Of a stretch of 64,000 nt of DNA, positions 1 to 64,000 are shown one piece after another. The DNA lies in assembly GCA_041228345.1 (NCBI GenBank), contig CP166131.1, positions 310,001 to 374,000 on the forward strand. Reading direction: 5' to 3'. Every line of letters starts with the position of its first letter. The stretch's first letter is position 1. The DNA is from Alphaproteobacteria bacterium LSUCC0396. Its GTDB lineage: Bacteria > Pseudomonadota > Alphaproteobacteria > Puniceispirillales > Puniceispirillaceae. The notes below the pieces were generated by a model. The model saw only the letters and a list, made by a program, of their open reading frames with translations, ran no database searches and was not told the DNA's origin. The position numbers and the translations under genes were made by a program.

Positions 1-538
<538 letters not shown>

Positions 539-585
539 TTACAAAAATTCTCAGGATTGACAAAAGGCTAAAGATCAACCAGCCG

Positions 586-900
586 TCACTGACCTGTTGG
601 CACGACCGGACCGCCAGGCTTGGCCGGCGCTTCCTTGATCACATCATCAACGATGGAAACCGTCGCTTTGCCTGCACCCGCCATGATTGCGAGAATTATG
701 GTTGTAGCAAAAAATCCGACCGCCAATATCGCCGTCATGCGAGTCAATAAATTAGCCGTTCCGCGGGCTGTCATAAAGCCGCCACCGCCGCCGCCGCTGC
801 CGCCGATACCAAGACCGCCACCCTCACTGCGCTGCAGCAAAACAGTAATGACCAGCGCAAGCGCGATCAGTATATGTATGGTCAGAACCAGCGTTTCCAT
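586..900 (-). CDS. secG: Protein translocase subunit SecG
   Basis: SecG is the small accessory subunit of the SecYEG protein-conducting channel in the inner membrane. The 104-residue protein has the family layout: a first membrane helix (about residues 4-22), the conserved LLQRSEGGGLG loop, a glycine-rich run (residues 27-41), then TARGTANLLTRMTAILA leading into a second membrane helix (about 55-75). The C-terminal tail is short and rich in proline and alanine. An AGGA lies upstream of the ATG. It sits between tpiA and pyrG on the same strand. The proline-rich frame on the opposite strand is only a shadow of the glycine run. Confidence 0.96.
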   Translation of the reverse strand: METLVLTIHILIALALVITVLLQRSEGGGLGIGGSGGGGGGFMTARGTANLLTRMTAILAVGFFATTIILAIMAGAGKATVSIVDDVIKEAPAKPGGPVVPTGQ

Positions 901-1055
901 AATATTTTATATTCCTGCAAATAAGGTTGTTGCGCCGCTTATATGGTTTCTTCGACCGATTTTCAACCAAAATGCCGCAAATAAGCCCTTGGCAATTGAT
1001 CGCGCCAGCAGTCTTGCACGTAATTTGGCAGATTTTTTTTCAAAAACACGCGCAG

Positions 1056-1805
1056 TTACCCAGATTTTAACATTTGCGACCGGGCCGAAGCACAGATCGA
1101 GTCAAACGCTGGTGCATCAAGACTCGCGCCCCCAACAAGCGCCCCCCCGACATGGTCGACAGCGAATATGGAGGCTGCGTTTTCGGCATTAACCGAACCC
1201 CCATAAAGGATTGGCGGCGGCATATGACCGTTCTGGCGTTTTGGCAGTTCACTGGCGATAGCGGCGTGCATTGCCGCAATATCCGTTACTGATGCCACTT
1301 CGCCCGTGCCGATCGCCCAAACCGGCTCATAGGCGATCATAACCCGGCCTTCGGGGATAGACTTTGGCAATGATGCGTGCAGTTGGTCGATGACAATCTG
1401 CTCAGCGCGCCCGGCGCGCCGTTCATGAAGGCTTTCACCAAGGCAGATCACAACATCAAGATCATGGGCCAAAGCCTGCGCCGCCTTTGCCGCCACCAAG
1501 GCACTGGTCTCAGCATGATTGGCGCGGCGCTCTGAATGGCCCAACAGCACGACAGACACGCCGCAATCGCGCAGCATGGCCGCTGACACATCGCCTGTAT
1601 GCGCACCAGCCGCATCTTGATGACAATCCTGACCACCGAGGCGAACGTCACTGCCACCAAGCCGCACCGACATCGGCACCAGATAGGGGTGCGGCGCAAA
1701 CAGCAGGCGCGTCACCGGCGCAAAGCTTTGTGCAGTCAATGCCAAGGCCAAACCGCCAGCCACCTCCAAAGGTGGGTTCATTTTCCAATTCGCCGCAATA
1801 ATCAT
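1056..1805 (-). CDS. tpiA: Triose-phosphate isomerase
   Basis: Interconverts dihydroxyacetone phosphate and glyceraldehyde 3-phosphate in glycolysis and gluconeogenesis. The 249-residue length is normal for a TIM-barrel isomerase. Visible signatures are AANWKMN at residues 4-10 (substrate-binding Asn and Lys), the LGHSERR electrophile-His motif, the AYEPVWAIGTG catalytic-Glu motif and loop 6, and the ILYGGSVN phosphate-binding loop. The ATG is preceded by AGGGA at good spacing. It is transcribed away from ppiD and is followed by secG and pyrG. Confidence 0.97.
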   Translation of the reverse strand: MIIAANWKMNPPLEVAGGLALALTAQSFAPVTRLLFAPHPYLVPMSVRLGGSDVRLGGQDCHQDAAGAHTGDVSAAMLRDCGVSVVLLGHSERRANHAETSALVAAKAAQALAHDLDVVICLGESLHERRAGRAEQIVIDQLHASLPKSIPEGRVMIAYEPVWAIGTGEVASVTDIAAMHAAIASELPKRQNGHMPPPILYGGSVNAENAASIFAVDHVGGALVGGASLDAPAFDSICASARSQMLKSG

Positions 1806-2206
1806 TCGCGCTTCCCTATTTGCCCTTTCATATCTGCCGTGCCTGCTACCGTCGTATTTGGCAATGGCCTATCCCAATTTGGCGCATCCCGTTTTCTATT
1901 TAAATTTTCGCCAACAAGTGACCGCCAACACCCATAGGGTTCACCCCTGACATGATGCAACAGTTGAAACAGCGTACAGCGGCTGGTTAAAAACCGCCTA
2001 ATACTAACCCCACACACGCCATCTTGCCACCCCTCTGATCATCACTATCCACTGATACGATGAGAAATCCGGCTTTTTTCAGCCGGAAACTCAATATTTA
2101 CCGATATTGAAGTTGCCCCGCTTGTCGCCAATCTTTATTACCAATGGTAAAGCTTTTGAACTCTGGGCAGCGATGCTCACCAAATTACGAAATGGACGAC
2201 TGAAAA
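1806..2206. other. Divergent intergenic region, tpiA / ppiD
   Basis: A 401-bp gap between the minus-strand tpiA and the plus-strand ppiD must carry promoters for both. I see an inverted repeat, TCCGGC then about nine bases then GCCGGA, near 2067-2089. It has no convincing T-run on the plus strand, so I do not call it a terminator. No supported gene or RNA was found here. Confidence 0.5.
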
Positions 2207-4066
2207 ATGCTACAGGCGATGCGCAGCGGCACCAAATCCCCGATTATGAAGTTTTTCTTGCTGTTTTTGGCAGGTGGATTTGCGCTGTGGGGTGTTGGCG
2301 ACGTCACAACAGGTCTGATCGGTGGGAGCGACAAAGCCATTTCCGCCAGTGATGAGTCCGTTTCGCCGCGCGAAGTCGCCATGGAATTTGAGCGCACACG
2401 CCGCAATTACCTGCCAAACAGCACTGTTGGTGAGGCGCTTCAAGGTGGGTTGCTAAACGATATTATGGGCGCAATGTCCCGTGACGTGCTGTTCCGGGCG
2501 GAAAATGCGTCGCTTGGCCTTACCGTAACCCGCGAAATGCAGCGCGATGCAATTGTCAATGAAGGGTCGTTCAAAGACGAGCTTGGCAATTTCTCGGAAG
2601 GCAGGTTTGTGCAAACCTTGGCCAATGCTGGCATGTCTGAGGGTGATTACCTGCAACGGGTTGACGGCGTGCTGATGCGCGAACAGCTGGCCGGGTCAAT
2701 GGCAGTTGGCGCTCGCTTTGATGCGGCAAGTGCGCGCATTGTTGCAGCCTATGATCAAGAACGCCGCCGGGTGCGTTTGACCAGCTTTCCGGTCCTGCCC
2801 GAATCAATCGCGGCACCGACAGCAGCCGAGCTGGATGCCTATTTCGCCGAAAATAAATCGGCCTATGATGCGCCCGTACTGCGCAGCGCAACAATCGCCA
2901 GCATCTCTGCCGATATGATTGCGAGCAACCTTGAGATTGATGATGCCAAGATTGCCGCCGCATTCGAGAGCCGCATCGATGAATTCAGCACGCCGGAAAC
3001 ACGCAAGATTCGGCAAATGGTTTTCGATGATAAAACCGTCGCCGATACCGCCCTTTCGCGTGTTGCTGCCGGTGAAGATTTCGCTGCTGTTGCCGCTGAT
3101 GTGCTGCAATGGACTGAAGCTGATACCGATCTTGGCACGGTAACGAAAGCGGCGCTTGATCCTGTCCTAGCCGATGTTGCCTTTGCCGCCACTGCCGGCA
3201 TTGTTGCTGGGCCGGTCGAAACCGCTTTTGGCCATCATATTTTGATTGTCGATGAAATTGCCGAAGGCGGCGTGGCTCAGCTGGCTGACGTCAGGGAAAA
3301 AATTATTCAGACACTTCGCACCGAAGAATCGATCAATCTGCTGTATGATAAGGCAAACGAGTTTGAAGACGCGCTTGGTTCGGGGGCAACGCTTAGGGAA
3401 GCTGCGGCCAAGGTTGGCGGTCGCCTTGTCGAAATCAGCAATATAAGCCGTAATGGCCTCGATATTGACGGGAATCCGGTAACGGGTGACGGTGCTGACC
3501 TCATTCAGGATAGCGCCGTTCTTGACCTGATCTGGAGCAGTGAGCTGAACGAGACCAGCGTTATCCAAGAAGGTGGCGACGATATGTTCTTTGCGGTTAG
3601 AGCGACGGCGCAAACCTCGCAAAAGGAACGCAGCCTTGATGAAGTTCGCAACCGTGCCATCGCCGACTGGAAATTGGTACAAGCGATAAAACAAGCCAAA
3701 ACAAGTGCTGACGCCGCCGCAAAAGCCAATGGTGACACCGGCGAGCTCAGTGATCCATTCCGCCGCAACGGTCTTGGCCTCGACCATCAGGCCGCAGGGC
3801 TGATTGCAAAAAGCGCGTTTGGTCAGGCCGTTGGCCAAAGCGGTGTCATCGAAACCGGCAATGAGGCGATTACCGTCAAGACAGTTGAAATTGTCTCGGC
3901 AAAGGATGCCGATATTGATGAAACAAGCCAAGTTGTGGTCGAGGTGATGAACAACGCGTTGCGTGAAGATATGCTGAATATGGTGTTGCTTTCCCTGTCG
4001 GAAAAACATGACCTCCAGCTCAATGTTGCACCTGTCGAACAAATTTTGGTGGGAAGCCAGCAATAA
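2207..4066 (+). CDS. ppiD: PpiD/SurA-type membrane-anchored peptidyl-prolyl isomerase
   Basis: A periplasmic folding chaperone anchored in the inner membrane, expected to help newly exported proteins fold. The 619-residue protein starts with a short cytoplasmic segment and one membrane helix (about residues 14-32, FFLLFLAGGFALWGVGD). A SurA_N-like chaperone region follows. A parvulin-like rotamase region lies at about residues 260-350 and ends in FGHHILIVDEI, the usual last strand. A C-terminal PpiD region completes it. The stop overlaps the trpE start by one base (TAATG), so the two are co-transcribed. The PPIase core is divergent, so catalysis is not certain. Confidence 0.88.
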   Translation: MLQAMRSGTKSPIMKFFLLFLAGGFALWGVGDVTTGLIGGSDKAISASDESVSPREVAMEFERTRRNYLPNSTVGEALQGGLLNDIMGAMSRDVLFRAENASLGLTVTREMQRDAIVNEGSFKDELGNFSEGRFVQTLANAGMSEGDYLQRVDGVLMREQLAGSMAVGARFDAASARIVAAYDQERRRVRLTSFPVLPESIAAPTAAELDAYFAENKSAYDAPVLRSATIASISADMIASNLEIDDAKIAAAFESRIDEFSTPETRKIRQMVFDDKTVADTALSRVAAGEDFAAVAADVLQWTEADTDLGTVTKAALDPVLADVAFAATAGIVAGPVETAFGHHILIVDEIAEGGVAQLADVREKIIQTLRTEESINLLYDKANEFEDALGSGATLREAAAKVGGRLVEISNISRNGLDIDGNPVTGDGADLIQDSAVLDLIWSSELNETSVIQEGGDDMFFAVRATAQTSQKERSLDEVRNRAIADWKLVQAIKQAKTSADAAAKANGDTGELSDPFRRNGLGLDHQAAGLIAKSAFGQAVGQSGVIETGNEAITVKTVEIVSAKDADIDETSQVVVEVMNNALREDMLNMVLLSLSEKHDLQLNVAPVEQILVGSQQ

Positions 4067-5562
4067 TGCTCGCCAGCAGTGAAAATTTCGATCGGTTTGC
4101 AGCCCATTTCACGGCTGGCACCCGCCAGCTGGTGCACCGGGTTCTTGTTGCCGACACGCAGACCCCAGTCTCAGCGTATCTGAAGCTTGCCGGTAACAAA
4201 CCACATTGTTTCCTGCTGGAATCGGTTGAGGGCGGCGAGGTTCGCGGACGGTTCTCGGTAATCGGCCTTGATCCTGATCTGGTCTGGCGATGCCGTGATG
4301 GGCGCGCCGAAATTAACCGAACACCGCAAGATGATAGCGGCTTTATCGCAGAAACGCTGGCGCCATTAGACTCGCTTCGGCATTTGATGAGCCAGTCTGA
4401 AATGCCGGATACTGGCGACCTGCCACCGATGGCAGCCGGGTTATTTGGCTATTTCGGTTATGATATGATCCGGCTTATCGAGGCCATCCCAAATGCGAAT
4501 AATACCGCTGTTGAAATGGATGATTCGCTGTTATTGCGGCCATCATTGATTGCCATTTTTGACCGGTTAAAGGACAGCATCACCCTTGTGACGCAAATTC
4601 GCCCCGATGAGTGGGATAGTGCCAAGACGGCCTGGGATGACGCATTGGTGCGGCTGGATGCGGCGATTGATGATCTGGATAAGCCATTGCCTCATACTGA
4701 AATCGGCGATGCCAACACCCCGCTTCCCGAGCCCGGCACAAACATGGAAAAATCGGCCTTTTTGGACATGGTTGCCAAGGCAAAAGATTACATCCGTGCC
4801 GGTGACGTTTTCCAGATTGTGTTGTCACAACGCTTTAGCATTCCATTCCATCTGCCATCAATCAATCTTTACCGATCACTCAGGCGGTTGAACCCCTCGC
4901 CATTTCTGTTTCATTTTGATTTTGGGAAAATGGCCATTGTCGGCTCAAGCCCTGAAATTCTGGTTCGGCTTCGCGGCAAGGATGTTACCATCCGGCCCGT
5001 TGCGGGCACCAGAAAGCGCGGCAAAACGCCCGATGAAGATGTGGCAAACGCAGCTGATCTGATGGCCGATATTAAAGAACGCGCCGAACATCTTATGCTG
5101 CTTGACCTTGGCCGAAATGATGTTGGCCGGGTTTCAAAACCCGGAACGGTGCGGGTCAAATCAAACTATGAGGTAGAATATTACAGCCATGTGATGCATA
5201 TCGCGTCGCAGGTTGAAGGCGAAATCCGCGATGATTTGGATGCGATTGACGCCCTGATCGCCGGTTTTCCTGCCGGCACTGTTTCCGGTGCCCCAAAAAT
5301 CCGCGCGATGGAATTGATTGATGAATTAGAGCCTGACCGCCGCGGCGCCTATTCGGGCGCCATTGGTTATATTTCGGTCGCGGGTGATCTTGATACCTGT
5401 ATTGCGCTTCGAACTGCTGTGGTGAAAGACCAGACAATGTATGTTCAGGCTGGTGCTGGTATCGTTTATGACAGTGATCCGGAATCCGAATATGAAGAAA
5501 CCCGAAACAAAGCGCGCGCCCTAATCCGGGCAGCAGGCGAGGCATTGCGCTTTACCCGCTAG
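4066..5562 (+). CDS. trpE: Anthranilate synthase component I
   Basis: Makes anthranilate from chorismate, with ammonia supplied by TrpG, in the first committed step of tryptophan synthesis. At 498 residues it has the usual length. The N-terminal region contains FLLES, the conserved tryptophan feedback-binding motif. The chorismate-binding half has DVFQIVLSQRF, SPEILVR, RPVAGTRKRGK, LLDLGRNDVGRV, FPAGTVSGAPKIRAMELI and YSGAIGYIS, all hallmark segments. The start overlaps the ppiD stop by one base. The gene is not followed by trpG, trpD and trpC as in many alphaproteobacteria; an exported protein of unknown role comes next. Confidence 0.96.
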   Translation: MLASSENFDRFAAHFTAGTRQLVHRVLVADTQTPVSAYLKLAGNKPHCFLLESVEGGEVRGRFSVIGLDPDLVWRCRDGRAEINRTPQDDSGFIAETLAPLDSLRHLMSQSEMPDTGDLPPMAAGLFGYFGYDMIRLIEAIPNANNTAVEMDDSLLLRPSLIAIFDRLKDSITLVTQIRPDEWDSAKTAWDDALVRLDAAIDDLDKPLPHTEIGDANTPLPEPGTNMEKSAFLDMVAKAKDYIRAGDVFQIVLSQRFSIPFHLPSINLYRSLRRLNPSPFLFHFDFGKMAIVGSSPEILVRLRGKDVTIRPVAGTRKRGKTPDEDVANAADLMADIKERAEHLMLLDLGRNDVGRVSKPGTVRVKSNYEVEYYSHVMHIASQVEGEIRDDLDAIDALIAGFPAGTVSGAPKIRAMELIDELEPDRRGAYSGAIGYISVAGDLDTCIALRTAVVKDQTMYVQAGAGIVYDSDPESEYEETRNKARALIRAAGEALRFTR

Positions 5563-5755
5563 ATTTTGCGACGTTAAATCATAAAGCCCGTCTTGCTTAC
5601 CCCCGTCCGGCTTCACCCCGTCTTGCTAAAGGCCCATAGGGTCAAAGTCGCGGTTAAGTGCGCGTGACTTCAATTCTAAACGCCCCCTATACTGCCGGCA
5701 TATTAGATATTTCTAACCTATTCTCAATATCAGCCAACGCGCTGGAGGAGGCAGG

Positions 5756-6667
5756 ATGCATTATCTTTGTCGTAGAGTACTAATTGCTTGTTTTACCCTC
5801 ATCTTGCCGGTTGCAGCCGCAGCCCAGCCGGTAACACCGCAAAACACACCGCAAAACACACCGCAAAACACACCGCAAAACACATTCCAAAACACCTCGG
5901 TTAAGGCAGCCGAAAATGCGGCAATCTGTGCCGCCTTTGCCAAGATTATGGCACTACAGATTGAGCTTTACCCCAAAGCTGCAAAGACATGGTATGACCG
6001 CCAAGGCTTTTCCGCTGATCGGGTGCGATCGCTGGCTATTCTGAATGGGCGGCAAGATATCGACCCGCATGATATGAGCTTAATCCTGACCCGATATAGC
6101 AGCTGGCTATTAGGACGTTTGGCGGTTGCCCAAAACAGATCAATGCAGGGCACTAATGCTGGCAATAATCCCGGTTTTGATCCCGGAACCGATCCTTACG
6201 TCAAAGCCGCGCATTTCATCGGCGAGACATGCGCAAAAACCTATCGCGAGGCCGATTTATCGGCGCAACGCCACGGCGCTGCAATGCGCCAACAGACAAC
6301 ACTCCACGCAAACCCTGTTCCACCGGCAAATATTGCATCGAAGCAGGAACATGTCAGTATGGCGCCCGCATCGACATTCAGGTTGGAACAAGCGCAATCA
6401 CCAATCCGCGCAAAGTCAGGAAATACCGGGTTTGTTGTTGACCTTGGCACATTTCGCGACGCCGACGCTGCTAAACGCGCATCGGATCAAATGCAACGGC
6501 AATTCCGCCAAAAGGGTATGGATCTATGGCTTTACATTACGCCGGTTACAGTTGATGGGCGCGCCCGTTTGCGCCTGCATAGTGACGGTATCGGCCTTGG
6601 TATGACAAAAAAACTATGCGCCCTCGCCTGGTCACTGCAGCAGGCTTGTGTCCTGACACCGCTGTGA
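5756..6667 (+). CDS. Exported protein with SPOR-like C-terminal domain
   Basis: The 303-residue protein has a cleavable signal peptide at residues 1-23 (a hydrophobic run ending in AAAAQP), so it is probably periplasmic. Next comes a low-complexity segment of repeated NTPQ encoded by a 12-bp tandem repeat. A conserved-looking middle region with two cysteines follows. The last roughly 80 residues (GFVVDLGTFRDADAAKRASD onward) resemble a SPOR domain, which binds denuded peptidoglycan glycans. A strong GGAGGAGG ribosome site precedes the ATG. The role is unknown; cell-wall association is an inference from the SPOR-like end. Confidence 0.65.
   Translation: MHYLCRRVLIACFTLILPVAAAAQPVTPQNTPQNTPQNTPQNTFQNTSVKAAENAAICAAFAKIMALQIELYPKAAKTWYDRQGFSADRVRSLAILNGRQDIDPHDMSLILTRYSSWLLGRLAVAQNRSMQGTNAGNNPGFDPGTDPYVKAAHFIGETCAKTYREADLSAQRHGAAMRQQTTLHANPVPPANIASKQEHVSMAPASTFRLEQAQSPIRAKSGNTGFVVDLGTFRDADAAKRASDQMQRQFRQKGMDLWLYITPVTVDGRARLRLHSDGIGLGMTKKLCALAWSLQQACVLTPL
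5837..5884 (+). repeat. 12-bp tandem repeat inside a coding region, 4 copies
   Basis: Four perfect copies of CCGCAAAACACA, with a degenerate fifth copy, encode the peptide repeat NTPQ just after the signal peptide of the SPOR-like protein. The unit is a multiple of three, so a change in copy number would keep the frame. Confidence 0.95.
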
Positions 6668-6697
6668 TGACGACGTCGTTGATATCAATTTTATTGG

Positions 6698-6735
6698 GTG
6701 ATTACTGAGTAATTATTGAGTGATTATTGAGTGAT
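6698..6735 (+). repeat. 11-bp tandem repeat, about 3.4 copies
   Basis: GTGATTACTGA, GTAATTATTGA and GTGATTATTGA follow each other directly, then a partial GTGAT. The array lies just after the stop of the SPOR-like gene. A second, longer-unit direct repeat follows at 6746-6772 (TTCGGGGCTTG twice). Function unknown. Confidence 0.9.
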
Positions 6736-6861
6736 ACGCGGGCAGTTCGGGGCTTGGCGGGTTCGGGGCTTGCCATTTCACAACGGCTTTGCCTTAATGA
6801 TGCGGTGAGGTTACGGCGATAATGTCGCGGCCGGGTATGCTTTGATCTAAAGGCGCGCGTA

Positions 6862-7458
6862 ATGGATTTATCGACCGCTCTATCATTCACGCTGTTTGCC
6901 TTTGTCGCCGCTTTTACGCCCGGACCGAACAATGTGATGCTGGCCGCATCTGGCGCAAATTTTGGCTTTCGCGCCAGCTTGCCGCATATTTTTGGTGTCT
7001 TTACCGGCTTTATCTTGCTGGTTGTCGCCGCCGGCTTTGGTCTTGCCGGGTTATTTGCTGCCTTTCCAGCGCTTTATGACATTCTAAAGATTATCAGCAT
7101 TATTTTCCTTATCTATCTGGCGTGGAAGATTGCTCGTTCCGGCCGCGCCGAGGATCGCCACCGCGACCGGCCCTTGCGATTCTGGCAGGCGGCTATGTTC
7201 CAACTGGTTAACCCGAAAGGCATAACCGTCATCATCTCGTCCGTCACCGCCTATAGAAGCAGCGCGTCCGATCTGGCCAACGAAGTTTTGGTGATGTTTA
7301 TCGTCTTTACGATCACAACCGTCGGATCAACCTGCACATGGACATTATTTGGAATGGTCATTGGCCGGTTTCTGGGCACACCAGCACGGCTAAGCCGTTT
7401 CAACATCATCATGGCGGGTCTGTTGGTCGCCAGCCTATTGCCAATAGTGATAAGCTAG
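6862..7458 (+). CDS. LysE-family amino acid exporter
   Basis: An inner-membrane exporter of the LysE/RhtB family, which pumps amino acids or related metabolites out of the cell. The 198-residue protein has about six hydrophobic segments. It begins with the family signature AAFTPGPNNVMLAASGANFGF (residues 13-33), and FWQAAMFQLVNPKG in the middle is also typical. AAAGG stands upstream of the ATG. A good intrinsic terminator follows the stop immediately, so it is probably a single-gene unit. The substrate cannot be told from sequence. Confidence 0.9.
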   Translation: MDLSTALSFTLFAFVAAFTPGPNNVMLAASGANFGFRASLPHIFGVFTGFILLVVAAGFGLAGLFAAFPALYDILKIISIIFLIYLAWKIARSGRAEDRHRDRPLRFWQAAMFQLVNPKGITVIISSVTAYRSSASDLANEVLVMFIVFTITTVGSTCTWTLFGMVIGRFLGTPARLSRFNIIMAGLLVASLLPIVIS

Positions 7459-7482
7459 GCGGGGCAAAATCGCCCCGCTTTT
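7459..7482 (+). terminator. Rho-independent terminator after the LysE gene
   Basis: GCGGGGC, a six-base loop AAAATC... (partly shared with the stem edge), then GCCCCGC followed by TTTT. It begins one base after the stop codon. Confidence 0.85.
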
Positions 7483-7625
7483 AACGCAACTGGGCTAATC
7501 TCGCCTGACAACTGCCGCCATCAGCCAAAACCGGTACCATGCGGCAAACCGATCAATCGCATTTGCAAATACCGAAATTTCCGATAGGCTGAAAGACGAC
7601 AACAACATCCAAAAGACAGCAAAGC

Positions 7626-9410
7626 ATGAACGCGACCACACAAACGGCCACGTCGTCCCCCTACGTCACCAAGGCCAATCTTGCCGCAGCCTTTTTTAAA
7701 AATGCCGCTGTTCTTGGTGATAAACCGCTTTTATTTCATAAAAATCAGGGGAAATGGGTCGGACGGAACTGGAACGAGGTTGCCGATGCTGTTCGGCGGC
7801 TGGCAGCAGCTTTGGTTGCCGCTGGCATTAAACCGCGTGACCGGATTGTGATCAGTGCTGAAAACCGGCCCGAATGGGCCATTGCTGATCTGGCGGTGAT
7901 GTCGATTGGTGCCATTGTGGTGCCTGCCTATACCACCAACACCGAAGATGACCATGTCTATATCATGGAACATTCTGGTGCGGTCATTGCCATTACATCT
8001 GGCGGAGCACTCGCCAACCGGGTCGCGCTGGCAGCATCACGCGTTCAACATATCCGCATGCTGATAACGATGGATGCTGGTACAAAAATTCCCAGCCTTG
8101 GCAACCGCCCTTGCCATGATTGGCAAAGCCTGTTGGATAATAACGAGCCATTGACGGATATCGAGAACCGGATTGCCCAGCAGAACAGCGATGATACCTG
8201 TTGTTTTGTCTATACATCCGGAACTGGCGGACGGCCCAAGGGCGTTATGCTGACCCACCGGTCAATACAGGCTTGTATAAAGGCCTCGATCGAAATTTTG
8301 CGCGAAGGCGGCGTCGAAGAAAACCAGCGCTTTTTATCGCTTTTGCCGCTGTCCCACTCTTATGAACATACCGCCGGAATGCATTTGCCCATTCAAACAA
8401 AATCCGAGGTCTGGTATTGCGAATCTGCCGAACAGATTGGTGCCAATTTGCAAGAGGTCTCGCCAAGCCTGATGACCGCTGTGCCGCGGCTTTATGACGT
8501 GCTGCACGAACGTATCATGCGCAGCATCCACACCAAGGGTGGCCTTTCCGAGAAACTGTTTATGGAAACAATCCGCCTTGGCCGTAAACGCCTTGAGGGC
8601 AAAACACTGTTGCCACATGAATTTGTGCTGGATCTGTTTCTCGAAAAACTGGTGCGTCAAAAAATTCAGGAACGGCTGGGTGGCAAGCTGAAGTATTTTA
8701 TCTCGGGTGGCGCTGCCTTAAACCCCGAAATTGGCAGTTTTTTCATGGCTTTAGGGGTCAAGCTATTGCAAGGCTATGGCCAGACCGAAGCCTCGCCGGT
8801 AATTTCGGCAAACCGCCCGGGCAAAATTAAAATCGAAACCGTCGGCCCGCCCGTTGCCGGTGTTGAAGTCCGGTTTGCCAATGATGGTGAAATTCTGGTG
8901 CGAGGCGATTTGCTGATGAAAGGCTATTGGCGTGATGACCACAGCACCGCCGCAACGATCCGTGATGGCTGGCTATACACCGGTGACATTGGCAGTGCTG
9001 ACGAGGATGGCTATATCACCATCACCGGCCGTAAAAAGGAAATTATCGTCAATTCGGGCGGCGAAAATATCGTGCCTAGCCGGGTTGAAGCCCTGCTCAC
9101 AATCGAACCGGAAATCGAACAAGCAATGGTTGATGGTGACCGGCGGCCATGGCTGGCGGCGGTGATTGTACCAAGCGACGAAGCCCGGGCAAAAGCCGAG
9201 TCTGACGATGCTTTAAAACTGCTGATTGCCGAAACAGTCGACCGCGCAAACAGCCGCCTATCACAGATCGAGCGGGTTCGAAGATTTATCATCGCTGATG
9301 AGGACTTTACAAATGAAAACAGCCAATTGACGGCTACATTGAAAGTGCGTCGTCATGTGGTAAAGGCACGGTATCAAGATCGGCTGGACGCGCTTTACAC
9401 CCGCCGATGA
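7626..9410 (+). CDS. Long-chain fatty acid--CoA ligase (AMP-binding)
   Basis: Activates a fatty acid to its CoA thioester through an acyl-adenylate, at the membrane or in the cytosol. The 594-residue enzyme shows the ATP-binding P-loop YTSGTGGRPKGVMLTH (about residues 196-211), the GYGQTEASPVIS motif and the YTGDIG motif. GRKKEIIVNSGGENIVP is the C-terminal hinge of the FadD15/FAA1-like branch. The ATG lies in AAAGCATG, with no strong ribosome site. The exact chain length used cannot be deduced, so no gene symbol is given. Confidence 0.9.
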   Translation: MNATTQTATSSPYVTKANLAAAFFKNAAVLGDKPLLFHKNQGKWVGRNWNEVADAVRRLAAALVAAGIKPRDRIVISAENRPEWAIADLAVMSIGAIVVPAYTTNTEDDHVYIMEHSGAVIAITSGGALANRVALAASRVQHIRMLITMDAGTKIPSLGNRPCHDWQSLLDNNEPLTDIENRIAQQNSDDTCCFVYTSGTGGRPKGVMLTHRSIQACIKASIEILREGGVEENQRFLSLLPLSHSYEHTAGMHLPIQTKSEVWYCESAEQIGANLQEVSPSLMTAVPRLYDVLHERIMRSIHTKGGLSEKLFMETIRLGRKRLEGKTLLPHEFVLDLFLEKLVRQKIQERLGGKLKYFISGGAALNPEIGSFFMALGVKLLQGYGQTEASPVISANRPGKIKIETVGPPVAGVEVRFANDGEILVRGDLLMKGYWRDDHSTAATIRDGWLYTGDIGSADEDGYITITGRKKEIIVNSGGENIVPSRVEALLTIEPEIEQAMVDGDRRPWLAAVIVPSDEARAKAESDDALKLLIAETVDRANSRLSQIERVRRFIIADEDFTNENSQLTATLKVRRHVVKARYQDRLDALYTRR

Positions 9411-9450
9411 TGCCTGCCCTGCACGGTGTCGGCATCGCTCTAAAGGCGGA

Positions 9451-9678
9451 TTATTTCACCCATGTCGAGCTGCGTTTTGGCCCTAAATCATCGCGCATCA
9501 TTTGGCTGAACGCATCGGCAAAGCTTTGATTGGCAGCACGGTTCTTTTTCAAAATCGCATCGAGTGGGATTACGATATCACCATCTTTTCGCAGACGCGG
9601 CGGATCATAATTACCAAATCCGGCGACCAAAATTTCCAACGCCGCCATCAGGTCTCTTTCCTGTTCATCATAGGCCAT
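9451..9678 (-). CDS. Small conserved-looking hypothetical protein
   Basis: A 75-residue acidic/basic mixed protein (MAYDEQERDLMAALEIL...) with no membrane segment. I do not recognise it. I chose the ATG at 9678 because AAGGGA lies seven bases upstream; longer versions starting at ATG 9702 or GTG 9720 are possible in the same frame. It ends 41 bp from the stop of the acyl-CoA ligase, converging with it. Confidence 0.55.
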   Translation of the reverse strand: MAYDEQERDLMAALEILVAGFGNYDPPRLRKDGDIVIPLDAILKKNRAANQSFADAFSQMMRDDLGPKRSSTWVK

Positions 9679-9927
9679 CACTTCATCCCTTTCAGACACC
9701 ATCAAAAAACTACCTATCACCGTTCAGGTTAACGGCAGGGATTGGCAGAATTCAAGCCGCCATTATAATTTTCACTGCGCGCCGTCAGGCAAAGGCTATG
9801 ATCAGATTTTTTGCCCCTGATGTTCGCGATTGACCATGTTTCAGCCGTATTCGGAACAATGGTGCTAGGCTAACCGGCGTTAGCTATTAATCTCAGGGGT
9901 TTCTGCAACGCTCCAGACGAGGCCAAA

Positions 9928-12357
9928 ATGAAAGATCAAGCACAGGTTGTTATCATTGGGGGCGGCGTTGTTGGCGCCTCAATTTTGTACCATCTCAGTA
10001 AACGCGGATGCACTGATGCGATCTTGCTGGAACGATCCGAGCTGACCTCTGGGTCAACTTGGCACGCGGCCGGCGGCATGCATACCATCAATGGCGACCC
10101 AAATGTTGCGAAACTTCAGCAATATACGATTAAACTTTACCAAGAGATCGAAGATTTATCCGGTCAGGATATTGGCCTTCACATGACTGGCGGCATCATG
10201 CTGGCGGCAACAAATGAGCGTTTTGACTGGCTGAAATCGGTTTATGCCAAGGGCAAATATCTTGGTATGGACGATCTTGAAATCATCACCCCAGAGCGCG
10301 CGCATGAGCTGATGCCACTCATTGATCCAGCGCAATTTGTTGGTGCGATGTATGACCCGATTGAGGGGCATTGTGACCCTTACGGCGTCACCCATGCCTA
10401 TGCCAAGGCTGCCCGCAAGAATGGGGCGCATTTCGAAACCCATGTAAAGGTCGAAGCGCTTCGCCAAAATGCTGATGGCAGCTGGCTTGTCACAACTAAT
10501 AAAGGCGTCATTACCGCCGAACATGTGGTCAATGCTGCCGGTCTGTGGGCACGCGAGGTTGGCCGGATGGTTGGGCTGGAACTACCAGTTTTGGCAATGG
10601 AACATATGTATCTGTTGACCGAAGATATGCCCGAAGTTGCCGAAATCAACAAGGCAACTGGCGCCGAAGTCCTTCATGCGGTTGATTTTGACGGTGAAAT
10701 CTATCTTCGCCAAGAGCGCGGCGGGATGTTGATGGGCACCTATGAGCGCGCCTGTAAACCATGGTCGGAACTCGAAACATCATGGGATTTTGGCCATCAA
10801 TTGTTAGACCCTGATATCGACCGGATCGCACCATCACTTGAGGTTGGGTTTAGGCATTTTCCGGCGTTTGAAAATGCCGGCATCAAGCAAATAATCAACG
10901 GTCCCTTCACCTTTGCACCAGACGGAAACCCGCTAGTTGGCCCGGTTAAGGGCATGACCAATTTCTGGTCGGCCTGTGCCGTGATGGCTGGATTTAGCCA
11001 AGGCGGCGGCGTTGGATTAGCGTTGGCGAACTGGATTGTTGATGGTGATCCGGGATTTGATGTCTGGGCGATGGATATTTCGCGCTTTGGCGATTATGCC
11101 AGCATGGCCTATACCAATGCGCGCGTGCGGGAAAACTATTCGCGGCGATTCTCAATCCGGTACCCCAATGAAGAATTACAGGCGGCACGCCCCCTGCTGA
11201 CCACCAGTATCTATGATCGGCAAAAACAGGCTGGCGCGCAATTTGGCGCGGTCTACGGATTGGAGGTTCCGCAATGGTTTGCGCCTGATGGCGCAAGCGA
11301 TGTGTTTTCATGGCGGCGATCCGTGGATTTCGACCATGTAGGCGATGAAGCGCGGGCGGTGCGCAGTGCGGTTGGGCTTGGCGATATTTCGGGATTTGCC
11401 AAATATGAAGTCAGCGGCGATGGGGCTATTAAATGGCTGGACCGCATCCTCGCCGCAAAAATTCCGGCAGTTGGCCGCATGACGCTTGCGCCCATGTTAA
11501 AGCAAGACGGTAAAATCATTGGTGATTTCTCGCTGGCACGGCTAGGTGAGACGCAGTTTCTAATCATCGGATCAGGCCTTGCCGAGACCTATCATATGCG
11601 GTGGTTCCTATCGCATCTCCCAAAAGATGGCACGGTTACCGTTAAGAGCCTTGGCCTCGATCTTGTCGGACTTACCCTTGCCGGCCCAAAAGCCCGCGAC
11701 GTCCTGCAAAAATGCTGCAGGGTTGATCTATCACATGGCTCGATGCCGTTTATGGCGGTACGCAAGATAGATGTTGGCATGGTGCCAGCGATTGTTGGCA
11801 GGGTCAGCTATACCGGTGATCTCGGCTATGAAATCTGGGTGAAACCGGCGCATCTTGTCCGGCTTTATGATGATTTGATGGTGGCGGGCGGTGAGTTTGA
11901 CATTCGTCCCTTTGGCGCGCGGGCGTTAAATGCCCTACGACTCGAAAAGAATTATGGTTCATGGGGGCGTGAATATCGCCCGCTATACGGCCCGATAGAG
12001 CTGGGGCTTGAGCGCTTTGTCGCCTATGACAAGCCCGCTGATTTTATCGGCAAAAGCGGGGCGTTAGCCGAGCGTGAAACCGGCGGCAGTAAACGGCTGA
12101 TCAGCCTTGCCGTCGCTGCGGTTGATGCGGATGTAATCGGTGATGAGCCTATTTCAATTGATGGTGCGGTGGTCGGCTGGGTTACCTCTGGTGGCTATGC
12201 CCATATGTCGCAAACATCAGTTGCGTTGGCGATGGTGCCAAAAGCGGTGGCAACCCGGGATAAAGGGTGGCAAATCGAATTGCTGGGCCAAACACTTGAC
12301 GCAACCCTCATCTCAGAGCCATTGTTTGATGCCAATGCGGGGCGGATGCGCAGCTAG
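9928..12357 (+). CDS. Dimethylglycine/sarcosine dehydrogenase-like FAD + GcvT protein
   Basis: An 809-residue flavoprotein of the dimethylglycine dehydrogenase/sarcosine dehydrogenase group. It probably demethylates an N-methylated glycine and passes the one-carbon unit to tetrahydrofolate. The FAD-binding Rossmann motif VVIIGGGVVGAS is at residues 8-19, followed by LTSGSTWHAAGG, where the His could be the covalent flavin site. The FAD oxidoreductase region covers about residues 1-370. A linker and a GcvT-like folate-binding half follow (from about 420), with GDLGYEIWV and ALNALRLEKNYGSWG. The next gene, a DMT transporter, begins 8 bp later. The exact substrate is an inference. Confidence 0.85.
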   Translation: MKDQAQVVIIGGGVVGASILYHLSKRGCTDAILLERSELTSGSTWHAAGGMHTINGDPNVAKLQQYTIKLYQEIEDLSGQDIGLHMTGGIMLAATNERFDWLKSVYAKGKYLGMDDLEIITPERAHELMPLIDPAQFVGAMYDPIEGHCDPYGVTHAYAKAARKNGAHFETHVKVEALRQNADGSWLVTTNKGVITAEHVVNAAGLWAREVGRMVGLELPVLAMEHMYLLTEDMPEVAEINKATGAEVLHAVDFDGEIYLRQERGGMLMGTYERACKPWSELETSWDFGHQLLDPDIDRIAPSLEVGFRHFPAFENAGIKQIINGPFTFAPDGNPLVGPVKGMTNFWSACAVMAGFSQGGGVGLALANWIVDGDPGFDVWAMDISRFGDYASMAYTNARVRENYSRRFSIRYPNEELQAARPLLTTSIYDRQKQAGAQFGAVYGLEVPQWFAPDGASDVFSWRRSVDFDHVGDEARAVRSAVGLGDISGFAKYEVSGDGAIKWLDRILAAKIPAVGRMTLAPMLKQDGKIIGDFSLARLGETQFLIIGSGLAETYHMRWFLSHLPKDGTVTVKSLGLDLVGLTLAGPKARDVLQKCCRVDLSHGSMPFMAVRKIDVGMVPAIVGRVSYTGDLGYEIWVKPAHLVRLYDDLMVAGGEFDIRPFGARALNALRLEKNYGSWGREYRPLYGPIELGLERFVAYDKPADFIGKSGALAERETGGSKRLISLAVAAVDADVIGDEPISIDGAVVGWVTSGGYAHMSQTSVALAMVPKAVATRDKGWQIELLGQTLDATLISEPLFDANAGRMRS

Positions 12358-12365
12358 GATCATCA

Positions 12366-13322
12366 ATGACACGGCAACGATTGCCATTTTTCCATTCACC
12401 GTCAGGTGACCGGCCATTCTTGGCGATGGCATTATTGTTGTTCGGGGTATTTGTGCTGGCCTTGCAGGACGCGACGGTCAAGCTAATCGCGCCCGAGACC
12501 TCATTCTGGCAGTTCCAGACATTACGTGCGATGGGCAATGCACTGCTGATTATCATTCTGGCGATGATAAGCGGCGGCTTCAGCCTGCTGGTGCCGAAAA
12601 ACTGGCGGCCGGTTTATTTGCGTGGCGTGATGCTTAGCATCTGTATGTTCTGCTTTTTTTCCGGTGCTCCGTTTTTAACCATCGCGCAAATGGCCGCCGG
12701 ATTATATACCTACCCCCTGTTTGTCTCGCTGTTAGCGGGGCCGGTTCTTGGCGAGACAGTTGGGCCATGGCGGATTGCTGCGCTGGTGATCGGAGCAGTT
12801 GGTGCGGGGCTAATCCTTGATCCATTTAATGCCGAATTTTCACTCATCCAGCTATTGCCAGTGGCAGCAGGTTTTTTCTATGCCTGCAATATCATTATCC
12901 TGCGGCGCGATTGCCGCCTTGAAAACCCGCTGTCGCTGACGCTGGCTGTTGCAGTTTTGTTTTTCATCACCGGCCTTGTTGGGGTCATTCTTCTTAGCCT
13001 GATGCCGCCGCCACAAGACATCATTGCAATGATGCCTTTTGTTGCCATTGGCTGGCCAGAGCTAACCCTTGTCGTGCTTGGCTTTGCGCTATTCTGCTCG
13101 CTGCTTAACCTATCAGGAAATATCTGCCTTGCCCGCGCCTATCAGACGGCGGACAGCAGTTGGCTGGCGCCCATTGATTTTTCATACCTGCTGTTTGCTG
13201 CCATCTGGGGACGGGTTATCTTTGACGTATGGCCACCGCAACAATCTTTGATTGGCATGGGGCTGATCGCCTTTGCCGGAATGGTAACTGCATGGCGAGA
13301 GCAACGCCGACAGCTGGCATGA
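12366..13322 (+). CDS. DMT (EamA) superfamily transporter
   Basis: The 318-residue protein has about ten hydrophobic segments arranged as two EamA halves, the drug/metabolite transporter fold of the inner membrane. Typical parts are the first helix LLFGVFVLALQDATVKL and the MAAGLYTYPLFVSLLAGPVLGE segment. It starts 8 bp after the dimethylglycine dehydrogenase-like gene with AGGA upstream, so the two form an operon and may share a substrate class, such as methylated amines or amino acids. That link is an inference. Confidence 0.88.
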   Translation: MTRQRLPFFHSPSGDRPFLAMALLLFGVFVLALQDATVKLIAPETSFWQFQTLRAMGNALLIIILAMISGGFSLLVPKNWRPVYLRGVMLSICMFCFFSGAPFLTIAQMAAGLYTYPLFVSLLAGPVLGETVGPWRIAALVIGAVGAGLILDPFNAEFSLIQLLPVAAGFFYACNIIILRRDCRLENPLSLTLAVAVLFFITGLVGVILLSLMPPPQDIIAMMPFVAIGWPELTLVVLGFALFCSLLNLSGNICLARAYQTADSSWLAPIDFSYLLFAAIWGRVIFDVWPPQQSLIGMGLIAFAGMVTAWREQRRQLA

Positions 13323-13431
13323 CGGCCGGATCATAACAGGAAGGCAGCCAGATAAAAACCTGATTTTTATCCCGCAAAAAGCCTAAAACCATTGGAAATC
13401 ATGGCCATTATCAATAGTATTATGAGATGAT

Positions 13432-13452
13432 CATTGCCTGATTATGGCAATG
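13432..13452 (+). promoter_or_regulatory. Hairpin in the leader of the cupin gene
   Basis: CATTGCC and GGCAATG form a perfect 7-bp inverted repeat around a 7-base loop, ending 24 bp before the ATG at 13477. An AT-rich palindrome (GATAAAAA ... TTTTTATC) stands further up at 13351-13371. The hairpin covers a possible earlier ATG at 13444, which argues for the later start. It could be an operator or a leader hairpin. Confidence 0.4.
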
Positions 13453-13476
13453 TCCGTTTTTTTGGGAGCCTGTTTT

Positions 13477-13977
13477 ATGAGTGATATTCTATCCAGCCTT
13501 GCGCAAGATTGCCGCCAGATTTTAACCGATACGCCCGGCCCCGAGGGGCGAGATAAACTTGCCCAATTGCTGGAAACCCTGTTGGCTGATCCGGCCAATG
13601 TCGACGCTTTGGTGCCATTATCAACAGGCGAACGCGAGCTGCTTTACGAAGATCCCGAGCTTGGCTTTTGTATCTTGGCGCATAATTACGACAGCCCCAA
13701 GACATCGCCGCCGCATGATCATGGGCCATCTTGGGCTATCTACGCCCAAGCTCGCGGCGAAACAGAAATGCGCGATTATGACAAAATCGAAGATGCCAGT
13801 GCTGGCAAACCGGGCAAGGTGCAGGTTAAACGCAGCTATCGTCTGACACCGGGGATTGCCCATGTTTATAATGAAGGCGATCTTCATTCACCAACGCGCA
13901 ATGGGCCAACCAGCCTCGTGCGTATTGAAGGCACTGACATGAGCAAGGTAAAGCGGTTCCGCTACGAGCTGGCTTAG
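13477..13977 (+). CDS. Cupin protein, cysteine dioxygenase-like
   Basis: A 166-residue single-cupin protein resembling thiol dioxygenases, which oxidise a thiol such as cysteine to a sulfinate with non-heme iron. PPHDHGPSWAIYAQARGETEM carries the HxH and Glu-type metal motif, and TPGIAHVYNEGDLHSP is the second cupin motif with the third His. The start is the ATG at 13477, with GGGAG upstream; an in-frame ATG at 13444 lies in a hairpin. A four-domain rhodanese gene follows in the same direction, which fits sulfur metabolism. The substrate is not proven. Confidence 0.75.
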   Translation: MSDILSSLAQDCRQILTDTPGPEGRDKLAQLLETLLADPANVDALVPLSTGERELLYEDPELGFCILAHNYDSPKTSPPHDHGPSWAIYAQARGETEMRDYDKIEDASAGKPGKVQVKRSYRLTPGIAHVYNEGDLHSPTRNGPTSLVRIEGTDMSKVKRFRYELA

Positions 13978-13983
13978 CCGTCA

Positions 13984-14050
13984 CGCCCCGATCACATGAC
14001 GAGACCATATGACAAGAGCATATGACAAGATCATATGACAAGACGGGGCG
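13984..14050 (+). repeat. CATATG tandem repeat array inside a CGCCCCG hairpin
   Basis: Between the cupin and rhodanese genes lie three near-identical units, CATATGACAAGAG, CATATGACAAGAT and CATATGACAAGAC, preceded by a degenerate copy. The whole array is flanked by the inverted arms CGCCCCG (13984-13990) and CGGGGCG (14044-14050), so the transcript could form a GC clamp with the repeats in its loop. Confidence 0.85.
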
Positions 14051-14096
14051 CCTTTACCCATTCTGCCGGGATTGCAAGCACCAACAGGAAAATTAG

Positions 14097-15629
14097 ATGA
14101 GCCACGGATTATTCACCAGCCTTTATGAGGCGGGAAAACCCTTTGCCCTAATCGACTGCCGCGAGCGCCGCGATTACGTTGCCGGTCACTGGTTTGGCAG
14201 CACCAATATACCGTTATCACTTTTCTCAAATCGTCTTCGCTTTCTCTTTAAAACACCTGATTTTCCGGTGCATTTTCTTGATTGGCAAGATGCAGCAAGC
14301 AGTGAGGCCATGCATCAGCTTGTGGCGTTTGGCTTTACCGATATTACCTGCCATAAAACCGAAAAGCCCAGTGAAATGGGACGCGGTTTTGTAAAGGGCG
14401 AATATGTCTGGTCAAAGGCGTTTGGCGAGGTTGTGGCGCATCAGATTGACCTGCCTGAGATCACCCCACAGCAATATTTGGCCGATTATCAAGATGCCCA
14501 GCTTTTTGATGTTCGCCCAACAGCCGAATATCAGGATTTTACCCTGCCAAATTCCCAGAGCCTGCCAAATAGCCTGCTATTGGCAAATGTCGCCGCGTTG
14601 AAAGGCACTGGCAAAATGTCGTTGTTGCATTGTGCTGGGCGCACCAGATCAATTATTGGTGCCTTTACCCTGATGGCATCGGGCTATGATGGACCGTTTG
14701 CGGTATTTCGTGGCGGCACACAGGCATGGCAGCTTGACGGCCATGAGCGCGAGCATAATGCCAACCGGCTTTTCGCTGCTGACTATGAGGCAACGGACGC
14801 GGTTGCCGGATTTTTACGCCGTTGGCAAATCCCGTCGGCACGTGTCGCGCAAGATGCGATAGCCGCCTATGCTCATGAAAATCAGTCAGGGTTGTTATTT
14901 GATGTATCGGATGACGCCGCCACCGGCCAGCCCCTCGCCCACGGCATTATTAAAATTTCCGGCACCAATCTAATTCAGCAAACCGACCGGTCAATTGCGC
15001 GTTACCACGTTCCTGTTACGCTGTTTGATCAGGGTTCGGGAAGCCGCGCCGCCTTTGCCGCATTTTGGCTGCGTGCGATGGGGTTTATCGTCAATATTGT
15101 TTATCTTGATGCACCGCTAGAACCAACAGAGGCGACAAACCCTGCGATCAGCCATAAAGGCACGATGCATGATGTGGTGGCGATAGCAGGTCTGGATCAA
15201 TGGCAAAAGGACGGGGTGCCTTTATATGATTTCCGGCCGTCACCAGCGTTTAACAGCGGTCATATTGCAAACAGCCAATGGCAGAATATCAGCGCCATTT
15301 TAGGTCAAAAACCGGCCGCAACGTCGGTGGCTATCATTGCGGCCTGCACTATAACTGGCAGTATTATCTGCGATTGTCTTGAACGGCATGGCTGGCAAAT
15401 CGCTGGTCTTTATATCTGGGATGATGGCGATAATGAGCCAAAAACAATGGCGACAGGCGGGCTTGAACTGCCGCTGGATGAGTCGGCGCTATTTGCCGGA
15501 CGCCATCATGGTGTTCTAGCGGATGCGCGTGACTATCTGGCATGGGAAGAAGATCTGCCAGCCGAAATCGACACGCCAATTCATGACCTGTGGTGCGCAC
15601 TTCTTTCAAGCGCACCAAAGCTGGACTAG
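14097..15629 (+). CDS. Four-domain rhodanese-like sulfurtransferase
   Basis: A 510-residue protein that reads as four rhodanese-like domains. Domain 1 (about 1-110) has DCRERRDYVAGHW but Asp in place of the active Cys. Domain 2 (about 125-235) has FDVRPTAEY and the active loop HCAGRTRS with Cys179, then the FRGGTQAWQ ending. Domain 3 (about 260-345) has a degenerate LFDQGSGSRA loop. Domain 4 (about 365-470) has DFRPSPAFNSGHI and a loop with Cys417. The AGGAAAA ribosome site supports the ATG. With the upstream cupin it suggests handling of thiols or persulfides. The gene shares a CTAG stop with the convergent next gene. Confidence 0.8.
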   Translation: MSHGLFTSLYEAGKPFALIDCRERRDYVAGHWFGSTNIPLSLFSNRLRFLFKTPDFPVHFLDWQDAASSEAMHQLVAFGFTDITCHKTEKPSEMGRGFVKGEYVWSKAFGEVVAHQIDLPEITPQQYLADYQDAQLFDVRPTAEYQDFTLPNSQSLPNSLLLANVAALKGTGKMSLLHCAGRTRSIIGAFTLMASGYDGPFAVFRGGTQAWQLDGHEREHNANRLFAADYEATDAVAGFLRRWQIPSARVAQDAIAAYAHENQSGLLFDVSDDAATGQPLAHGIIKISGTNLIQQTDRSIARYHVPVTLFDQGSGSRAAFAAFWLRAMGFIVNIVYLDAPLEPTEATNPAISHKGTMHDVVAIAGLDQWQKDGVPLYDFRPSPAFNSGHIANSQWQNISAILGQKPAATSVAIIAACTITGSIICDCLERHGWQIAGLYIWDDGDNEPKTMATGGLELPLDESALFAGRHHGVLADARDYLAWEEDLPAEIDTPIHDLWCALLSSAPKLD

Positions 15630-16507
15630 GCCCCCGCATCGGGTTTTGCCCGTGCCTGACGCCAGATAATCACCAAACCACCAGCGACAATCGCCAAAAC
15701 GCCGGGAAACAGGCGGTCAAGTGGCGCCTCAGCAAAAAACCACCAGCCCAGAAACAGCGAAAAAGGAATCCCAAAATATTCAAAAGGGGCCAAGAGGCTG
15801 GGCTGTGACATCCGATAGGCCACGACAAGCCCAAGGACACCAGCACCGCCCAACAGGCCAAGCCCTATAAACAGCCCCAGATCACCCGCCGAGGCAATGG
15901 GTACGAACTCGCCAAAACCGAGCCATAATAATAGTGAAAATAGCACTGCAAAAATCTGCGATCGAAATTGGATCACGCCAGACAAACGATCTGCTGGAAA
16001 GAGTTTAACAATTGTACTTGAGGTCGCATAGCATAACGCCGCCAGCACCGGAAAAATCGAAAATAATGAAAAAATACTTGTACCTGGCTGCATAATCATA
16101 ACAACGCCCGAGAACCCCATGACCACGGCCGACCAACGCCAGAACCCAACCCTAGCCCCAAGCAGCGGCACCGATAAGGCGGTAACAAAAAATGGCCCAG
16201 AAAATGCCAAGGTGGCAACAGTGGCAAATTCCAACTTGCTATAAGCTGTAAAAAGGAACAGCTGCGCCAAGGACACCACGCCGCCGCGCATCGCACAGAT
16301 CATCCATTCATGTCGGCTGAACGGCGTTTTAAGTGCCGCCATCTGTTTGCTGTAGGCCAGCAGCAGCAGGATCGGCAAAAACCCGAAGAAATTGCGCGTA
16401 AAGGAAATCTGAAAGATCGAATAATCCGCGGTCAGAATACGCACAGCAACCCCCATTAACGAGAATGAAAATATTGCTGCGATGATGGTCAGGATTGCGC
16501 GCGTCAA
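15626..16507 (-). CDS. DMT (EamA) superfamily transporter
   Basis: A 293-residue inner-membrane protein with ten predicted helices in two EamA halves. It starts MTRAILTIIAAIFSFSLMGVAV and contains FSGPFFVTALSVPLLGARVG and the mirrored FEYFGIPFSLFLGWWFFAE in the second half. The substrate is unknown. Its stop codon lies inside the palindrome CTAG that also forms the stop of the rhodanese gene, so the two genes converge with a 4-bp overlap. Confidence 0.88.
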   Translation of the reverse strand: MTRAILTIIAAIFSFSLMGVAVRILTADYSIFQISFTRNFFGFLPILLLLAYSKQMAALKTPFSRHEWMICAMRGGVVSLAQLFLFTAYSKLEFATVATLAFSGPFFVTALSVPLLGARVGFWRWSAVVMGFSGVVMIMQPGTSIFSLFSIFPVLAALCYATSSTIVKLFPADRLSGVIQFRSQIFAVLFSLLLWLGFGEFVPIASAGDLGLFIGLGLLGGAGVLGLVVAYRMSQPSLLAPFEYFGIPFSLFLGWWFFAEAPLDRLFPGVLAIVAGGLVIIWRQARAKPDAGA

Positions 16508-16613
16508 AAAGAAATTCCCTTTAGCGCCATCTAAGCCCTATGCCCAAGTGGCCGGATCAACCCTTGTTAGAAAGCCCAAAATGGGGCACGTATGTCGGCC
16601 GCGTCAGCACATC

Positions 16614-17147
16614 CTAGACCGCGGTGATCGGATCAACATCAAACGCCTTAATGGTCATCGAAATCAGGCTGTAATAGCCCAGAACCCCCACAAGATCGAC
16701 CGTTCCATCCTTGCCCAAAACAGCAATAGCACGGGCGTATAGCGCATCAGAAACACCGCGTTCGAGATTTAACTCACGCGTGAATTCATAAACAAGCGCT
16801 TCGTCCTCAGCAGCAAATTCAGGTGCCCGGTCATTAGCCAGCGCGTCAATAACTGCATCGTCAACACCGGCTGCGCGGGCGTGCGGCACATGCGCTTGCC
16901 ATTCAAAAGCCGCATCCCATATCCGCGCTGTTGTTAAAATAGCCAGCTCTGACAGGCGCGGTGATAATGATGAATCATATCGGCAATATTGGCCCAATTG
17001 CTGCGCCTTATCGGCAAGGTCAGGCCGATGCAGCCATATGGCGAGCGGCCCCCGCACATTACCGCGCGGCCCCGACGCAATATCTCGGTAAACCTCAATT
17101 TGTCTCTTATTCATCTGGGTTTGATCAAGCGCGGGCAGTCTAGCCAT
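16614..17147 (-). CDS. Carboxymuconolactone decarboxylase-like protein
   Basis: A 177-residue, all-helical-looking protein of the carboxymuconolactone decarboxylase/AhpD-like superfamily. LSELAILTTARIWDAAFEWQAHVPHARAAGVDD is the core motif block (about residues 65-97; Glu, Trp and His are in the usual places). The redox CxxC of AhpD is absent, so peroxidase activity is not expected. It is divergent from a PrpF-type isomerase gene 292 bp away, which would fit an aromatic or dicarboxylic acid pathway; that link is an inference. AGATAAGAATG gives a modest ribosome site. Confidence 0.75.
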   Translation of the reverse strand: MARLPALDQTQMNKRQIEVYRDIASGPRGNVRGPLAIWLHRPDLADKAQQLGQYCRYDSSLSPRLSELAILTTARIWDAAFEWQAHVPHARAAGVDDAVIDALANDRAPEFAAEDEALVYEFTRELNLERGVSDALYARAIAVLGKDGTVDLVGVLGYYSLISMTIKAFDVDPITAV

Positions 17148-17439
17148 TCTTATCTCTTTTTAAAACTGGGGTTCATTGCGGCGAATCATTTGTGGCAATA
17201 GGCAGCGGCAATTGCTGTTGTTATTAGCGCTCCCTAATTCAGTCTCACTATAGGCGCGTAGCGACGGAAATGCCAATGACTGATTGACGGGTCAGGTCCC
17301 CGCAGCATCGCTATCAAAAAAACCACCTCTAAAGGACATAACCCGCAATATTTTACGGCATATCATGTGTTTTGGGCATATAGTCGGCCAGATTATGTAT
17401 ATGATAGGCACTCACCCTCATTCCGGTACAAGGCAAACC

Positions 17440-18579
17440 ATGTCAAACCAAACAGCAATTCCTTTCATCCAGATGCGTGGCGGTAGCTCGAAAGGGATCT
17501 ATTTCCACCTTGCCGACCTACCGCAAGATAGACCCACCCGTGATAATGTACTGAAATGGGTGATGGGCGCCTATGGCGACCCTCGTCAGGTTGATGGCCT
17601 TGGCGGGGCTGATCCGCTAACCTCGAAAATCGCGATTGTGTCAGTTTCACAGCGTGATGACAGTGATATCGACTATAGCTTTATCCAAGCACTTGTCGGC
17701 GAGGACGGGCTAGATGACACCCCGAATTGCGGCAACATCCTGTCCGGTATCGGCGCCTTTGCTGTTGAAACCGGATTAATCAAGCCGGTTGGCGATCAGG
17801 CCAATATCCGCGTTTATATGACCAATAGTGGTAATCGCTGTCTATTACAATTCCCGCTGAAAAATGGCCTGCCGGTCTATCATGGCGATGCGCATATTGA
17901 TGGGGTGATGGGCACATCTGCACCCGTTATATGCAATTATGAGGATTTGCAGGGATCGGCCTGTGGCAGCCTGTTCCCAACCGGCAATCACCGGGACGAA
18001 TTTGACGGCGTGCAGGTCACTTGCATTGATAATGGTATGCCGGTTGTCTGTTTACGCGCCAGTGATTTCGATATTATAGGCAACGAAACACCAGAACAGC
18101 TCAATGCGAATGAAACGCTTAAATCACGCCTCGAGGCGATCCGGCTGCAGGCTGGATTGGCGATGGGACTTGGCGACGTGTCAGGCAAGGCTGTGCCAAA
18201 AATGAGCCTTGTCTCAACGCCACTGGCCGGAGGTACGGTGAACACGCGAACCTTCATTCCAAAACATTGTCATAAAGCCATTGGCGTGCTTGGAGCGGTT
18301 TCGGTTGCCAGTGCCGCCCTCTACCAAGATAGCGCAATCCATGACCTTGCCACCCTGCCCGACGGTTTGGTGAAAGATATAACAATTGAGCATCCATCGG
18401 GCAAATTCGATGTGCAGCTGAGCCTCAAAACCCAAGATGACAAAACCCAAGGTAACAAAACCCGAGATGATGAAATGCAGATCGAGCGCGCGGGCTTGCT
18501 GCGCACCACGCGGATGCTGGCCCGCGGCGAGGTCTATGTGCCATCTTCGGTCTGGGACGGCAATGGGGCGGCAATGTGA
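17440..18579 (+). CDS. PrpF/4-oxalomesaconate tautomerase-family isomerase
   Basis: A 379-residue member of the PrpF family, whose members move a double bond in unsaturated di- or tricarboxylic acids (aconitate, 4-oxalomesaconate, methylitaconate) by a Cys-based proton shift. MRGGSSKGIYFHLADLP near the N terminus and PNCGNILSGIGAFAVE with the catalytic Cys are diagnostic. I use the ATG at 17440, where AAGG stands at good spacing and the family start lies; a longer frame opens at 17284 but has no family sequence. A KTQDD-type 5-residue repeat from a 15-bp tandem array interrupts the C-terminal part. Which isomer it uses is open. Confidence 0.82.
   Translation: MSNQTAIPFIQMRGGSSKGIYFHLADLPQDRPTRDNVLKWVMGAYGDPRQVDGLGGADPLTSKIAIVSVSQRDDSDIDYSFIQALVGEDGLDDTPNCGNILSGIGAFAVETGLIKPVGDQANIRVYMTNSGNRCLLQFPLKNGLPVYHGDAHIDGVMGTSAPVICNYEDLQGSACGSLFPTGNHRDEFDGVQVTCIDNGMPVVCLRASDFDIIGNETPEQLNANETLKSRLEAIRLQAGLAMGLGDVSGKAVPKMSLVSTPLAGGTVNTRTFIPKHCHKAIGVLGAVSVASAALYQDSAIHDLATLPDGLVKDITIEHPSGKFDVQLSLKTQDDKTQGNKTRDDEMQIERAGLLRTTRMLARGEVYVPSSVWDGNGAAM
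18427..18471 (+). repeat. 15-bp tandem repeat inside a coding region, 3 copies
   Basis: AAAACCCAAGATGAC, AAAACCCAAGGTAAC and AAAACCCGAGATGAT lie head to tail and encode KTQDD, KTQGN and KTRDD in a C-terminal loop of the PrpF-like protein. The unit length keeps the reading frame. Confidence 0.93.
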
Positions 18580-18642
18580 CGGCAAAAAAACCTAGATTGG
18601 CGCAGCGGTAAGACGCTGCCCAGCGCGGGCTATCCATCGCCA

Positions 18643-19866
18643 TTACGCCTTGTTGGCCGATGTGACGGGAAGTACGAGCCGCCCCGACATTGCAACAATC
18701 GCAAGACAGGCCGGTATCAGGCACAATAGGCCAATATTCCAGCTATTCGTAGTTTCAACCACACGGCTGATAAAGGCAGGTCCGACAAGCATACCAAGGC
18801 CTTGAATCTGAAACACCCACGCAACAAATACCGGTAAATTTTGGGGGTCATCATTTGACCGGCTGACGAGATAGAAAAAAATCGGTGCTGACCCTCCGGT
18901 AACCAGACCCGTCAGCACTAAGAGCAGAAACAGCAAGCCTGTGAACTGGCTAAATACAACCAGTAAAACCAGCAATATTGCCACCGTTGAAAAAACCAAT
19001 CTGGCGATTTGTGAAGGCGCAATACCCCGCTGCAACGCCTGTCCAGTTATCAGATTGCCAGCAAAATTAAATACGCAAAACAAGCCAGTGATCATTGCCC
19101 CTTGGATAAGGCTAAACCCGCCAAGCGACTGTGATATCAATGGCATGAACTGGATCAATGTCTGATAAACCAGCGAATGAAACGCAAAGCTAAGTCCGAT
19201 AAAAGCAAGTAATGGCAATTTGACCGCCAGCTTTAATGCGGCAAGATCAAATTGACGTCTGACTGGCGCCTTATCATCCGGAATAAACAGCCGCCCAAGC
19301 AAACAGACAAGAACCGAAAACCCAAGCCCGACTTGCCAGACCAACTGCCAGCCCCCTTTATCTATGAGATAGGGCGCAGCAATGATCGCCATTCCGTTAC
19401 CAAGCGGCATGAACCCGCCCCATGTGCCCATAACCCAGCCGCGGTTAACCGGATCTGTATGTTGGGTCAACAGGCTGGGGGCGGTTAGCGTCAGGGCAAT
19501 CAGGCTAATCCCCTCAATCGCACGGCCGATAAAAAGGCTAATCACCGAACCACCAGACAGGCTGATGGCATTGCCAATACAAGCAACAACCAAGGCAGCA
19601 ATCAAAATACGTTTGTTTCCAGCACCGCGCACGATGCCGCCAATCAATGATCCGGCAATCACCATAATAATGGTAAAGACTGACGCCAGCAGCCCGATCT
19701 GCGACAGGCTAAGGCCAAAGCTTGTTGATAATTCGGTAATTGTCGGGGCTAGTTTGGCAATGTTGATGCCACTAAGCGTGCCACAAAATAAAATGATGAT
19801 GGTCAGCCGCAAATCATGCGCAAAAGATGGGGAGGACGCTGGCATAGTGGGGCTTTTATCCTTCAT
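18643..19866 (-). CDS. Major facilitator superfamily transporter
   Basis: A 407-residue protein with about twelve hydrophobic helices. Its LPTITE-like segment (LAPTITELSTSFGLSLSQIG) is followed by the IGGIVRGAGNKRILIAALV loop that matches the MFS motif A position. VMGTWGGFMPLGNGMAII in the fifth helix suggests the cyanate/metabolite:H+ symporter branch. The neighbouring PrpF-like and CMD-like genes would fit an organic acid substrate, but this is only contextual. Confidence 0.85.
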   Translation of the reverse strand: MKDKSPTMPASSPSFAHDLRLTIIILFCGTLSGINIAKLAPTITELSTSFGLSLSQIGLLASVFTIIMVIAGSLIGGIVRGAGNKRILIAALVVACIGNAISLSGGSVISLFIGRAIEGISLIALTLTAPSLLTQHTDPVNRGWVMGTWGGFMPLGNGMAIIAAPYLIDKGGWQLVWQVGLGFSVLVCLLGRLFIPDDKAPVRRQFDLAALKLAVKLPLLAFIGLSFAFHSLVYQTLIQFMPLISQSLGGFSLIQGAMITGLFCVFNFAGNLITGQALQRGIAPSQIARLVFSTVAILLVLLVVFSQFTGLLFLLLVLTGLVTGGSAPIFFYLVSRSNDDPQNLPVFVAWVFQIQGLGMLVGPAFISRVVETTNSWNIGLLCLIPACLAIVAMSGRLVLPVTSANKA

Positions 19867-19997
19867 TTTTCAAGATTAACGCCCCGCCTGAGCGCAGATG
19901 CGTTTTGTTTTGCCGGATATCTTTTATGACGGCAAGCGCAATTCAACGATGCCATAGCGGCAATTGCAGACAAGAGCAAACGCCATGATCGCCATAA

Positions 19998-21152
19998 TCA
20001 AATGACCGGCCGCGTTACTGTTTTCCAACCGGGTGACAGAACAAACACGGCGAATGCGATGATAAACGCCGCTGCAACAATGATATGCATTATTTCAGGC
20101 ACAACAAAGGCAAGGCCGGCACCGGTGGCGAGTGGCCCGGCGGCTGCGCCAACATCGCGCCATGTCTGGTTTCGTGCCAGTGCTTTCACCTTGTTTTCCG
20201 GGTTAATCCGTGCCACCGCTGCCGGAAACAGGGTGCCTAGGGCACCGCGGGCCAGTACCAGAGCCACTGATCCAGCCAGTAACTGCCCGGCACCGATTAA
20301 CGCAAATCCGGCAATCGTCACGAGGATCATCAATGTCAGCGGTAGCCTTATACCAAACCGGTCGGCAATCAATCCCGAACAGGGCGCCACCAGCATTTCG
20401 CTTAGCCGCCGCGCCGCAAGAATACTGCCACCAAACAAAATGGCAGTCTCAAGTGATACATATTGCGCCCACATAATCGAAATCGACACGGTAAAAACGC
20501 CGTCAATCCCCGCGCCCATCCAGAAAATCATCATATCCAAACTATCCGGCCGCGGAAAAATACGGTCACGCGATAGCGGCTTTTTAACCCGTTCCGGCTG
20601 AGCAGACCCATCAAGCAAGAAGGCCAGCCCCACACAAACGGCAGTGGCCAGTCCAAGATATATAAACACATCGCGCGGCCCGACAATCGTTGCAAACCAT
20701 GCCCCCACCGTCATCGCCAACAAGGGCCCAACCTGTTCAACCGAACGGCTGATGCCAATGCGCGTGCCGGTTTTTGCCGGATTAACTGCCGCATAGGTCA
20801 ATGTCACAAGTAACAATGCCGCAAAGGATAATCCCCACAGCATCCGCGACAAGGTCAATAAAACCGCACCATCAAGAAAACCATAACCCGCCGTGGATAA
20901 GGTGGCGGTTATCGCCGCAATTAAACACAGGTTTTTCACCCCAATTCTTTCGGCTAAATCCACAATCAGCCCATAGGCAAAGGTGCGGATAATCCGGTTG
21001 ACCGCGAGCAAAAACCCGACCATCACCATACTGACACCAAACGCATCAGCATGAACCGGCAAGATCACGTAAATCAGCGCATCCCCGAAAAGCGACAGCG
21101 ACAAAACCCACGATGAAACCCAAACATTGCGCATAACCAATCGGTCAATCAT
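19998..21152 (-). CDS. Major facilitator superfamily transporter
   Basis: A 384-residue protein with about twelve membrane helices. The N-terminal half includes LIVDLAERIGVKNLCLIAA, a MFS motif A equivalent between helices 2 and 3, and GTRIGISRSVEQVGPLLAM in helix 5. The second half has GLIADRFGIRLPLTL, the mirrored motif. It is transcribed divergently from the SnoaL-like gene across a 298-bp gap. The substrate is unknown. It is not closely similar to the preceding MFS gene, so the pair is probably not a recent duplication. Confidence 0.85.
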   Translation of the reverse strand: MIDRLVMRNVWVSSWVLSLSLFGDALIYVILPVHADAFGVSMVMVGFLLAVNRIIRTFAYGLIVDLAERIGVKNLCLIAAITATLSTAGYGFLDGAVLLTLSRMLWGLSFAALLLVTLTYAAVNPAKTGTRIGISRSVEQVGPLLAMTVGAWFATIVGPRDVFIYLGLATAVCVGLAFLLDGSAQPERVKKPLSRDRIFPRPDSLDMMIFWMGAGIDGVFTVSISIMWAQYVSLETAILFGGSILAARRLSEMLVAPCSGLIADRFGIRLPLTLMILVTIAGFALIGAGQLLAGSVALVLARGALGTLFPAAVARINPENKVKALARNQTWRDVGAAAGPLATGAGLAFVVPEIMHIIVAAAFIIAFAVFVLSPGWKTVTRPVI

Positions 21153-21450
21153 CGCTTAAAATCTCGCAGGAACTATTGTTCAAAATCATGACATCGACAT
21201 CGAATCGCAACAGATAAACACCGGGATCAAGACATCCCCAAACCAGCAGATCATTTTATGCTGATCCGCTTATTTTAACATCGCAAGCAATTTATCGCTT
21301 TCTGTGTAACCCGCGCTCCACACGAAACCGACGCACAGTTAAACCGGGCGGCCGCCAGCTTTGCGTTGGTGCGTATTTATGGCATTGTCATTCACGGCAA
21401 GCAGCAGCCAATTCACACTGGTTTTTCGTGTCTAGTCCAAGGAGCTTATA

Positions 21451-21837
21451 GTGAGCAGTGATAAATCTGCAGAAACATCTGCATTAGCAGTCATGCAAGC
21501 CCATCTTCATGCGCTTAATGCACTTGATGAGGATGGGCTTGCCGCAACGCTGCATTTCCCCCATTATCGGCTTGTTGGCGTCACGCTAGATTGTTGGCCA
21601 TCACAAGATCGGTATCTAGCTGATTTCAGGGTGCGGGCTGGCGGTAATTGGGCGCGAACGGCTTGGCACTCAATCACCGTTCAAAGGGCAAGTGACGACA
21701 AGGTTCATTTGGCTGTTCGCATAAACAGGTTTGACGCCGACGATCGTCTGATTGCCGATTTTAACTCGCTGCGGGTTATCACGCATAAAAATGGCAAATG
21801 GGCAGCCCAGTTCCGCTCTAGCTTTGCTGCGGCATAA
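21451..21837 (+). CDS. SnoaL/NTF2-like small protein
   Basis: A 128-residue protein with a cone-shaped NTF2-like fold signature: an N-terminal helix (ETSALAVMQAHLHALNALDED), then LAATLHFPHYRLVG, and a last strand pattern ending KMANGQ-like KNGKWAAQFRSSFA. These small domains serve as isomerases, hydratases or ligand-binding proteins, so the function is unknown. The start is GTG at 21451 with AAGGAG seven bases upstream, a good ribosome site that decides the start. The next gene begins 10 bp after the stop. Confidence 0.7.
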   Translation: MSSDKSAETSALAVMQAHLHALNALDEDGLAATLHFPHYRLVGVTLDCWPSQDRYLADFRVRAGGNWARTAWHSITVQRASDDKVHLAVRINRFDADDRLIADFNSLRVITHKNGKWAAQFRSSFAAA

Positions 21838-21847
21838 GGACAGAATC

Positions 21848-22441
21848 ATGACCCGTAAATTTATCTGCTTGTTTCTCTTTGGCTTTGAAATCCTGATAAT
21901 TATGCTGGTGGCGGTATCAACCGCGCGCGCGCAATCATCACATCAAACATTTGCAGTGGTTGCGCCCCCCAATTGTCAAAACAATGACGGCGAGATCGTT
22001 CGATTTGAAAACCGCTCGTCACAGACCGCGAAATCTGCGGCGGGTATGGCAAAAAATGATGATAATGGTCAGCCGGTTATTTACCGTTTTAGCTATGAGC
22101 GATCACCAGCCGCCTTGCAGAACTTTATCGATTTGCATGAATGCGCCCATCATCAAACCGGCGATATCGACCTGCCGCATCCCCCACGGAACAGCCCTGC
22201 TCATATGATGAATGAAAGCATCGCTGATTGTATTGCGACGTTGCGTATTCGCGACGAAACCGAAGATGGGGCATCACGCATTAATGACGCAGCACAGGCA
22301 TTGACAGCCGCAATGGAGATTGTTGGGTTTCCGAAACTCACCATTGATAGCCGCATTTCGAATATCAACAATTGCCGCCTAAAAGATTTGAGCGCGGCTG
22401 ATTTCATCGACGGCGTGCTCGTTCATCGTGGACTAAAGTAA
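21848..22441 (+). CDS. Small exported protein with HEXXH motif
   Basis: A 197-residue protein with a signal peptide (residues 1-28, hydrophobic core then STARAQS), so it is probably periplasmic. H97-E-C-A-H101 is an HEXXH zinc-metallopeptidase motif, and the downstream N-E-S-I-A-D (Glu123) sits where a gluzincin third ligand would be. I do not recognise a named family. The ATG at 21848 is preceded by AAGGA. It follows the SnoaL-like gene by 10 bp, so they are probably co-transcribed. Protease activity is an inference from motif alone. Confidence 0.65.
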   Translation: MTRKFICLFLFGFEILIIMLVAVSTARAQSSHQTFAVVAPPNCQNNDGEIVRFENRSSQTAKSAAGMAKNDDNGQPVIYRFSYERSPAALQNFIDLHECAHHQTGDIDLPHPPRNSPAHMMNESIADCIATLRIRDETEDGASRINDAAQALTAAMEIVGFPKLTIDSRISNINNCRLKDLSAADFIDGVLVHRGLK

Positions 22442-22513
22442 AGGCCCCCGCCCCAAAGAGGCCCACACTCAAAAAGCCATCCCCAAAGAAGACGGGAACA
22501 AAAAAACAGGCGC

Positions 22514-22942
22514 CTATTTTTTAAACGGCGTAACCCCATCACTAGCGGGTCCGGCAGCAACCCACGCAGCCTCGCCGATACCGGCAACCCATTCAACAGC
22601 CGATTTGCCAAAAATATGTTTTACCGGAACAAGCTCTTGATTCTGGTCTAGACAACCAGTGCGGATCATGAAAAGGGTTTTTTCAGGATCAGTGGCATAT
22701 ATGTGACTGCCACAAGTGCCACAAAAACCCTGCAAGCGGTCATTACCACTTTCAGCCGTTTTGCGGAATTCTGATACATCGCCGGTGATGTTAACATCAG
22801 CCGCTGGCATTACCGCAACAGCGCGAAACGGTGCGCCACTAAATTTCTGACAATCAGTGCAATGACAAGCCATGATTTTATCAGCGGCAACATTGCCTTC
22901 AATCGCAATCGCCCCACAGTAACAGCTTCCAGGAACTTTCAT
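22514..22942 (-). CDS. GFA-family zinc protein
   Basis: A 142-residue protein of the glutathione-dependent formaldehyde-activating (GFA/CENP-V) family. The three zinc-cysteine clusters are visible: CYCGAI near the N terminus, CHCTDCQKFSG around residues 30-40, and FCGTCGSHIY around 75. GSCYCGAI also fits the glutathione-binding start. I use the ATG at 22942 (MKVPGS), because the frame's longer extension has no family sequence. Family members are often annotated as S-(hydroxymethyl)glutathione synthase, but most are of unknown function. Confidence 0.85.
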   Translation of the reverse strand: MKVPGSCYCGAIAIEGNVAADKIMACHCTDCQKFSGAPFRAVAVMPAADVNITGDVSEFRKTAESGNDRLQGFCGTCGSHIYATDPEKTLFMIRTGCLDQNQELVPVKHIFGKSAVEWVAGIGEAAWVAAGPASDGVTPFKK

Positions 22943-23063
22943 CGTTCCAGCCTTTTTTGAGATTAATTCAGAGGATCTGTTTTCACGATGGAACAAGATA
23001 CGGTAGGGGTCAATCTGCAATTCGGCTAACAGTCGCTTTTGTGCCAAATACGTTACCAAAGGG

Positions 23064-23546
23064 TCAAATCTCTAATTTAAACCCCTCATGTGATTGAACA
23101 AAACCAAGGTCTTTATAGAAACGCTGTGCATCTTGGCGGGTTTTATCGCTGGTTAATTGTACCAATTTGCACCCCTGCTCGCGGCAGGTTTCAATCGCCC
23201 AGCGCAGCATCTTGGTGCCATAGCCCTTGCCACGGAAATTCGCTGCAACACGCACCCCCTCGATCTGACCGCGCAACGCACCGCGGCGTGAAAGACCCGG
23301 AATAAAGCTTAGTTGCAGGCAGCCAATAATTTCATCACCCTGTTCGAAAACCGCCAGATATTGATTTGGATCACAGTTCACGGCGTTGAATGCATTCAGG
23401 TAATCGTCATGCAGTCCCCCATGCTGATCAACAAAGGCATCTTCGCGGTGGCGGCCAAGCGTGTCATCAGCCAAAAGTCGCAAAATGGCCGCCAAATCTG
23501 TCTCTTGCGCCTTGCGGACGCAAATATTGTCACTTAACTCTGCCAA
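23064..23546 (-). CDS. GNAT-family N-acetyltransferase
   Basis: A GCN5-related acetyltransferase that transfers acetyl from acetyl-CoA to an amine of unknown identity. The CoA pyrophosphate loop RGKGYG (in VAANFRGKGYGTKMLRWA) and the C-terminal AQRFYKDLGFVQSHEGFK motif B are clear. I place the start at TTG 23546 with GGAG about ten bases upstream, since the domain begins right after; a longer version starts at TTG 23600. It is divergent from the ArsH-like gene. Substrate unknown. Confidence 0.82.
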   Translation of the reverse strand: MAELSDNICVRKAQETDLAAILRLLADDTLGRHREDAFVDQHGGLHDDYLNAFNAVNCDPNQYLAVFEQGDEIIGCLQLSFIPGLSRRGALRGQIEGVRVAANFRGKGYGTKMLRWAIETCREQGCKLVQLTSDKTRQDAQRFYKDLGFVQSHEGFKLEI

Positions 23547-23761
23547 TTTTATGATGCTCCGACCACACTCACAGCCTATCAATACCACATGGTTAAACAA
23601 CCGGCCTTAAACCCTCGCAAAATGTAATCCGATACCAGATAAATATATCGCTGATTTTTTACTAAGGTTTTTTGTTTTCCCTCCCTAAAACCAATCTATG
23701 CTGATCGGGGCGCTATCACCACCCCGAATCAAGTCTATCGACACAGAAGGCGAGCTAAATC

Positions 23762-24469
23762 ATGACTGAGCCATTTCAAATCAGTGACGCAGAATTTCAA
23801 CGCCCCGATGACGCCCATCTGTTTGATCGTGCCCGTTCGCCCCACCCGCCGCGCGTCTTGTTGCTTTACGGGTCGTTAAGAGCGCGCTCGTTTAGTCGCT
23901 TGATGAGTGAAGAGGCCGGCCTTGTCCTTGCAAAATTAGGCGCCGAAACCAAAAGCTTTAACCCGAGCGGCCTCCCCCTGCCCGATGATGCCGACGCAAG
24001 CCACCCAAAGGTTACAGAATTACGTGACCTTGTGAGCTGGAGCGAGGCCATGGTCTGGTGTTCGCCCGAGCGGCATGGCGCAATGACTGGTATAATGAAA
24101 GCGCAGATTGACTGGATTCCCCTGTCCTTAGGCGCTGTTCGGCCAACCCAGGGCAAAACCCTTGCGCTGATGCAGGTCAATGGCGGGTCTCAAAGTTTCA
24201 ATGCGGTCAATCAGATGCGCATTCTAGGTCGTTGGATGCGCTGTTTAACGATTCCCAATCAATCGTCAGTCCCAAAGGCGTTTCAACAATTTGACGATAA
24301 CGACCGCATGAAGCCCTCGGCCTTTTACAACCGGATGGTCGATGTGATGGAAGAATTGGTCAAATTCACCCTTTTGACGCGCGGATGTTCTGATTATCTC
24401 ACTGACCGCTATAGCGAGAGGGTTGAAACCGCCGAAGCCTTGATCAACCGGGTAAATAACGAGGCTTAA
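23762..24469 (+). CDS. arsH: ArsH-like NADPH-dependent FMN oxidoreductase
   Basis: A 235-residue flavodoxin-fold protein of the ArsH type, which uses NADPH and FMN to oxidise trivalent organoarsenicals or reduce quinones and metals. [17 protein letters not shown] is the FMN phosphate loop (around residues 36-52), and [24 protein letters not shown] is the ArsH signature. No other ars genes are nearby, so an arsenic role is not shown by context. It is the last chromosomal gene before the genomic island; the island's displaced tRNA end starts 131 bp after its stop. Confidence 0.85.
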
Positions 24470-24600
24470 TCCAGCCGGCATAATCGCGCTAGGCTGGTGA
24501 CGATTGGCACCCCGCATATTGTCATCTTTTACGCCACCACGCATCAGTGGCACGGTGCAGATTGCGCGTTTCAATCGCCGCATTACGATGCTTTTATGTA

Positions 24601-24662
24601 AAAAATGGTCGGAGCGGCGGGATTCGAACCCACGACCCCTACACCCCCAGTATAGTGCGCTA
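24601..24662 (-). repeat. Left att repeat, displaced tRNA-Pro 3' end
   Basis: Sixty-two bases identical to 37103-37164. It contains the last 57 bases of the tRNA (from the 3' strand of the D stem to the encoded CCA) and then diverges at 24663, so it lacks the tRNA 5' part and cannot make a tRNA. Confidence 0.95.
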
Positions 24663-24778
24663 GTATTAGGCCTATAAAAATAACAGGCAAAACACATAAA
24701 AAACAATGCTTTATAAATTTAGTCTATCGTTTGGAAAATATTTGTAAAGGCTAATTCTGCCCAAAATTTGTAAAAAAT

Positions 24779-24796
24779 ATGACTTTTTGTATGACT
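24779..24796 (+). repeat. ATGAC-N5-GTATGACT element, left end of island
   Basis: An 18-bp element of the form ATGAC, five variable bases, GTATGACT, 117 bp inside the left att repeat. The same pattern with identical spacing and orientation occurs at 37021-37038 near the other end. It may be an integrase arm-type binding site. Confidence 0.5.
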
Positions 24797-24952
24797 CAAT
24801 TCTTGCATGATTTCAGGACTCAAAATCACAACAAAGATCTTGACCAATGACTGAAAGATTTTACCAAGAAATTAAGTTGGTAACTTTTTTCTTGGAGTAA
24901 ATTTCAGTATGGCACATAATTTAACTCCCAAGATGAGTTTTACAGGCGCGAC

Positions 24953-27900
24953 ATGTTGTATTTTTGCAAACGAGTTATTTCATTTATAACTTTAACTATA
25001 TTCTACATATCCCTGTCTTTAAACGTATCTTTTGCAAATACAAGCAACATTCTTTTTCAAAATATCCAAGATGTTCGATCATGTTTAGGCAAATATGATA
25101 GCTTTGAGATATTTAAAAAATCACTTAAATCTTGTTATGAGTCTAAGGGCCTAGAAATTTCTGATGAGGCATTGGGTAAATTATCACCCGAAATAACAAC
25201 CATTTTTAAAGATATTCCGCTTAACAATAAATTTGCCTCTGCAGGGCCAGCAACACCAAAAATTGGCATCACAACCGACACCCATAAAGCAATGGGGCAA
25301 TTTATCAAAGATTATCCTCAATTTATCTATGGCGCAGATCAAGAAATCACATCACTTGGCAATAGCGGTATTTTAGCTCCATCAGCTGCGGATGCTCTTA
25401 CAACTTCTGCCTATAATGCTTTTGAGCCTATCCTTTTAGCGCAGGCGACAACTCCAGCTCAGACGACAGCGGCGCCCACATCTACTGCAAGCTCCGCATC
25501 TGCTGCCTCGACCGCAAGCAGCGCCGCTGCAGCTAGCTCAGCTGCCGGCATCACAGCCTTTGTAGGCACTTTAGCATTTATTGAGTCCAACCCTTTAGGT
25601 GAAGAGACAAAAAAGGCCTTTTCAATATCACCAGTCACGACCTCTATCGCTGAAAACGCCGGAAGCGCAGTGACGGTTACATTTACATTGCCGGAAGGCG
25701 CAGCAACACCTGCAACGCTCAATATCACCACTGCAGGCACGGCAACCTCAGGCACGGACTACGCTCTTAGCGCCAACCAAATCACCATTCCGTCAGGCGG
25801 AACATCGGGCACAATCACGATTACACCGACAGACGACAGCGTTTATGAAGGTAATGAAACGGTCATAGTTTCAACAGCAGAGTATTCGTCTTATACATCC
25901 ACAATCACGATCACTGACAATGAAACAGCGCCAACTGTTTCCCTTTCTACATCAGCAACTTCAGTTGCAGAAAATAGCGGTACTGTCGTCACATTAACGG
26001 CAACATTATCCAACGCTGCAGACGAAGCCGTGACAGTGACTTTGGCAGCTGCAGGTACGGCCACGCTCAATACTGACTACGCTGTAAGTGCGACAACGAT
26101 CACAATTCCTGCTGGCAGCACAACTGGCACCGTCACAGCGACAGCCACAAATGATAGCGTTTACGAGCTTGATGAGACAGTCATCATCAGCATCAGCAGT
26201 GTTTCTGGCGCTGATGCCACAGAAAATGGCAATCAGTCACAAACCATTACAATTACAAATGATGAGGCAGCGCCGACTGTTACATTGTCTGCGTCTGGAA
26301 CAACAGTCGCAGAAAGTGGCGGCATATCATCTCGAACTATTGGTATAAATCTCTCCGGAGCAACATATCAGGACGTTGTAGTAACATTGGCACTAAGCTC
26401 AACTGCAACGGCTAACAGCGATTATCAGTTGCCAACCACTGCCACCATTACAGCGGGCCAGACACAAGAAATACTGAATTTTGTTGTGGCAGACGATATC
26501 ACTTATGAGATAGCTGAGACGGCAGTAATTGATTTAGACACTGTCACGGGTGGAGGTGCCTCTGAAAATGGTACCCAACAGCTCACAATAACAATTACGA
26601 GTGACGACTCCGCACCAACGTTAACGCTTGCCTCCTCAGCATCTTCAATGGATGAGAATGGCTCTGCTGTCACGCTGACAGGCACGCTCAGTAACCCTAC
26701 CTATCAGACAGTTACAGTTGGGCTCGCCGCCTCAGGTACAGCCACACTTAATACTGACTATGCCCTCAGTGCCACAAGCTTCACAATTGCGGCAGAAGGT
26801 ACAACCGGCACCGTTACAGCAACGCCAACTAATGACAGCACATTTGAAGGCGATGAGACCGTTATCATCGATGTATCGTCTGTTTCAGGTGGCGGCGCCA
26901 CTGAAAGCGGCACGCAGCAAGTCACTGTCACCCTGAAAGAAGATGATGCAGGACCGCAGCTAAGCATCAACGACGTCACAACATCAGATGAGTCTGCGGC
27001 CAATGCGACATTCACGATTACATCAAGTGTTGTATCCGCTTCTAACATGACAGTTGATTGGGCAACATCTAACGGAACAGCTACTGCCGGGTCTGATTAT
27101 ACTGCAGCATCTGGTACGGCGACCATCACAGCAGGTCAGACAACCACAACGATCAATGTAGGCGTTCTTGCTGACACGACCGATGAGCCAAATGAGACGG
27201 TCACAATCACGCTTTCAAATCCGACATTAGCGACTATATCAGACGCTACAGGCACGCTTACCATCACCGATGATGACGCAGCGCCTGCTATTTCGATTGC
27301 GAATGTCTCAAGAGCTGAAAATGGCGGCACGGCAACCATGACAGCCACATTGGCTGCAGCCTCAGCAAAAATAGTCACATTTGATTATGCAACATCCAAT
27401 GGTACGGCTACCGCTGGCTCTGATTATACCGCCGCGAGTGGTTCTCTCACCATTGCAGCTGGTCAAACGACAAAGACCTTTACTGTGGCCATAACCGATG
27501 ACACCACGGATGAAGTTGATGAAACAGTAACAGTTTCAATTTCTAATGCTGTCAATACGAGCAATGCGACAGCATCAGCAACTCTAACAATCACTGATAA
27601 TGATAATGCGCCAACTCTTTCAATAGCAGATGCACAAACCACAAATGAAGCCTCAGCGAGCACAAATTTGACGGTTTCATTGTCAGCAGCATCTGCAAAA
27701 GCAATCACAGTCGATTGGGCAACATCAAACGGTACAGCCACAGCTGGCTCTGACTATACGGCTGCTAGTGGAACGCTGAGCTTTGCTGCTGGTGAGACAA
27801 CAAAAACTGTTGCTGTAGCTGTTATTCAGGACAGTACATTTGAAGGTAACGAGACTGTAACAATCACCCTCACCAACCCCTCAAATGCAACAATTGCTGA

Positions 27901-30900
27901 TGCAACAGCTACTCTAACCATCACTGAAGATGATGCCGGCCCAATGCTGAGCATTAATGATCAAACGGTCAGCGAAAGCGCAGGCACTGCAACCTTTACT
28001 GTGACAATGTCCCCAACCTCGGCATCCAACGTCACTGTAAATTATGCGTCCGGAAACCCAGCAACGGCAACGGCAGGAGCTGATTACACAGCTGTATCTG
28101 GATCACTTACATTTACAGCTGGTCAATCGAGCAAGACCATCACCGTTACAATTGCTAATGACATCTTGGATGAGGATAATGAGACAGCAACAATCACATT
28201 GAGTGGCGCAGCTGGCGCTGGAACGACTGATGCGACTGGCCTCCTCACTATTACTGATGATGATGCAACGCCAACGATTTCGATCAACAGCACTGCATCA
28301 ATTACTGAAGGCGATTCAGGAACATCAACGCAGAATATGACTGCGACACTGAGCGCGGCCTCCGGACGTGATGTAACCTTTAATTATGCTATCACCGCCG
28401 GCACAGCAACATCTGCTGATTTCACAGCAGCAAGTGGCAGCTACACAATTTCTGCAGGGGCTACGACGCAAACAATCCCTGTTAGCATCATTGGAGACAC
28501 AGTAGAAGAAAACAAAACTGCTGAAACCGTTCTAGTGACAATTAGTAGCCCAACCAATGCCACGCTGGGGGCAATTGTGGTTGGTACGATTTCAATTACT
28601 GATAATGATGGCCTAAATGGCGGCACCACTGCGACCTATAACGCGGCAACTGCAACGTCAGTAGCGGCCAGCAACGAGTTCAAAAACTTCAATAACATGC
28701 AACAAGGCACATCGGGCCAAAGCGTTCAGAATCCGTTAGAAGTTGCTGGCTTTCACCATGCAGCCGGTTACGGCTTCACAGGTTCTGGCAAACGAGTGAT
28801 GGTGGTCGATGGAGGCTTTAAAAACACCCACAGAGATTTTGCAGGCAAAACGATTACCACTGCAGTTGGCAGCGGCTCGGATGCCACTGCATCAAGCGAC
28901 CACGGTTTGGCTGTCATGGGTATCATTGGAGCTAATGCGGATAGCACCGGTCTTAGAGGCGGAGCTCCCGGTGTTGATTTCATTACAGTGAACAACTCTG
29001 CAGCACTCACCAGTAGCTGGATCAACGCCATGCTAAATGATAATACATCGGTAGTGATGAACAACAGCTGGGGTTTCAACACAAGTGAAATTGACGAGGA
29101 ACTTGCACTAAAAGCAGCAAACGGGTGGACGTCGACAGAGTTGGCAACATACCGCTTTTACGGGAACACTAATTCAGCGAACGTTAGTACAATGAGTTCA
29201 TATATCAGTGCACTTGATGATTTCCAGAACAACGGTGTAATTGTTTTCTCAAACTCCAATTGTGGGGCGTCAGCCGCAGGCACTTCAACCTGTGGCGGAG
29301 GCGCTGCGTCAGACAATGCAGAAATCACCGCTGCTTTGCCCGAGCTGTTCCCCGAGTTAGCTGAGGCTTTTATTTCAGCAGTTAATATTGAAATAGATGG
29401 TGCCGCTGGATCAGAGACCTATACATTGATGTCAGCTCCATGCGGTGATGCCGGAAAATATTGCATGGGCGGTGACGGCTATGAATTAGGAACACTTTAT
29501 GGGGGAAGTGACTTTCTTTACAGGTACGCGGAATCGGGAACATCATATGTTGCCCCTCAAATTTCTGCGGCAATCGCCATTCTTGCCGAAGCATTTCCGA
29601 ATATGACACCACAACAGTGGGTTGATCGCCTTTTAGCATCTGCAAATAATAGTTTAAGTGGATGGAATCATGTTGGCACAGTTAATTTCGGTAATGGTGT
29701 AAGTCATGGTTATTCATGGGAAGCGGGTCACGGCATTCTTGATGTGTATGCCGCTCTAAAGCCAATCACGTCTTCAAGTTATTCTCAGAGTATATATGCA
29801 GGTGGGGGCAACCTCGCAGGTCAGCGCTACGACCTTTACAAACAAATGCTGGTCGCAGGGCAATCTATTGGTGATGGACTTAAATCAGGCCTCTCAGGCA
29901 TCAACAATTACTCCTTTGATGCTCTTGGTGGTGGCTTCAAGTATGATATGTCAGGACATGTCTCTCAAGTGGTGGAAACAGCCAAGACTGTTGATCTAGA
30001 AAATGAGCTCGCCGCATTGGATAGCCCAATTAAAGACCGCTTTGAGCTCAAAGTTAAAATGAGCTTTGCTGGATCAGCAGTTGATGGCACGCCTGACAAT
30101 GATAATCAGCGCTTTATCGCTACAGCTAACGCTGCTGCACCAGCTGTCCAATCATTCTTTGATTTCGGCTCAACTGCCCTCGCCTCTTACACAGACTATG
30201 ACACACCATACCTTGCAACCGATGAGGGCGGCGTTGGCTTAACATATGCCCAAAACCTTGGTGATACAAGTATCCTATTTAGCGTTAACAGGCCTGTTGA
30301 AGTGGGAGCAGGTGAAGAGGTCAAAGGCAAGCAGCACGTTGCTGTAATGTCATCAGACACAATGATCTCACCATCGACCCATCTCGGCTTTATGGCAGGT
30401 CAGGCAATCGAAAAAGATGGCTTCCTCGGCCTTCAGGGCACAGAAGCCTTCAATCTCGATAACTCTGAGAGCAACACATCCTTCATTGGTGTGAAGTTTG
30501 GCAAGATGCTGGGTGATGATCTAAAATTCAATGCCATGGCTACTGGCGGAAGAAGCATGATGGTTAGAACTGGCGATGGCATCATCAGAGGCGCATCTGA
30601 TGTTGTTTCCAGCTCCTATGGCTTCTCGCTGGAAAAAGCGAACATTTTCGGCAGAGATAGTCTGGCGATTTCACTTCAGCAACCAAACCGTGTTGAACAG
30701 GGCCGCATGAGTGTGATCACAAGCAACCTATCTGACAGTGATGGCAACCTTACATATAACAATCACAATGTTTCGATTGTGCCATCAGGTCGCCAGAAAG
30801 ACTTGGCAATTGGATATACGAAAGCTGTGAGTGATGATTTGACTATTTCAACGAAACTGATTGCGACTGATGAGCTCAATCATGTGAAATCTGCCAAAGA

Positions 30901-31012
30901 TGCTTACTCAGCCTTTGTTGGCTTCAAATCAGGCAACTTTAAGATGGGAACTTCAGCAGCAACGCATCGCAAAGGTTTTGATGCTCAAATCAACTACTCA
31001 ACTAAGTTCTAG
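24953..31012 (+). CDS. Giant exported Calx-beta / subtilase (S8) autotransporter-like protein
   Basis: A 2019-residue secreted protein. It has a signal peptide (about residues 1-29), a short Cys-containing region, an Ala/Ser/Thr-rich linker (about 160-200), nine Calx-beta repeats of about 110 residues (about 223-1220), a subtilisin domain with Asp1286, His1317, Asn in NNSWGF and Ser1531 (GTSYVAP), and a C-terminal region (about 1730-2019) that ends in Phe like an outer-membrane beta-barrel. The triad is complete, so it is probably an active protease held at or released from the cell surface. The repeats carry DxT/DxE-type acidic loops that bind calcium in the family. No close neighbours share its function. 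A terminator follows. Confidence 0.88.
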   Translation: MLYFCKRVISFITLTIFYISLSLNVSFANTSNILFQNIQDVRSCLGKYDSFEIFKKSLKSCYESKGLEISDEALGKLSPEITTIFKDIPLNNKFASAGPATPKIGITTDTHKAMGQFIKDYPQFIYGADQEITSLGNSGILAPSAADALTTSAYNAFEPILLAQATTPAQTTAAPTSTASSASAASTASSAAAASSAAGITAFVGTLAFIESNPLGEETKKAFSISPVTTSIAENAGSAVTVTFTLPEGAATPATLNITTAGTATSGTDYALSANQITIPSGGTSGTITITPTDDSVYEGNETVIVSTAEYSSYTSTITITDNETAPTVSLSTSATSVAENSGTVVTLTATLSNAADEAVTVTLAAAGTATLNTDYAVSATTITIPAGSTTGTVTATATNDSVYELDETVIISISSVSGADATENGNQSQTITITNDEAAPTVTLSASGTTVAESGGISSRTIGINLSGATYQDVVVTLALSSTATANSDYQLPTTATITAGQTQEILNFVVADDITYEIAETAVIDLDTVTGGGASENGTQQLTITITSDDSAPTLTLASSASSMDENGSAVTLTGTLSNPTYQTVTVGLAASGTATLNTDYALSATSFTIAAEGTTGTVTATPTNDSTFEGDETVIIDVSSVSGGGATESGTQQVTVTLKEDDAGPQLSINDVTTSDESAANATFTITSSVVSASNMTVDWATSNGTATAGSDYTAASGTATITAGQTTTTINVGVLADTTDEPNETVTITLSNPTLATISDATGTLTITDDDAAPAISIANVSRAENGGTATMTATLAAASAKIVTFDYATSNGTATAGSDYTAASGSLTIAAGQTTKTFTVAITDDTTDEVDETVTVSISNAVNTSNATASATLTITDNDNAPTLSIADAQTTNEASASTNLTVSLSAASAKAITVDWATSNGTATAGSDYTAASGTLSFAAGETTKTVAVAVIQDSTFEGNETVTITLTNPSNATIADATATLTITEDDAGPMLSINDQTVSESAGTATFTVTMSPTSASNVTVNYASGNPATATAGADYTAVSGSLTFTAGQSSKTITVTIANDILDEDNETATITLSGAAGAGTTDATGLLTITDDDATPTISINSTASITEGDSGTSTQNMTATLSAASGRDVTFNYAITAGTATSADFTAASGSYTISAGATTQTIPVSIIGDTVEENKTAETVLVTISSPTNATLGAIVVGTISITDNDGLNGGTTATYNAATATSVAASNEFKNFNNMQQGTSGQSVQNPLEVAGFHHAAGYGFTGSGKRVMVVDGGFKNTHRDFAGKTITTAVGSGSDATASSDHGLAVMGIIGANADSTGLRGGAPGVDFITVNNSAALTSSWINAMLNDNTSVVMNNSWGFNTSEIDEELALKAANGWTSTELATYRFYGNTNSANVSTMSSYISALDDFQNNGVIVFSNSNCGASAAGTSTCGGGAASDNAEITAALPELFPELAEAFISAVNIEIDGAAGSETYTLMSAPCGDAGKYCMGGDGYELGTLYGGSDFLYRYAESGTSYVAPQISAAIAILAEAFPNMTPQQWVDRLLASANNSLSGWNHVGTVNFGNGVSHGYSWEAGHGILDVYAALKPITSSSYSQSIYAGGGNLAGQRYDLYKQMLVAGQSIGDGLKSGLSGINNYSFDALGGGFKYDMSGHVSQVVETAKTVDLENELAALDSPIKDRFELKVKMSFAGSAVDGTPDNDNQRFIATANAAAPAVQSFFDFGSTALASYTDYDTPYLATDEGGVGLTYAQNLGDTSILFSVNRPVEVGAGEEVKGKQHVAVMSSDTMISPSTHLGFMAGQAIEKDGFLGLQGTEAFNLDNSESNTSFIGVKFGKMLGDDLKFNAMATGGRSMMVRTGDGIIRGASDVVSSSYGFSLEKANIFGRDSLAISLQQPNRVEQGRMSVITSNLSDSDGNLTYNNHNVSIVPSGRQKDLAIGYTKAVSDDLTISTKLIATDELNHVKSAKDAYSAFVGFKSGNFKMGTSAATHRKGFDAQINYSTKF

Positions 31013-31034
31013 AGCAAAACAAAATTTCAAATAG

Positions 31035-31063
31035 AAAAAGGGCTCCTTTAAGGGGCCCTTTTT
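31035..31063 (+). terminator. Rho-independent terminator after the Calx-beta/S8 gene
   Basis: AAAAAGGGCTCCTT then AAGGGGCCCTTTTT: a GC-rich stem of about nine pairs with one G-U-type mismatch, flanked by A- and T-runs, 22 bases after the stop. It would work in both directions. Confidence 0.9.
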
Positions 31064-31164
31064 CATACCCAAAGTCTTTGAACAATCTTTTGCTTGCCAC
31101 ATTCAGAACAAATAAACGCCAAGCTGCCCACCTAAGGTTAATTCTCTATTGGAGGATATAATTC

Positions 31165-31365
31165 ATGAACAAAATTTTTCTGACATTGTTTGCCATGACG
31201 CTTGGTGGTTGCAATGCAGCATATATTGAAACAGTTAATAAACAGCTCGCTGAAGGGTACAGATGGGTAGAAATACCATGTCGGCCTGCAAAATCTGATG
31301 TGCCGTCAATTACAATAAATACGCCAGACAACAAAAAACTGGTCTGCAATGAACTGCAAAAGTAG
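31165..31365 (+). CDS. Small lipoprotein of unknown function
   Basis: A 66-residue protein with a lipoprotein signal: MNKIFLTLFAMTLGGC, lipobox Leu-Gly-Gly-Cys16. The mature part has two further cysteines (in IPCRPAKSD and KLVCNEL) that could form a disulfide in the periplasm. I do not recognise the family. A strong GGAGG ribosome site precedes the ATG, and it lies just after the terminator of the giant protease, so it is its own unit. Confidence 0.7.
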   Translation: MNKIFLTLFAMTLGGCNAAYIETVNKQLAEGYRWVEIPCRPAKSDVPSITINTPDNKKLVCNELQK

Positions 31366-31756
31366 TTTTTGCTGATTGGCTTTCATATTTAAGAAGTGAG
31401 CAGTCATTTTTTTGCTTAGACCTTTGAGTGAACTCCAGATTTAGGCAAACACTCAGTCAAAGGAACTTTACAACCTCATTTTAGAAGCTATTTTCATTAG
31501 ATACATGAAGAGAGGACTGACGTCCCGCCAACCTGCTAGATCCAGCAAGGTGGCTTCCTTTTTCAAAAAGGCATGTGACCTTTGGGTAACAATTGGGTCC
31601 ATGAGCGTCTGTCCTCCAAGGGAAACCTAGGAGGATTTTTTATGCCTAAAACACATCACAACACCTCCTGATACTTATTGAAATTTGTTCATGGTAACCG
31701 ACCGCATGAAGCGCTGGTTACCTGCTGTTTGATATGTAAATCAGAAGGAGAATGTC
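31366..31756. other. Gene-free stretch with likely structured RNA
   Basis: A 391-bp gap inside the island. From about 31525 it contains a stem-type inverted repeat (GCC-ACC-TGCT around AGATCC, then AGCA-GGT-GGC) followed by a T-run, and from 31612 a strong GAAA-capped terminator hairpin. Directly after the hairpin a 9-codon frame (31642-31671, MPKTHHNTS) opens with AGGAGG upstream, part of the hairpin's own 3' arm. This looks like a small RNA or a leader with a terminator/ribosome-site switch. I recognise no known riboswitch class. Confidence 0.45.
31612..31641 (+). terminator. GAAA-tetraloop intrinsic terminator
   Basis: TCCTCC-A-AGG, loop GAAA, CCT-A-GGAGGA, then six T. Nine pairs with one internal A/A mismatch and a stable GNRA loop. 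Its 3' arm contains AGGAGG, a perfect ribosome-binding sequence just before an ATG. Confidence 0.8.
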
Positions 31757-32098
31757 ATGAGTAATCCTCATGCAAATAAAGACCAATGCCCTTTAATCGA
31801 GTTCCATGAAAGACGTGAGAAAGCATCTGTACTTTTCACGCCACCAGTAACTGATCTGTTCAAGAGTTATGATCAGCGCTCCGAGCTCGTCAATGCCATT
31901 GGAGATGAAATAAACAGAGTTCCAGCAAACTTCATACCCTATGGATGCATTGTCTTTAAGGGTCTGATGTTTGTTTATCAGTCATTCTGGAACGAAGAAG
32001 AAGACATGTTTTTCATGGATATTGACCTAGCTTCAAAATTACGCATGGTTGGCCATATGAAAAAAACAAAGTTCAAGACAAACAACACATTTCACTAA
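31757..32098 (+). CDS. Hypothetical island protein
   Basis: A 113-residue protein starting MSNPHANKDQCPLIEFHER. It has no signal peptide or membrane helix, and it contains a hydrophobic core IPYGCIVFKGLMFVYQSF and an acidic WNEEEDMFF stretch. It matches no family I know. An excellent AGAAGGAGA ribosome site stands upstream of the ATG, which makes it a credible gene. Inverted repeat GATGCC-GGGC-GGCATC follows the stop. Confidence 0.6.
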   Translation: MSNPHANKDQCPLIEFHERREKASVLFTPPVTDLFKSYDQRSELVNAIGDEINRVPANFIPYGCIVFKGLMFVYQSFWNEEEDMFFMDIDLASKLRMVGHMKKTKFKTNNTFH

Positions 32099-32311
32099 AT
32101 GATGCCGGGCGGCATCACCGCCCTTCCCTCCAATAAATTTTGTGCCCAAAAGAAATGCCCTAAATTTGGCCACTGACGGCCTCAACGAGGGATGCCGTGT
32201 GGAATAAGGAGAGCAGCCTTAAAGGCCTCTCAGAGACTCTCTAAGACTCATTAAAAGCTTGTCCTTTTTGAAGGGTATTTCTTTGAGCTTTTCACTAGAA
32301 AGGAAAAGATT

Positions 32312-32524
32312 ATGGAAAGTGATTTTGAAAGTTTCACAGAAGAGCAATTTTTAAACAGATCGGTAAAAAGAATAGAGGTCTCTTTTTGTGAAAAAGCAAA
32401 TCATCAATCAATGATTGATGGCAATGTCGTCTATTTGAAACCGCCATCACCTTTTGTGCATTACCTTATGCTCACAAATAGCTGGACAAGAGGTCAGGCA
32501 GAATTCTTTCAATATCTTGCATAA
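32312..32524 (+). CDS. Small hypothetical island protein
   Basis: A 70-residue soluble protein (MESDFESFTEEQFLNRSVKR...). It has no recognisable domain. AAAGGAAAAG at good spacing supports the ATG. A GC-rich hairpin follows it. The 213-bp gap before it holds no clear gene. Confidence 0.5.
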   Translation: MESDFESFTEEQFLNRSVKRIEVSFCEKANHQSMIDGNVVYLKPPSPFVHYLMLTNSWTRGQAEFFQYLA

Positions 32525-32540
32525 ATGATATTAAAAGGAA

Positions 32541-32558
32541 GGGGGCATTGCTGCCCCC
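32541..32558 (+). terminator. Hairpin after the 70-residue gene
   Basis: GGGGGCA, loop TTGC, TGCCCCC: a perfect 7-bp stem starting 17 bases after the stop. The bases after it are not a T-run, so it may stabilise the 3' end or act as a Rho-aided end rather than a textbook terminator. Confidence 0.5.
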
Positions 32559-32610
32559 ATCAAATAATCTAAAAGACCGATGTGGGTAGTATGGTATATA
32601 TCTATATAGT

Positions 32611-32699
32611 GTATCAATTTAGATACATGCTCATAGTACCAATATACCTTAACAGTATTGTTAATGTTACCGGCCGGGTAACATCATATCGCTGATATG
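32611..32699. promoter_or_regulatory. Cluster of three palindromes between island genes
   Basis: Three different perfect palindromes lie in 89 bp: GTATC-6-GATAC (32611-32626), TGTTACC-5-GGTAACA (32665-32683) and CATATC-3-GATATG (32685-32699). They abut the 3' end of the winged-helix gene, whose stop is at 32701, and are surrounded by AT-rich sequence. They could be operators or an origin-like site; nothing else in the window resembles them. Confidence 0.4.
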
Positions 32700-32700
32700 A

Positions 32701-33102
32701 CTATATCATATCTCTCAGGTTACTGCCTTTTGATTTCCATGACTTATATTTTTGTGTGGCAACTTTATTGCCAACAGGAAGATGCGTGGGAGCATATTGA
32801 CGCGCAAGCCTCTTACCATTTTGGAATGTAGTTTTTTGGGTGCACTCAATAAGACCCACAAGCTCAAGCATTCTTAGAGCTGTGGCAGCAGTGTTTGGCG
32901 TAACTTTGGCAAACTTTGCTGCTTGACGGCAACTAAGAGGTATTGAACCGTTATTCGTCCCATTATAGGCCCATATCACCGCAATATAAACTAGCCTTGC
33001 ACTTGCTGGACAGTCCTTCCAAGCATCGCTCTCAATCATGCTATGCGGAAGCTTGATAAACTGACCATTGGATTTGTGTTTTTTGTGAGCAATTTTTCTC
33101 AT
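32701..33102 (-). CDS. Winged-helix protein of integrated elements
   Basis: A 133-residue basic protein. SNGQFIKLPHSMIESDAW, then SARLVYIAVIWAYNG, then LSCRQAAKFAKVTPNTAATALRMLELVGLIE form a winged-helix DNA-binding domain. It is of the type found in small mobile elements as a replication or transcription regulator. I start at the ATG at 33102, where GAGG stands eight bases upstream; the longer frame adds 35 unlikely residues. It is the only clear DNA-binding protein in the island besides the integrase, so it could control the island's excision or replication; that is an inference. Confidence 0.65.
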   Translation of the reverse strand: MRKIAHKKHKSNGQFIKLPHSMIESDAWKDCPASARLVYIAVIWAYNGTNNGSIPLSCRQAAKFAKVTPNTAATALRMLELVGLIECTQKTTFQNGKRLARQYAPTHLPVGNKVATQKYKSWKSKGSNLRDMI

Positions 33103-33192
33103 GTCTAAGACCTCATCTAAAATTAACTTTAGAAAAGGTGTTAATCGATTTAATGTGGTACTTGGCCAATTCCGAATGTACCAGACAGACGC

Positions 33193-33339
33193 ATGAAAAA
33201 TCTTCAAGACAAAATCAAATAAGAGATTGCAAATCCAGACACGGCATTGAGAAGAGAAGTCTTAAATGTCAGGCTCACTGTCGCTGTAGATGAGTTAAAA
33301 AAACATGGCCACATTGATCAAAACACAAAGATAACTTGA
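33193..33339 (+). pseudogene. Possible interrupted small gene
   Basis: A frame that starts at ATG 33193 (MKNLQDKIK) hits TAA at 33220, but continues in the same frame for 38 codons of ordinary-looking sequence (EIANPDTALRREVLNVRL...) to TGA at 33337. One sense codon at 33220 would give a 48-codon protein. This may be a decayed gene or chance. It ends 15 bp before the next gene start. Confidence 0.25.
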
Positions 33340-33354
33340 ATAAGAAGAGATCAT

Positions 33355-33798
33355 TTGACTGAAATATTGGAGCTCCTTGAAATTGCTTCAAAGAACAGGT
33401 CACTGTCCATCAATAGAAATAACTCCAGCCGCGCGTCTAACGCAGCTGATAATCAGATTTTGAGAGATGCACTTTTTGATCTTTTAAAAATTTTTTCTGA
33501 TGAAAAGCAGCCAACGCCAACAAAGCTGATAGAATTATTGGAAAAGCATGGCGGAGGAAGTTTAAGAAGTGATGTAAGCTTGATATCACAGGTTGGCTAT
33601 GACCTTGCGAACGCGAATAAGGATGAAGGCCAGAGGCTATCCAACAGAAACATAGCCTCAATCATACAGGTAAAACACCCGACAGTCGCAAGAAGGAGAG
33701 CTACAAAAAAATATAAGGACTATAGATCTGCTTTTTCATCAGACGAAGAGTTTATCGGTATGTTTAATGACGTCCTAACTCTTGTTTTGATGCTATAG
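33355..33798 (+). CDS. Hypothetical protein with a C-terminal helix-turn-helix-like segment
   Basis: A 147-residue protein with a TTG start at 33355 and AAGAAGAGA upstream. The N-terminal two-thirds look helical. LSNRNIASIIQVKHPTVARRR (about residues 99-119) resembles a short helix-turn-helix followed by basic residues (KKYKDYR). The family is unknown. It sits between the winged-helix gene and the enamidase-like operon and may be an island regulator; this is an inference. Confidence 0.5.
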   Translation: MTEILELLEIASKNRSLSINRNNSSRASNAADNQILRDALFDLLKIFSDEKQPTPTKLIELLEKHGGGSLRSDVSLISQVGYDLANANKDEGQRLSNRNIASIIQVKHPTVARRRATKKYKDYRSAFSSDEEFIGMFNDVLTLVLML

Positions 33799-34085
33799 AA
33801 ATTAACTTAGATTTGAATGCATCAGGCAAAAAAGCTTTTGATGCCACCTGAACATAAAAATTTGCTAAGAACGTTATCTGCTTCATTTTATTTTATATTA
33901 AAAACAGATATTTAATAGAATATTGAAGCCTCTTAGGCTGACGCAAGGATGAGCAAAAAAATTTTCCCACTATTTTGATCTAACCATTTCAGGGCTTAAA
34001 GATCTTATCACTTGACGGCTTGATCTTTCGCGCATGACTATAAATTCATGTTGAATTCTGATCTTACGCGTGATGAGGCCTTTTC

Positions 34086-35273
34086 ATGAAAACTGCGATT
34101 ATCAACATTGGACAGATTGTATCAGGGGATATCCAAGCTACCCTCACTTCGGGTGATGCCATTCTTATGGAAGGCGAAAACCTCACAAAAGTAGGACAAA
34201 TTTCAGAAAAAGATATCCAAGATAGCGACGTCGTCATTGACGCTGGCGGCGCTGTTGCAATACCGGGCCTCATTGATTCACACGTACATATAACATTTGG
34301 AGACTTCACTCCTAGGCAGAACACTGTTGGTTATCTTCAGAGCTATCTACATGGCGGTGTTACAACAAGTATCTCAGCATCAGAGGTACATGTTCCCGGA
34401 CGGCCAAAGGATCCAGATGGCGTAAAAGCTCTAGCTGTGGCGGCCAAAAAATGTTTTGAGAGCTATAGGCCCGGCGGCATGCGCGTTCATGCGGGATCGC
34501 TCATTTTAGAACCGGGCATGACAATAGCCGACTACCGAGATGTTCTTTTAAAAGGTGTTTGGCTGGCCAAGGCTGGCTTTGGTGCCGTTAAGTCGGCATC
34601 TGATTATATTCCTATGGTCTCTGAGGCAAGAAAGGCGGGTTTATTCACAACTCTGCATACTGGCGGCGCCTCCATACCGGGGTCTTTTCCGATAACTGGC
34701 GAAGATTTGATTAATATTAACCCGCATGTGTCTTTTCACATAAATGGCGGCCCTGTCTCAATGGAGGATAAATATTTTGAAATTGTTGCCAGAGATACAG
34801 AAATAGCTATGCAGGTTTGTACTGCCGGTAATCTAAGAACAACCATACTTTGCGCAGAAATGGCCAGAAAACATGATGCATTTGAGCGTTTCTTGATTGC
34901 AACAGATACACCAACAGGAAGCGGCATCATGCCGCTGGGCTTGATTTACACAATAAGCCAGATTGCATCTCTTGCGGATTTTGATGTGCCTGCTTTAATC
35001 GCTGCAGCAACAGGCAATGTTGCAAAATGCTATGGTCTCAATAGTGGATTTTTAAAAGCTGGCTGTGATGCAGATGTTGTATTAATCGATGCTCCACTTG
35101 GTGGAACACAGAATGACGCCCTAGCAGCCCTTAAAAATGGTGACCCTTGTGCGATAGGCGCCGTAATAACTGCTGGCGTGCCAAGGTTTGTTGGCAGGAG
35201 TAACAATACACCGCCAACAATCTGCGAGATAAAGGTTACCAAATCCAATATCATGAACATGTTTCAAGGGTAG
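34086..35273 (+). CDS. Enamidase-like amidohydrolase
   Basis: A 395-residue TIM-barrel amidohydrolase with a binuclear metal site. It resembles the enamidase branch, known from nicotinate fermentation, where the ring enamide of 6-oxo-tetrahydronicotinate is opened. H66-x-H68 (DSHVHI), Lys169 (GAVKSAS), His191 (LHTGG), His218 (HINGGP) and Asp274 (IATDTPTGSG) fall at the ligand positions, with Lys as the likely bridging residue. AGGCC and T-rich spacing precede the ATG. The next gene, an AA_synth family protein, starts 9 bp after its stop. The true substrate is unknown; other cyclic amides fit equally. Confidence 0.8.
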   Translation: MKTAIINIGQIVSGDIQATLTSGDAILMEGENLTKVGQISEKDIQDSDVVIDAGGAVAIPGLIDSHVHITFGDFTPRQNTVGYLQSYLHGGVTTSISASEVHVPGRPKDPDGVKALAVAAKKCFESYRPGGMRVHAGSLILEPGMTIADYRDVLLKGVWLAKAGFGAVKSASDYIPMVSEARKAGLFTTLHTGGASIPGSFPITGEDLININPHVSFHINGGPVSMEDKYFEIVARDTEIAMQVCTAGNLRTTILCAEMARKHDAFERFLIATDTPTGSGIMPLGLIYTISQIASLADFDVPALIAAATGNVAKCYGLNSGFLKAGCDADVVLIDAPLGGTQNDALAALKNGDPCAIGAVITAGVPRFVGRSNNTPPTICEIKVTKSNIMNMFQG

Positions 35274-35281
35274 GTGTAACG

Positions 35282-35881
35282 ATGGATACCAAGGTTGATG
35301 GCTATCAAATTCGCAAATGGATTGAGTTTTTCGAAGAGGCCAATTCTAACGAGACAGGTAAAGATGCTGACGGCTTACCAATTGCCAAATTTGGCGTTGG
35401 CGCCATCATCAAAAACCCTTATGCCGGCAAATTCTCACAAGAGTTATCACTCCTAACTGAACCTTCAAAGGGACTTGGTGAAGCTTTTGGTGAGCGTTTG
35501 CTAAGAGCAGCTAATGGCTATGCAGTTGTCAGCTACGGCAAATCATGCATTGTTGGCGTAAATGGCGAATATGAGCATGGTAATGCATGCTTAACAACAG
35601 CATTTGCAGACCCTGTCAGGAAAGCTATCGGCGGCGGACAGGCATGGATACCATCAACAGGCAAGATTGGCGGGCCCGGAACAGCGATTGATATACCATT
35701 GGCGCATAAAGATGCACTATATGTCCGCTCTCATTACGACACATTTACCGTATCAGCCCATGATGCGCCTAGAGCTGACGAAATCTTAGTGCTGTTTGCA
35801 GGAGCTTCACGCGGCCGACTTCATGCAAGGCTTGGCGGCCTTAATGAGGCTGATGTAACTGGCAGGGATGGTTTGCGGTAG
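35282..35881 (+). CDS. AA_synth (PF06684) family protein
   Basis: A 199-residue protein of the amino-acid-synthesis family. Recognisable parts are KFGVGAIIKNPYAGKF, the SYGKSCIVGVNGEYEHGNA strand, and the GGPGTAIDIPLAHKDALYVRSHYDTF block. The family's chemistry is not firmly known. Pairing with an amidohydrolase 9 bp upstream suggests that the two act on the same compound. Its stop is followed by a GC-rich, T-tailed repeat near 35970-35990 before the convergent integrase gene. Confidence 0.78.
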   Translation: MDTKVDGYQIRKWIEFFEEANSNETGKDADGLPIAKFGVGAIIKNPYAGKFSQELSLLTEPSKGLGEAFGERLLRAANGYAVVSYGKSCIVGVNGEYEHGNACLTTAFADPVRKAIGGGQAWIPSTGKIGGPGTAIDIPLAHKDALYVRSHYDTFTVSAHDAPRADEILVLFAGASRGRLHARLGGLNEADVTGRDGLR

Positions 35882-36004
35882 CAATCAACGCTGCAATTTT
35901 GACACTATCAAAACTCTTTTGAGCAAAACTCCATAGAAGTCTTTTATGCAGGGGCTGTCATCAAAGGTGCTCCCCCTCGGGGTGGGTTTTGATAAGGGCA
36001 ATTT

Positions 36005-37006
36005 TTAAATAACCCCGCCTGCTAGTTTTTTACGCAAATGCATTTGATTTGCATGGCTGTAACGCTGCAGCATAGACAGCTCTCTATGGCCAGATATTGA
36101 TTGGATTTCAGGCAAAGTCAGACCCATTTCATGGAAACGTGAAATAGCTTCATGCCTTAGATCATGGAAGTGAAGATATGGAAGGCCAGCAAGCAGCCTT
36201 ATCTTTTCAAAACAGCTCCTCAATGCATAAACACTAATCGGAAAAACACGCTCATTTGGCGGTGCAATGAGCTTCAAATCTTCAAGGATCAAGGCTATAT
36301 CACTGTTAAAAGGTATATATCGACCGTAACCAGATTTCGTATTTTTTGCTTTAACTTCAATAAACATATTATTGATATTTATATCTTGCCAATGAAGATA
36401 CAGCATCTCCCCTCGCCTCATTCCTGTTGCGAGAGCCAATTTGATCAATGGCAGGATATAAATATTCTGACTGCTGATCTTTTGAGCTGCCTCAAGAAGC
36501 CGGCTTTCATCTGATGGCAGCAATCTCTCAATTTCACGGTGAAATATCTTTGGCAAAATTAAGCTTTTAAAAAGCTTTACTGGCACATCAAAACCAAGTG
36601 CTTCTGCTGCATTTGCTGCAGCTTTTACGATTGCCCATTCACGCTTAAAGGTTGACGATTTAACAGATATCAGGCGCTGATCTCTAAAACCAGATAGCAG
36701 TTCTAAGTTTAGATTAGAAACCGGTATATCGACCCAAGCTTCTCGCAAAAGGCGATTTATAATAATTGCCTCATTTTCTGCGCCGCGCTTTGTTGGCGTT
36801 ATAATGGCCTTATATTTCTTAAGGACGTCTGCAAAGCATGCATTGCTCGTCTCTGACGCATGCGAATCGCCTCTGATCATGGCTAATTCTTGCTGAGCTG
36901 CCCATATTTGCGCTTCTTGTTTGATGTTGAAGGTAGCAGATTTAAATTTTCCGGCGATTTTAACCTGAGCTACCCAACGTTGATTCCTCTGTTTAAAACT
37001 TGCCAA
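36005..37006 (-). CDS. int: Tyrosine recombinase (island integrase)
   Basis: A 333-residue phage-type site-specific recombinase that integrates and excises the island at tRNA-Pro. The full catalytic set is present: Arg197 (TGMRRGE), Lys224 (TKSGYGR), His281 and Arg284 (HDLRHE), His307 (SGHREL) and the nucleophile Tyr316 (QRYSH). An N-terminal arm/core DNA-binding region covers about residues 1-150. The gene starts 101 bp from the 3' end of the tRNA on the same strand, the classic tRNA-integrase order, and no frameshift is seen, so the island may still be mobile. Confidence 0.93.
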   Translation of the reverse strand: MASFKQRNQRWVAQVKIAGKFKSATFNIKQEAQIWAAQQELAMIRGDSHASETSNACFADVLKKYKAIITPTKRGAENEAIIINRLLREAWVDIPVSNLNLELLSGFRDQRLISVKSSTFKREWAIVKAAANAAEALGFDVPVKLFKSLILPKIFHREIERLLPSDESRLLEAAQKISSQNIYILPLIKLALATGMRRGEMLYLHWQDININNMFIEVKAKNTKSGYGRYIPFNSDIALILEDLKLIAPPNERVFPISVYALRSCFEKIRLLAGLPYLHFHDLRHEAISRFHEMGLTLPEIQSISGHRELSMLQRYSHANQMHLRKKLAGGVI

Positions 37007-37020
37007 AACACCCTCCCTTT

Positions 37021-37038
37021 ATGACAAATCGTATGACT
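37021..37038 (+). repeat. ATGAC-N5-GTATGACT element, right end of island
   Basis: Same consensus, spacing and orientation as the element at 24779-24796, here 65 bp inside the right att repeat and 15 bp upstream of the integrase start. It could be an arm-type integrase or excisionase site and could also regulate the integrase gene. Confidence 0.5.
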
Positions 37039-37102
37039 TTTGACATAAAGCAGTTGTTTTTTGGTTAAGCTAAATCATCTTAAATAACTGTTATTTATAA
37101 GG

Positions 37103-37164
37103 AAAAATGGTCGGAGCGGCGGGATTCGAACCCACGACCCCTACACCCCCAGTATAGTGCGCTA
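37103..37164 (-). repeat. Right att repeat, within the intact tRNA-Pro
   Basis: Sixty-two bases identical to 24601-24662. It contains the 3' 57 bases of the functional tRNA and five bases beyond the CCA, so integration here restored the tRNA gene. Confidence 0.95.
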
Positions 37165-37184
37165 CCAGGCTGCGCTACGCTCCG
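37108..37184 (-). tRNA. tRNA-Pro (anticodon GGG)
   Basis: Reading the minus strand from 37184: acceptor CGGAGCG, D arm GCGC/GCGC, anticodon stem CTATA with loop CTGGGGG (anticodon GGG) and TGTAG, T arm GTGGG-TTCGAAT-CCCGC, acceptor CGCTCCG, then A and an encoded CCA (37110-37108). All stems pair. It reads CCC/CCU proline codons. It is the integration target of the island. Confidence 0.97.
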
Positions 37185-37250
37185 GCCAAGGCTGGTTATA
37201 GCCGCGCCTACATATCTAGGCAATCAGCTTTTCACCAAAATAATATAAGC

Positions 37251-37637
37251 TTATGCGTTAAGCTGTTGTTTGAGGGTCATGAGGCGAGTTTTTACGTCGT
37301 CAAGCATCGCAATCGCGTCTTGCAGGGTTGGCGGCGCCGCACCTTCAGTGCTGGCAACGCTGACACTGGCAACGCTGACAGGAATGCTTGCTGATGCTTT
37401 GCTGCGCACCAGCTTTTGCGCGCCCTTGATGGTGAATCCGTCAACATAGAGAAGCTGCCTTATACGGCGCAAGACAGCGATATCATCGGGGCGGTAATAG
37501 CGCCGGCCGCCGCTCCGTTTTAACGGGCGAAGGCTGCTGAATTTACTCTCCCAAAACCGCAAAACATGCTGTGGCACATCAAGCAACGCAGAAACTTCTG
37601 AAATTGTTTTGAAAGCGTCGTTGGCTTTATCGTTCAT
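37251..37637 (-). CDS. MerR-family transcriptional regulator
   Basis: A 128-residue regulator. [52 protein letters not shown] is the MerR winged helix (residues 10-61), and a short C-terminal part follows with Ala/Ser repeats and a coil. It lacks the metal-binding cysteines of metal sensors. The ATG overlaps the ihfA stop by four bases (ATGA), so it is translated with ihfA. This ihfA-merR pair is normal downstream of fabH in alphaproteobacteria. Its target is unknown. Confidence 0.88.
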
Positions 37638-37924
37638 TTCGCGCCGTCTACACGGTCCTTAAGGATATGTGAAGGGCGGAACGACAGCACGCGTCGCGGT
37701 GTGATAACCGCTTCGATCCCAGTTTTGGGATTACGGCCAACACGCTCGCTCTTAGATTGAACTGAAAATGTGCCGAATGAAGACAGTTTAACTTCTTCGC
37801 CAGCCTCTAAACAGGAACATATTTCCTCGAGTACCGCCTCGACCAGATCGGACGATTCGTTACGTGAGAGGCCTATGTTGCGATAGACTGATTCGGTTAA
37901 ATCTGCGCGTGTAAGTGTTCCCAT
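37634..37924 (-). CDS. ihfA: Integration host factor subunit alpha
   Basis: IHF alpha bends DNA sharply with its beta partner and serves replication, transcription and site-specific recombination. The 96-residue protein starts [20 protein letters not shown], typical of IHF alpha in this group, and has [21 protein letters not shown] and the [19 protein letters not shown] arm region. The ATG at 37924 is chosen because the frame upstream of it has no IHF homology. It lies between fabH and merR. IHF is often a co-factor of tRNA-targeted integrases, such as the one next door. Confidence 0.94.
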
Positions 37925-38064
37925 GGTCAAAACGCTAACCATTTTTTTGCGAATGGTCAATTCAGAAAACCCGCGGACACTATGCTTTACACCGATAAAT
38001 AGGAAAAAAATGGGTTTTAGGATCAAAAAACCATGGTATCTCGCGCAATCCTTGGGTCAGCGAC

Positions 38065-39042
38065 CTAAGGGCGGCCAAATTTTACCAATGCAGCACCCCA
38101 AACAAGGCCGCCACCAATCGCTTCCATCGCGACCACATCACCGTTCTTGATTCGTCCATCGCCAACCGCCGTAGCCAGCGCAAGTGGAATTGATGCGGCG
38201 GATGTGTTGGCGTGCTGTTCAACTGTCCGCACGACGCGATCCGAAGGCAGGCCCATTTTTTTCTGCATCGCATCAATGATCCGGATATTCGCCTGATGCG
38301 GCACCAGCCAGTCAATCTCATGCGCCTCCATATTGGCGGCGCCTAGCGCCTCGTCCATTACCGATGCCAATTTTTCAACAGCATGACGGAAAACTTCTTT
38401 GCCCTCCATCCGCACATGACCAACCGCGGCATTCACGGACGGCCCGCCATCAACATACAGAATATCGCGGTAGGCACCGTCGGAATGCAGAACCGACGAG
38501 CGGATGCCCCAATCATCGGCATTATCGGCCAGTTCAAGCACAACCGCCCCCGCACCATCACCGAACAAAACGCAAGTTGTCCGGTCTTTCCAATCTAGCA
38601 ATTTTGAAAAGCTTTCCGCCCCAACGACAAGCGCGCGTCGGCCGCGCCCCGATTGCAGCATCGCATCGGCAATATCAAGCGCATAAACGAATCCGGCGCA
38701 AACCGCCTGAACATCAAACGCGATTGCCACCTTTGCCCCGATCATATTCTGTAATTTAGTCGCCGTTGACGGAAACGTATTATCGGGCGTTGTTGTGGCC
38801 ACGATAATCAGATCAATATCAGCGCCCGTCAGGCCAGCATTTGCCAACGCTTTTGATGCGGCATTATTGGCAAGATCGGCCGTGGTTTCACCATCAGCAA
38901 CAAGATGGCGCTGGGCAATACCGGTGCGACGCCGTATCCAAGCATCATCCGTGTCGACAAAGCTTGAGAGCGCCTCATTCGTCACTACATTTGCCGGCAG
39001 ATAGGATCCGACAGCGGTCATCAAAACCCTTTGACTACTCAT
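38065..39042 (-). CDS. fabH: 3-oxoacyl-ACP synthase III
   Basis: FabH condenses acetyl-CoA (or another short acyl-CoA) with malonyl-ACP to start fatty acid synthesis. The 325-residue thiolase-fold enzyme shows the catalytic Cys in VQAVCAGFVYALD (about residue 115), the His in VPHQANIRI and the Asn in EQHANTSAASIP. I take the ATG at 39042, which overlaps the plsX stop by a few bases (ATGAGTAG); a 7-residue longer form starts at 39063. It is the second gene of the usual plsX-fabH-ihfA set. Confidence 0.94.
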   Translation of the reverse strand: MSSQRVLMTAVGSYLPANVVTNEALSSFVDTDDAWIRRRTGIAQRHLVADGETTADLANNAASKALANAGLTGADIDLIIVATTTPDNTFPSTATKLQNMIGAKVAIAFDVQAVCAGFVYALDIADAMLQSGRGRRALVVGAESFSKLLDWKDRTTCVLFGDGAGAVVLELADNADDWGIRSSVLHSDGAYRDILYVDGGPSVNAAVGHVRMEGKEVFRHAVEKLASVMDEALGAANMEAHEIDWLVPHQANIRIIDAMQKKMGLPSDRVVRTVEQHANTSAASIPLALATAVGDGRIKNGDVVAMEAIGGGLVWGAALVKFGRP

Positions 39043-40078
39043 TGACAATCTTTCTTTGTTCACGAATTGACCCCGCCTTTTCGATGGCAGCGCTTACATC
39101 AGGAATAAACCCATGATCAACAAGGTTGGCCGCAACATCAATAGCGTTCGAAAAGCCTAGCGCGTCGGTACCGCCGTGTGATTTCACTGCAATCCCGTTC
39201 AAACCAAGGAAGACCGCCCCATTATAGCGTCGCGGATCCATCTTTGCGCGGAAAATCTTGAGCGCGCTCCGTGCAAATAGATACCCGATCCGTGAAAAGA
39301 CCGACGCCCGAAAGCTCCGACGCAGCATTAGCGCGAACAGGCCCGCAACGCCCTCAGCGGTTTTCAGCGCGATATTCCCGGAAAATCCATCGGTGACAAC
39401 AATGTCAACCGTCCCTTTTACCAAGTCAGAGCCTTCGACAAAGCCGTGGTAATTGACCGCCAGATCAGGGTTGGATAGTTCTTGTGCTGCGAGGCGCAAA
39501 TATTCATGGCCCTTCTGTTCTTCTTCGCCGACATTCAACAACCCCACTGTTGGGTTGTCCTTGCCCATCAACGACAGATAGAACGCCTGCCCCATCAGCG
39601 CGAACTGAACAAGATTTTCCTCGTCACATTCAAGGTTTGCACCAAGGTCAAGCATGCACATCGGGCTGTGTTCGGTCGGAAAAAAGCCAGCAATAGCCGG
39701 GCGGGTAATGCCGGGCATTGTACGAAGCTGTAATTTTGCCATCGCCATCAGCGCACCGGTATTTCCAGCCGACACCACAGCATCAGCACGCTTTGCCGCA
39801 ACCTCGGCAATCGCCAGCCACATTGAGCTATCACGCCCACGGCGCACCGCTTGCGATGCTGTATCAACGGATGAGACAGCATGTTCGGTATGCAGAACCT
39901 CAGCTTTCTTAACATGCTTTGATTTTGCCAGCATCGGACGGATCACCGTCTCGTCACCGACAAACAATATCTCAATATGGGGCGATTTTGCCTTGGCAAT
40001 ATCAGCCCCATGAATCACTGACGCCGGCGCGTTATCCCCGCCCATTGCATCAAGCGCAATCTTAATTACTCCAGACAG
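39035..40078 (-). CDS. plsX: Phosphate acyltransferase PlsX
   Basis: PlsX makes acyl-phosphate from acyl-ACP for phosphatidic acid synthesis at the membrane. IALDAMGGDNAP is the N-terminal family hallmark; VSAGNTGALMA and GFVEGSDLVKGTVDIVVTDGFSGNI are further family blocks. The start is unusual. The only strong ribosome site (GGGAGGA, 40085-40091) sits seven bases before a CTG at 40078, while the TTG at 40093 lies inside that site, so CTG is the likely start (347 residues). It is followed by fabH with an overlapping start. Confidence 0.9.
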   Translation of the reverse strand: MSGVIKIALDAMGGDNAPASVIHGADIAKAKSPHIEILFVGDETVIRPMLAKSKHVKKAEVLHTEHAVSSVDTASQAVRRGRDSSMWLAIAEVAAKRADAVVSAGNTGALMAMAKLQLRTMPGITRPAIAGFFPTEHSPMCMLDLGANLECDEENLVQFALMGQAFYLSLMGKDNPTVGLLNVGEEEQKGHEYLRLAAQELSNPDLAVNYHGFVEGSDLVKGTVDIVVTDGFSGNIALKTAEGVAGLFALMLRRSFRASVFSRIGYLFARSALKIFRAKMDPRRYNGAVFLGLNGIAVKSHGGTDALGFSNAIDVAANLVDHGFIPDVSAAIEKAGSIREQRKIVNE

Positions 40079-40084
40079 GGTAAG

Positions 40085-40091
40085 TCCTCCC
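40085..40091 (-). promoter_or_regulatory. Ribosome-binding site that decides the plsX start
   Basis: GGGAGGA on the minus strand, then CTTACC, then CTG. No ATG, GTG or TTG occurs in the plsX frame between this site and the conserved IALDAMGGD start of the protein. Confidence 0.7.
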
Positions 40092-40105
40092 AACCTGCTC
40101 TAACA

Positions 40106-40615
40106 TTATTTGGGGGGCTGGCGTTTTAACGCGGCAAGCCCAGCAAATGGATGATCGGGCAATTCCTCGCCACTGGTGAACATGTCCGGCGCTTCGGGCG
40201 CACGCGGCCATGAGGTTACGGCAACCGCAAGCGATTGCGCCAACATTTCGCCAATTCTGATTGCACCATTTTCAAGAGGCTCTGCCTCATCTAAATGGAC
40301 CTCAACTTCGTCAGGTTTGCCGGCGATGCGAACATAACGTTCTTCGACCAGAAAATCTACAGTCTCGCGCAGCGGGACACCGGTTGCACCGCAGGCCTGC
40401 ACAACATCACCCTTCAGCGTGCCAGAAACATCCCAGCAATCACGTGCCGCCTTGCGAACACGCAGTTCGGCCGACAATGATGTGACCTCGATGAAATCAA
40501 ACCGCGCAGCCAAAGACTGGCATTCCTCGGCACTGGCAACAAATTTGTAAAAATTACCCGTATCCGGCCGGATACGCTCAACATCGATTTCGGAGTCTAA
40601 TGTTATCAGAGGCAT
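40106..40615 (-). CDS. yceD: DUF177 / YceD-family protein
   Basis: A 169-residue protein of the YceD/DUF177 family, proposed in other bacteria to affect 23S rRNA or ribosomal large-subunit biogenesis. LRVRKAARDCWDVSGTLKGDVVQACGATGVPLRETVDF is the family core, including the Cys of the usual C-[x] pattern. I use the ATG at 40615; a longer frame from TTG 40651 is less likely. It precedes plsX by 27 bp, as in most alphaproteobacteria. Biological role is inferred from the family, not from sequence. Confidence 0.88.
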   Translation of the reverse strand: MPLITLDSEIDVERIRPDTGNFYKFVASAEECQSLAARFDFIEVTSLSAELRVRKAARDCWDVSGTLKGDVVQACGATGVPLRETVDFLVEERYVRIAGKPDEVEVHLDEAEPLENGAIRIGEMLAQSLAVAVTSWPRAPEAPDMFTSGEELPDHPFAGLAALKRQPPK

Positions 40616-40732
40616 AATATAACCATCACGAAACTTGGTTGTAGGCGGCAAAATCAGGTCTAATCCGAACGGGCTAAAGTCTATTGAACGTCACAACATA
40701 CTCGAAAAAACGACAGCGCGCAGATTGTTTCA

Positions 40733-40760
40733 TCAGATCTATTCAATCAGATCTATTTGA
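40733..40760 (+). repeat. 14-bp tandem repeat, 2 copies
   Basis: ATCAGATCTATTCA is followed directly by ATCAGATCTATTTG. The second copy overlaps the stop end of the cytochrome-chaperone gene (stop at 40753). Confidence 0.85.
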
Positions 40761-41304
40761 TATCCAGCCGTCCTGAAAGAATTTCCTTTGGGGGGAGGTT
40801 ATCTATTTTCTGAACCAGCGCAAACAGATAATCGACCAGGCCGTTTGCCAACGGATCAGCCGCTTCCTGACCGCGAAACAGGTTACGTTTCAATGCTGAT
40901 GCAAGGTCATTTTTATCATTATTATCAATTGCGTGAACATAGGACTCAAGGCGCCCCATAAAGGCCTCGGCCATCACTCGAACGCGTTTAGAAACACCGA
41001 TATCGCCGGCGCCCATTTCACGAAGTGACAAATCCATGTCGGCAAACATCGAATCAAACAATTGCTGGCTTAACGCTTTGCCCTCATCATCGAGCGATTT
41101 GAGCCGGCGCATCACCAAAATCACCACCAGACTCAGCGCGTCAAAACGGCCATCGACATCATCGGAAACGCCATATTGATCGAAAAACACAGGGTTACGC
41201 GCCAAACGCACGGCCTCAGCATACAGCGTTTCCGCATCACCAGCCTGACGCCGCTGCCCCCAACCAAGTAAATTACCCAGCCATGCTTGTGCTTTTCCGC
41301 TCAT
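40753..41304 (-). CDS. Ubiquinol-cytochrome c chaperone family protein
   Basis: A 183-residue protein of the UQCC/CBP3 family, which in mitochondria and alphaproteobacteria helps assembly of the cytochrome bc1 complex. YAEAVRLARNPVFFDQYGVSDDVDGRFDALSLVVILVMRRL is the conserved helical core. I start at ATG 41304 (MSGKAQAW); the frame's longer 217-residue form adds unconserved residues. It is divergent from bamE, with only 86 bp between start codons, as is usual in this order. Confidence 0.85.
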   Translation of the reverse strand: MSGKAQAWLGNLLGWGQRRQAGDAETLYAEAVRLARNPVFFDQYGVSDDVDGRFDALSLVVILVMRRLKSLDDEGKALSQQLFDSMFADMDLSLREMGAGDIGVSKRVRVMAEAFMGRLESYVHAIDNNDKNDLASALKRNLFRGQEAADPLANGLVDYLFALVQKIDNLPPKEILSGRLDIK

Positions 41305-41390
41305 TGTTGCAACATCCCGCATTGTTGACCAAACTCGTTGACGCGACCAAAATGGCCGCGTGGCCCTTTCTATATCGCAGGAACCCAGTA

Positions 41391-41873
41391 ATGACCAGTG
41401 TCTCATTAACCACGAACGTTATCATAAGCCTATTAAGGCACAGCTTTTGCGTGATTAGCATCAGCCTTCTTTCAATCGGGCTTTTGGCGGGATGCGGCGA
41501 GCGGATCAGCGAGCATGGCCAGTTCATTAATCAATCCGAGATGGATGTGATTAAAATTGGCCAGACCAATCGTAGCGATATCGTTGCTTTGCTGGGACGG
41601 CCAAGCTTTGAGGCAGCATTTGACAGCCGAAAAATCTACTATTCAAGCCAGATCATGGAACAACCCGTAGCCGGCATCAATGCAACCAAATCCCGCATGA
41701 TTTACGTCTTTACTTTTGACTCAAGCAATACGCTTCAAGAAATTGATTTAATTGATGAAAAAACTGGATTTAACGTTGCTCATATTGATGAAAAAACACC
41801 AACACCCGGCGATACATTTGGGGTTGTTGAACAGATTTTTTCTAATTTAAAGCGCCGTCAGGCAACTGAATAG
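41391..41873 (+). CDS. bamE: BamE/SmpA outer-membrane lipoprotein
   Basis: BamE is a lipoprotein of the BAM complex that folds outer-membrane beta-barrels. The 160-residue protein has a lipoprotein signal (lipobox Leu-Ala-Gly-Cys) and the SmpA/OmlA core IKIGQTNRSDIVALLGRPSFEAAFDSRKIYYSS. I use the ATG at 41391 with AGGA upstream. The C-terminal part is longer than in Escherichia coli, as usual in alphaproteobacteria. It is divergent from the cytochrome chaperone gene and converges with nusB. Confidence 0.9.
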   Translation: MTSVSLTTNVIISLLRHSFCVISISLLSIGLLAGCGERISEHGQFINQSEMDVIKIGQTNRSDIVALLGRPSFEAAFDSRKIYYSSQIMEQPVAGINATKSRMIYVFTFDSSNTLQEIDLIDEKTGFNVAHIDEKTPTPGDTFGVVEQIFSNLKRRQATE

Positions 41874-41880
41874 TCTCGCG

Positions 41881-41934
41881 ACCCGCAGTGACTGTATGAC
41901 CCACAGTGACTATGTGACCCGAAGTGACTGTATG
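41881..41934 (+). repeat. 18-bp tandem repeat between bamE and nusB, 3 copies
   Basis: ACCCGCAGTGACTGTATG, ACCCACAGTGACTATGTG and ACCCGAAGTGACTGTATG lie head to tail, followed by a partial ACC. The array fills almost the whole gap between the two convergent stop codons. Confidence 0.93.
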
Positions 41935-41948
41935 ACCTAAAAGCTGGT

Positions 41949-42428
41949 TTATTTACCCATTTCGGCAACACGTGCGCTGTGGGCAAGGCGGTCAAGAACT
42001 GCATTTACAAATCCAACATCACAGCCACATGCATCACTCAGCGCGGCATATTCACTCACCGCCGCGCGTGCCGGTATGTGCGGCATCGCCCGCAATTCAT
42101 AGGCACCACATCGCAATACCGACAATTCAATACGTGCCAACCGGTCGAGCGACCAGCCATCAGCGAGCTGCGCCGCGATCGCCGCATCGATATCATTGGC
42201 GTCACGCTCAGCCCCGGCATAAAGAGCATTTAAATGCCCTTCATCCAGATCCTTCACCTTAAAGGATTTGGCGGCATCACCAGCGTAATGCGCCAGAAAT
42301 TGCGGGGCAAAATTGATTGCAGACTGGCCGGTAATCAATGATTGATAGATAATCTGCACCGCCGCCAGACGCGCCGCTGATCTGCGGCGAACCGGAACCG
42401 CTTTTAATGTCTGTTTTTCATCACTCAT
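41949..42428 (-). CDS. nusB: Transcription antitermination factor NusB
   Basis: NusB binds boxA RNA with NusE (S10) and lets RNA polymerase read through rRNA operons. The 159-residue helical protein shows SAARLAAVQIIYQSL, the IDAAIAAQLADGWSLDRLARIELSVLRCGAYEL core and ALSDACGCDVGFVNAVLDRLA near the end, all family hallmarks. The ATG at 42428 follows the ribH stop by about five bases; a GTG at 42440 would be a longer form. Its place after ribH is conserved widely. Confidence 0.93.
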   Translation of the reverse strand: MSDEKQTLKAVPVRRRSAARLAAVQIIYQSLITGQSAINFAPQFLAHYAGDAAKSFKVKDLDEGHLNALYAGAERDANDIDAAIAAQLADGWSLDRLARIELSVLRCGAYELRAMPHIPARAAVSEYAALSDACGCDVGFVNAVLDRLAHSARVAEMGK

Positions 42429-42432
42429 CAGA

Positions 42433-42864
42433 TCAACCACAAAAATCTTGTTTTAGCGCGGCCATTGCCATCGCGGCACGCGCCGCATCACCGCCCTTAT
42501 CCTTGCGCGCCGCATCCGCACGCGCCCAAGCCTGATCCTCATTTTCAACCGTCAGGATGCCATTACCGATGGCCAAGCCATCAGCAAGCGACAAATCCAT
42601 CAACCCACGCGCCGACTCATTGCAAACCGTGTCATAATGACTGGTCTCACCGCGGATAACACAGCCAAGCGCAACATAGCCATCAAAATGCCGTTTACCG
42701 ATAGATGCCATCGCGATGGCCGCCGGTATTTCCAGTGCTCCGGGTACCGCAACACGCTCATAGCTGGCGCCAGCGGCCTCTAGGGCGGCGATTGCCCCTG
42801 CTGCCTGCGCATCGGCGATCTCGCCATAGAACCGCGCCTCAACGATCAAAAAATGCCCGGCCAT
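42433..42864 (-). CDS. ribH: 6,7-dimethyl-8-ribityllumazine synthase
   Basis: Condenses the RibD product with 3,4-dihydroxybutanone 4-phosphate to lumazine, the penultimate riboflavin step. The 143-residue protein has [40 protein letters not shown] (catalytic His) and [13 protein letters not shown], which cover the whole fold. The ATG at 42864 overlaps the ribB stop by one base (TAATG), showing translational coupling. nusB follows. Confidence 0.94.
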
Positions 42865-44000
42865 TATGCTTGCTCCTGATGAATACGCTGCCAATCCGTA
42901 ATTTCAAGGTCATATCCCTCAAGACTGACCACGTTTGGACGAGTGTCCGATAATAGGATCATCTTGCGAATACCAAGATCGGTGAGGATTTGCGCACCAA
43001 CACCATAGTCCCGCAATTCACGATTATTGCTGGCCTCATTTGACAGATTTAGTTTCTGCGAAACCATCGACGACAGGCTTGCCGCGATTGATTCGCGCAG
43101 AACCACCACAACGCCGCATCCCGCCTCGGCAATTGCTGCCATTGCAGATGCCAGTTCATCGCCTGCCCGCTTTTCCGAGACCGCCCCAAGAAGGTCGGCC
43201 ATCAGGTCAAGCGCGTGCATGCGCACCATTACCGGCTCACCCGCACTGATATCACCTTTAACCAGCGCAATATGCTCAATGTTGGAGACTGTATTTGCAT
43301 AGATAATCATCCGCCAGTCACCGCCAATGCGGGTTGTTATCGCGCTTTCGACGGTGCGCTGCACAAGCGACTCGTTGCGCCGACGCCACGCAATCAAATC
43401 GGCAATAGAGGCAATTTTCAATCCATGCTCTTTGGCAAATCCTATCAAATCGGGAAGACGCGCCATCTCGCCATCGTCTTTCATAATCTCACAGATGACG
43501 CCAGATGGATTTTCCGAACCGCAGGCCCGCGCGATATCAACCACCGCCTCGGTATGGCCTGCACGGACCAATGTGCCACCGTCACGCGCGATTAGCGGGA
43601 AAATATGGCCCGGTGTGGTGATATCACGCTCACCGCAATTAGGATCAATCGCTGTTTTGATGGTAAGCGCACGATCCGCCGCCGAAATGCCGGTTGTCAC
43701 CCCTTCGCGCGCCTCGATTGAGATGGTAAATGCAGTTTCATGGCGCGATTCATTGCGCCGTTCCATCATCGTCAAGCCCAGCTGTTCAGTACGCAAGCGC
43801 GTTAAGGCAAGACAAATCAGCCCGCGACCATATTTCGCCATGAAATTGATCGCATCAGCTTCGGCATATTCGCCGATAACACATAAATCGCCTTCATTTT
43901 CACGATCTTCATCATCAACAAGGATGAACAGCTTGCCGGCTTTTGCATCGGCGATCACCTCTTCAATTGTCGACAAACCATTGCGGCTTGGTGGCGTCAT
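42864..44000 (-). CDS. ribB: 3,4-DHBP synthase with a degenerate GTP cyclohydrolase II-like domain
   Basis: The N-terminal half (residues about 1-205) is a full 3,4-dihydroxy-2-butanone 4-phosphate synthase: [20 protein letters not shown] and [10 protein letters not shown] are present. The C-terminal half (about 210-378) has the fold of GTP cyclohydrolase II, but the zinc motif that normally has three cysteines reads [22 protein letters not shown], with no cysteine. Only the DHBP synthase activity is therefore expected, as in the RibBX-type proteins of other alphaproteobacteria. A true GTP cyclohydrolase II is not in this window. Confidence 0.9.
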
Positions 44001-44004
44001 CGTT

Positions 44005-44613
44005 CTAATCCTTGTTAACTTCTATGGGCTCAAACCCTGTAAGACGGGCAACATAGCGCGCCAACATATCAATTTCCATATTCATCTTTTGCCCAACTGC
44101 AACACTGCCCCACGTGGTAACATCCCAGCTATGCTGAATAATATTCACGCTAAAGCTGGTGCCCTTTACCGCATTTACCGTTAACGACACGCCATCCAGC
44201 GCAACCGAGCCTTTCGCCGCAACAAAGCGCGCAAGAGATTGCGGCGCATCCAGCCAGATTACATGGCTGTCACCATGCGGCGTCATTGACGTAATAACAG
44301 CCAAACCGTCAACATGACCCGAAACAATGTGACCACCCAATTCATCGCCAACACAAAGCGCCCGTTCCAAATTAATTCTGTCACCGACCTGCCAGTCACC
44401 AAGCGTCGTCACAGCCATAGTTTCGGCCGATGCGGCGACTTTAAACCAGGCATCCTGACGGTCGATAACGGTTAGGCAAATCCCCGAACAAGCAATCGAC
44501 GCACCAATATCAATGGCCGCACAATCCCACGCAGCACCGATCCGCAAAACGCGGTCTCCCTTGTCGGCAATCGCCTCAATGCGGCCAATCGCTGTAATGA
44601 TACCAGTAAACAT
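44005..44613 (-). CDS. ribE: Riboflavin synthase, alpha subunit
   Basis: Dismutates two lumazine molecules to riboflavin. The 202-residue protein consists of two tandem beta-barrel lumazine-binding repeats: MFTGIITAIGRIEAI with GASIACSGICLTVID in the first, and GDELGGHIVSGHVDGLAVI with LDGVSLTVNAV in the second, whose VGQKMNMEIDMLARYVARL end is typical. It lies 3 bp from ribD and 4 bp from ribB in the same direction. Confidence 0.94.
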   Translation of the reverse strand: MFTGIITAIGRIEAIADKGDRVLRIGAAWDCAAIDIGASIACSGICLTVIDRQDAWFKVAASAETMAVTTLGDWQVGDRINLERALCVGDELGGHIVSGHVDGLAVITSMTPHGDSHVIWLDAPQSLARFVAAKGSVALDGVSLTVNAVKGTSFSVNIIQHSWDVTTWGSVAVGQKMNMEIDMLARYVARLTGFEPIEVNKD

Positions 44614-44616
44614 GAT

Positions 44617-45837
44617 TTAAGCCTGTGCCTTGCCTCGATCGGCGGGTTGTTTTTGTAAAATGATCAGCCGGTCGCCACCGATCATCTGATGATGCGACTG
44701 GATATACTTGTTTTCGACAGAGATTGCCACCGTGTTGATCGCCGCTGTATCGGTCGTTGTGCGGTGAAGGGCGGGTGAGCAATGTGACAAGGTACCAGCA
44801 GGCGGCGTTAATCCGCCAATCGCGGGCAATGCGTCCGCGCCTAAAATATCGTCTGATTGCGTCCAGTAAATTTGATCGACTGCATCTGCTGATAAAAAAC
44901 TGGTCACAAGACCGGTGCCAGCCTCAACAAACGCGTTGTTAACCCCTGTCTCGCCCAGATAGCGCAAGGCCGCCTCGACATCGGGCTTGCCATTTGCATC
45001 ATTTGGCAACACCACAATCACACAACCGGCAGCGCCAAGCTCCTCACGGCGATGGGCCGGCGCGCCCTCACCGCAAAAAAGCGTCAACGGATGCTGACTT
45101 TGCAACAATGCCGCATCAGACGGTATTCGCAAAAGCCGATCAAAGACAAAGACTGGCGGACTCAAATCCTCTAGCCCCGCATTGCGGCAATTCATCTGCG
45201 GGTTATCGGCAAGAACCGTCCCAATGCCGGTAATGATTGCATCGGCCTGACTGCGCAAAAGATGCACATAACGGCGGATTCTTGGCCCCGTTAACCATCG
45301 TTTTTCACCATCAGCAAGCGCAATTTTGCCATCAATAGATGCTGCTATCTTTAGTGAACATAGAGGTTTATTATATTGAATTCTATTGATAAAGCCACGC
45401 ATGACATCATGCGCTTCTTTTGCCTTAACCCCTAAACAGACCTCAATCCCAGCTGCCGCGATCCGTTGCATCCCAGCGCCGTTAACCCGCGTGTCAGGAT
45501 CCTTTATGGCCACCACCAGACGCGCAATGCCAGTCGCAATCAAAGCGTCAGCACAAGGCGGGGTTTTACCATGATGCGCACAAGGTTCCAGCGTAACATA
45601 AGCAGTTCCGCCCCGAATGGCCGAACGGCCCATATCATCAAGAGTGGCAAGCACCGCGGCCTCGGCGTGCGGTACGCCGGCAACACCGGTATGGCCGCTT
45701 GCCAGTAGATGACCACCTGCCGTCACCAGAACACAGCCAACCGGCGGGTTAACCCCGCTATTGCCAACAGCGCGCCGCGACTCTGCAATCGCGGCACCCA
45801 TCCACCTTGCATCATTCGGGAAAACCGGATTTGCCAT
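44617..45837 (-). CDS. ribD: Bifunctional riboflavin biosynthesis protein RibD
   Basis: Deaminates and reduces the GTP-derived pyrimidine in the second and third riboflavin steps. The 406-residue protein has the zinc deaminase motif HAEAAVLATLDD then EPCAHHGKTPPC (N-terminal half), and the reductase half with IAASIDGKIALADGEKRWLTG and DAIITGIGTVLADNPQM. I start at ATG 45837 (MANPVFPND) with AGGA upstream; the longer frame begins inside nrdR. It is followed by ribE. Confidence 0.92.
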   Translation of the reverse strand: MANPVFPNDARWMGAAIAESRRAVGNSGVNPPVGCVLVTAGGHLLASGHTGVAGVPHAEAAVLATLDDMGRSAIRGGTAYVTLEPCAHHGKTPPCADALIATGIARLVVAIKDPDTRVNGAGMQRIAAAGIEVCLGVKAKEAHDVMRGFINRIQYNKPLCSLKIAASIDGKIALADGEKRWLTGPRIRRYVHLLRSQADAIITGIGTVLADNPQMNCRNAGLEDLSPPVFVFDRLLRIPSDAALLQSQHPLTLFCGEGAPAHRREELGAAGCVIVVLPNDANGKPDVEAALRYLGETGVNNAFVEAGTGLVTSFLSADAVDQIYWTQSDDILGADALPAIGGLTPPAGTLSHCSPALHRTTTDTAAINTVAISVENKYIQSHHQMIGGDRLIILQKQPADRGKAQA

Positions 45838-45859
45838 AAAATCCTGCGTCTTGACCGCT

Positions 45860-46312
45860 TTACTCACCAAGCTCTTTTTCGACAAAGGCTTCAAAATCCT
45901 TAGCCTCTCGGAAATTGCGATATACCGACGCATAACGGACATAAGCGACCTGATCTAGCTTATGCAGCGCGGCCATCACCAGCTCGCCAACCCGCGCACT
46001 TGGCACATCACCATCCGCATGACTTTCAAGTTGGCGCACGATCTCGTTAATTGCCATGGCAATCTGTTCGGCATCAACATCGCGTTTGCGAAGGGCAATA
46101 TCAAATGACCGTTCCAGCTTTTCACGGTCAAATAATGACTTGCGACCATCGCGTTTGACGAGGGTAATTTCACGGATCTGCACACGCTCAAACGTGGTAA
46201 ATCGCGCATCGCAATTACCGCACAACCGGCGGCGCCTAATCGCTGCGCCATCTTCGGCCGGACGCGAATCCTTTACTTGCGTATCTTCATTCCCGCAAAA
46301 CGGACAAATCAT
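45860..46312 (-). CDS. nrdR: Transcriptional repressor NrdR
   Basis: NrdR is the zinc-ribbon and ATP-cone repressor of ribonucleotide reductase genes. At 150 residues it has the usual length. The zinc ribbon [17 protein letters not shown]...[15 protein letters not shown] (residues 1-43) carries the four cysteines, and the ATP-cone [19 protein letters not shown] (from about 52) follows. It starts the rib set after glyA, separated from it by a 98-bp gap. Confidence 0.95.
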
Positions 46313-46410
46313 CGTATCACGCTAACCCAATCTGAAACCGGCTGGCTGGCCCTGACAAGCTAGCCCCGCCTTTTACGACCTATATCTTGTACCCGCCCCG
46401 AGTGTACACA

Positions 46411-47715
46411 CTATTGATAGATTGGGAAAGCCCGACATAATTTGCGGACTTCTTCACGGACCCGCGCCTCGACCGCCTTATTATCCTCAGGATTCTGCGC
46501 AAGGCCATCAAGAACATCGCCGATCAAATGACCGATTTTGACAAATTCTTCATGACCAAAGCCCCGGGTTGTTCCAGCCGGCGTTCCCAAACGGACACCT
46601 GACGTGACTGTTGGCGGCTGCGGATCAAACGGAATGCCATTTTTGTTACAGGTGATGCCAGCCTCTTCAAGCGACAGTTCGGTAACATTACCGGTCAGCC
46701 CTTTTGGCCGCAAATCAACCAGCACAACATGGGTGTCAGTACCGCCCGAAACGATCGCAACACCACGTGAAATCAAGGTTTCTGCCAAAATTCTGGCGTT
46801 ACTAACCACCATGTTTGTGTAGGCCTTGAATTCGGGGCGAAGCGCCTCGCCAAAGGCCACGGCTTTGCCCGCGATCGCATGCATTAATGGCCCACCCTGT
46901 AACCCAGGGAAAACAGCCGAATTAAACTTTTTCGCAAGCCCCTCATGGTTGGTCAGGATTAAGCCGCCACGCGAGGCACGCAAGGTCTTGTGCGTGGTGG
47001 ATGTAACCACATGGGCGTGCTCAATCGGGCTTGGGTGCGCACCGGCAGCAACCAGACCTGAAATATGCGCCATATCCACCATGAAATAGGCCCCAACCGA
47101 ATCTGCAATCTTGCGGAAAGCAGCAAAATCAAGCGTCCGCGGATAGGCCGATCCACCGGCCAGCAGCAGCTTGGGCTTATGTTCCAGTGCTAACCTCTGC
47201 AATTCGTCAAAATCAACCTCCGCCGTGGCTTCATCGACGCCGTACTGAACCGCATCAAACCATTTGCCCGATAGGTTTGGCGCCGCCCCATGGGTGAGGT
47301 GACCGCCAGCGGCAAGCGACATACCAAGGATGGTGTCGCCCGGCTTTAGCAGGCTGAGGAAAACCGCCTGATTGGCCTGTGCGCCCGAATGTGGCTGCAC
47401 ATTGACAAAGTTACAATTAAACAGTTTTTTGGCGCGCTCGATTGCCAATGTCTCGATGACGTCAACATGCTCGCAGCCCCCGTAATAACGACGCCCCGAA
47501 TATCCTTCGGCATATTTATTTGTCAGGATTGATCCCTGCGCTTCCATGACTGCAGTGCTGACGATATTTTCCGAGGCGATCATCTCGATCTGGTCTTGCT
47601 GGCGCACCAGCTCATTCTTAATCGCGGCAGCAACTTCGGGGTCGCTCTGTGCCAATGGATTACTGAAAAACCCGTCAATCTTCATACCCGCTTTCGCGTT
47701 ACCGAACTCATCCAT
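46411..47715 (-). CDS. glyA: Serine hydroxymethyltransferase
   Basis: Converts serine and tetrahydrofolate to glycine and methylene-tetrahydrofolate with PLP. The 434-residue length is normal. Visible are the N-terminal [27 protein letters not shown], the PLP lysine motif [15 protein letters not shown], the [10 protein letters not shown]-like [17 protein letters not shown], and [15 protein letters not shown] near the end. GGAG upstream supports the ATG at 47715; a start at MKIDGFF is also possible. It is divergent from nothing and is followed by nrdR. Confidence 0.95.
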
Positions 47716-47829
47716 CTTTTATCTCCTCACCTAATATGCCGCACCAAATAAGAAACGCGCGACACAAGCACTCTTCATCCTGTTAAAAATATTACCAAAC
47801 CGGACACAACCGTGATTGGCTTATACCAT

Positions 47830-48285
47830 TCAAGCGAGACCAATATTGATCGCGGTCAATTTATCCACCCGGCGCTGATGCCGGCCACCTTCAAATTCTG
47901 TCGCAAGAAACATATCCACACATGTAAGTGCTGTTGCTGGCTCAATCAACCGTTCACCCAATGCAAGAACATTAGCGTCATTATGCTGGCGGCAAAGGCT
48001 GGCCGCCTCGGCGCTCGTTACGAGTGCCGCACGCACCCATGAAAACCGATTCACCGCAATCGAAATACCGATACCGCTGCCACAAATAGCAATGCCCCGT
48101 GCGTCCGCGTTATCTTTTAGCGCCATTGCCAGCTTGGCACCAAAATCAGGATAATCAACGGCGTCACCATCTGCCGGACCAAGGTCTATAACATCATGGC
48201 CGGTAGCCTGCAAATGCGCGCGAATCGTCGCCCGCAGCACACAGCCCGCATGATCGGACGCTAGATATATCGTATTTGGATGCAT
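47830..48285 (-). CDS. rpiB: Ribose-5-phosphate isomerase B
   Basis: Interconverts ribose 5-phosphate and ribulose 5-phosphate in the pentose phosphate pathway. The 151-residue RpiB protein has YLASDHAG at its start and ICGSGIGISIAVNR, the phosphate-binding loop, near residue 75, with the EAASLCRQHNDANVL block following. I use ATG 48285 (MHPNT), where AGGA stands close; the 175-residue form adds non-homologous residues. It is transcribed towards glyA, an arrangement common in alphaproteobacteria. Confidence 0.93.
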   Translation of the reverse strand: MHPNTIYLASDHAGCVLRATIRAHLQATGHDVIDLGPADGDAVDYPDFGAKLAMALKDNADARGIAICGSGIGISIAVNRFSWVRAALVTSAEAASLCRQHNDANVLALGERLIEPATALTCVDMFLATEFEGGRHQRRVDKLTAINIGLA

Positions 48286-48530
48286 TATCCTATTGTTCCT
48301 CGTGCCAAAAGGCCAGACAGCGGTCAGAATGTTACGGCTATACCCGTCTGATACCATGATTTTTTGACAGAATACAAAGATAAAGGCACAAAATGCACGC
48401 CTTCGGACAATCCTGAGCTTCAGTTATTGAATTTTTAACGAACACCAGACGATTTTGACAATTTTTTGACTATTTTTTCGTTTTTTTGTGACTTTACTGT
48501 CGACAAAGCCAGCGATCTTTCCTAACGTTT

Positions 48531-48560
48531 TTGACAACAGGTTGCGAAAACCGGGTTTAG
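48531..48560 (+). promoter_or_regulatory. Candidate promoter of the small RNA
   Basis: TTGACA (48531-48536), then an 18-base spacer and GTTTAG (48555-48560) as a weak -10 box. A start near 48566 would begin exactly at the first stem of the RNA. Confidence 0.45.
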
Positions 48561-48565
48561 GGAGA

Positions 48566-48627
48566 GCAAACGTCGGCGAAAAGATCGACGCTTGAAAAAG
48601 GCAAGGCGGAAGCCTTGCTTTTCTTTT
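48566..48627 (+). ncRNA. Candidate small RNA with two hairpins and terminator
   Basis: Stem 1 is CAAACGTCG (48567-48575), a ten-base loop, and CGACGCTTG (48586-48594), with one mismatch. After an A-run comes GCAAGGC, loop GGAA, GCCTTGC with AAAAAG before and TTTTCTTTT after. A -35-like TTGACA lies at the right distance upstream. No reading frame of note is present. The order promoter, stem, A-run, terminator is that of a Hfq-type or regulatory sRNA; its family is not one I recognise. Confidence 0.55.
48597..48627. terminator. Bidirectional intrinsic terminator
   Basis: GGCAAGGC-GGAA-GCCTTGC with A-runs on the left and TTTTCTTTT on the right. On the minus strand it is followed by CTTTTTC, so it could also end transcripts coming from the nuo operon, which end here after the DUF1467 gene. 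Confidence 0.75.
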
Positions 48628-48772
48628 GAGCGATATTTGCCCTTATTCTCTTAGCCGGTGTTATCCGATACCGCCCTCAGCAAACCATCCCAGCGCCATT
48701 CTGGCCTTACCGACTGGCGAATCGCACGCCAACGCTGTTTGTTTGCAAAAAAGGGGGGAGATGAAGTTATCT

Positions 48773-49009
48773 TTATAGCTGGTCTAGCGAGATCAGTTTC
48801 GAGTCAATAATCCAATAGACAATGCCGAACAAGATCGCGGCAATCCCTGTGGCAATCATCGCCTTTCGCCGCAACATCGGCTTTTCGGGTGCCGAGGTGG
48901 CATGGCCAACCTCGACCTGATCCGGTGTTTTCACACCAAATGGCAATGTCATAAAGAATACCCACCACCACAACAGGATAAACACTACAATTCCGGAAAC
49001 AAGATCCAT
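48773..49009 (-). CDS. DUF1467 family membrane protein
   Basis: A 78-residue protein with two membrane helices (about 5-23, GIVVFILLWWWVFFMTLPFGV, and 52-70). The loop GVKTPDQVEVGHATSAPEKPMLRRKAM is the family core. Function unknown. It is the last gene of the complex I transcript, one base after mce, an order typical of alphaproteobacteria. A terminator lies about 150 bp further on. Confidence 0.88.
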   Translation of the reverse strand: MDLVSGIVVFILLWWWVFFMTLPFGVKTPDQVEVGHATSAPEKPMLRRKAMIATGIAAILFGIVYWIIDSKLISLDQL

Positions 49010-49432
49010 CTAATTCGCCCCGCCTGCGGCAATCTGTTCGAGTTCAATAAGCGTTCCGTTAAAGTCCTTGGGGTGCAAAAACAGAACTGGATTACCGTGG
49101 GCTCCGGTTTTCACCGTTCCATCACCAAGCACACGCGCCCCTTTTGCCTCAAGTTGCGCCCGCGCATCATTGATATTGGTGACTTCATAACAGATATGGT
49201 GCATCCCGCCATCCGGATTGCGCTTTAAAAAGCCAGCAACCGGCGACATCTCACCGTAAGGCTCCATCAATTCAACCTGACCATTGGCCGAACGCACAAA
49301 GACGATGCGAACCCCATGTTCGGGCAATGTCTGTGAGGCGCTGACCTCAGCCCCCAGCATGTCGCGCCAATGCGCGGCCGCCTCATCAAGATTGGGGACA
49401 ACAATTGCAATATGATTAATTCTGCCGATCAT
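49010..49432 (-). CDS. mce: Methylmalonyl-CoA epimerase
   Basis: Inverts the C2 centre of methylmalonyl-CoA in propionate metabolism. The 140-residue VOC-fold protein begins INHIAIVVPNLDEAAAHWRDMLGAEVS, with its first metal His, and has GMHHICYEVTNINDAR and VLFLHPKDFNGTLIELEQ, which hold the other ligands. Its ATG overlaps the rnj stop by four bases. Confidence 0.93.
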   Translation of the reverse strand: MIGRINHIAIVVPNLDEAAAHWRDMLGAEVSASQTLPEHGVRIVFVRSANGQVELMEPYGEMSPVAGFLKRNPDGGMHHICYEVTNINDARAQLEAKGARVLGDGTVKTGAHGNPVLFLHPKDFNGTLIELEQIAAGGAN

Positions 49433-51105
49433 GCGCGTAAATCCTCTTCACCTACACGCATGATATGAACCTGAGCAATCGGCCGCAAGCCAAACTTAGA
49501 GCGCGCAACCCGGCGAACTGCCTGCGATACGACTTCTTCAACCGAGGCGTCATTTCGCCGCGCCGTTTTACCTAAAACTTCGACCGCATCTTCAACCGCG
49601 ATTGCAGCGGCGGCCACATAATCACTTGCCGCCTCACCATCACCAAGACCACTTTGGGCGATGCTTGGTACGGTACAAAGCGCGCCAGATTTATTCAGAA
49701 TTACCGATGCGGTTACAACGCCGTTCCACAGCATCCGGCGACGCGCCCGCATCATATCGGCCTGCAATTCGATGATATTGCCCTTTTCCGCCGTCAACGC
49801 ACCGGTATGGACATTATCAATGATTGCCGCCGTCTCGCCGTTTAAGCGGATCACCACACCATTATCAGGCAGAATTGTTTGCGGCACCTGACATGAGTCC
49901 GCTAGTGCCGCATGGGCCAGCAAATGGCGTGCAGTTCCATGCACGGGAACAGCAATTTTAGGCCGGATCAACCCATACATTTCAATCATTTCATCACGTG
50001 AGGGATGACCTGAAACATGAACCGGCGCATCCTGATCGGTGATCAGATTAATTTTACGGCGGATCAGCATATCCTGCACACGCGCAATCGCATTCTCATT
50101 ACCCGGGATTTGCCGCGACGAATAAATCACAGTGTCGCCTGCCTCAAGGCTAATTGTTTCATGGTCTGCCGCCGCAATACGCGCCATCGCGGCGCGCGGT
50201 TCGCCTTGGGTGCCAGTACAAACAATCACAATTGCATTGCGGGGCAATAAATCAACATCCCCCTCGGGCACCAGATCGGGCAAATCGGCAAGATAACCAA
50301 CCTCACGCGCTGCCGAAATAGCCCGGTTCAATGCGCGGCCCACAATCGCCACTGACCGGCCGTTGGCCTTGGCCGCTTTGCAGATTGAGTCAATCCGCGC
50401 AACATTGCTGGCAAAACAGGTAATGGCGACCCGCCCGCTTGCCGCGGCAATTGCGGCGGTTAGCCCGTCTTTGGCGTCACTCTCAGATCCGCTACGTCCC
50501 TCCACCATCGCATTTGTTGAATCGCCAACAAGCGCCAAAACCCCCTCATCACCAATGGCGGCAAGTCGCGTTACGTCAGTGTCAGTGCCAAGAACCGGTG
50601 TTTTATCGAACTTCCAGTCACCGGTATGAAGGATCGTGCCAGCACCGGTACGAATTGCAAGCGCCGCCGGATCAGGGATCGAATGGTTCAACGCAACCAT
50701 TTCAATTTCAAAGCCACCCAGCTTAAAGGGAGCATTCATCCCAATTTCATGCAGCGGGATATCGAAATCACCGCGTGACTCGGCAAGTTTGCGCCGCAAC
50801 AGCGCAAGGGTAAACGCGCTGCCATAAATCGGACATCCAAGCTGGCTCCACAGATAAGGGATAGCCCCAAGATGGTCTTCATGCCCGTGGGTTAGCACGA
50901 GGCCCGCCAGCTTGTCGCGCCGATCAGCAATAAATTTCAGATCAGGCAGAATGACGTCAACGCCGGGGGTGCTCTCATCAGGAAAGGAGATGCCAAGATC
51001 AATCATGATCCAGCTATCCTGATAATGGTAGAGATTGACGTTCATCCCAATCTCGCCCGACCCACCAAGAGGCGCAAATAGCAGGTCATCTTTTGAATAA
51101 TTCAT
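49429..51105 (-). CDS. rnj: Ribonuclease J
   Basis: A metallo-beta-lactamase/beta-CASP exo- and endoribonuclease that acts on mRNA and rRNA 5' ends. The 558-residue protein has the zinc motif LTHGHEDHLGAIPYLW (HxHxDH), LHTGDWKFD and the beta-CASP block CFASNVARIDSICKAAKANGR. The VHVSGHPSRDEM and VPVHGTARHLLAHA motifs of RNase J complete the site. It follows coaX and overlaps mce. Confidence 0.93.
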   Translation of the reverse strand: MNYSKDDLLFAPLGGSGEIGMNVNLYHYQDSWIMIDLGISFPDESTPGVDVILPDLKFIADRRDKLAGLVLTHGHEDHLGAIPYLWSQLGCPIYGSAFTLALLRRKLAESRGDFDIPLHEIGMNAPFKLGGFEIEMVALNHSIPDPAALAIRTGAGTILHTGDWKFDKTPVLGTDTDVTRLAAIGDEGVLALVGDSTNAMVEGRSGSESDAKDGLTAAIAAASGRVAITCFASNVARIDSICKAAKANGRSVAIVGRALNRAISAAREVGYLADLPDLVPEGDVDLLPRNAIVIVCTGTQGEPRAAMARIAAADHETISLEAGDTVIYSSRQIPGNENAIARVQDMLIRRKINLITDQDAPVHVSGHPSRDEMIEMYGLIRPKIAVPVHGTARHLLAHAALADSCQVPQTILPDNGVVIRLNGETAAIIDNVHTGALTAEKGNIIELQADMMRARRRMLWNGVVTASVILNKSGALCTVPSIAQSGLGDGEAASDYVAAAAIAVEDAVEVLGKTARRNDASVEEVVSQAVRRVARSKFGLRPIAQVHIMRVGEEDLRA

Positions 51106-51136
51106 TTATTGTGCCTGACGTTTTCAGTAATCAGTC

Positions 51137-51925
51137 TTATTTCAATTTGGATTTATTTTGGGCATGAATTTGAACCAGCCCCTTTAATGTCAAATCTGGG
51201 TCAACGATAGATATTGCCGGGACATGTTCGGCAAATAATGGCGCCAGACCACCTGTCGCAATGGCAGGCAAATCGGCACCATGGTCGCGCCGCAAACGGG
51301 CAATTAACCCCTCAACCATGCTGACATAACCCCAGAAAATACCGGAATGCATCGCACTCACCGTATCCTTGCCAAGGACCGGCATATCCGCTGCCCATGG
51401 CTGAACCGCAAGGCGCGGCAGACGTGCAGCTGCCAGAAACAGCGCCTCAACTGACAAATTAACCCCGGGCGCGATAATGCCGCCCTCATAAGCGCCGTTT
51501 TTGCCAATCAAATCGAACGTTGTTGCCGTGCCAAAATCGAGAATGATTGCTGGCAAATCATGGAAGTCACGCGCTGCAACCGCATTGACCAACCGGTCAG
51601 CCCCTGCCTGATCAGGACGATCAATATGGATATCAATCCCAAGGTCTATGTTCGGATCACCAACAACTTGGGGAACAATGCCGAAACCACGCGCCGCCAG
51701 ATTGACCAATTTTGGCTGAATTTCTGGCACAACGCTGGCGATAATCATGTCGGTGACATCGCCAACCTCAATTGATTTTAGCGCCATTAATTGGGTCAGC
51801 CAGACAAGATATTCATCCGCGCTACGCTTGGGGTATGTGCTAATCCGCCAGCTAGACCGCTGGATTTCACCATCATAAAGGGCGAATACGATATTGGTAT
51901 TGCCGCAATCTACTGCCAATAGCAT
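51137..51925 (-). CDS. coaX: Type III pantothenate kinase
   Basis: Phosphorylates pantothenate at the start of CoA synthesis. It is the potassium-dependent type with no homology to CoaA. The 262-residue ASKHA-fold protein starts LLAVDCGNTNIVFALYDG (phosphate motif 1) and has PDQAGADRLVNAVAA and ILDFGTATTFDLIGKNGAYEGGIIAPG (phosphate motif 2). It lies 3 bp after birA and before rnj, as in related bacteria. Confidence 0.93.
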   Translation of the reverse strand: MLLAVDCGNTNIVFALYDGEIQRSSWRISTYPKRSADEYLVWLTQLMALKSIEVGDVTDMIIASVVPEIQPKLVNLAARGFGIVPQVVGDPNIDLGIDIHIDRPDQAGADRLVNAVAARDFHDLPAIILDFGTATTFDLIGKNGAYEGGIIAPGVNLSVEALFLAAARLPRLAVQPWAADMPVLGKDTVSAMHSGIFWGYVSMVEGLIARLRRDHGADLPAIATGGLAPLFAEHVPAISIVDPDLTLKGLVQIHAQNKSKLK

Positions 51926-51928
51926 CGG

Positions 51929-52696
51929 TTAACTGCCTAAAAGTTTCACATCACCTGTAGTGATATGGTGTGTTTGGCCTGAATCATCAAGCAAAAGCAT
52001 CGTGCCATCCATGCCAAGATCGCGAAAAACCCCTGAAATCGTGGTCTCGCCGCGCATCACGGCAACCGGCTTTTCTAAAAACAAAGCATTTTCTAACCAC
52101 GCCGTCCGAATAGGGCCAAAGCCAAACCGACAGAAACGCTCATACCATACCGCAAGCCGGTCAATATATGCAGCGGCTAAATCATGCGGACTGGGCAACG
52201 TGGCGCGATCAATTGGCCAAATATCAGCCAAAGCAACTGGTGCTATCTTTTGCGCGCCAACCGCCCCCACCGGCGCAATATTGACCCCACTGCCAATAAT
52301 CAGATTTCGACCATCAACCTCGAGCAGAATACCGGCAATTTTGCCGCCATCTAGCATCACATCATTCGGCCATTTCAATCCAGTTTGCGGCATATCATCG
52401 CCAGACAGATGTGTCTCAATCTGTCCGCGCAGCGTTTCCAGAACGGCCAGTGATGCGGCAAATGAAAGGGCAAACCACTGGCTAAGATCAACCGGTGGCC
52501 GCAGCAGCACCGATAAATACATTCCGCCCTTTTGGGATGACCAATGACGCCCATGCCGCCCGCGTCCGGCAGTTTGTTCAATGGCGAGAAACGCACTGCC
52601 AGCGGGCGCCCCGCTAGCAGCGGCCAGCTTGGCAAGATCAGATGTTGATGTTGCGCTTTGTTCAGTTGTTAGCGACCAGATTAGCGGTTCGATCAT
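51929..52696 (-). CDS. birA: Biotin--[acetyl-CoA-carboxylase] ligase
   Basis: Attaches biotin to acetyl-CoA carboxylase. The 255-residue protein has the ligase motif AIEQTAGRGRHGRHWSSQKGG (GRGR-H-G, biotinoyl-AMP binding), LKWPNDVMLDGGKIAGILLE and NLIIGSGVNI, but lacks the N-terminal DNA-binding helix-turn-helix of the E. coli type, so it is not a repressor. It lies 6 bp after nuoN. Confidence 0.93.
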   Translation of the reverse strand: MIEPLIWSLTTEQSATSTSDLAKLAAASGAPAGSAFLAIEQTAGRGRHGRHWSSQKGGMYLSVLLRPPVDLSQWFALSFAASLAVLETLRGQIETHLSGDDMPQTGLKWPNDVMLDGGKIAGILLEVDGRNLIIGSGVNIAPVGAVGAQKIAPVALADIWPIDRATLPSPHDLAAAYIDRLAVWYERFCRFGFGPIRTAWLENALFLEKPVAVMRGETTISGVFRDLGMDGTMLLLDDSGQTHHITTGDVKLLGS

Positions 52697-52702
52697 ACGC
52701 GC

Positions 52703-54157
52703 CTAAAGCTGCGCCATCAGTGAGTCCGCGGCGACACCAGCTGTTTCCAGCAACGGGCTAAGCCCGACAAAGAACAGCAAAATCACCACAATCGAAACAC
52801 CAAGGACAATTTTATTGGCAACCGGAATTTCAGTATCAAGCGGCTCATCAGTATCTTTAAAATACATGATCTTGATAATGCGCAGATAATAGAACGCGCC
52901 AACGACGCTCATCACAACACCGATCACGGCAAGCGGGATCAGGCCAGCATTCACCGCAGCCAAAAACACATACCACTTGCCAAAGAAGCCAGCCAGAGGC
53001 GGAATCCCGGCCATTGAGAACATCATGACCATCAGACCAAGTGCCAGCATTGGATGTGTCCGCGACAACCCTTGCAAATCAGCAATGCGGGTTGCCGACT
53101 GACCGTCACGGCGCATCAGCAGAATGATTGCAAATGCACCAGCACCCATAAAGATATAGCCAGTCATATAGATCATCACACCAAGCGCACCTTGCTGGGT
53201 GCCGGCGGCCAGACCTGCCAGCGCATAGCCCATATGCGCAATTGATGAATAGGCCATCATGCGTTTGATATCGGTTTGCATAATCGCGCCAAGCGCACCA
53301 ACCAACATTGAGGCAATCGACAGGGCGACCAGCACTTGCGACCATTCGGCCTCGATTGAGCCAAAAGCCCCATAGGTCAGCCGCATCATCAGCGCCATTG
53401 CCGCCACTTTTGGGGCGATCGCAAATAATGCTGTTACCGGGCTTGGTGAGCCTTGATAGACATCGGGCGTCCACATATGAAACGGGGCTGCCGAAATCTT
53501 GAAGGCAATTGCTGACACCATAAACACCATGCCGACGATAAATACCGCTGGCAGCTGATCGGCTGATACAGCCGCCGCGATGCCGGAAAAGCTGGTCGTG
53601 CCAGCAAACCCGTAAACCAGCGACGCGCCATAAAGCAACATGCCCGATGATAATGCCCCAAGCAGAAAATATTTCAATCCAGCCTCGGACGAACGCAGCG
53701 AATTGGTTCGCATTGCCGCAACCACATAAAGCGGCAGTGACTGTAACTCGACCGCCATATAAAGCGACATAAGGTCATTAGCCGAAATCATCAGCATCAT
53801 GCCAACAAGAGCCAGCATCACCAAAAGCGCAAATTCAGGCTTGTTAATATCGTCTTTGGCAAGCGGCGTAATCGACATATAAAGCGCGCCAAATGTGCCA
53901 AGCAGAACAAGAATTTTCATGTAATCGGCAAAGCTGTCAGCCCTGAACATCCCGCCAAAAGCGGTTTCGTCACCCGTAGTGCCAGACCATATCAATGCCA
54001 ACGCAAGCACAATACCGCCAAGCGCAATCCGCGTTACGCGCCGCGCATTGCTAGCGCCCTCGCCGCCGTAGGCCGCAACAAGAACCAGAACAAGCGCCAA
54101 TGTCGCCAAAAGCATTTCGGGCAAGGCAGGCAGGATATCGGTTAGATCAAATACCAT
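52703..54157 (-). CDS. nuoN: NADH-quinone oxidoreductase subunit N
   Basis: An antiporter-like proton-pumping subunit in the membrane arm of complex I. The 484-residue protein has about fourteen membrane helices and the family lysines, with MAYSSIAHMGYALAGL and SLPLYVVAAMRTNSLRSSEAGLKYFLLGALSSGMLLYG as the hallmark blocks. It lies 20 bp after nuoM and is followed by birA. Confidence 0.95.
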   Translation of the reverse strand: MVFDLTDILPALPEMLLATLALVLVLVAAYGGEGASNARRVTRIALGGIVLALALIWSGTTGDETAFGGMFRADSFADYMKILVLLGTFGALYMSITPLAKDDINKPEFALLVMLALVGMMLMISANDLMSLYMAVELQSLPLYVVAAMRTNSLRSSEAGLKYFLLGALSSGMLLYGASLVYGFAGTTSFSGIAAAVSADQLPAVFIVGMVFMVSAIAFKISAAPFHMWTPDVYQGSPSPVTALFAIAPKVAAMALMMRLTYGAFGSIEAEWSQVLVALSIASMLVGALGAIMQTDIKRMMAYSSIAHMGYALAGLAAGTQQGALGVMIYMTGYIFMGAGAFAIILLMRRDGQSATRIADLQGLSRTHPMLALGLMVMMFSMAGIPPLAGFFGKWYVFLAAVNAGLIPLAVIGVVMSVVGAFYYLRIIKIMYFKDTDEPLDTEIPVANKIVLGVSIVVILLFFVGLSPLLETAGVAADSLMAQL

Positions 54158-54177
54158 TTTATTTCCTCAACAGACCC

Positions 54178-55683
54178 TTAATTTGCTGCCAAAATTGACA
54201 AGCCGCTTGCCGACAGGCCGTCCAGAACAGACTGGATGGACACCGCCATAACATCAAGAAGCGCCATCGGATAAACCCCAAACAGCAGAACCAAAAATGA
54301 CAAAGGTAGGAAAATTGTGAATTCACGCATTTGCATTGGCTCCATGGTCTTGACCGCGTCATTAACAATCGCCCCAAACATCACGCGCCGATACAGCCAC
54401 AGCATATAGGTGGCACCAAGCACCAAACCTGTCGCAGTGAAAAAGGCGACCCAGCTGCTGGCGTGCCACGCGCCCACCAGCACGAGCATTTCACCAACAA
54501 ACCCGCTTGTTCCCGGCAAGCCAACCGATGCCAGCATCATAAACATGAAAAACACGGCATAGCGCGGCATTACCGTCGCAACGCCGCCATAGGCGCTGAT
54601 ATCGCGTGTATGCAGCCGGTCATAGACAACCCCGACGCAAAAGAATAATGCAGCCGAAACCAGACCGTGGCTGATCATCTGGAACATCGCACCGGCGATC
54701 CCCTGTTCGGTCAGGGTGAAGATGCCAACGGTCACAAACCCCATATGGGCGACCGATGAATAGGCAATCATCTTTTTCATGTCAGATTGTGCCAACGCCA
54801 CCAACGAGGTATAGATCACCGCGATAATCGACAATGTAAAGATTAAGGGTGCAAAAGATTCAGACGCCATCGGAAACATTGGCAATGAAAAACGCAGAAA
54901 GCCGTACCCGCCCATTTTCAGCAATACGCCCGCCAAGATCATCGAGCCAGCAGTTGGTGCCTCAACATGGGCATCGGGCAGCCATGTATGGACCGGCCAC
55001 ATTGGCACCTTCACCGCAAATGACGCAAGGAAACCTAGGAACAGCCAAGTTTGCATCGTATCAGCAAACCGATGACCGGCAAGCGCCGGAATATCGGTTG
55101 TGCCAGCGTCGATATACATTGCCAGCATACAAACCAGCATAAGCACTGATCCTAGCAGCGTGTATAAAAAGAATTTAAAGGCTGCATAAACACGGCGCGG
55201 GCCACCCCATATACCGATGATTAGGAACATCGGGATCAGAACCGCCTCAAAAAACAGATAGAACATCAGCATATCAAGCGAGACAAACATGCCAACCATC
55301 ATGGTTTCCAGCACCAGAAACGCGATCATATATTCGCGCACCCGAACGGTAATGGCCTGCCAGCTCGCCAAAATCGCGAGCGGGGTCAAAAACGTACTAA
55401 GCAGGACAAATGGCATCGAGATACCATCAACACCCATGTGATAGCCGATACCGGTACCAGCCAGCCAGACAGCTTTTTCTTCAAATTGATAGCCGGTTAC
55501 AGTGCTGTCGAACCCGATTAAAACCGGCAGCGACACCAAAAACGTAAAGCCTGAAACCCACAACGCCACATTGCGTGAATTTTGCGCAATGCTCTGCTCA
55601 TCGCCTCTAATCAGCAGCAAGAACAGCACACCAGCCAGCGGCAGGAAGGTGACAATAGATAAAATAGGCCAGTTATCAATCAT
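54178..55683 (-). CDS. nuoM: NADH-quinone oxidoreductase subunit M
   Basis: The middle antiporter-like proton pump of complex I. The 501-residue polytopic protein has [54 protein letters not shown] and [16 protein letters not shown], which are typical. It lies 3 bp after nuoL and 20 bp before nuoN. Confidence 0.96.
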
Positions 55684-55686
55684 CGC

Positions 55687-57621
55687 CTAAGCCCCTTTAA
55701 ACCGAAGATAATACCAGCTGACCAGAACGACGACACCAATCAACATGGCAAAGGCGTAATGGAAGACAAAGCCGGTTTGCACCCGCGAGCAAAATCCCGA
55801 CAGGCGGAAAACAAAGGCTGACATACCGTCAGGCCCAAAGCCGTCAATCGTATCCCGGTCAACGCGCTGCCAAAGATAAGCACCGATCCGCACCGCTGGG
55901 CGGACAAAAACAGCGTCATAAACCTCGTCGAAATACCATTTATTGTAAAACAGCTGATGAACGGGCCGAAACGCCGCCGCAATCCGCGCTGGCATCGATG
56001 TCCAATAGCCATAAAACAGCACCGCAAGCGCCACACCGCTTGTCGCCAGAACGATTGGCAACAGCTTGACCCAACTCGGCACATGATGCGCGTCAATCAT
56101 TGCCGTATTGGTTGGCAAGATAAAGATTGATGCCCCCCAGAACTGTGTCATGCCCTTGCCGACAAACATCTCGTAACCGAGCCAGCCCGCAAATACGGCG
56201 CCAATCGCCAATACCAGCAGGGGCAGGGTCATAACGCGCGGCGATTCATGCACATGTGCCATAACCTCGGCACTGGCGCGGGGCGCACCATGGAACGCCA
56301 TGATTAACAGACGCCAGCTATAAAACGCTGTTAGGAACGCCGCCAGACAGCCCAGCCAGAACGCCATACCGCCAACCCCGCTATTGGCGGCATAGGCAGC
56401 TTCAAGGATCATATCTTTTGAGTAATAACCGGCAAAAAATGGGAACCCGGCAAGTGCTAGCGAGCCGATCCACATCATCGCATAGGTAACGGGTACTTTT
56501 TTCCAAATCCCACCCATATTACGAAGATCCTGCTCATCCGACATTGCATGGATAACCGACCCTGCACCAAGGAACAGCAACGCCTTGAAAAAAGCGTGCG
56601 TGGTCAGGTGGAACATTGCCGCCGGATAGGCCGAAACGCCCACAGCAAAAAACATATAGCCAAGCTGTGAGCAGGTCGAATAGGCAATCACCCGCTTGAT
56701 ATCAAACTGTGTCATGCCAACTGTCGCAGCAAAAATTGCCGTCAACGCGCCAATGACAGTGATTACATCCAGAGCGAACGGGGCAAATTCCAGCATCGGT
56801 GACAGGCGGCAAATCATAAAGACCCCGGCGGTCACCATCGTTGCCGCATGGATAAGAGCAGATACAGGTGTCGGCCCCTCCATCGCATCGGGCAACCATG
56901 TGTGCAGGCCAAGCTGGGCAGATTTACCCATTGCGCCAATAAATAGCAGAATACCAGCAACTTCCAGCGCTGGCAGACGATAGCCAAGGAAATTCATTTC
57001 GGTCGCTGCAATCACACTCGATTGGGCAAAGATATCGTCAAACTGAACCGAACCGAACAACGCATAAACCGCCAAAATGCCCAGTGCAAAGCCAAAGTCA
57101 CCAACCCGATTCACCACAAAAGCCTTCATCGCGGCGGTATGTGCAGAGTCTTTTTTGTACCAGAATCCGATCAGCAAATATGAGGCGACACCAACCCCTT
57201 CCCAGCCAAAGAACATCTGCACCAGATTATCGGCGGTGACAAGCATCAGCATGGCAAAGGTAAACAGGCTAAGATAGGCCATAAACCGTGCCCGCGCATT
57301 GTCGTGCGACATATAGCCAATCGAATAGATATGCACCATCGACGACACGCCCGTCACCACGATCAGCATCACCGCGGTCAATGTATCGAACCGCAGGCTC
57401 CAATCAGCAACAAAGGTGCCCGAGGTGATCCAGCGCGCGACAACGACCGTTTCAGGAACCCCGCCGATTGCCACATTCGCAAAGGCGATTATCGAGAACA
57501 GCAACGACAGCAAAAGGCCTGAAACCGTCACGATTTCAGCCGCGCGATCCCGATTATAAAGGCTCAGAAAGCCGGCGATCACAGCCCCTAGCAAGGGAAG
57601 GAAAACGATGAGCGAATACAT
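55687..57621 (-). CDS. nuoL: NADH-quinone oxidoreductase subunit L
   Basis: The distal proton pump of complex I with the long lateral helix. The 644-residue polytopic protein has FFGWEGVGVASYLLIGFWYKK, GKSAQLGLHTWLPDAMEGPTPVSALIHAATMVTAG and VIAYSTCSQLGYMFFAVG, all NuoL/ND5 blocks. The tail from about residue 540 carries the lateral-helix region. It lies 8 bp after nuoK and 3 bp before nuoM. Confidence 0.96.
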   Translation of the reverse strand: MYSLIVFLPLLGAVIAGFLSLYNRDRAAEIVTVSGLLLSLLFSIIAFANVAIGGVPETVVVARWITSGTFVADWSLRFDTLTAVMLIVVTGVSSMVHIYSIGYMSHDNARARFMAYLSLFTFAMLMLVTADNLVQMFFGWEGVGVASYLLIGFWYKKDSAHTAAMKAFVVNRVGDFGFALGILAVYALFGSVQFDDIFAQSSVIAATEMNFLGYRLPALEVAGILLFIGAMGKSAQLGLHTWLPDAMEGPTPVSALIHAATMVTAGVFMICRLSPMLEFAPFALDVITVIGALTAIFAATVGMTQFDIKRVIAYSTCSQLGYMFFAVGVSAYPAAMFHLTTHAFFKALLFLGAGSVIHAMSDEQDLRNMGGIWKKVPVTYAMMWIGSLALAGFPFFAGYYSKDMILEAAYAANSGVGGMAFWLGCLAAFLTAFYSWRLLIMAFHGAPRASAEVMAHVHESPRVMTLPLLVLAIGAVFAGWLGYEMFVGKGMTQFWGASIFILPTNTAMIDAHHVPSWVKLLPIVLATSGVALAVLFYGYWTSMPARIAAAFRPVHQLFYNKWYFDEVYDAVFVRPAVRIGAYLWQRVDRDTIDGFGPDGMSAFVFRLSGFCSRVQTGFVFHYAFAMLIGVVVLVSWYYLRFKGA

Positions 57622-57629
57622 GAACTGCC

Positions 57630-57941
57630 CTACCCCTTCAAAATATTCACATCTTCAACCGCGATCGAACCACGGTTGCGGAAAAACACCACGAGAATGG
57701 CAAGACCAATAGCCGCCTCAGCCGCCGCAACGGTCAGGATAAACAGCGAGAAAATCTGCCCCTCGAGGTTATTTCCATAAGCCGAAAAGGCGACCATGTT
57801 GATATTGACCGCAAGCAGCATTAACTCAATCGACATCAAAATCGTGATGACGTTTTTCCGGTTTAAAAAAATACCAAAAATACCAAGGGCAAATAACATT
57901 GCCGATACAACCAGATAATGATTAAGCGTTAGTTCCAACAT
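57630..57941 (-). CDS. nuoK: NADH-quinone oxidoreductase subunit K
   Basis: A 103-residue subunit of the complex I membrane arm with three helices. [45 protein letters not shown] contains the conserved helix-2 Glu, and [23 protein letters not shown] contains the second. It lies between nuoJ and nuoL. Confidence 0.96.
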
Positions 57942-57953
57942 GACGCCACCCCC

Positions 57954-58631
57954 CTATTGATCACTGGGACTGCAAGTGGCAGTCCGATCATGTGCCCGGC
58001 TGTTTTCCTGACCGTCTAGTTGATCCTTTGCCCTCGCCTCCGCCTTCGCTTTTGCCGACGGCATTTTAACAATCTCCATCACATCTTCGCGCCGGCGGCT
58101 ATTTTGCGCAGCAATCGACTGTCGCCGCACTCCAGCCCGCTTGCGCATGGTCAGTGAAATCGCGCCAATCATCGCCACCAGCAGAATCAGCCCTGCAATC
58201 TGGAATAAAAAGGCATATTTCGTGTACAGCACGCCGCCAATCTGGGTGGTATTGGCAATATCCGACGCGGTTGGCAGGCTGGCGTTCGAAAACGCATCGC
58301 TATACATCGCTGCCACCAGTTCAAACACAAGTATGCCGCCAACAATCAGTCCAAGCGGCAGGTATTTCTGGAACCCAGCGCGCATTTCGGCAAAATTGAT
58401 ATCCAGCATCATCACAACGAACAGGAATAACACCGCCACCGCGCCGACATAAACCACAACCAGCAGCATCGCCAGAAATTCGGCACCGATGAGAACAAAC
58501 ATTCCCGCCGCATTGAAAAATGCCAAAATCAGAAACAGCACCGAATAGACAGGGTTGCGTGACACCACCACCATCAAGCCGCTGGCAAGCATGACGCCAG
58601 CAAACAGGTAAAAGAACAGGGCTTCAATCAT
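57954..58631 (-). CDS. nuoJ: NADH-quinone oxidoreductase subunit J
   Basis: A 225-residue membrane subunit of complex I with five helices. VVVSRNPVYSVLFLILAFFNAAGMFVLIGAEFLAMLLVVVYVGAVAVLFLFVVMMLD is the conserved core. The C-terminal tail after about residue 165 is hydrophilic and longer than in many relatives (RQSIAAQNSRRREDVMEIV...). The stop is followed by the nuoK start after 12 bp. Confidence 0.95.
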   Translation of the reverse strand: MIEALFFYLFAGVMLASGLMVVVSRNPVYSVLFLILAFFNAAGMFVLIGAEFLAMLLVVVYVGAVAVLFLFVVMMLDINFAEMRAGFQKYLPLGLIVGGILVFELVAAMYSDAFSNASLPTASDIANTTQIGGVLYTKYAFLFQIAGLILLVAMIGAISLTMRKRAGVRRQSIAAQNSRRREDVMEIVKMPSAKAKAEARAKDQLDGQENSRAHDRTATCSPSDQ

Positions 58632-58678
58632 TATATAGCTGTCTTTCTCTTAATCATCGCCATGCCGTACCATGCTGC

Positions 58679-59167
58679 CTAACGCCATTTCGCGTCGGCG
58701 GCTAGGTTACGGGCAATTTCGGTTTCCCAGCGGTCACCATTCGCCAACAGCTTGTCTTTATCGTAATACAGCTCTTCACGGGTTTCGGTGGCAAATTCAA
58801 AATTTGGACCCTCGACAATCGCATCAACCGGACAGGCCTCCTGACAAAAGCCGCAATAGATACATTTTGTCATGTCGATGTCATAGCGGGTCGTGCGGCG
58901 GCTGCCATCATCCCGCGGCTCGGCCTCGATCGTGATGGCCTGCGCCGGGCAAACTGCCTCGCATAATTTACAGGCAATACAGCGCTCTTCGCCATTCGGA
59001 TACCGGCGCAAAGCGTGCTCGCCGCGAAACCTAGGGGACAGGCTGCCCTTTTCATAAGGATAGTTAATCGTGACTTTTGGCTTGAAGAAATACTTCAAGG
59101 TCAAAAACAGCCCCTTGCCAAGCTCAAGAAGCAGAAACGAGCGAACGGCATTTACCAAAGCGGACAT
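58679..59167 (-). CDS. nuoI: NADH-quinone oxidoreductase subunit I
   Basis: A 162-residue iron-sulfur subunit with two [4Fe-4S] clusters (N6a, N6b) linking NuoG to NuoB. The motifs [16 protein letters not shown] and [16 protein letters not shown] are both intact. [20 protein letters not shown] precedes them. It lies 13 bp after nuoH and 47 bp before nuoJ. Confidence 0.97.
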
Positions 59168-59180
59168 CTGGTATCTCTCC

Positions 59181-60209
59181 CTAACCCAAGGTCACATCAG
59201 GCAAACGGTCGGTCACCAAAAGGAAACCGGCGGTCAGCACCACATATAGCAGCGAAAATGGCAAAAAGATTTTCCAACCAAGACGCATCAGCTGATCATA
59301 ACGATATCGCGGCGTTGTTGCCCGCACCCATAAGAACACAAACAACACCAGCATGATCTTGATAATGAACCATAATGGCCCCGGAATGATATTCAGCGGC
59401 CAGATATCAAACGGTGGAAGCCACCCGCCCAAGAACAGCACAACGGTCATGCTGCTCATCAGGATCATATTTGCATATTCGCCAAGGAAGAACAGCGCAA
59501 ACGACATTGATGAATATTCAACGAAATAGCCGGCAACCAATTCAGACTCGCCCTCGGGCAAATCAAAAGGCGCACGATTTGTTTCGGCAAGGGTTGAAAT
59601 AAAGAAAACCACAAACATTGGCAACAACGGCAGCGCAAACCACATCCCGCGCTGAGCCTCGACAATCCCGCTCAAGTTCAGCGTTCCTGCACATAACAGG
59701 ACATTGATGATAACAAGACCCATCGACACTTCGTAGGACACCATCTGCGCCGCCGAGCGCAATGCGCCCAAAAACGCATATTTCGAGTTACTGGCCCAGC
59801 CCGCCATGATCACGCCATAAACGCCAAGCGATGAAATGGCAAACAGGTACAAAATGCCAACATTGATATTCGCAATCACCAGATCTTCGCCAAACGGGAT
59901 AACCGCCCATGCCACAAGCGACAGGATGAAGGTAAGCATTGGCGCGATCATAAAGACAATTTTATTTGCACCGGCTGGCATGATCGTTTCTTTTGCCATC
60001 AGCTTTAACGCGTCGGCAAATGGCTGGAAAAGGCCAAACGGGCCAACCACATTCGGCCCTTTACGAAGCTGCATAAAGCCGATGACCCGGCGCTCGGCAA
60101 GGGTTAGATAGGCGACCGCAATCAATAACGGCCCGATCACAACCATAATCTTGGCCACAACCCAGCCAAGCTCCAAAATCCAGTCCTGTGTCAGAAAATC
60201 CATCATCAT
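59181..60209 (-). CDS. nuoH: NADH-quinone oxidoreductase subunit H
   Basis: The complex I subunit that holds the quinone tunnel with NuoB and NuoD. The roughly 342-residue protein has eight membrane helices, with [59 protein letters not shown] and [24 protein letters not shown]. Three consecutive ATGs at 60209-60203 are preceded by GGAG; a GTG at 60215 overlaps the nuoG stop. I take 60209. Confidence 0.95.
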
Positions 60210-60211
60210 CG

Positions 60212-62272
60212 TCACTCCGCTGCAACCGAGGCGCCGCTATCGGCCCCGCTGGCACGGACACAATCCGCCATCGTTTCAGACGCACGGCTAATCGCACAGG
60301 TCATATAGAAATTATCGAACGCCTGACCAACCGGCTCGGCAGACAGTTTTGCCCGCCCGCCAAATGCCGCCCATTTCGCCGGCGCAATGTCATCAGCATC
60401 GGCAAAATGCGGAAATTCAGCACATAAAGCCTCACGCAATTCTGCCAGCGTGTCAAAGCCGATTGACTTGCCGACGGCACCAGAAACGGCGCGAATAATT
60501 GACCAATCTTCGCGCGCATCACCGGGCGGGAATGCAGCCCGGCTTGCATATTGGACACGGCCTTCAGTGTTGACATAGATGCCATCTTTTTCGGTGTAGG
60601 CGGCACCTGGCAACACCAGATCCGCATGATGCGCCCCTGCATCACCATGATGCCCCTGATAAACCACAAAGCTAGCGGCAAACGGTTCGAGGTCCAGCTC
60701 GTCAGCCCCAAGCAACCAAACAAGGTCCAGCTCGCCAGCCTTGGCCGCCTTGGCCATCTCTGCAACATCCATACCGCCGCGGCCGGGCACAAACCCAAGA
60801 TCAAGCCCGCCAACACGCGCCGCCGCATTATGAAGGACGTTAAAGCCGTTCCAGTCTTTTGTAACAACGCCATAAGTCTCGGCAATCTGGCGTGCCTTGC
60901 CCAGCATCGCCGCGCCATCTGCACGCGCTAAAGCGCCCATACCAATGATGATCATCGGCCGTTTGGCCTTTTTCAGCTTGGCCGCGAATTTATGGCTGCC
61001 ATCGGCCAGCGATCCCAGAATTGCCGGATCTTCGCCAAGAAATTGAGCGTCATAGGTAAGGTCAATTTTTGGCCCCACCACCGCAATCGGTAACCGGCTA
61101 GACAGCCAGTTGCGCCGGATACGCGCATTCAGCACAGCCGCCTCGATGCGCGGATTACTGCCAATAATTAAAATCGCATCAGCATCATCGATGCCGGCAA
61201 TGGTCGAATTAAACAGATAACCGGCGCGTTTACCGCCAATTTTTGCGCCATCCTGACGGCAATCAATATTCGGGCTGCCAAGGCGTGTCATCAGGCTTTT
61301 CAGCGCATACATCGCCTCGGCATCGACCTGATTACCGGCAATTGCTGCGATTTTATTAGGTTTGGCTTTGCGCAAGGCTGTTGCCAGAGTTTTCAGAGCC
61401 TCGTCCCAGCTTACCGGATGAAGCCGACCGTCTTGGCCTCGTGCATAGGGCTTGTCGAGGCGTTGCCGGCGCAGACCATCAATTGCATAACGGGTCTTAT
61501 CGGAAATCCATTCTTCATTGATATCTTCATTAAGGCGCGGCAAAACACGCATGACTTGCGCCCCTCTGGCATCAACCCGGATATTGCTGCCAAGCGCATC
61601 CATTACGTCAATCGTCTCAACCTTGTTCAACTCCCACGGCCGCGCGGTAAAGGCATAAGGCCGCGAGGTCAAAGCCCCAACCGGACATAAGTCAATCACA
61701 TTCGCCGACAATTCAGACGCAAGCGTCTTTTCAAGATAGGTCGTGATTTCCATCGTTTCACCGCGGCCAATCGCGCCCAAGTCAGGCACACCAGCAACCT
61801 CGGTAGCAAACCGAACACAGCGCGTACAATGAATACAGCGGGTCATAACCGTACTGATCAACGGCCCCATATGCTTGTTATCAACTGCGCGTTTATTCTC
61901 GGCAAAACGTGATCCGTCCAGACCAAACCCCATCGCCTGATCTTGCAAGTCGCATTCGCCGCCCTGATCACAGATCGGGCAATCAAGCGGATGGTTGATC
62001 AGCAGAAATTCCATCACGCCTTCGCGCGCTTTTTTCACCCGATCAGTATCGGTACGAATAACCATACCGTCACCAGCTGGCATCGCGCATGACGCAATTG
62101 GCTTTGGCGCGCGTTCCATATCAACAAGGCACATCCGGCAATTGCCAGCAATCGACAAGCGATCATGATAGCAAAAGCGCGGAATTTCTACACCAGCCGC
62201 CTCGCACGCATGAAGCACGGTTGAGCCGTCTTCAACTTCCACTTCAACATCATTTACCGTCATTTTTGGCAT
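60212..62272 (-). CDS. nuoG: NADH-quinone oxidoreductase subunit G
   Basis: A 686-residue iron-sulfur subunit on the electron path. It has a [2Fe-2S] ferredoxin start ([23 protein letters not shown]), the [20 protein letters not shown] block of cluster N5/N4, [23 protein letters not shown], and a molybdopterin-like C-terminal domain with no molybdenum site expected. It lies 15 bp after nuoF and overlaps the nuoH region. Confidence 0.95.
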
Positions 62273-62287
62273 GGTGCTGTCCGTTTC

Positions 62288-63580
62288 CTATTCTGCCGCA
62301 TTCACAGCGTCAACCGCATGGCGCGCCGCAATCCGTCGTTCGATTTCGGGCCGGAAATGTTTGATAAGCCCCTGAATTGGCCATGCCGCAGCATCACCAA
62401 GCGCACAGATTGTATGACCCTCAATCTGGCGTGTTACCTGCTCAAGCGTGTCAATCTCATGGCTTTCCGCCTCACCACGAACAAGCCGTTCCATCATCCG
62501 CCACATCCAGCCAGTACCTTCACGGCACGGCGTGCATTGTCCGCAGGATTCATGCTTGTAAAAATATGATAGCCGCGAGATCGCCTTGACGACATCAGTG
62601 CTTTTATCCATCACGATAATGCCGGCAGTGCCAAGGCCAGTTCCAGCATTGCGAAGGGCGTCAAAATCCATCGTCATGTCGGCACAGACATCTTTTGGCA
62701 TCAGCGGCGTTGATGATCCGCCCGGAATAACCGCCAGCAAATTATCCCAGCCACCGCGAACCCCGCCAGCGTGCTTTTCGAGCAATTCACGAAGCGGAAT
62801 GCCCATTTCTTCTTCAACATTGCAAGGGTTATTCACATGACCGGAAATACAGAAAAGCTTGGTGCCGGTGTTATTTTCCTTGCCAAGACCGGCGAACCAG
62901 TCGGCCCCCCGGCGCAAGATTGTCGGCGCAACAGCAATAGATTCGACGTTATTGACTGTGGTTGGGCAGCCGTAAAGACCAACACCAGCGGGAAATGGCG
63001 GCTTTAGGCGCGGCTGGCCTTTGCGACCTTCCAGCGACTCAAGCAATGCGGTTTCTTCACCGCAGATATAAGCCCCCGCCCCGCGATGCAGGTAAATATC
63101 AAAGGCCCAGCCTGATTTTGCTGCATCCTTGCCAAGCAGACCCGCATCATACGCCTCGTCAATCGCGGCCTGAAGACGGCGCGCTTCATTCACAAATTCG
63201 CCGCGTATGTAAATATAAGCCGCATGGGCGCGCATCGCGAAACCGGCAATAACACAGCCCTCAAGCAATTTATGAGGCTCATGACGGATAATATCGCGGT
63301 CTTTACACGTGCCAGGTTCGGACTCGTCGGCATTGACCACCAGATAATGTGGCCGATCCTTAACCTCTTTTGGCATAAATGACCATTTCAGGCCGGTTGG
63401 AAAGCCAGCACCACCACGTCCACGCAGGCCAGAAGCCTTCATCCGTTCGACAATTTCATCATGCCCAAGCGCCAATATTGCGGCGGTCTTGTCCCAGTCG
63501 CCGCGCGCCTTTGCGCCCTTAAGCCCGGCATCACCCCAGCCATAGATATTGGTGAAAATACGGTCTGCATCATTAAGCAT
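62288..63580 (-). CDS. nuoF: NADH-quinone oxidoreductase subunit F
   Basis: The NADH- and FMN-binding subunit of complex I. The 430-residue protein has [21 protein letters not shown] (NADH/FMN loop), [21 protein letters not shown] and [15 protein letters not shown], which with a later Cys ligates cluster N3. I start at ATG 63580 (MLNDADRIF), which overlaps the nuoE stop by eight bases; a longer frame to 63772 is not homologous. Confidence 0.96.
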
Positions 63581-64000
63581 TGGCTTGGCTCCGCTTTTTT
63601 GTTGCGCCCGACGCCGCTGATTTTGGCTTTGCTGCCGCCAGCGTTGTTGCGCCGGTTGTTGCCTCAGATCCAGACCGACCGAGAACCGACCCAACCGGTA
63701 ATGGCGCATCAGCCTCAAGCGAGTCGAGAAGCGCACTGGTCGACTGATAGTCCAGATCTTCGTAAAAATCATCGTTCACTTGCAGAATAGGCGCATTTAC
63801 ACACGCGCCAAGACATTCAACCTCAAGCAACGAGAATTTTCCGCACCGAGATGTCTCGCCCGATGAAATTTGATAGCGATCCTTGATCGCGCGCATCATC
63901 TCATCCGAACCACGCAGCCAACAAGGGGTGGTGGTACAGGCTTGCAGGAAATATTTCCCAACAGGCTTTAGATTGAACATCGTGTAAAAGGTCGCAACCT
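63573..64000 (-). CDS. nuoE: NADH-quinone oxidoreductase subunit E (cut by window edge)
   Basis: The 24-kDa-type subunit with [2Fe-2S] cluster N1a. The frame stays open from 63980 to the edge and reads [16 protein letters not shown], the family's core, so the Met at 63980 is internal and the N terminus lies beyond the window. The cluster ligands are in [10 protein letters not shown] and CLGACVNAP. The last roughly 50 residues are an Ala/Ser/Lys-rich tail. It overlaps nuoF. Confidence 0.95.

Follow-up and report, generated by a model that had tools for sequence, protein, structure and literature searches.

A window of 64,000 nucleotides from the genome of Alphaproteobacteria bacterium LSUCC0396 contains, at 24601-37164, an integrative island of about 12.5 kb that is targeted to a tRNA-Pro gene and is, as such, ordinary. 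The target, an intact tRNA-Pro (GGG) gene, lies on the minus strand at 37108-37184, and its 3' part overlaps the right attachment repeat (37103-37164). The left attachment repeat (24601-24662) consists of the 57-nt 3' fragment of the same tRNA plus five A. These two direct repeats are 62 nt long, perfectly identical, and form the sole direct-repeat family within 24000-38000 at the settings used. The complete 2.59-Mb genome holds only these two exact copies, which excludes a chance origin of the repeat; a third match, 79% identical, is presumably another tRNA-Pro. Adjoining the tRNA, a tyrosine recombinase (36005-37006, minus strand) matches the Phage_integrase family at 9.9e-29 and the PHROG integrase at 1.7e-45, and contains the catalytic R, HxxR and Y motifs. 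The island interior has a G+C content of 44.1%, against 52.0% and 52.4% in the flanks. The first-pass annotation had described a tRNA-Pro island with perfect 62-bp att repeats at the tRNA 3' end, an adjacent complete recombinase and an AT-rich interior, and this picture is upheld throughout. No relative of the integrase was confirmed in viral contigs, and the 516 phage records with a match are all less than 60% identical, the top-ranked ones 32%.

The annotation had also pointed to the tRNA-Pro locus of relatives, and both empty and otherwise filled forms are found there. In one genome of the SAR116 family (G016), the same tRNA and the same left-flank genes (GNAT, gfa) have nothing between them, while in another (G029) about 10 kb of other DNA occupies the site, bounded by a 76-nt tRNA copy. 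On single contigs of seven other genomes, the full tRNA is accompanied by additional copies or by 3' fragments that differ in length from that of the window. In G021, 52 of the first 53 bp inward from the tRNA end match the window, and the host flanks are 82-89% identical. The counter-reading that the repeat is merely a conserved duplicated tRNA is ruled out, since the left copy comprises only the 3' end of the gene and the seven genomes show additional copies or fragments of differing length.

The cargo is mixed. The largest gene (24953-31012, plus strand) encodes a secreted-type protein of 2019 aa with Calx-beta repeats, an S8 subtilase domain and a putative C-terminal barrel that ends in F. 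The protease domain is found at 3.9e-15 when scanned alone and is not reported in the whole-protein scan; the C-terminal part has no Pfam or PDB match, and among the 60 other family genomes it has a strong relative in one and a weak relative in a second. A 66-aa ORF that looks lipoprotein-like by eye (31165-31365, plus) has no family in Pfam, NCBIfam or PHROGs scans, with only chance-level Pfam rows. Further downstream follow an HTH replication-like protein of the DnaD-like helicase loader family, read from the ATG at 33102 (32701-33102, minus), the 147-aa ORF147 without a detected family (33355-33798, plus), an enamidase-like amidohydrolase (34086-35273, plus; 2vun, 9e-93) and an AA_synth (DUF1185) protein (35282-35881, plus; PF06684, 7.9e-63; 2qtp, 3byq). 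Close copies of the AA_synth gene (76-81%) are confined to three other genomes of the family, two of which have them next to tRNA-Pro fragments. The claim that the island lacks phage and conjugation genes stands in its second half, as none of the nine island ORFs scanned matches a conjugation family, and falls in its first: 32701-33207 (minus), as scanned, matches the phage DnaD-like helicase loader family (PHROG 186) at 5.2e-07. Neither AlpA nor a primase was matched among the island ORFs in Pfam or PHROGs, where of these three the integrase alone was found, and PADLOC gave no match for the replication-like gene, ORF147 or the orphan proteins ORF113, sm70, ORF199 and ORF165 introduced below. 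The exoprotease and the metabolic pair described earlier are borne out, but the cargo mix sets the island apart to a lesser degree than does an orphan gene under predicted riboswitch control. This riboswitch, of the SAM-I/IV class, and its gene are absent from the first-pass annotation.

The aptamer lies at 31498-31603 (plus) and scores 65.1 bits against RF01725, whose gathering threshold is 41.1; this match places it in the SAM-I/IV class of riboswitches, as a predicted SAM sensor that should control a small orphan gene. The expression platform follows at 31606-31635 (plus), where CGTCTGTCCTCC can pair either with the 5' strand of aptamer helix P2 (10 of 11 positions) or with the AGGAGGA start-site region. 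Behind this stem starts an upstream ORF of nine codons (MPKTHHNTS; 31642-31671, plus). The start-site region of ORF113 (AGAAGGAG; 31743-31750, plus) sits within a second predicted hairpin and is followed by ORF113 itself, an orphan protein of 113 aa tied to the riboswitch (31757-32098, plus), and by sm70 (32312-32524, plus), a small orphan protein that follows ORF113 in each of the four SAR116 loci. A SAM-V RNA was not found in the window. The nine-codon ORF occupies the same place in all four SAR116 loci, and the pairing of the CGTCTGTCCTCC type recurs at a fixed place, with 10 of 11 pairs, in all four SAR116 leaders as well as in six of seven tested leaders from gammaproteobacterial or Burkholderiales MAGs. 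For the SAR116 set of four, a forced ON fold lies 2.0-6.0 kcal/mol above the minimum. The RNAalifold covariation term is small (-0.19), and of eight stem pairs, three show two-sided change and three are disrupted in a single sequence. Of 33 RF01725 loci put through a crude pairing scan, only 12 reached p<0.05; a misplaced anchor made the scan miss two of the four SAR116 leaders. Conservation is high in the aptamer, the platform and the segment leading up to ORF113, but not in the residues of the nine-codon ORF.

The riboswitch and ORF113 are closely linked. With strict filters, RF01725 is found in four of 61 SAR116-family genomes, and a separate search for ORF113 returned the same four, a coincidence with a chance of 1.9e-06 if the genomes are independent; the two are 147-155 nt apart in the four loci, and no ORF113 without a riboswitch was seen among the 61 genomes. 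As the cassettes of G039 and G042 are near-identical, about three independent lineages support ORF113. A profile built from the other three copies finds the window ORF113 at 4.4e-33 and, likewise, the window sm70 at 1.7e-08. The surroundings differ: one of the loci (L131) combines a tRNA-Ser, a P4-type integrase and an AlpA-like gene (below cut-off), another (L130) a tRNA-Phe, a Prim-Pol and an AAA_25 gene, and a third (L129) two integrases. The window genome itself has another such SAM-switch locus at a tRNA-Phe. A protein behind an RF01725 match in G411 may tentatively be a distant ORF113 relative (0.0007 among 178 ORFs, 0.06 in a set of 8518). Pfam, NCBIfam, PHROGs and PADLOC assign ORF113 to no family, and its fold suggests no function: a fold search gave weak matches to several RelE/HigB/ParE chains (Z about 4) and, as best row, MAJIN (Z 6.2), and the Foldseek PDB matches, led by complex I subunits, are weak as well (best E 0.076). 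Single-sequence scans of genomes and viral contigs confirmed no further copies, a negative of little weight, as the genome scan also overlooked three copies that the same collection yielded to the aptamer pattern; tblastn found none in phage and plasmid records. Neither the exact riboswitch core nor the SAM-V-like core was found in viral contigs.

Related arrangements exist in sister elements, where the sensor may belong to another class. ORF165 lies directly behind a SAM-V-like RNA in G012, G013, G026 and G042, and in G018 by pattern and repeat, whereas in G280 and G339 it lies behind SAM-I/IV, with no SAM-V match. Likewise, ORF199 follows a SAM-V-like RNA in G013 and SAM-I/IV in G395. For both families, the SAM-V-like RNAs belong to SAR116 and the SAM-I/IV RNAs to other alphaproteobacteria, and this class swap argues that SAM control itself is selected. 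We refer to these RNAs as SAM-V-like because all their scores (24.9-38.6 bits) are below the RF01826 gathering threshold of 41; the three metY-linked RF01826 copies of the family (G015, C1:523533; G051; G056; TIGR01326 above cut-off) are also below it (28.8-32.7 bits). The RF01826 match is specific: at E<=0.1 it occurs in 14 of 39 family genomes, a hand-chosen set that includes those already known from the pattern search, and in none of 14 control genomes. The core pattern search yielded 14 of 61 genomes, with one reversed-pattern control match; among these, the G045 and G058 matches lacked confirmation as SAM-V. ORF165, ORF199, ORF120 and sm79 have no match in the libraries tried for each, and the predicted structure of ORF165 has a pLDDT of 34. 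These orphan genes are small, vary between elements and lie behind primase genes in G039, G280 and G339. A tRNA repeat was seen only in G026, and none in the searched stretches of L129, L130, L131, L274, L275 and L276. In PADLOC, the DUF2779 protein encoded in G039 gave Cas4-type matches, and one G042 protein a weak match to LmuB.

Outside SAR116, what follows RF01725 is at many loci a methionine-type gene (metA, metF; named by eye). Of 40 RF01725 loci, a set without the window's own locus, six had an integrase in the fetched flanks, including two from SAR116, versus one of 19 same-contig controls; this count is biased upward because query integrases had come from five of those six; with methionine-type genes downstream, the idea that RF01725 loci are generally mobile was dropped. 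In four gammaproteobacterial or Burkholderiales loci, the position of the nine-codon ORF opens an ORF of 119-130 aa. A homology between ORF119, which lies behind SAM-I/IV in such MAGs, and the SAR116 ORF120, which follows a SAM-V-like RNA, appeared likely by eye but found no support (HHalign probability 3%).

We consider it probable that the locus is a satellite-like tRNA-Pro island with a SAM-off accessory module, made when SAM falls. The recombinase would join an attP carrying 57 nt of the tRNA 3' end to the tRNA, which would stay whole, and the island would leave by excision. It would move probably via a helper, as no transfer genes and only a small replication-type gene were detected. When SAM is plentiful, the aptamer would form and occupy the P2 strand, and CGTCTGTCCTCC would base-pair with the nine-codon ORF's start-site region (OFF); when SAM is scarce, CGTCTGTCCTCC would pair with the P2 5' strand and release the start site (ON). 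Once the short ORF is translated, expression would proceed to ORF113 and sm70, either because termination at the stem plus U run is prevented or by coupling. Sister elements would follow the same logic with SAM-I/IV or SAM-V-like RNAs.

An ordinary role in sulfur or methionine economy is possible, though less likely than not: ORF113 and its neighbours would aid the host under a shortage of methionine or reduced sulfur, and the element would carry them for their benefit, comparable to metY or metA behind SAM switches elsewhere. OFF control by SAM suits nutrient limitation, and the RF01826 motif before metY and the metA/metF-type genes behind RF01725 in other families fit as well. However, ORF113 is without a family, the other orphans are without a match in the libraries tried for each, and they are small, vary between elements and are partly placed behind primase genes.

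That no ORF113 without the riboswitch was found in 61 genomes, and that the RNA elements are conserved while the short-ORF residues are not, makes it unlikely that the riboswitch is a relic whose regulated gene shrank to nine codons, with ORF113 expressed independently, even though ORF113 has its own AGAAGGAG and the start behind the stem opens a much longer ORF in four other loci. A plain genomic island with the riboswitch as a chance passenger of the cargo block, of no role for the element, would suit the mixed cargo (S8 protease, enamidase-like pair) and the sparse AA_synth copies near tRNA-Pro fragments; we hold it to be decidedly improbable, as the riboswitch-ORF113 cassette turns up again in unlike settings and a SAM switch is retained by two gene families despite a change of riboswitch class.

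The island resembles several known systems. With tRNA-targeted islands with tyrosine recombinases, including marine tycheposons (PMC10872708, PMC10803314), it shares att repeats at the tRNA 3' end, an integrase by the tRNA, mixed cargo and tandem tRNA fragments in relatives; it adds a SAM-I/IV riboswitch and a small orphan gene. With PICMI and minimal phage satellites (PMC10803314), it shares small size, site specificity, an integrase and accessory genes, but PICMI combine integrase, AlpA and primase, whereas the window island has the integrase alone and no known helper. Sister elements (G039, G280, G339, G042) come closer, with some of integrase, AlpA-like gene (below cut-off) and primase beside the riboswitch. 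None of the eight papers listed by a literature search on satellites and riboswitches deals with SAM switches, judged by title and abstract start. Where RF01725 otherwise stands before a methionine gene, the copy in the window is followed, within a mobile island, by a nine-codon ORF and then an orphan gene. The sister-element variant of SAM-V (RF01826) preserves almost every conserved consensus letter, and also the start-site position, of the RNA found before metY or bhmT (PMC6061858, PMC2704228), but precedes orphan genes and scores below gathering. Phages with SAMases degrade SAM early in infection (PMC7877911, PMC8406200). As a tentative and rather unlikely extension, marine alphaproteobacteria may host a guild of satellite-like elements in which two unrelated riboswitch classes read SAM and small accessory proteins are switched on when it collapses, triggered by SAM-degrading phage or methionine starvation, possibly with infection-sensing interference or induction genes among them.

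Riboswitches are normally viewed as housekeeping feedback on metabolic genes. ORF113, ORF165, ORF199 and sm79 are concrete targets for function tests with a ligand already known, and a riboswitch variant described mainly from metagenomes gains hosts and gene contexts. The findings suggest that cargo expression in some mobile elements follows the SAM level of the host, and if the recurrent, class-swapping link holds, mobile DNA would monitor a central host metabolite.

The island (24601-37164) is delimited by a perfect 62-nt direct repeat (24601-24662 and 37103-37164), the sole direct-repeat family reported within 24000-38000. The right copy consists of the final 57 nt of a tRNA-Pro(GGG) gene on the minus strand (37108-37184) and five A; the left copy represents a 3' fragment of that gene. 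No third exact copy exists in the complete 2.59-Mb genome, the next match being 79% identical. The unit measures 12,502 bp and has a G+C content of 44.1%, compared with 52.0 and 52.4% outside; its integrase was judged intact from its motifs. The perfect att repeats in the tRNA-Pro 3' end, the intact integrase and the AT-rich interior described in the first-pass annotation are thus all borne out, and the island itself is an already-known type of element.

The same tRNA-Pro site was surveyed in relatives across 40 fetched loci, where an empty and an otherwise filled form of the locus were both found. G016 joins its tRNA-Pro, MerR and IHF genes directly to the GNAT and gfa genes of the window's left flank; this is an empty site. 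In G029, the site holds about 10 kb of different DNA, closed by a 76-nt tRNA copy. Furthermore, in seven genomes (G028, G015, G029, G001, G017, G038 and G007) the contig with the full tRNA-Pro also bears extra copies or 3' fragments. In G028 (C1:60300-95000; L064/L065), one intact tRNA-Pro is followed by four 3' fragments in series, a tandem accretion of elements, and in G018 a contig that lacks the tRNA bears three fragments, including a short one. These copies and fragments show that this hotspot has been used, with insertions in tandem. In G021, one contig begins 53 bp inside an element, with 52 of these 53 bp identical to the window's inner end, and another stops exactly at the repeat end; identity to the window in its host flanks is 89% on the right and 82-86% on the left, and neither the island integrase nor ORF113, the 113-aa orphan discussed below, was found in this 99% complete assembly. 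The assembly of G019, of the same species as the window, is broken near the tRNA with its left flank unmatched and is uninformative on site occupancy. In the window's genome and G021, an ArsH-like gene (23762-24469) separates the GNAT gene from the island. G016 and G029 lack it at that position, and it may stem from an older insertion at this site.

The largest cargo gene (24953-31012) encodes a 2019-aa protein with Calx-beta repeats followed by an S8 domain. Its C-terminal part is unrecognised, ends in F and has relatives in two of the 60 other family genomes, one of them strong; from its sequence, the protein is possibly an atypical autotransporter. An enamidase-like hydrolase (match to 2vun at 9e-93) and an AA_synth protein form a pair; the latter has close copies (76-81%) only in G017, G018 and G025, each beside a similar hydrolase (in G025 by eye); those of G017 and G018 lie near tRNA-Pro fragments. 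The remaining cargo comprises a replication-type HTH protein, an orphan 147-aa ORF and a riboswitch block.

This block opens with a SAM-I/IV riboswitch (RF01725; 31498-31603), which scores 65.1 bits in cmscan against a gathering score of 41.1. Among 61 genomes of the family, which is SAR116, searched with filters that miss some weak matches, RF01725 occurs in four (the window's genome, G013, G039 and G042), and a separate protein search found ORF113 in the same four. All four loci share one order: aptamer, a CGTCTGTCYTCC stem with the start-site region, a 9-codon ORF, a conserved stretch and ORF113, with the small orphan sm70 further downstream. Leave-one-out profiles retrieve both proteins, with values no worse than 1e-22 for ORF113 and 0.0003 for sm70; the G039 and G042 cassettes are almost identical and count as one lineage. 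The predicted fold of ORF113 is of moderate confidence (pLDDT 73) and resembles known structures weakly (Z 6.2 for the top row, about 4 for several toxins of RelE type; Foldseek best E 0.076 in the PDB and 0.0044 in a viral library), so these model-based matches support no claim of function.

The 11-nt 5' strand of aptamer P2 could pair at 10 of 11 positions with a segment that would otherwise mask the start-site region. This pairing recurs at a fixed position (+95 to +98) in all four SAR116 leaders, and at +81/82 in six of seven tested leaders from gammaproteobacterial and Burkholderiales MAGs, which were retrieved by aptamer pattern (exception L183; the cut locus L186 lies outside the seven). 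Behind the stem, the start codon opens nine codons in SAR116 and a 119-130-aa orphan ORF in L184, L185, L188 and L191, where the SAM-I/IV platform leads directly into this protein family with the motif FDLGxHWYS..WRTNYWVK. Between the two alternative folds, the energy gap in the SAR116 leaders is 2.0-6.0 kcal/mol. For these four, RNAalifold predicts 69 pairs, of which 11 show two-sided change; its covariation term is just -0.19. It also predicts a second hairpin spanning the ORF113 start-site region; of the eight platform-stem pairs, three show two-sided change and three are broken in one sequence. A crude pairing test was positive at 12 of 33 RF01725 loci; two of the four SAR116 leaders escaped it. 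SAM-I-type switches are usually OFF at high SAM, and because of this behaviour and the leader geometry we infer that high SAM would turn the island leader OFF as well.

Could RF01725 be a generally mobile feature? We reject this reading: many of its loci precede methionine-type genes (named by eye). At class level it occurs in 34 of 385 genomes, that of the window among them, with integrases near 6/40 loci (two of them SAR116; five of the six had supplied queries) versus 1/19 controls, and primases near 3/40 versus 0/19.

Within the family, the other three copies also lie on elements. That of G042 has a tRNA-Ser, a P4-type integrase, an AlpA-like gene (below cut-off), riboswitch and ORF113; that of G039 has a tRNA-Phe, an HTH gene, Prim-Pol, AAA_25, riboswitch, ORF113 and a DUF2779 protein with a Cas4-like part; and that of G013 has two integrases, riboswitch and ORF113. 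For these three, no att repeats turned up within the stretches searched. Internal repeats revealed a second leader, which matches SAM-V (RF01826) at 24.9-38.6 bits, always below the gathering score of 41 (L129 14064-14133 and 9041-9112; L131 14774-14843 and 15700-15769; cores in L278 at 8676 and 9107 and in L285 at 10535). At E<=0.1, such SAM-V-like matches, none above cut-off, appear in 14 of 39 family genomes, hand-chosen and including those already found by pattern search, and in 0/14 control genomes. There are 23 matches in all, and the genes behind them are nine of sm79 type (one cut by a contig end and assigned by its opening codons), four ORF165, four ORF120 (of which one is truncated), three metY, which is SAM-V's known use, one ORF199 and one ORF265; one match was not placeable. 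Several leaders of orphan genes on these elements are paired, and they are near consensus though below the gathering score.

G013 combines one SAM-I/IV with three SAM-V-like leaders. In G026, 49-nt tRNA-Arg repeats (98% identical) enclose sm79, ORF165 and two SAM-V-like switches, and an integrase lies just beyond the far repeat. The window's genome has a second integrase locus (G000:C1:1881525-1883723; L274 7526-9724) with a tRNA-Phe, a DUF6538-type integrase and a SAM-V-like leader (C1:1883462) before an sm79-type 61-aa gene; a search for an att repeat there found none. The G012:C4 element carries SAM-V-like leaders, ORF165, a P4-type integrase and a relative of the replication-like gene. It also encodes a C5-cytosine DNA methylase (L211 7674-8633), an enzyme that uses SAM on an element that would sense it.

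Among the papers listed from an open library, titles and abstract openings mention no SAM riboswitch in a satellite or island, although published reports may exist; a SAM-switch module on elements of this kind seems to be a new variation on known parts. Its two riboswitch classes are exchanged. The orphan gene ORF165 stands directly behind SAM-V-like RNA in G012, G013, G026 and G042, and in G018 by pattern and repeat. In G280 and G339, which belong to different families within the class, a SAM-I/IV switch precedes it by 582 and 449 nt, with one ORF between and no SAM-V match, and on the switch's upstream side both also have genes for an integrase and a primase; G345 has both RNAs with ORF165. 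Likewise, the orphan ORF199 is preceded by SAM-V-like RNA in G013 and by SAM-I/IV in G395. The use of two unrelated RNAs for one gene family is the strongest indication that control by SAM is important for these genes.
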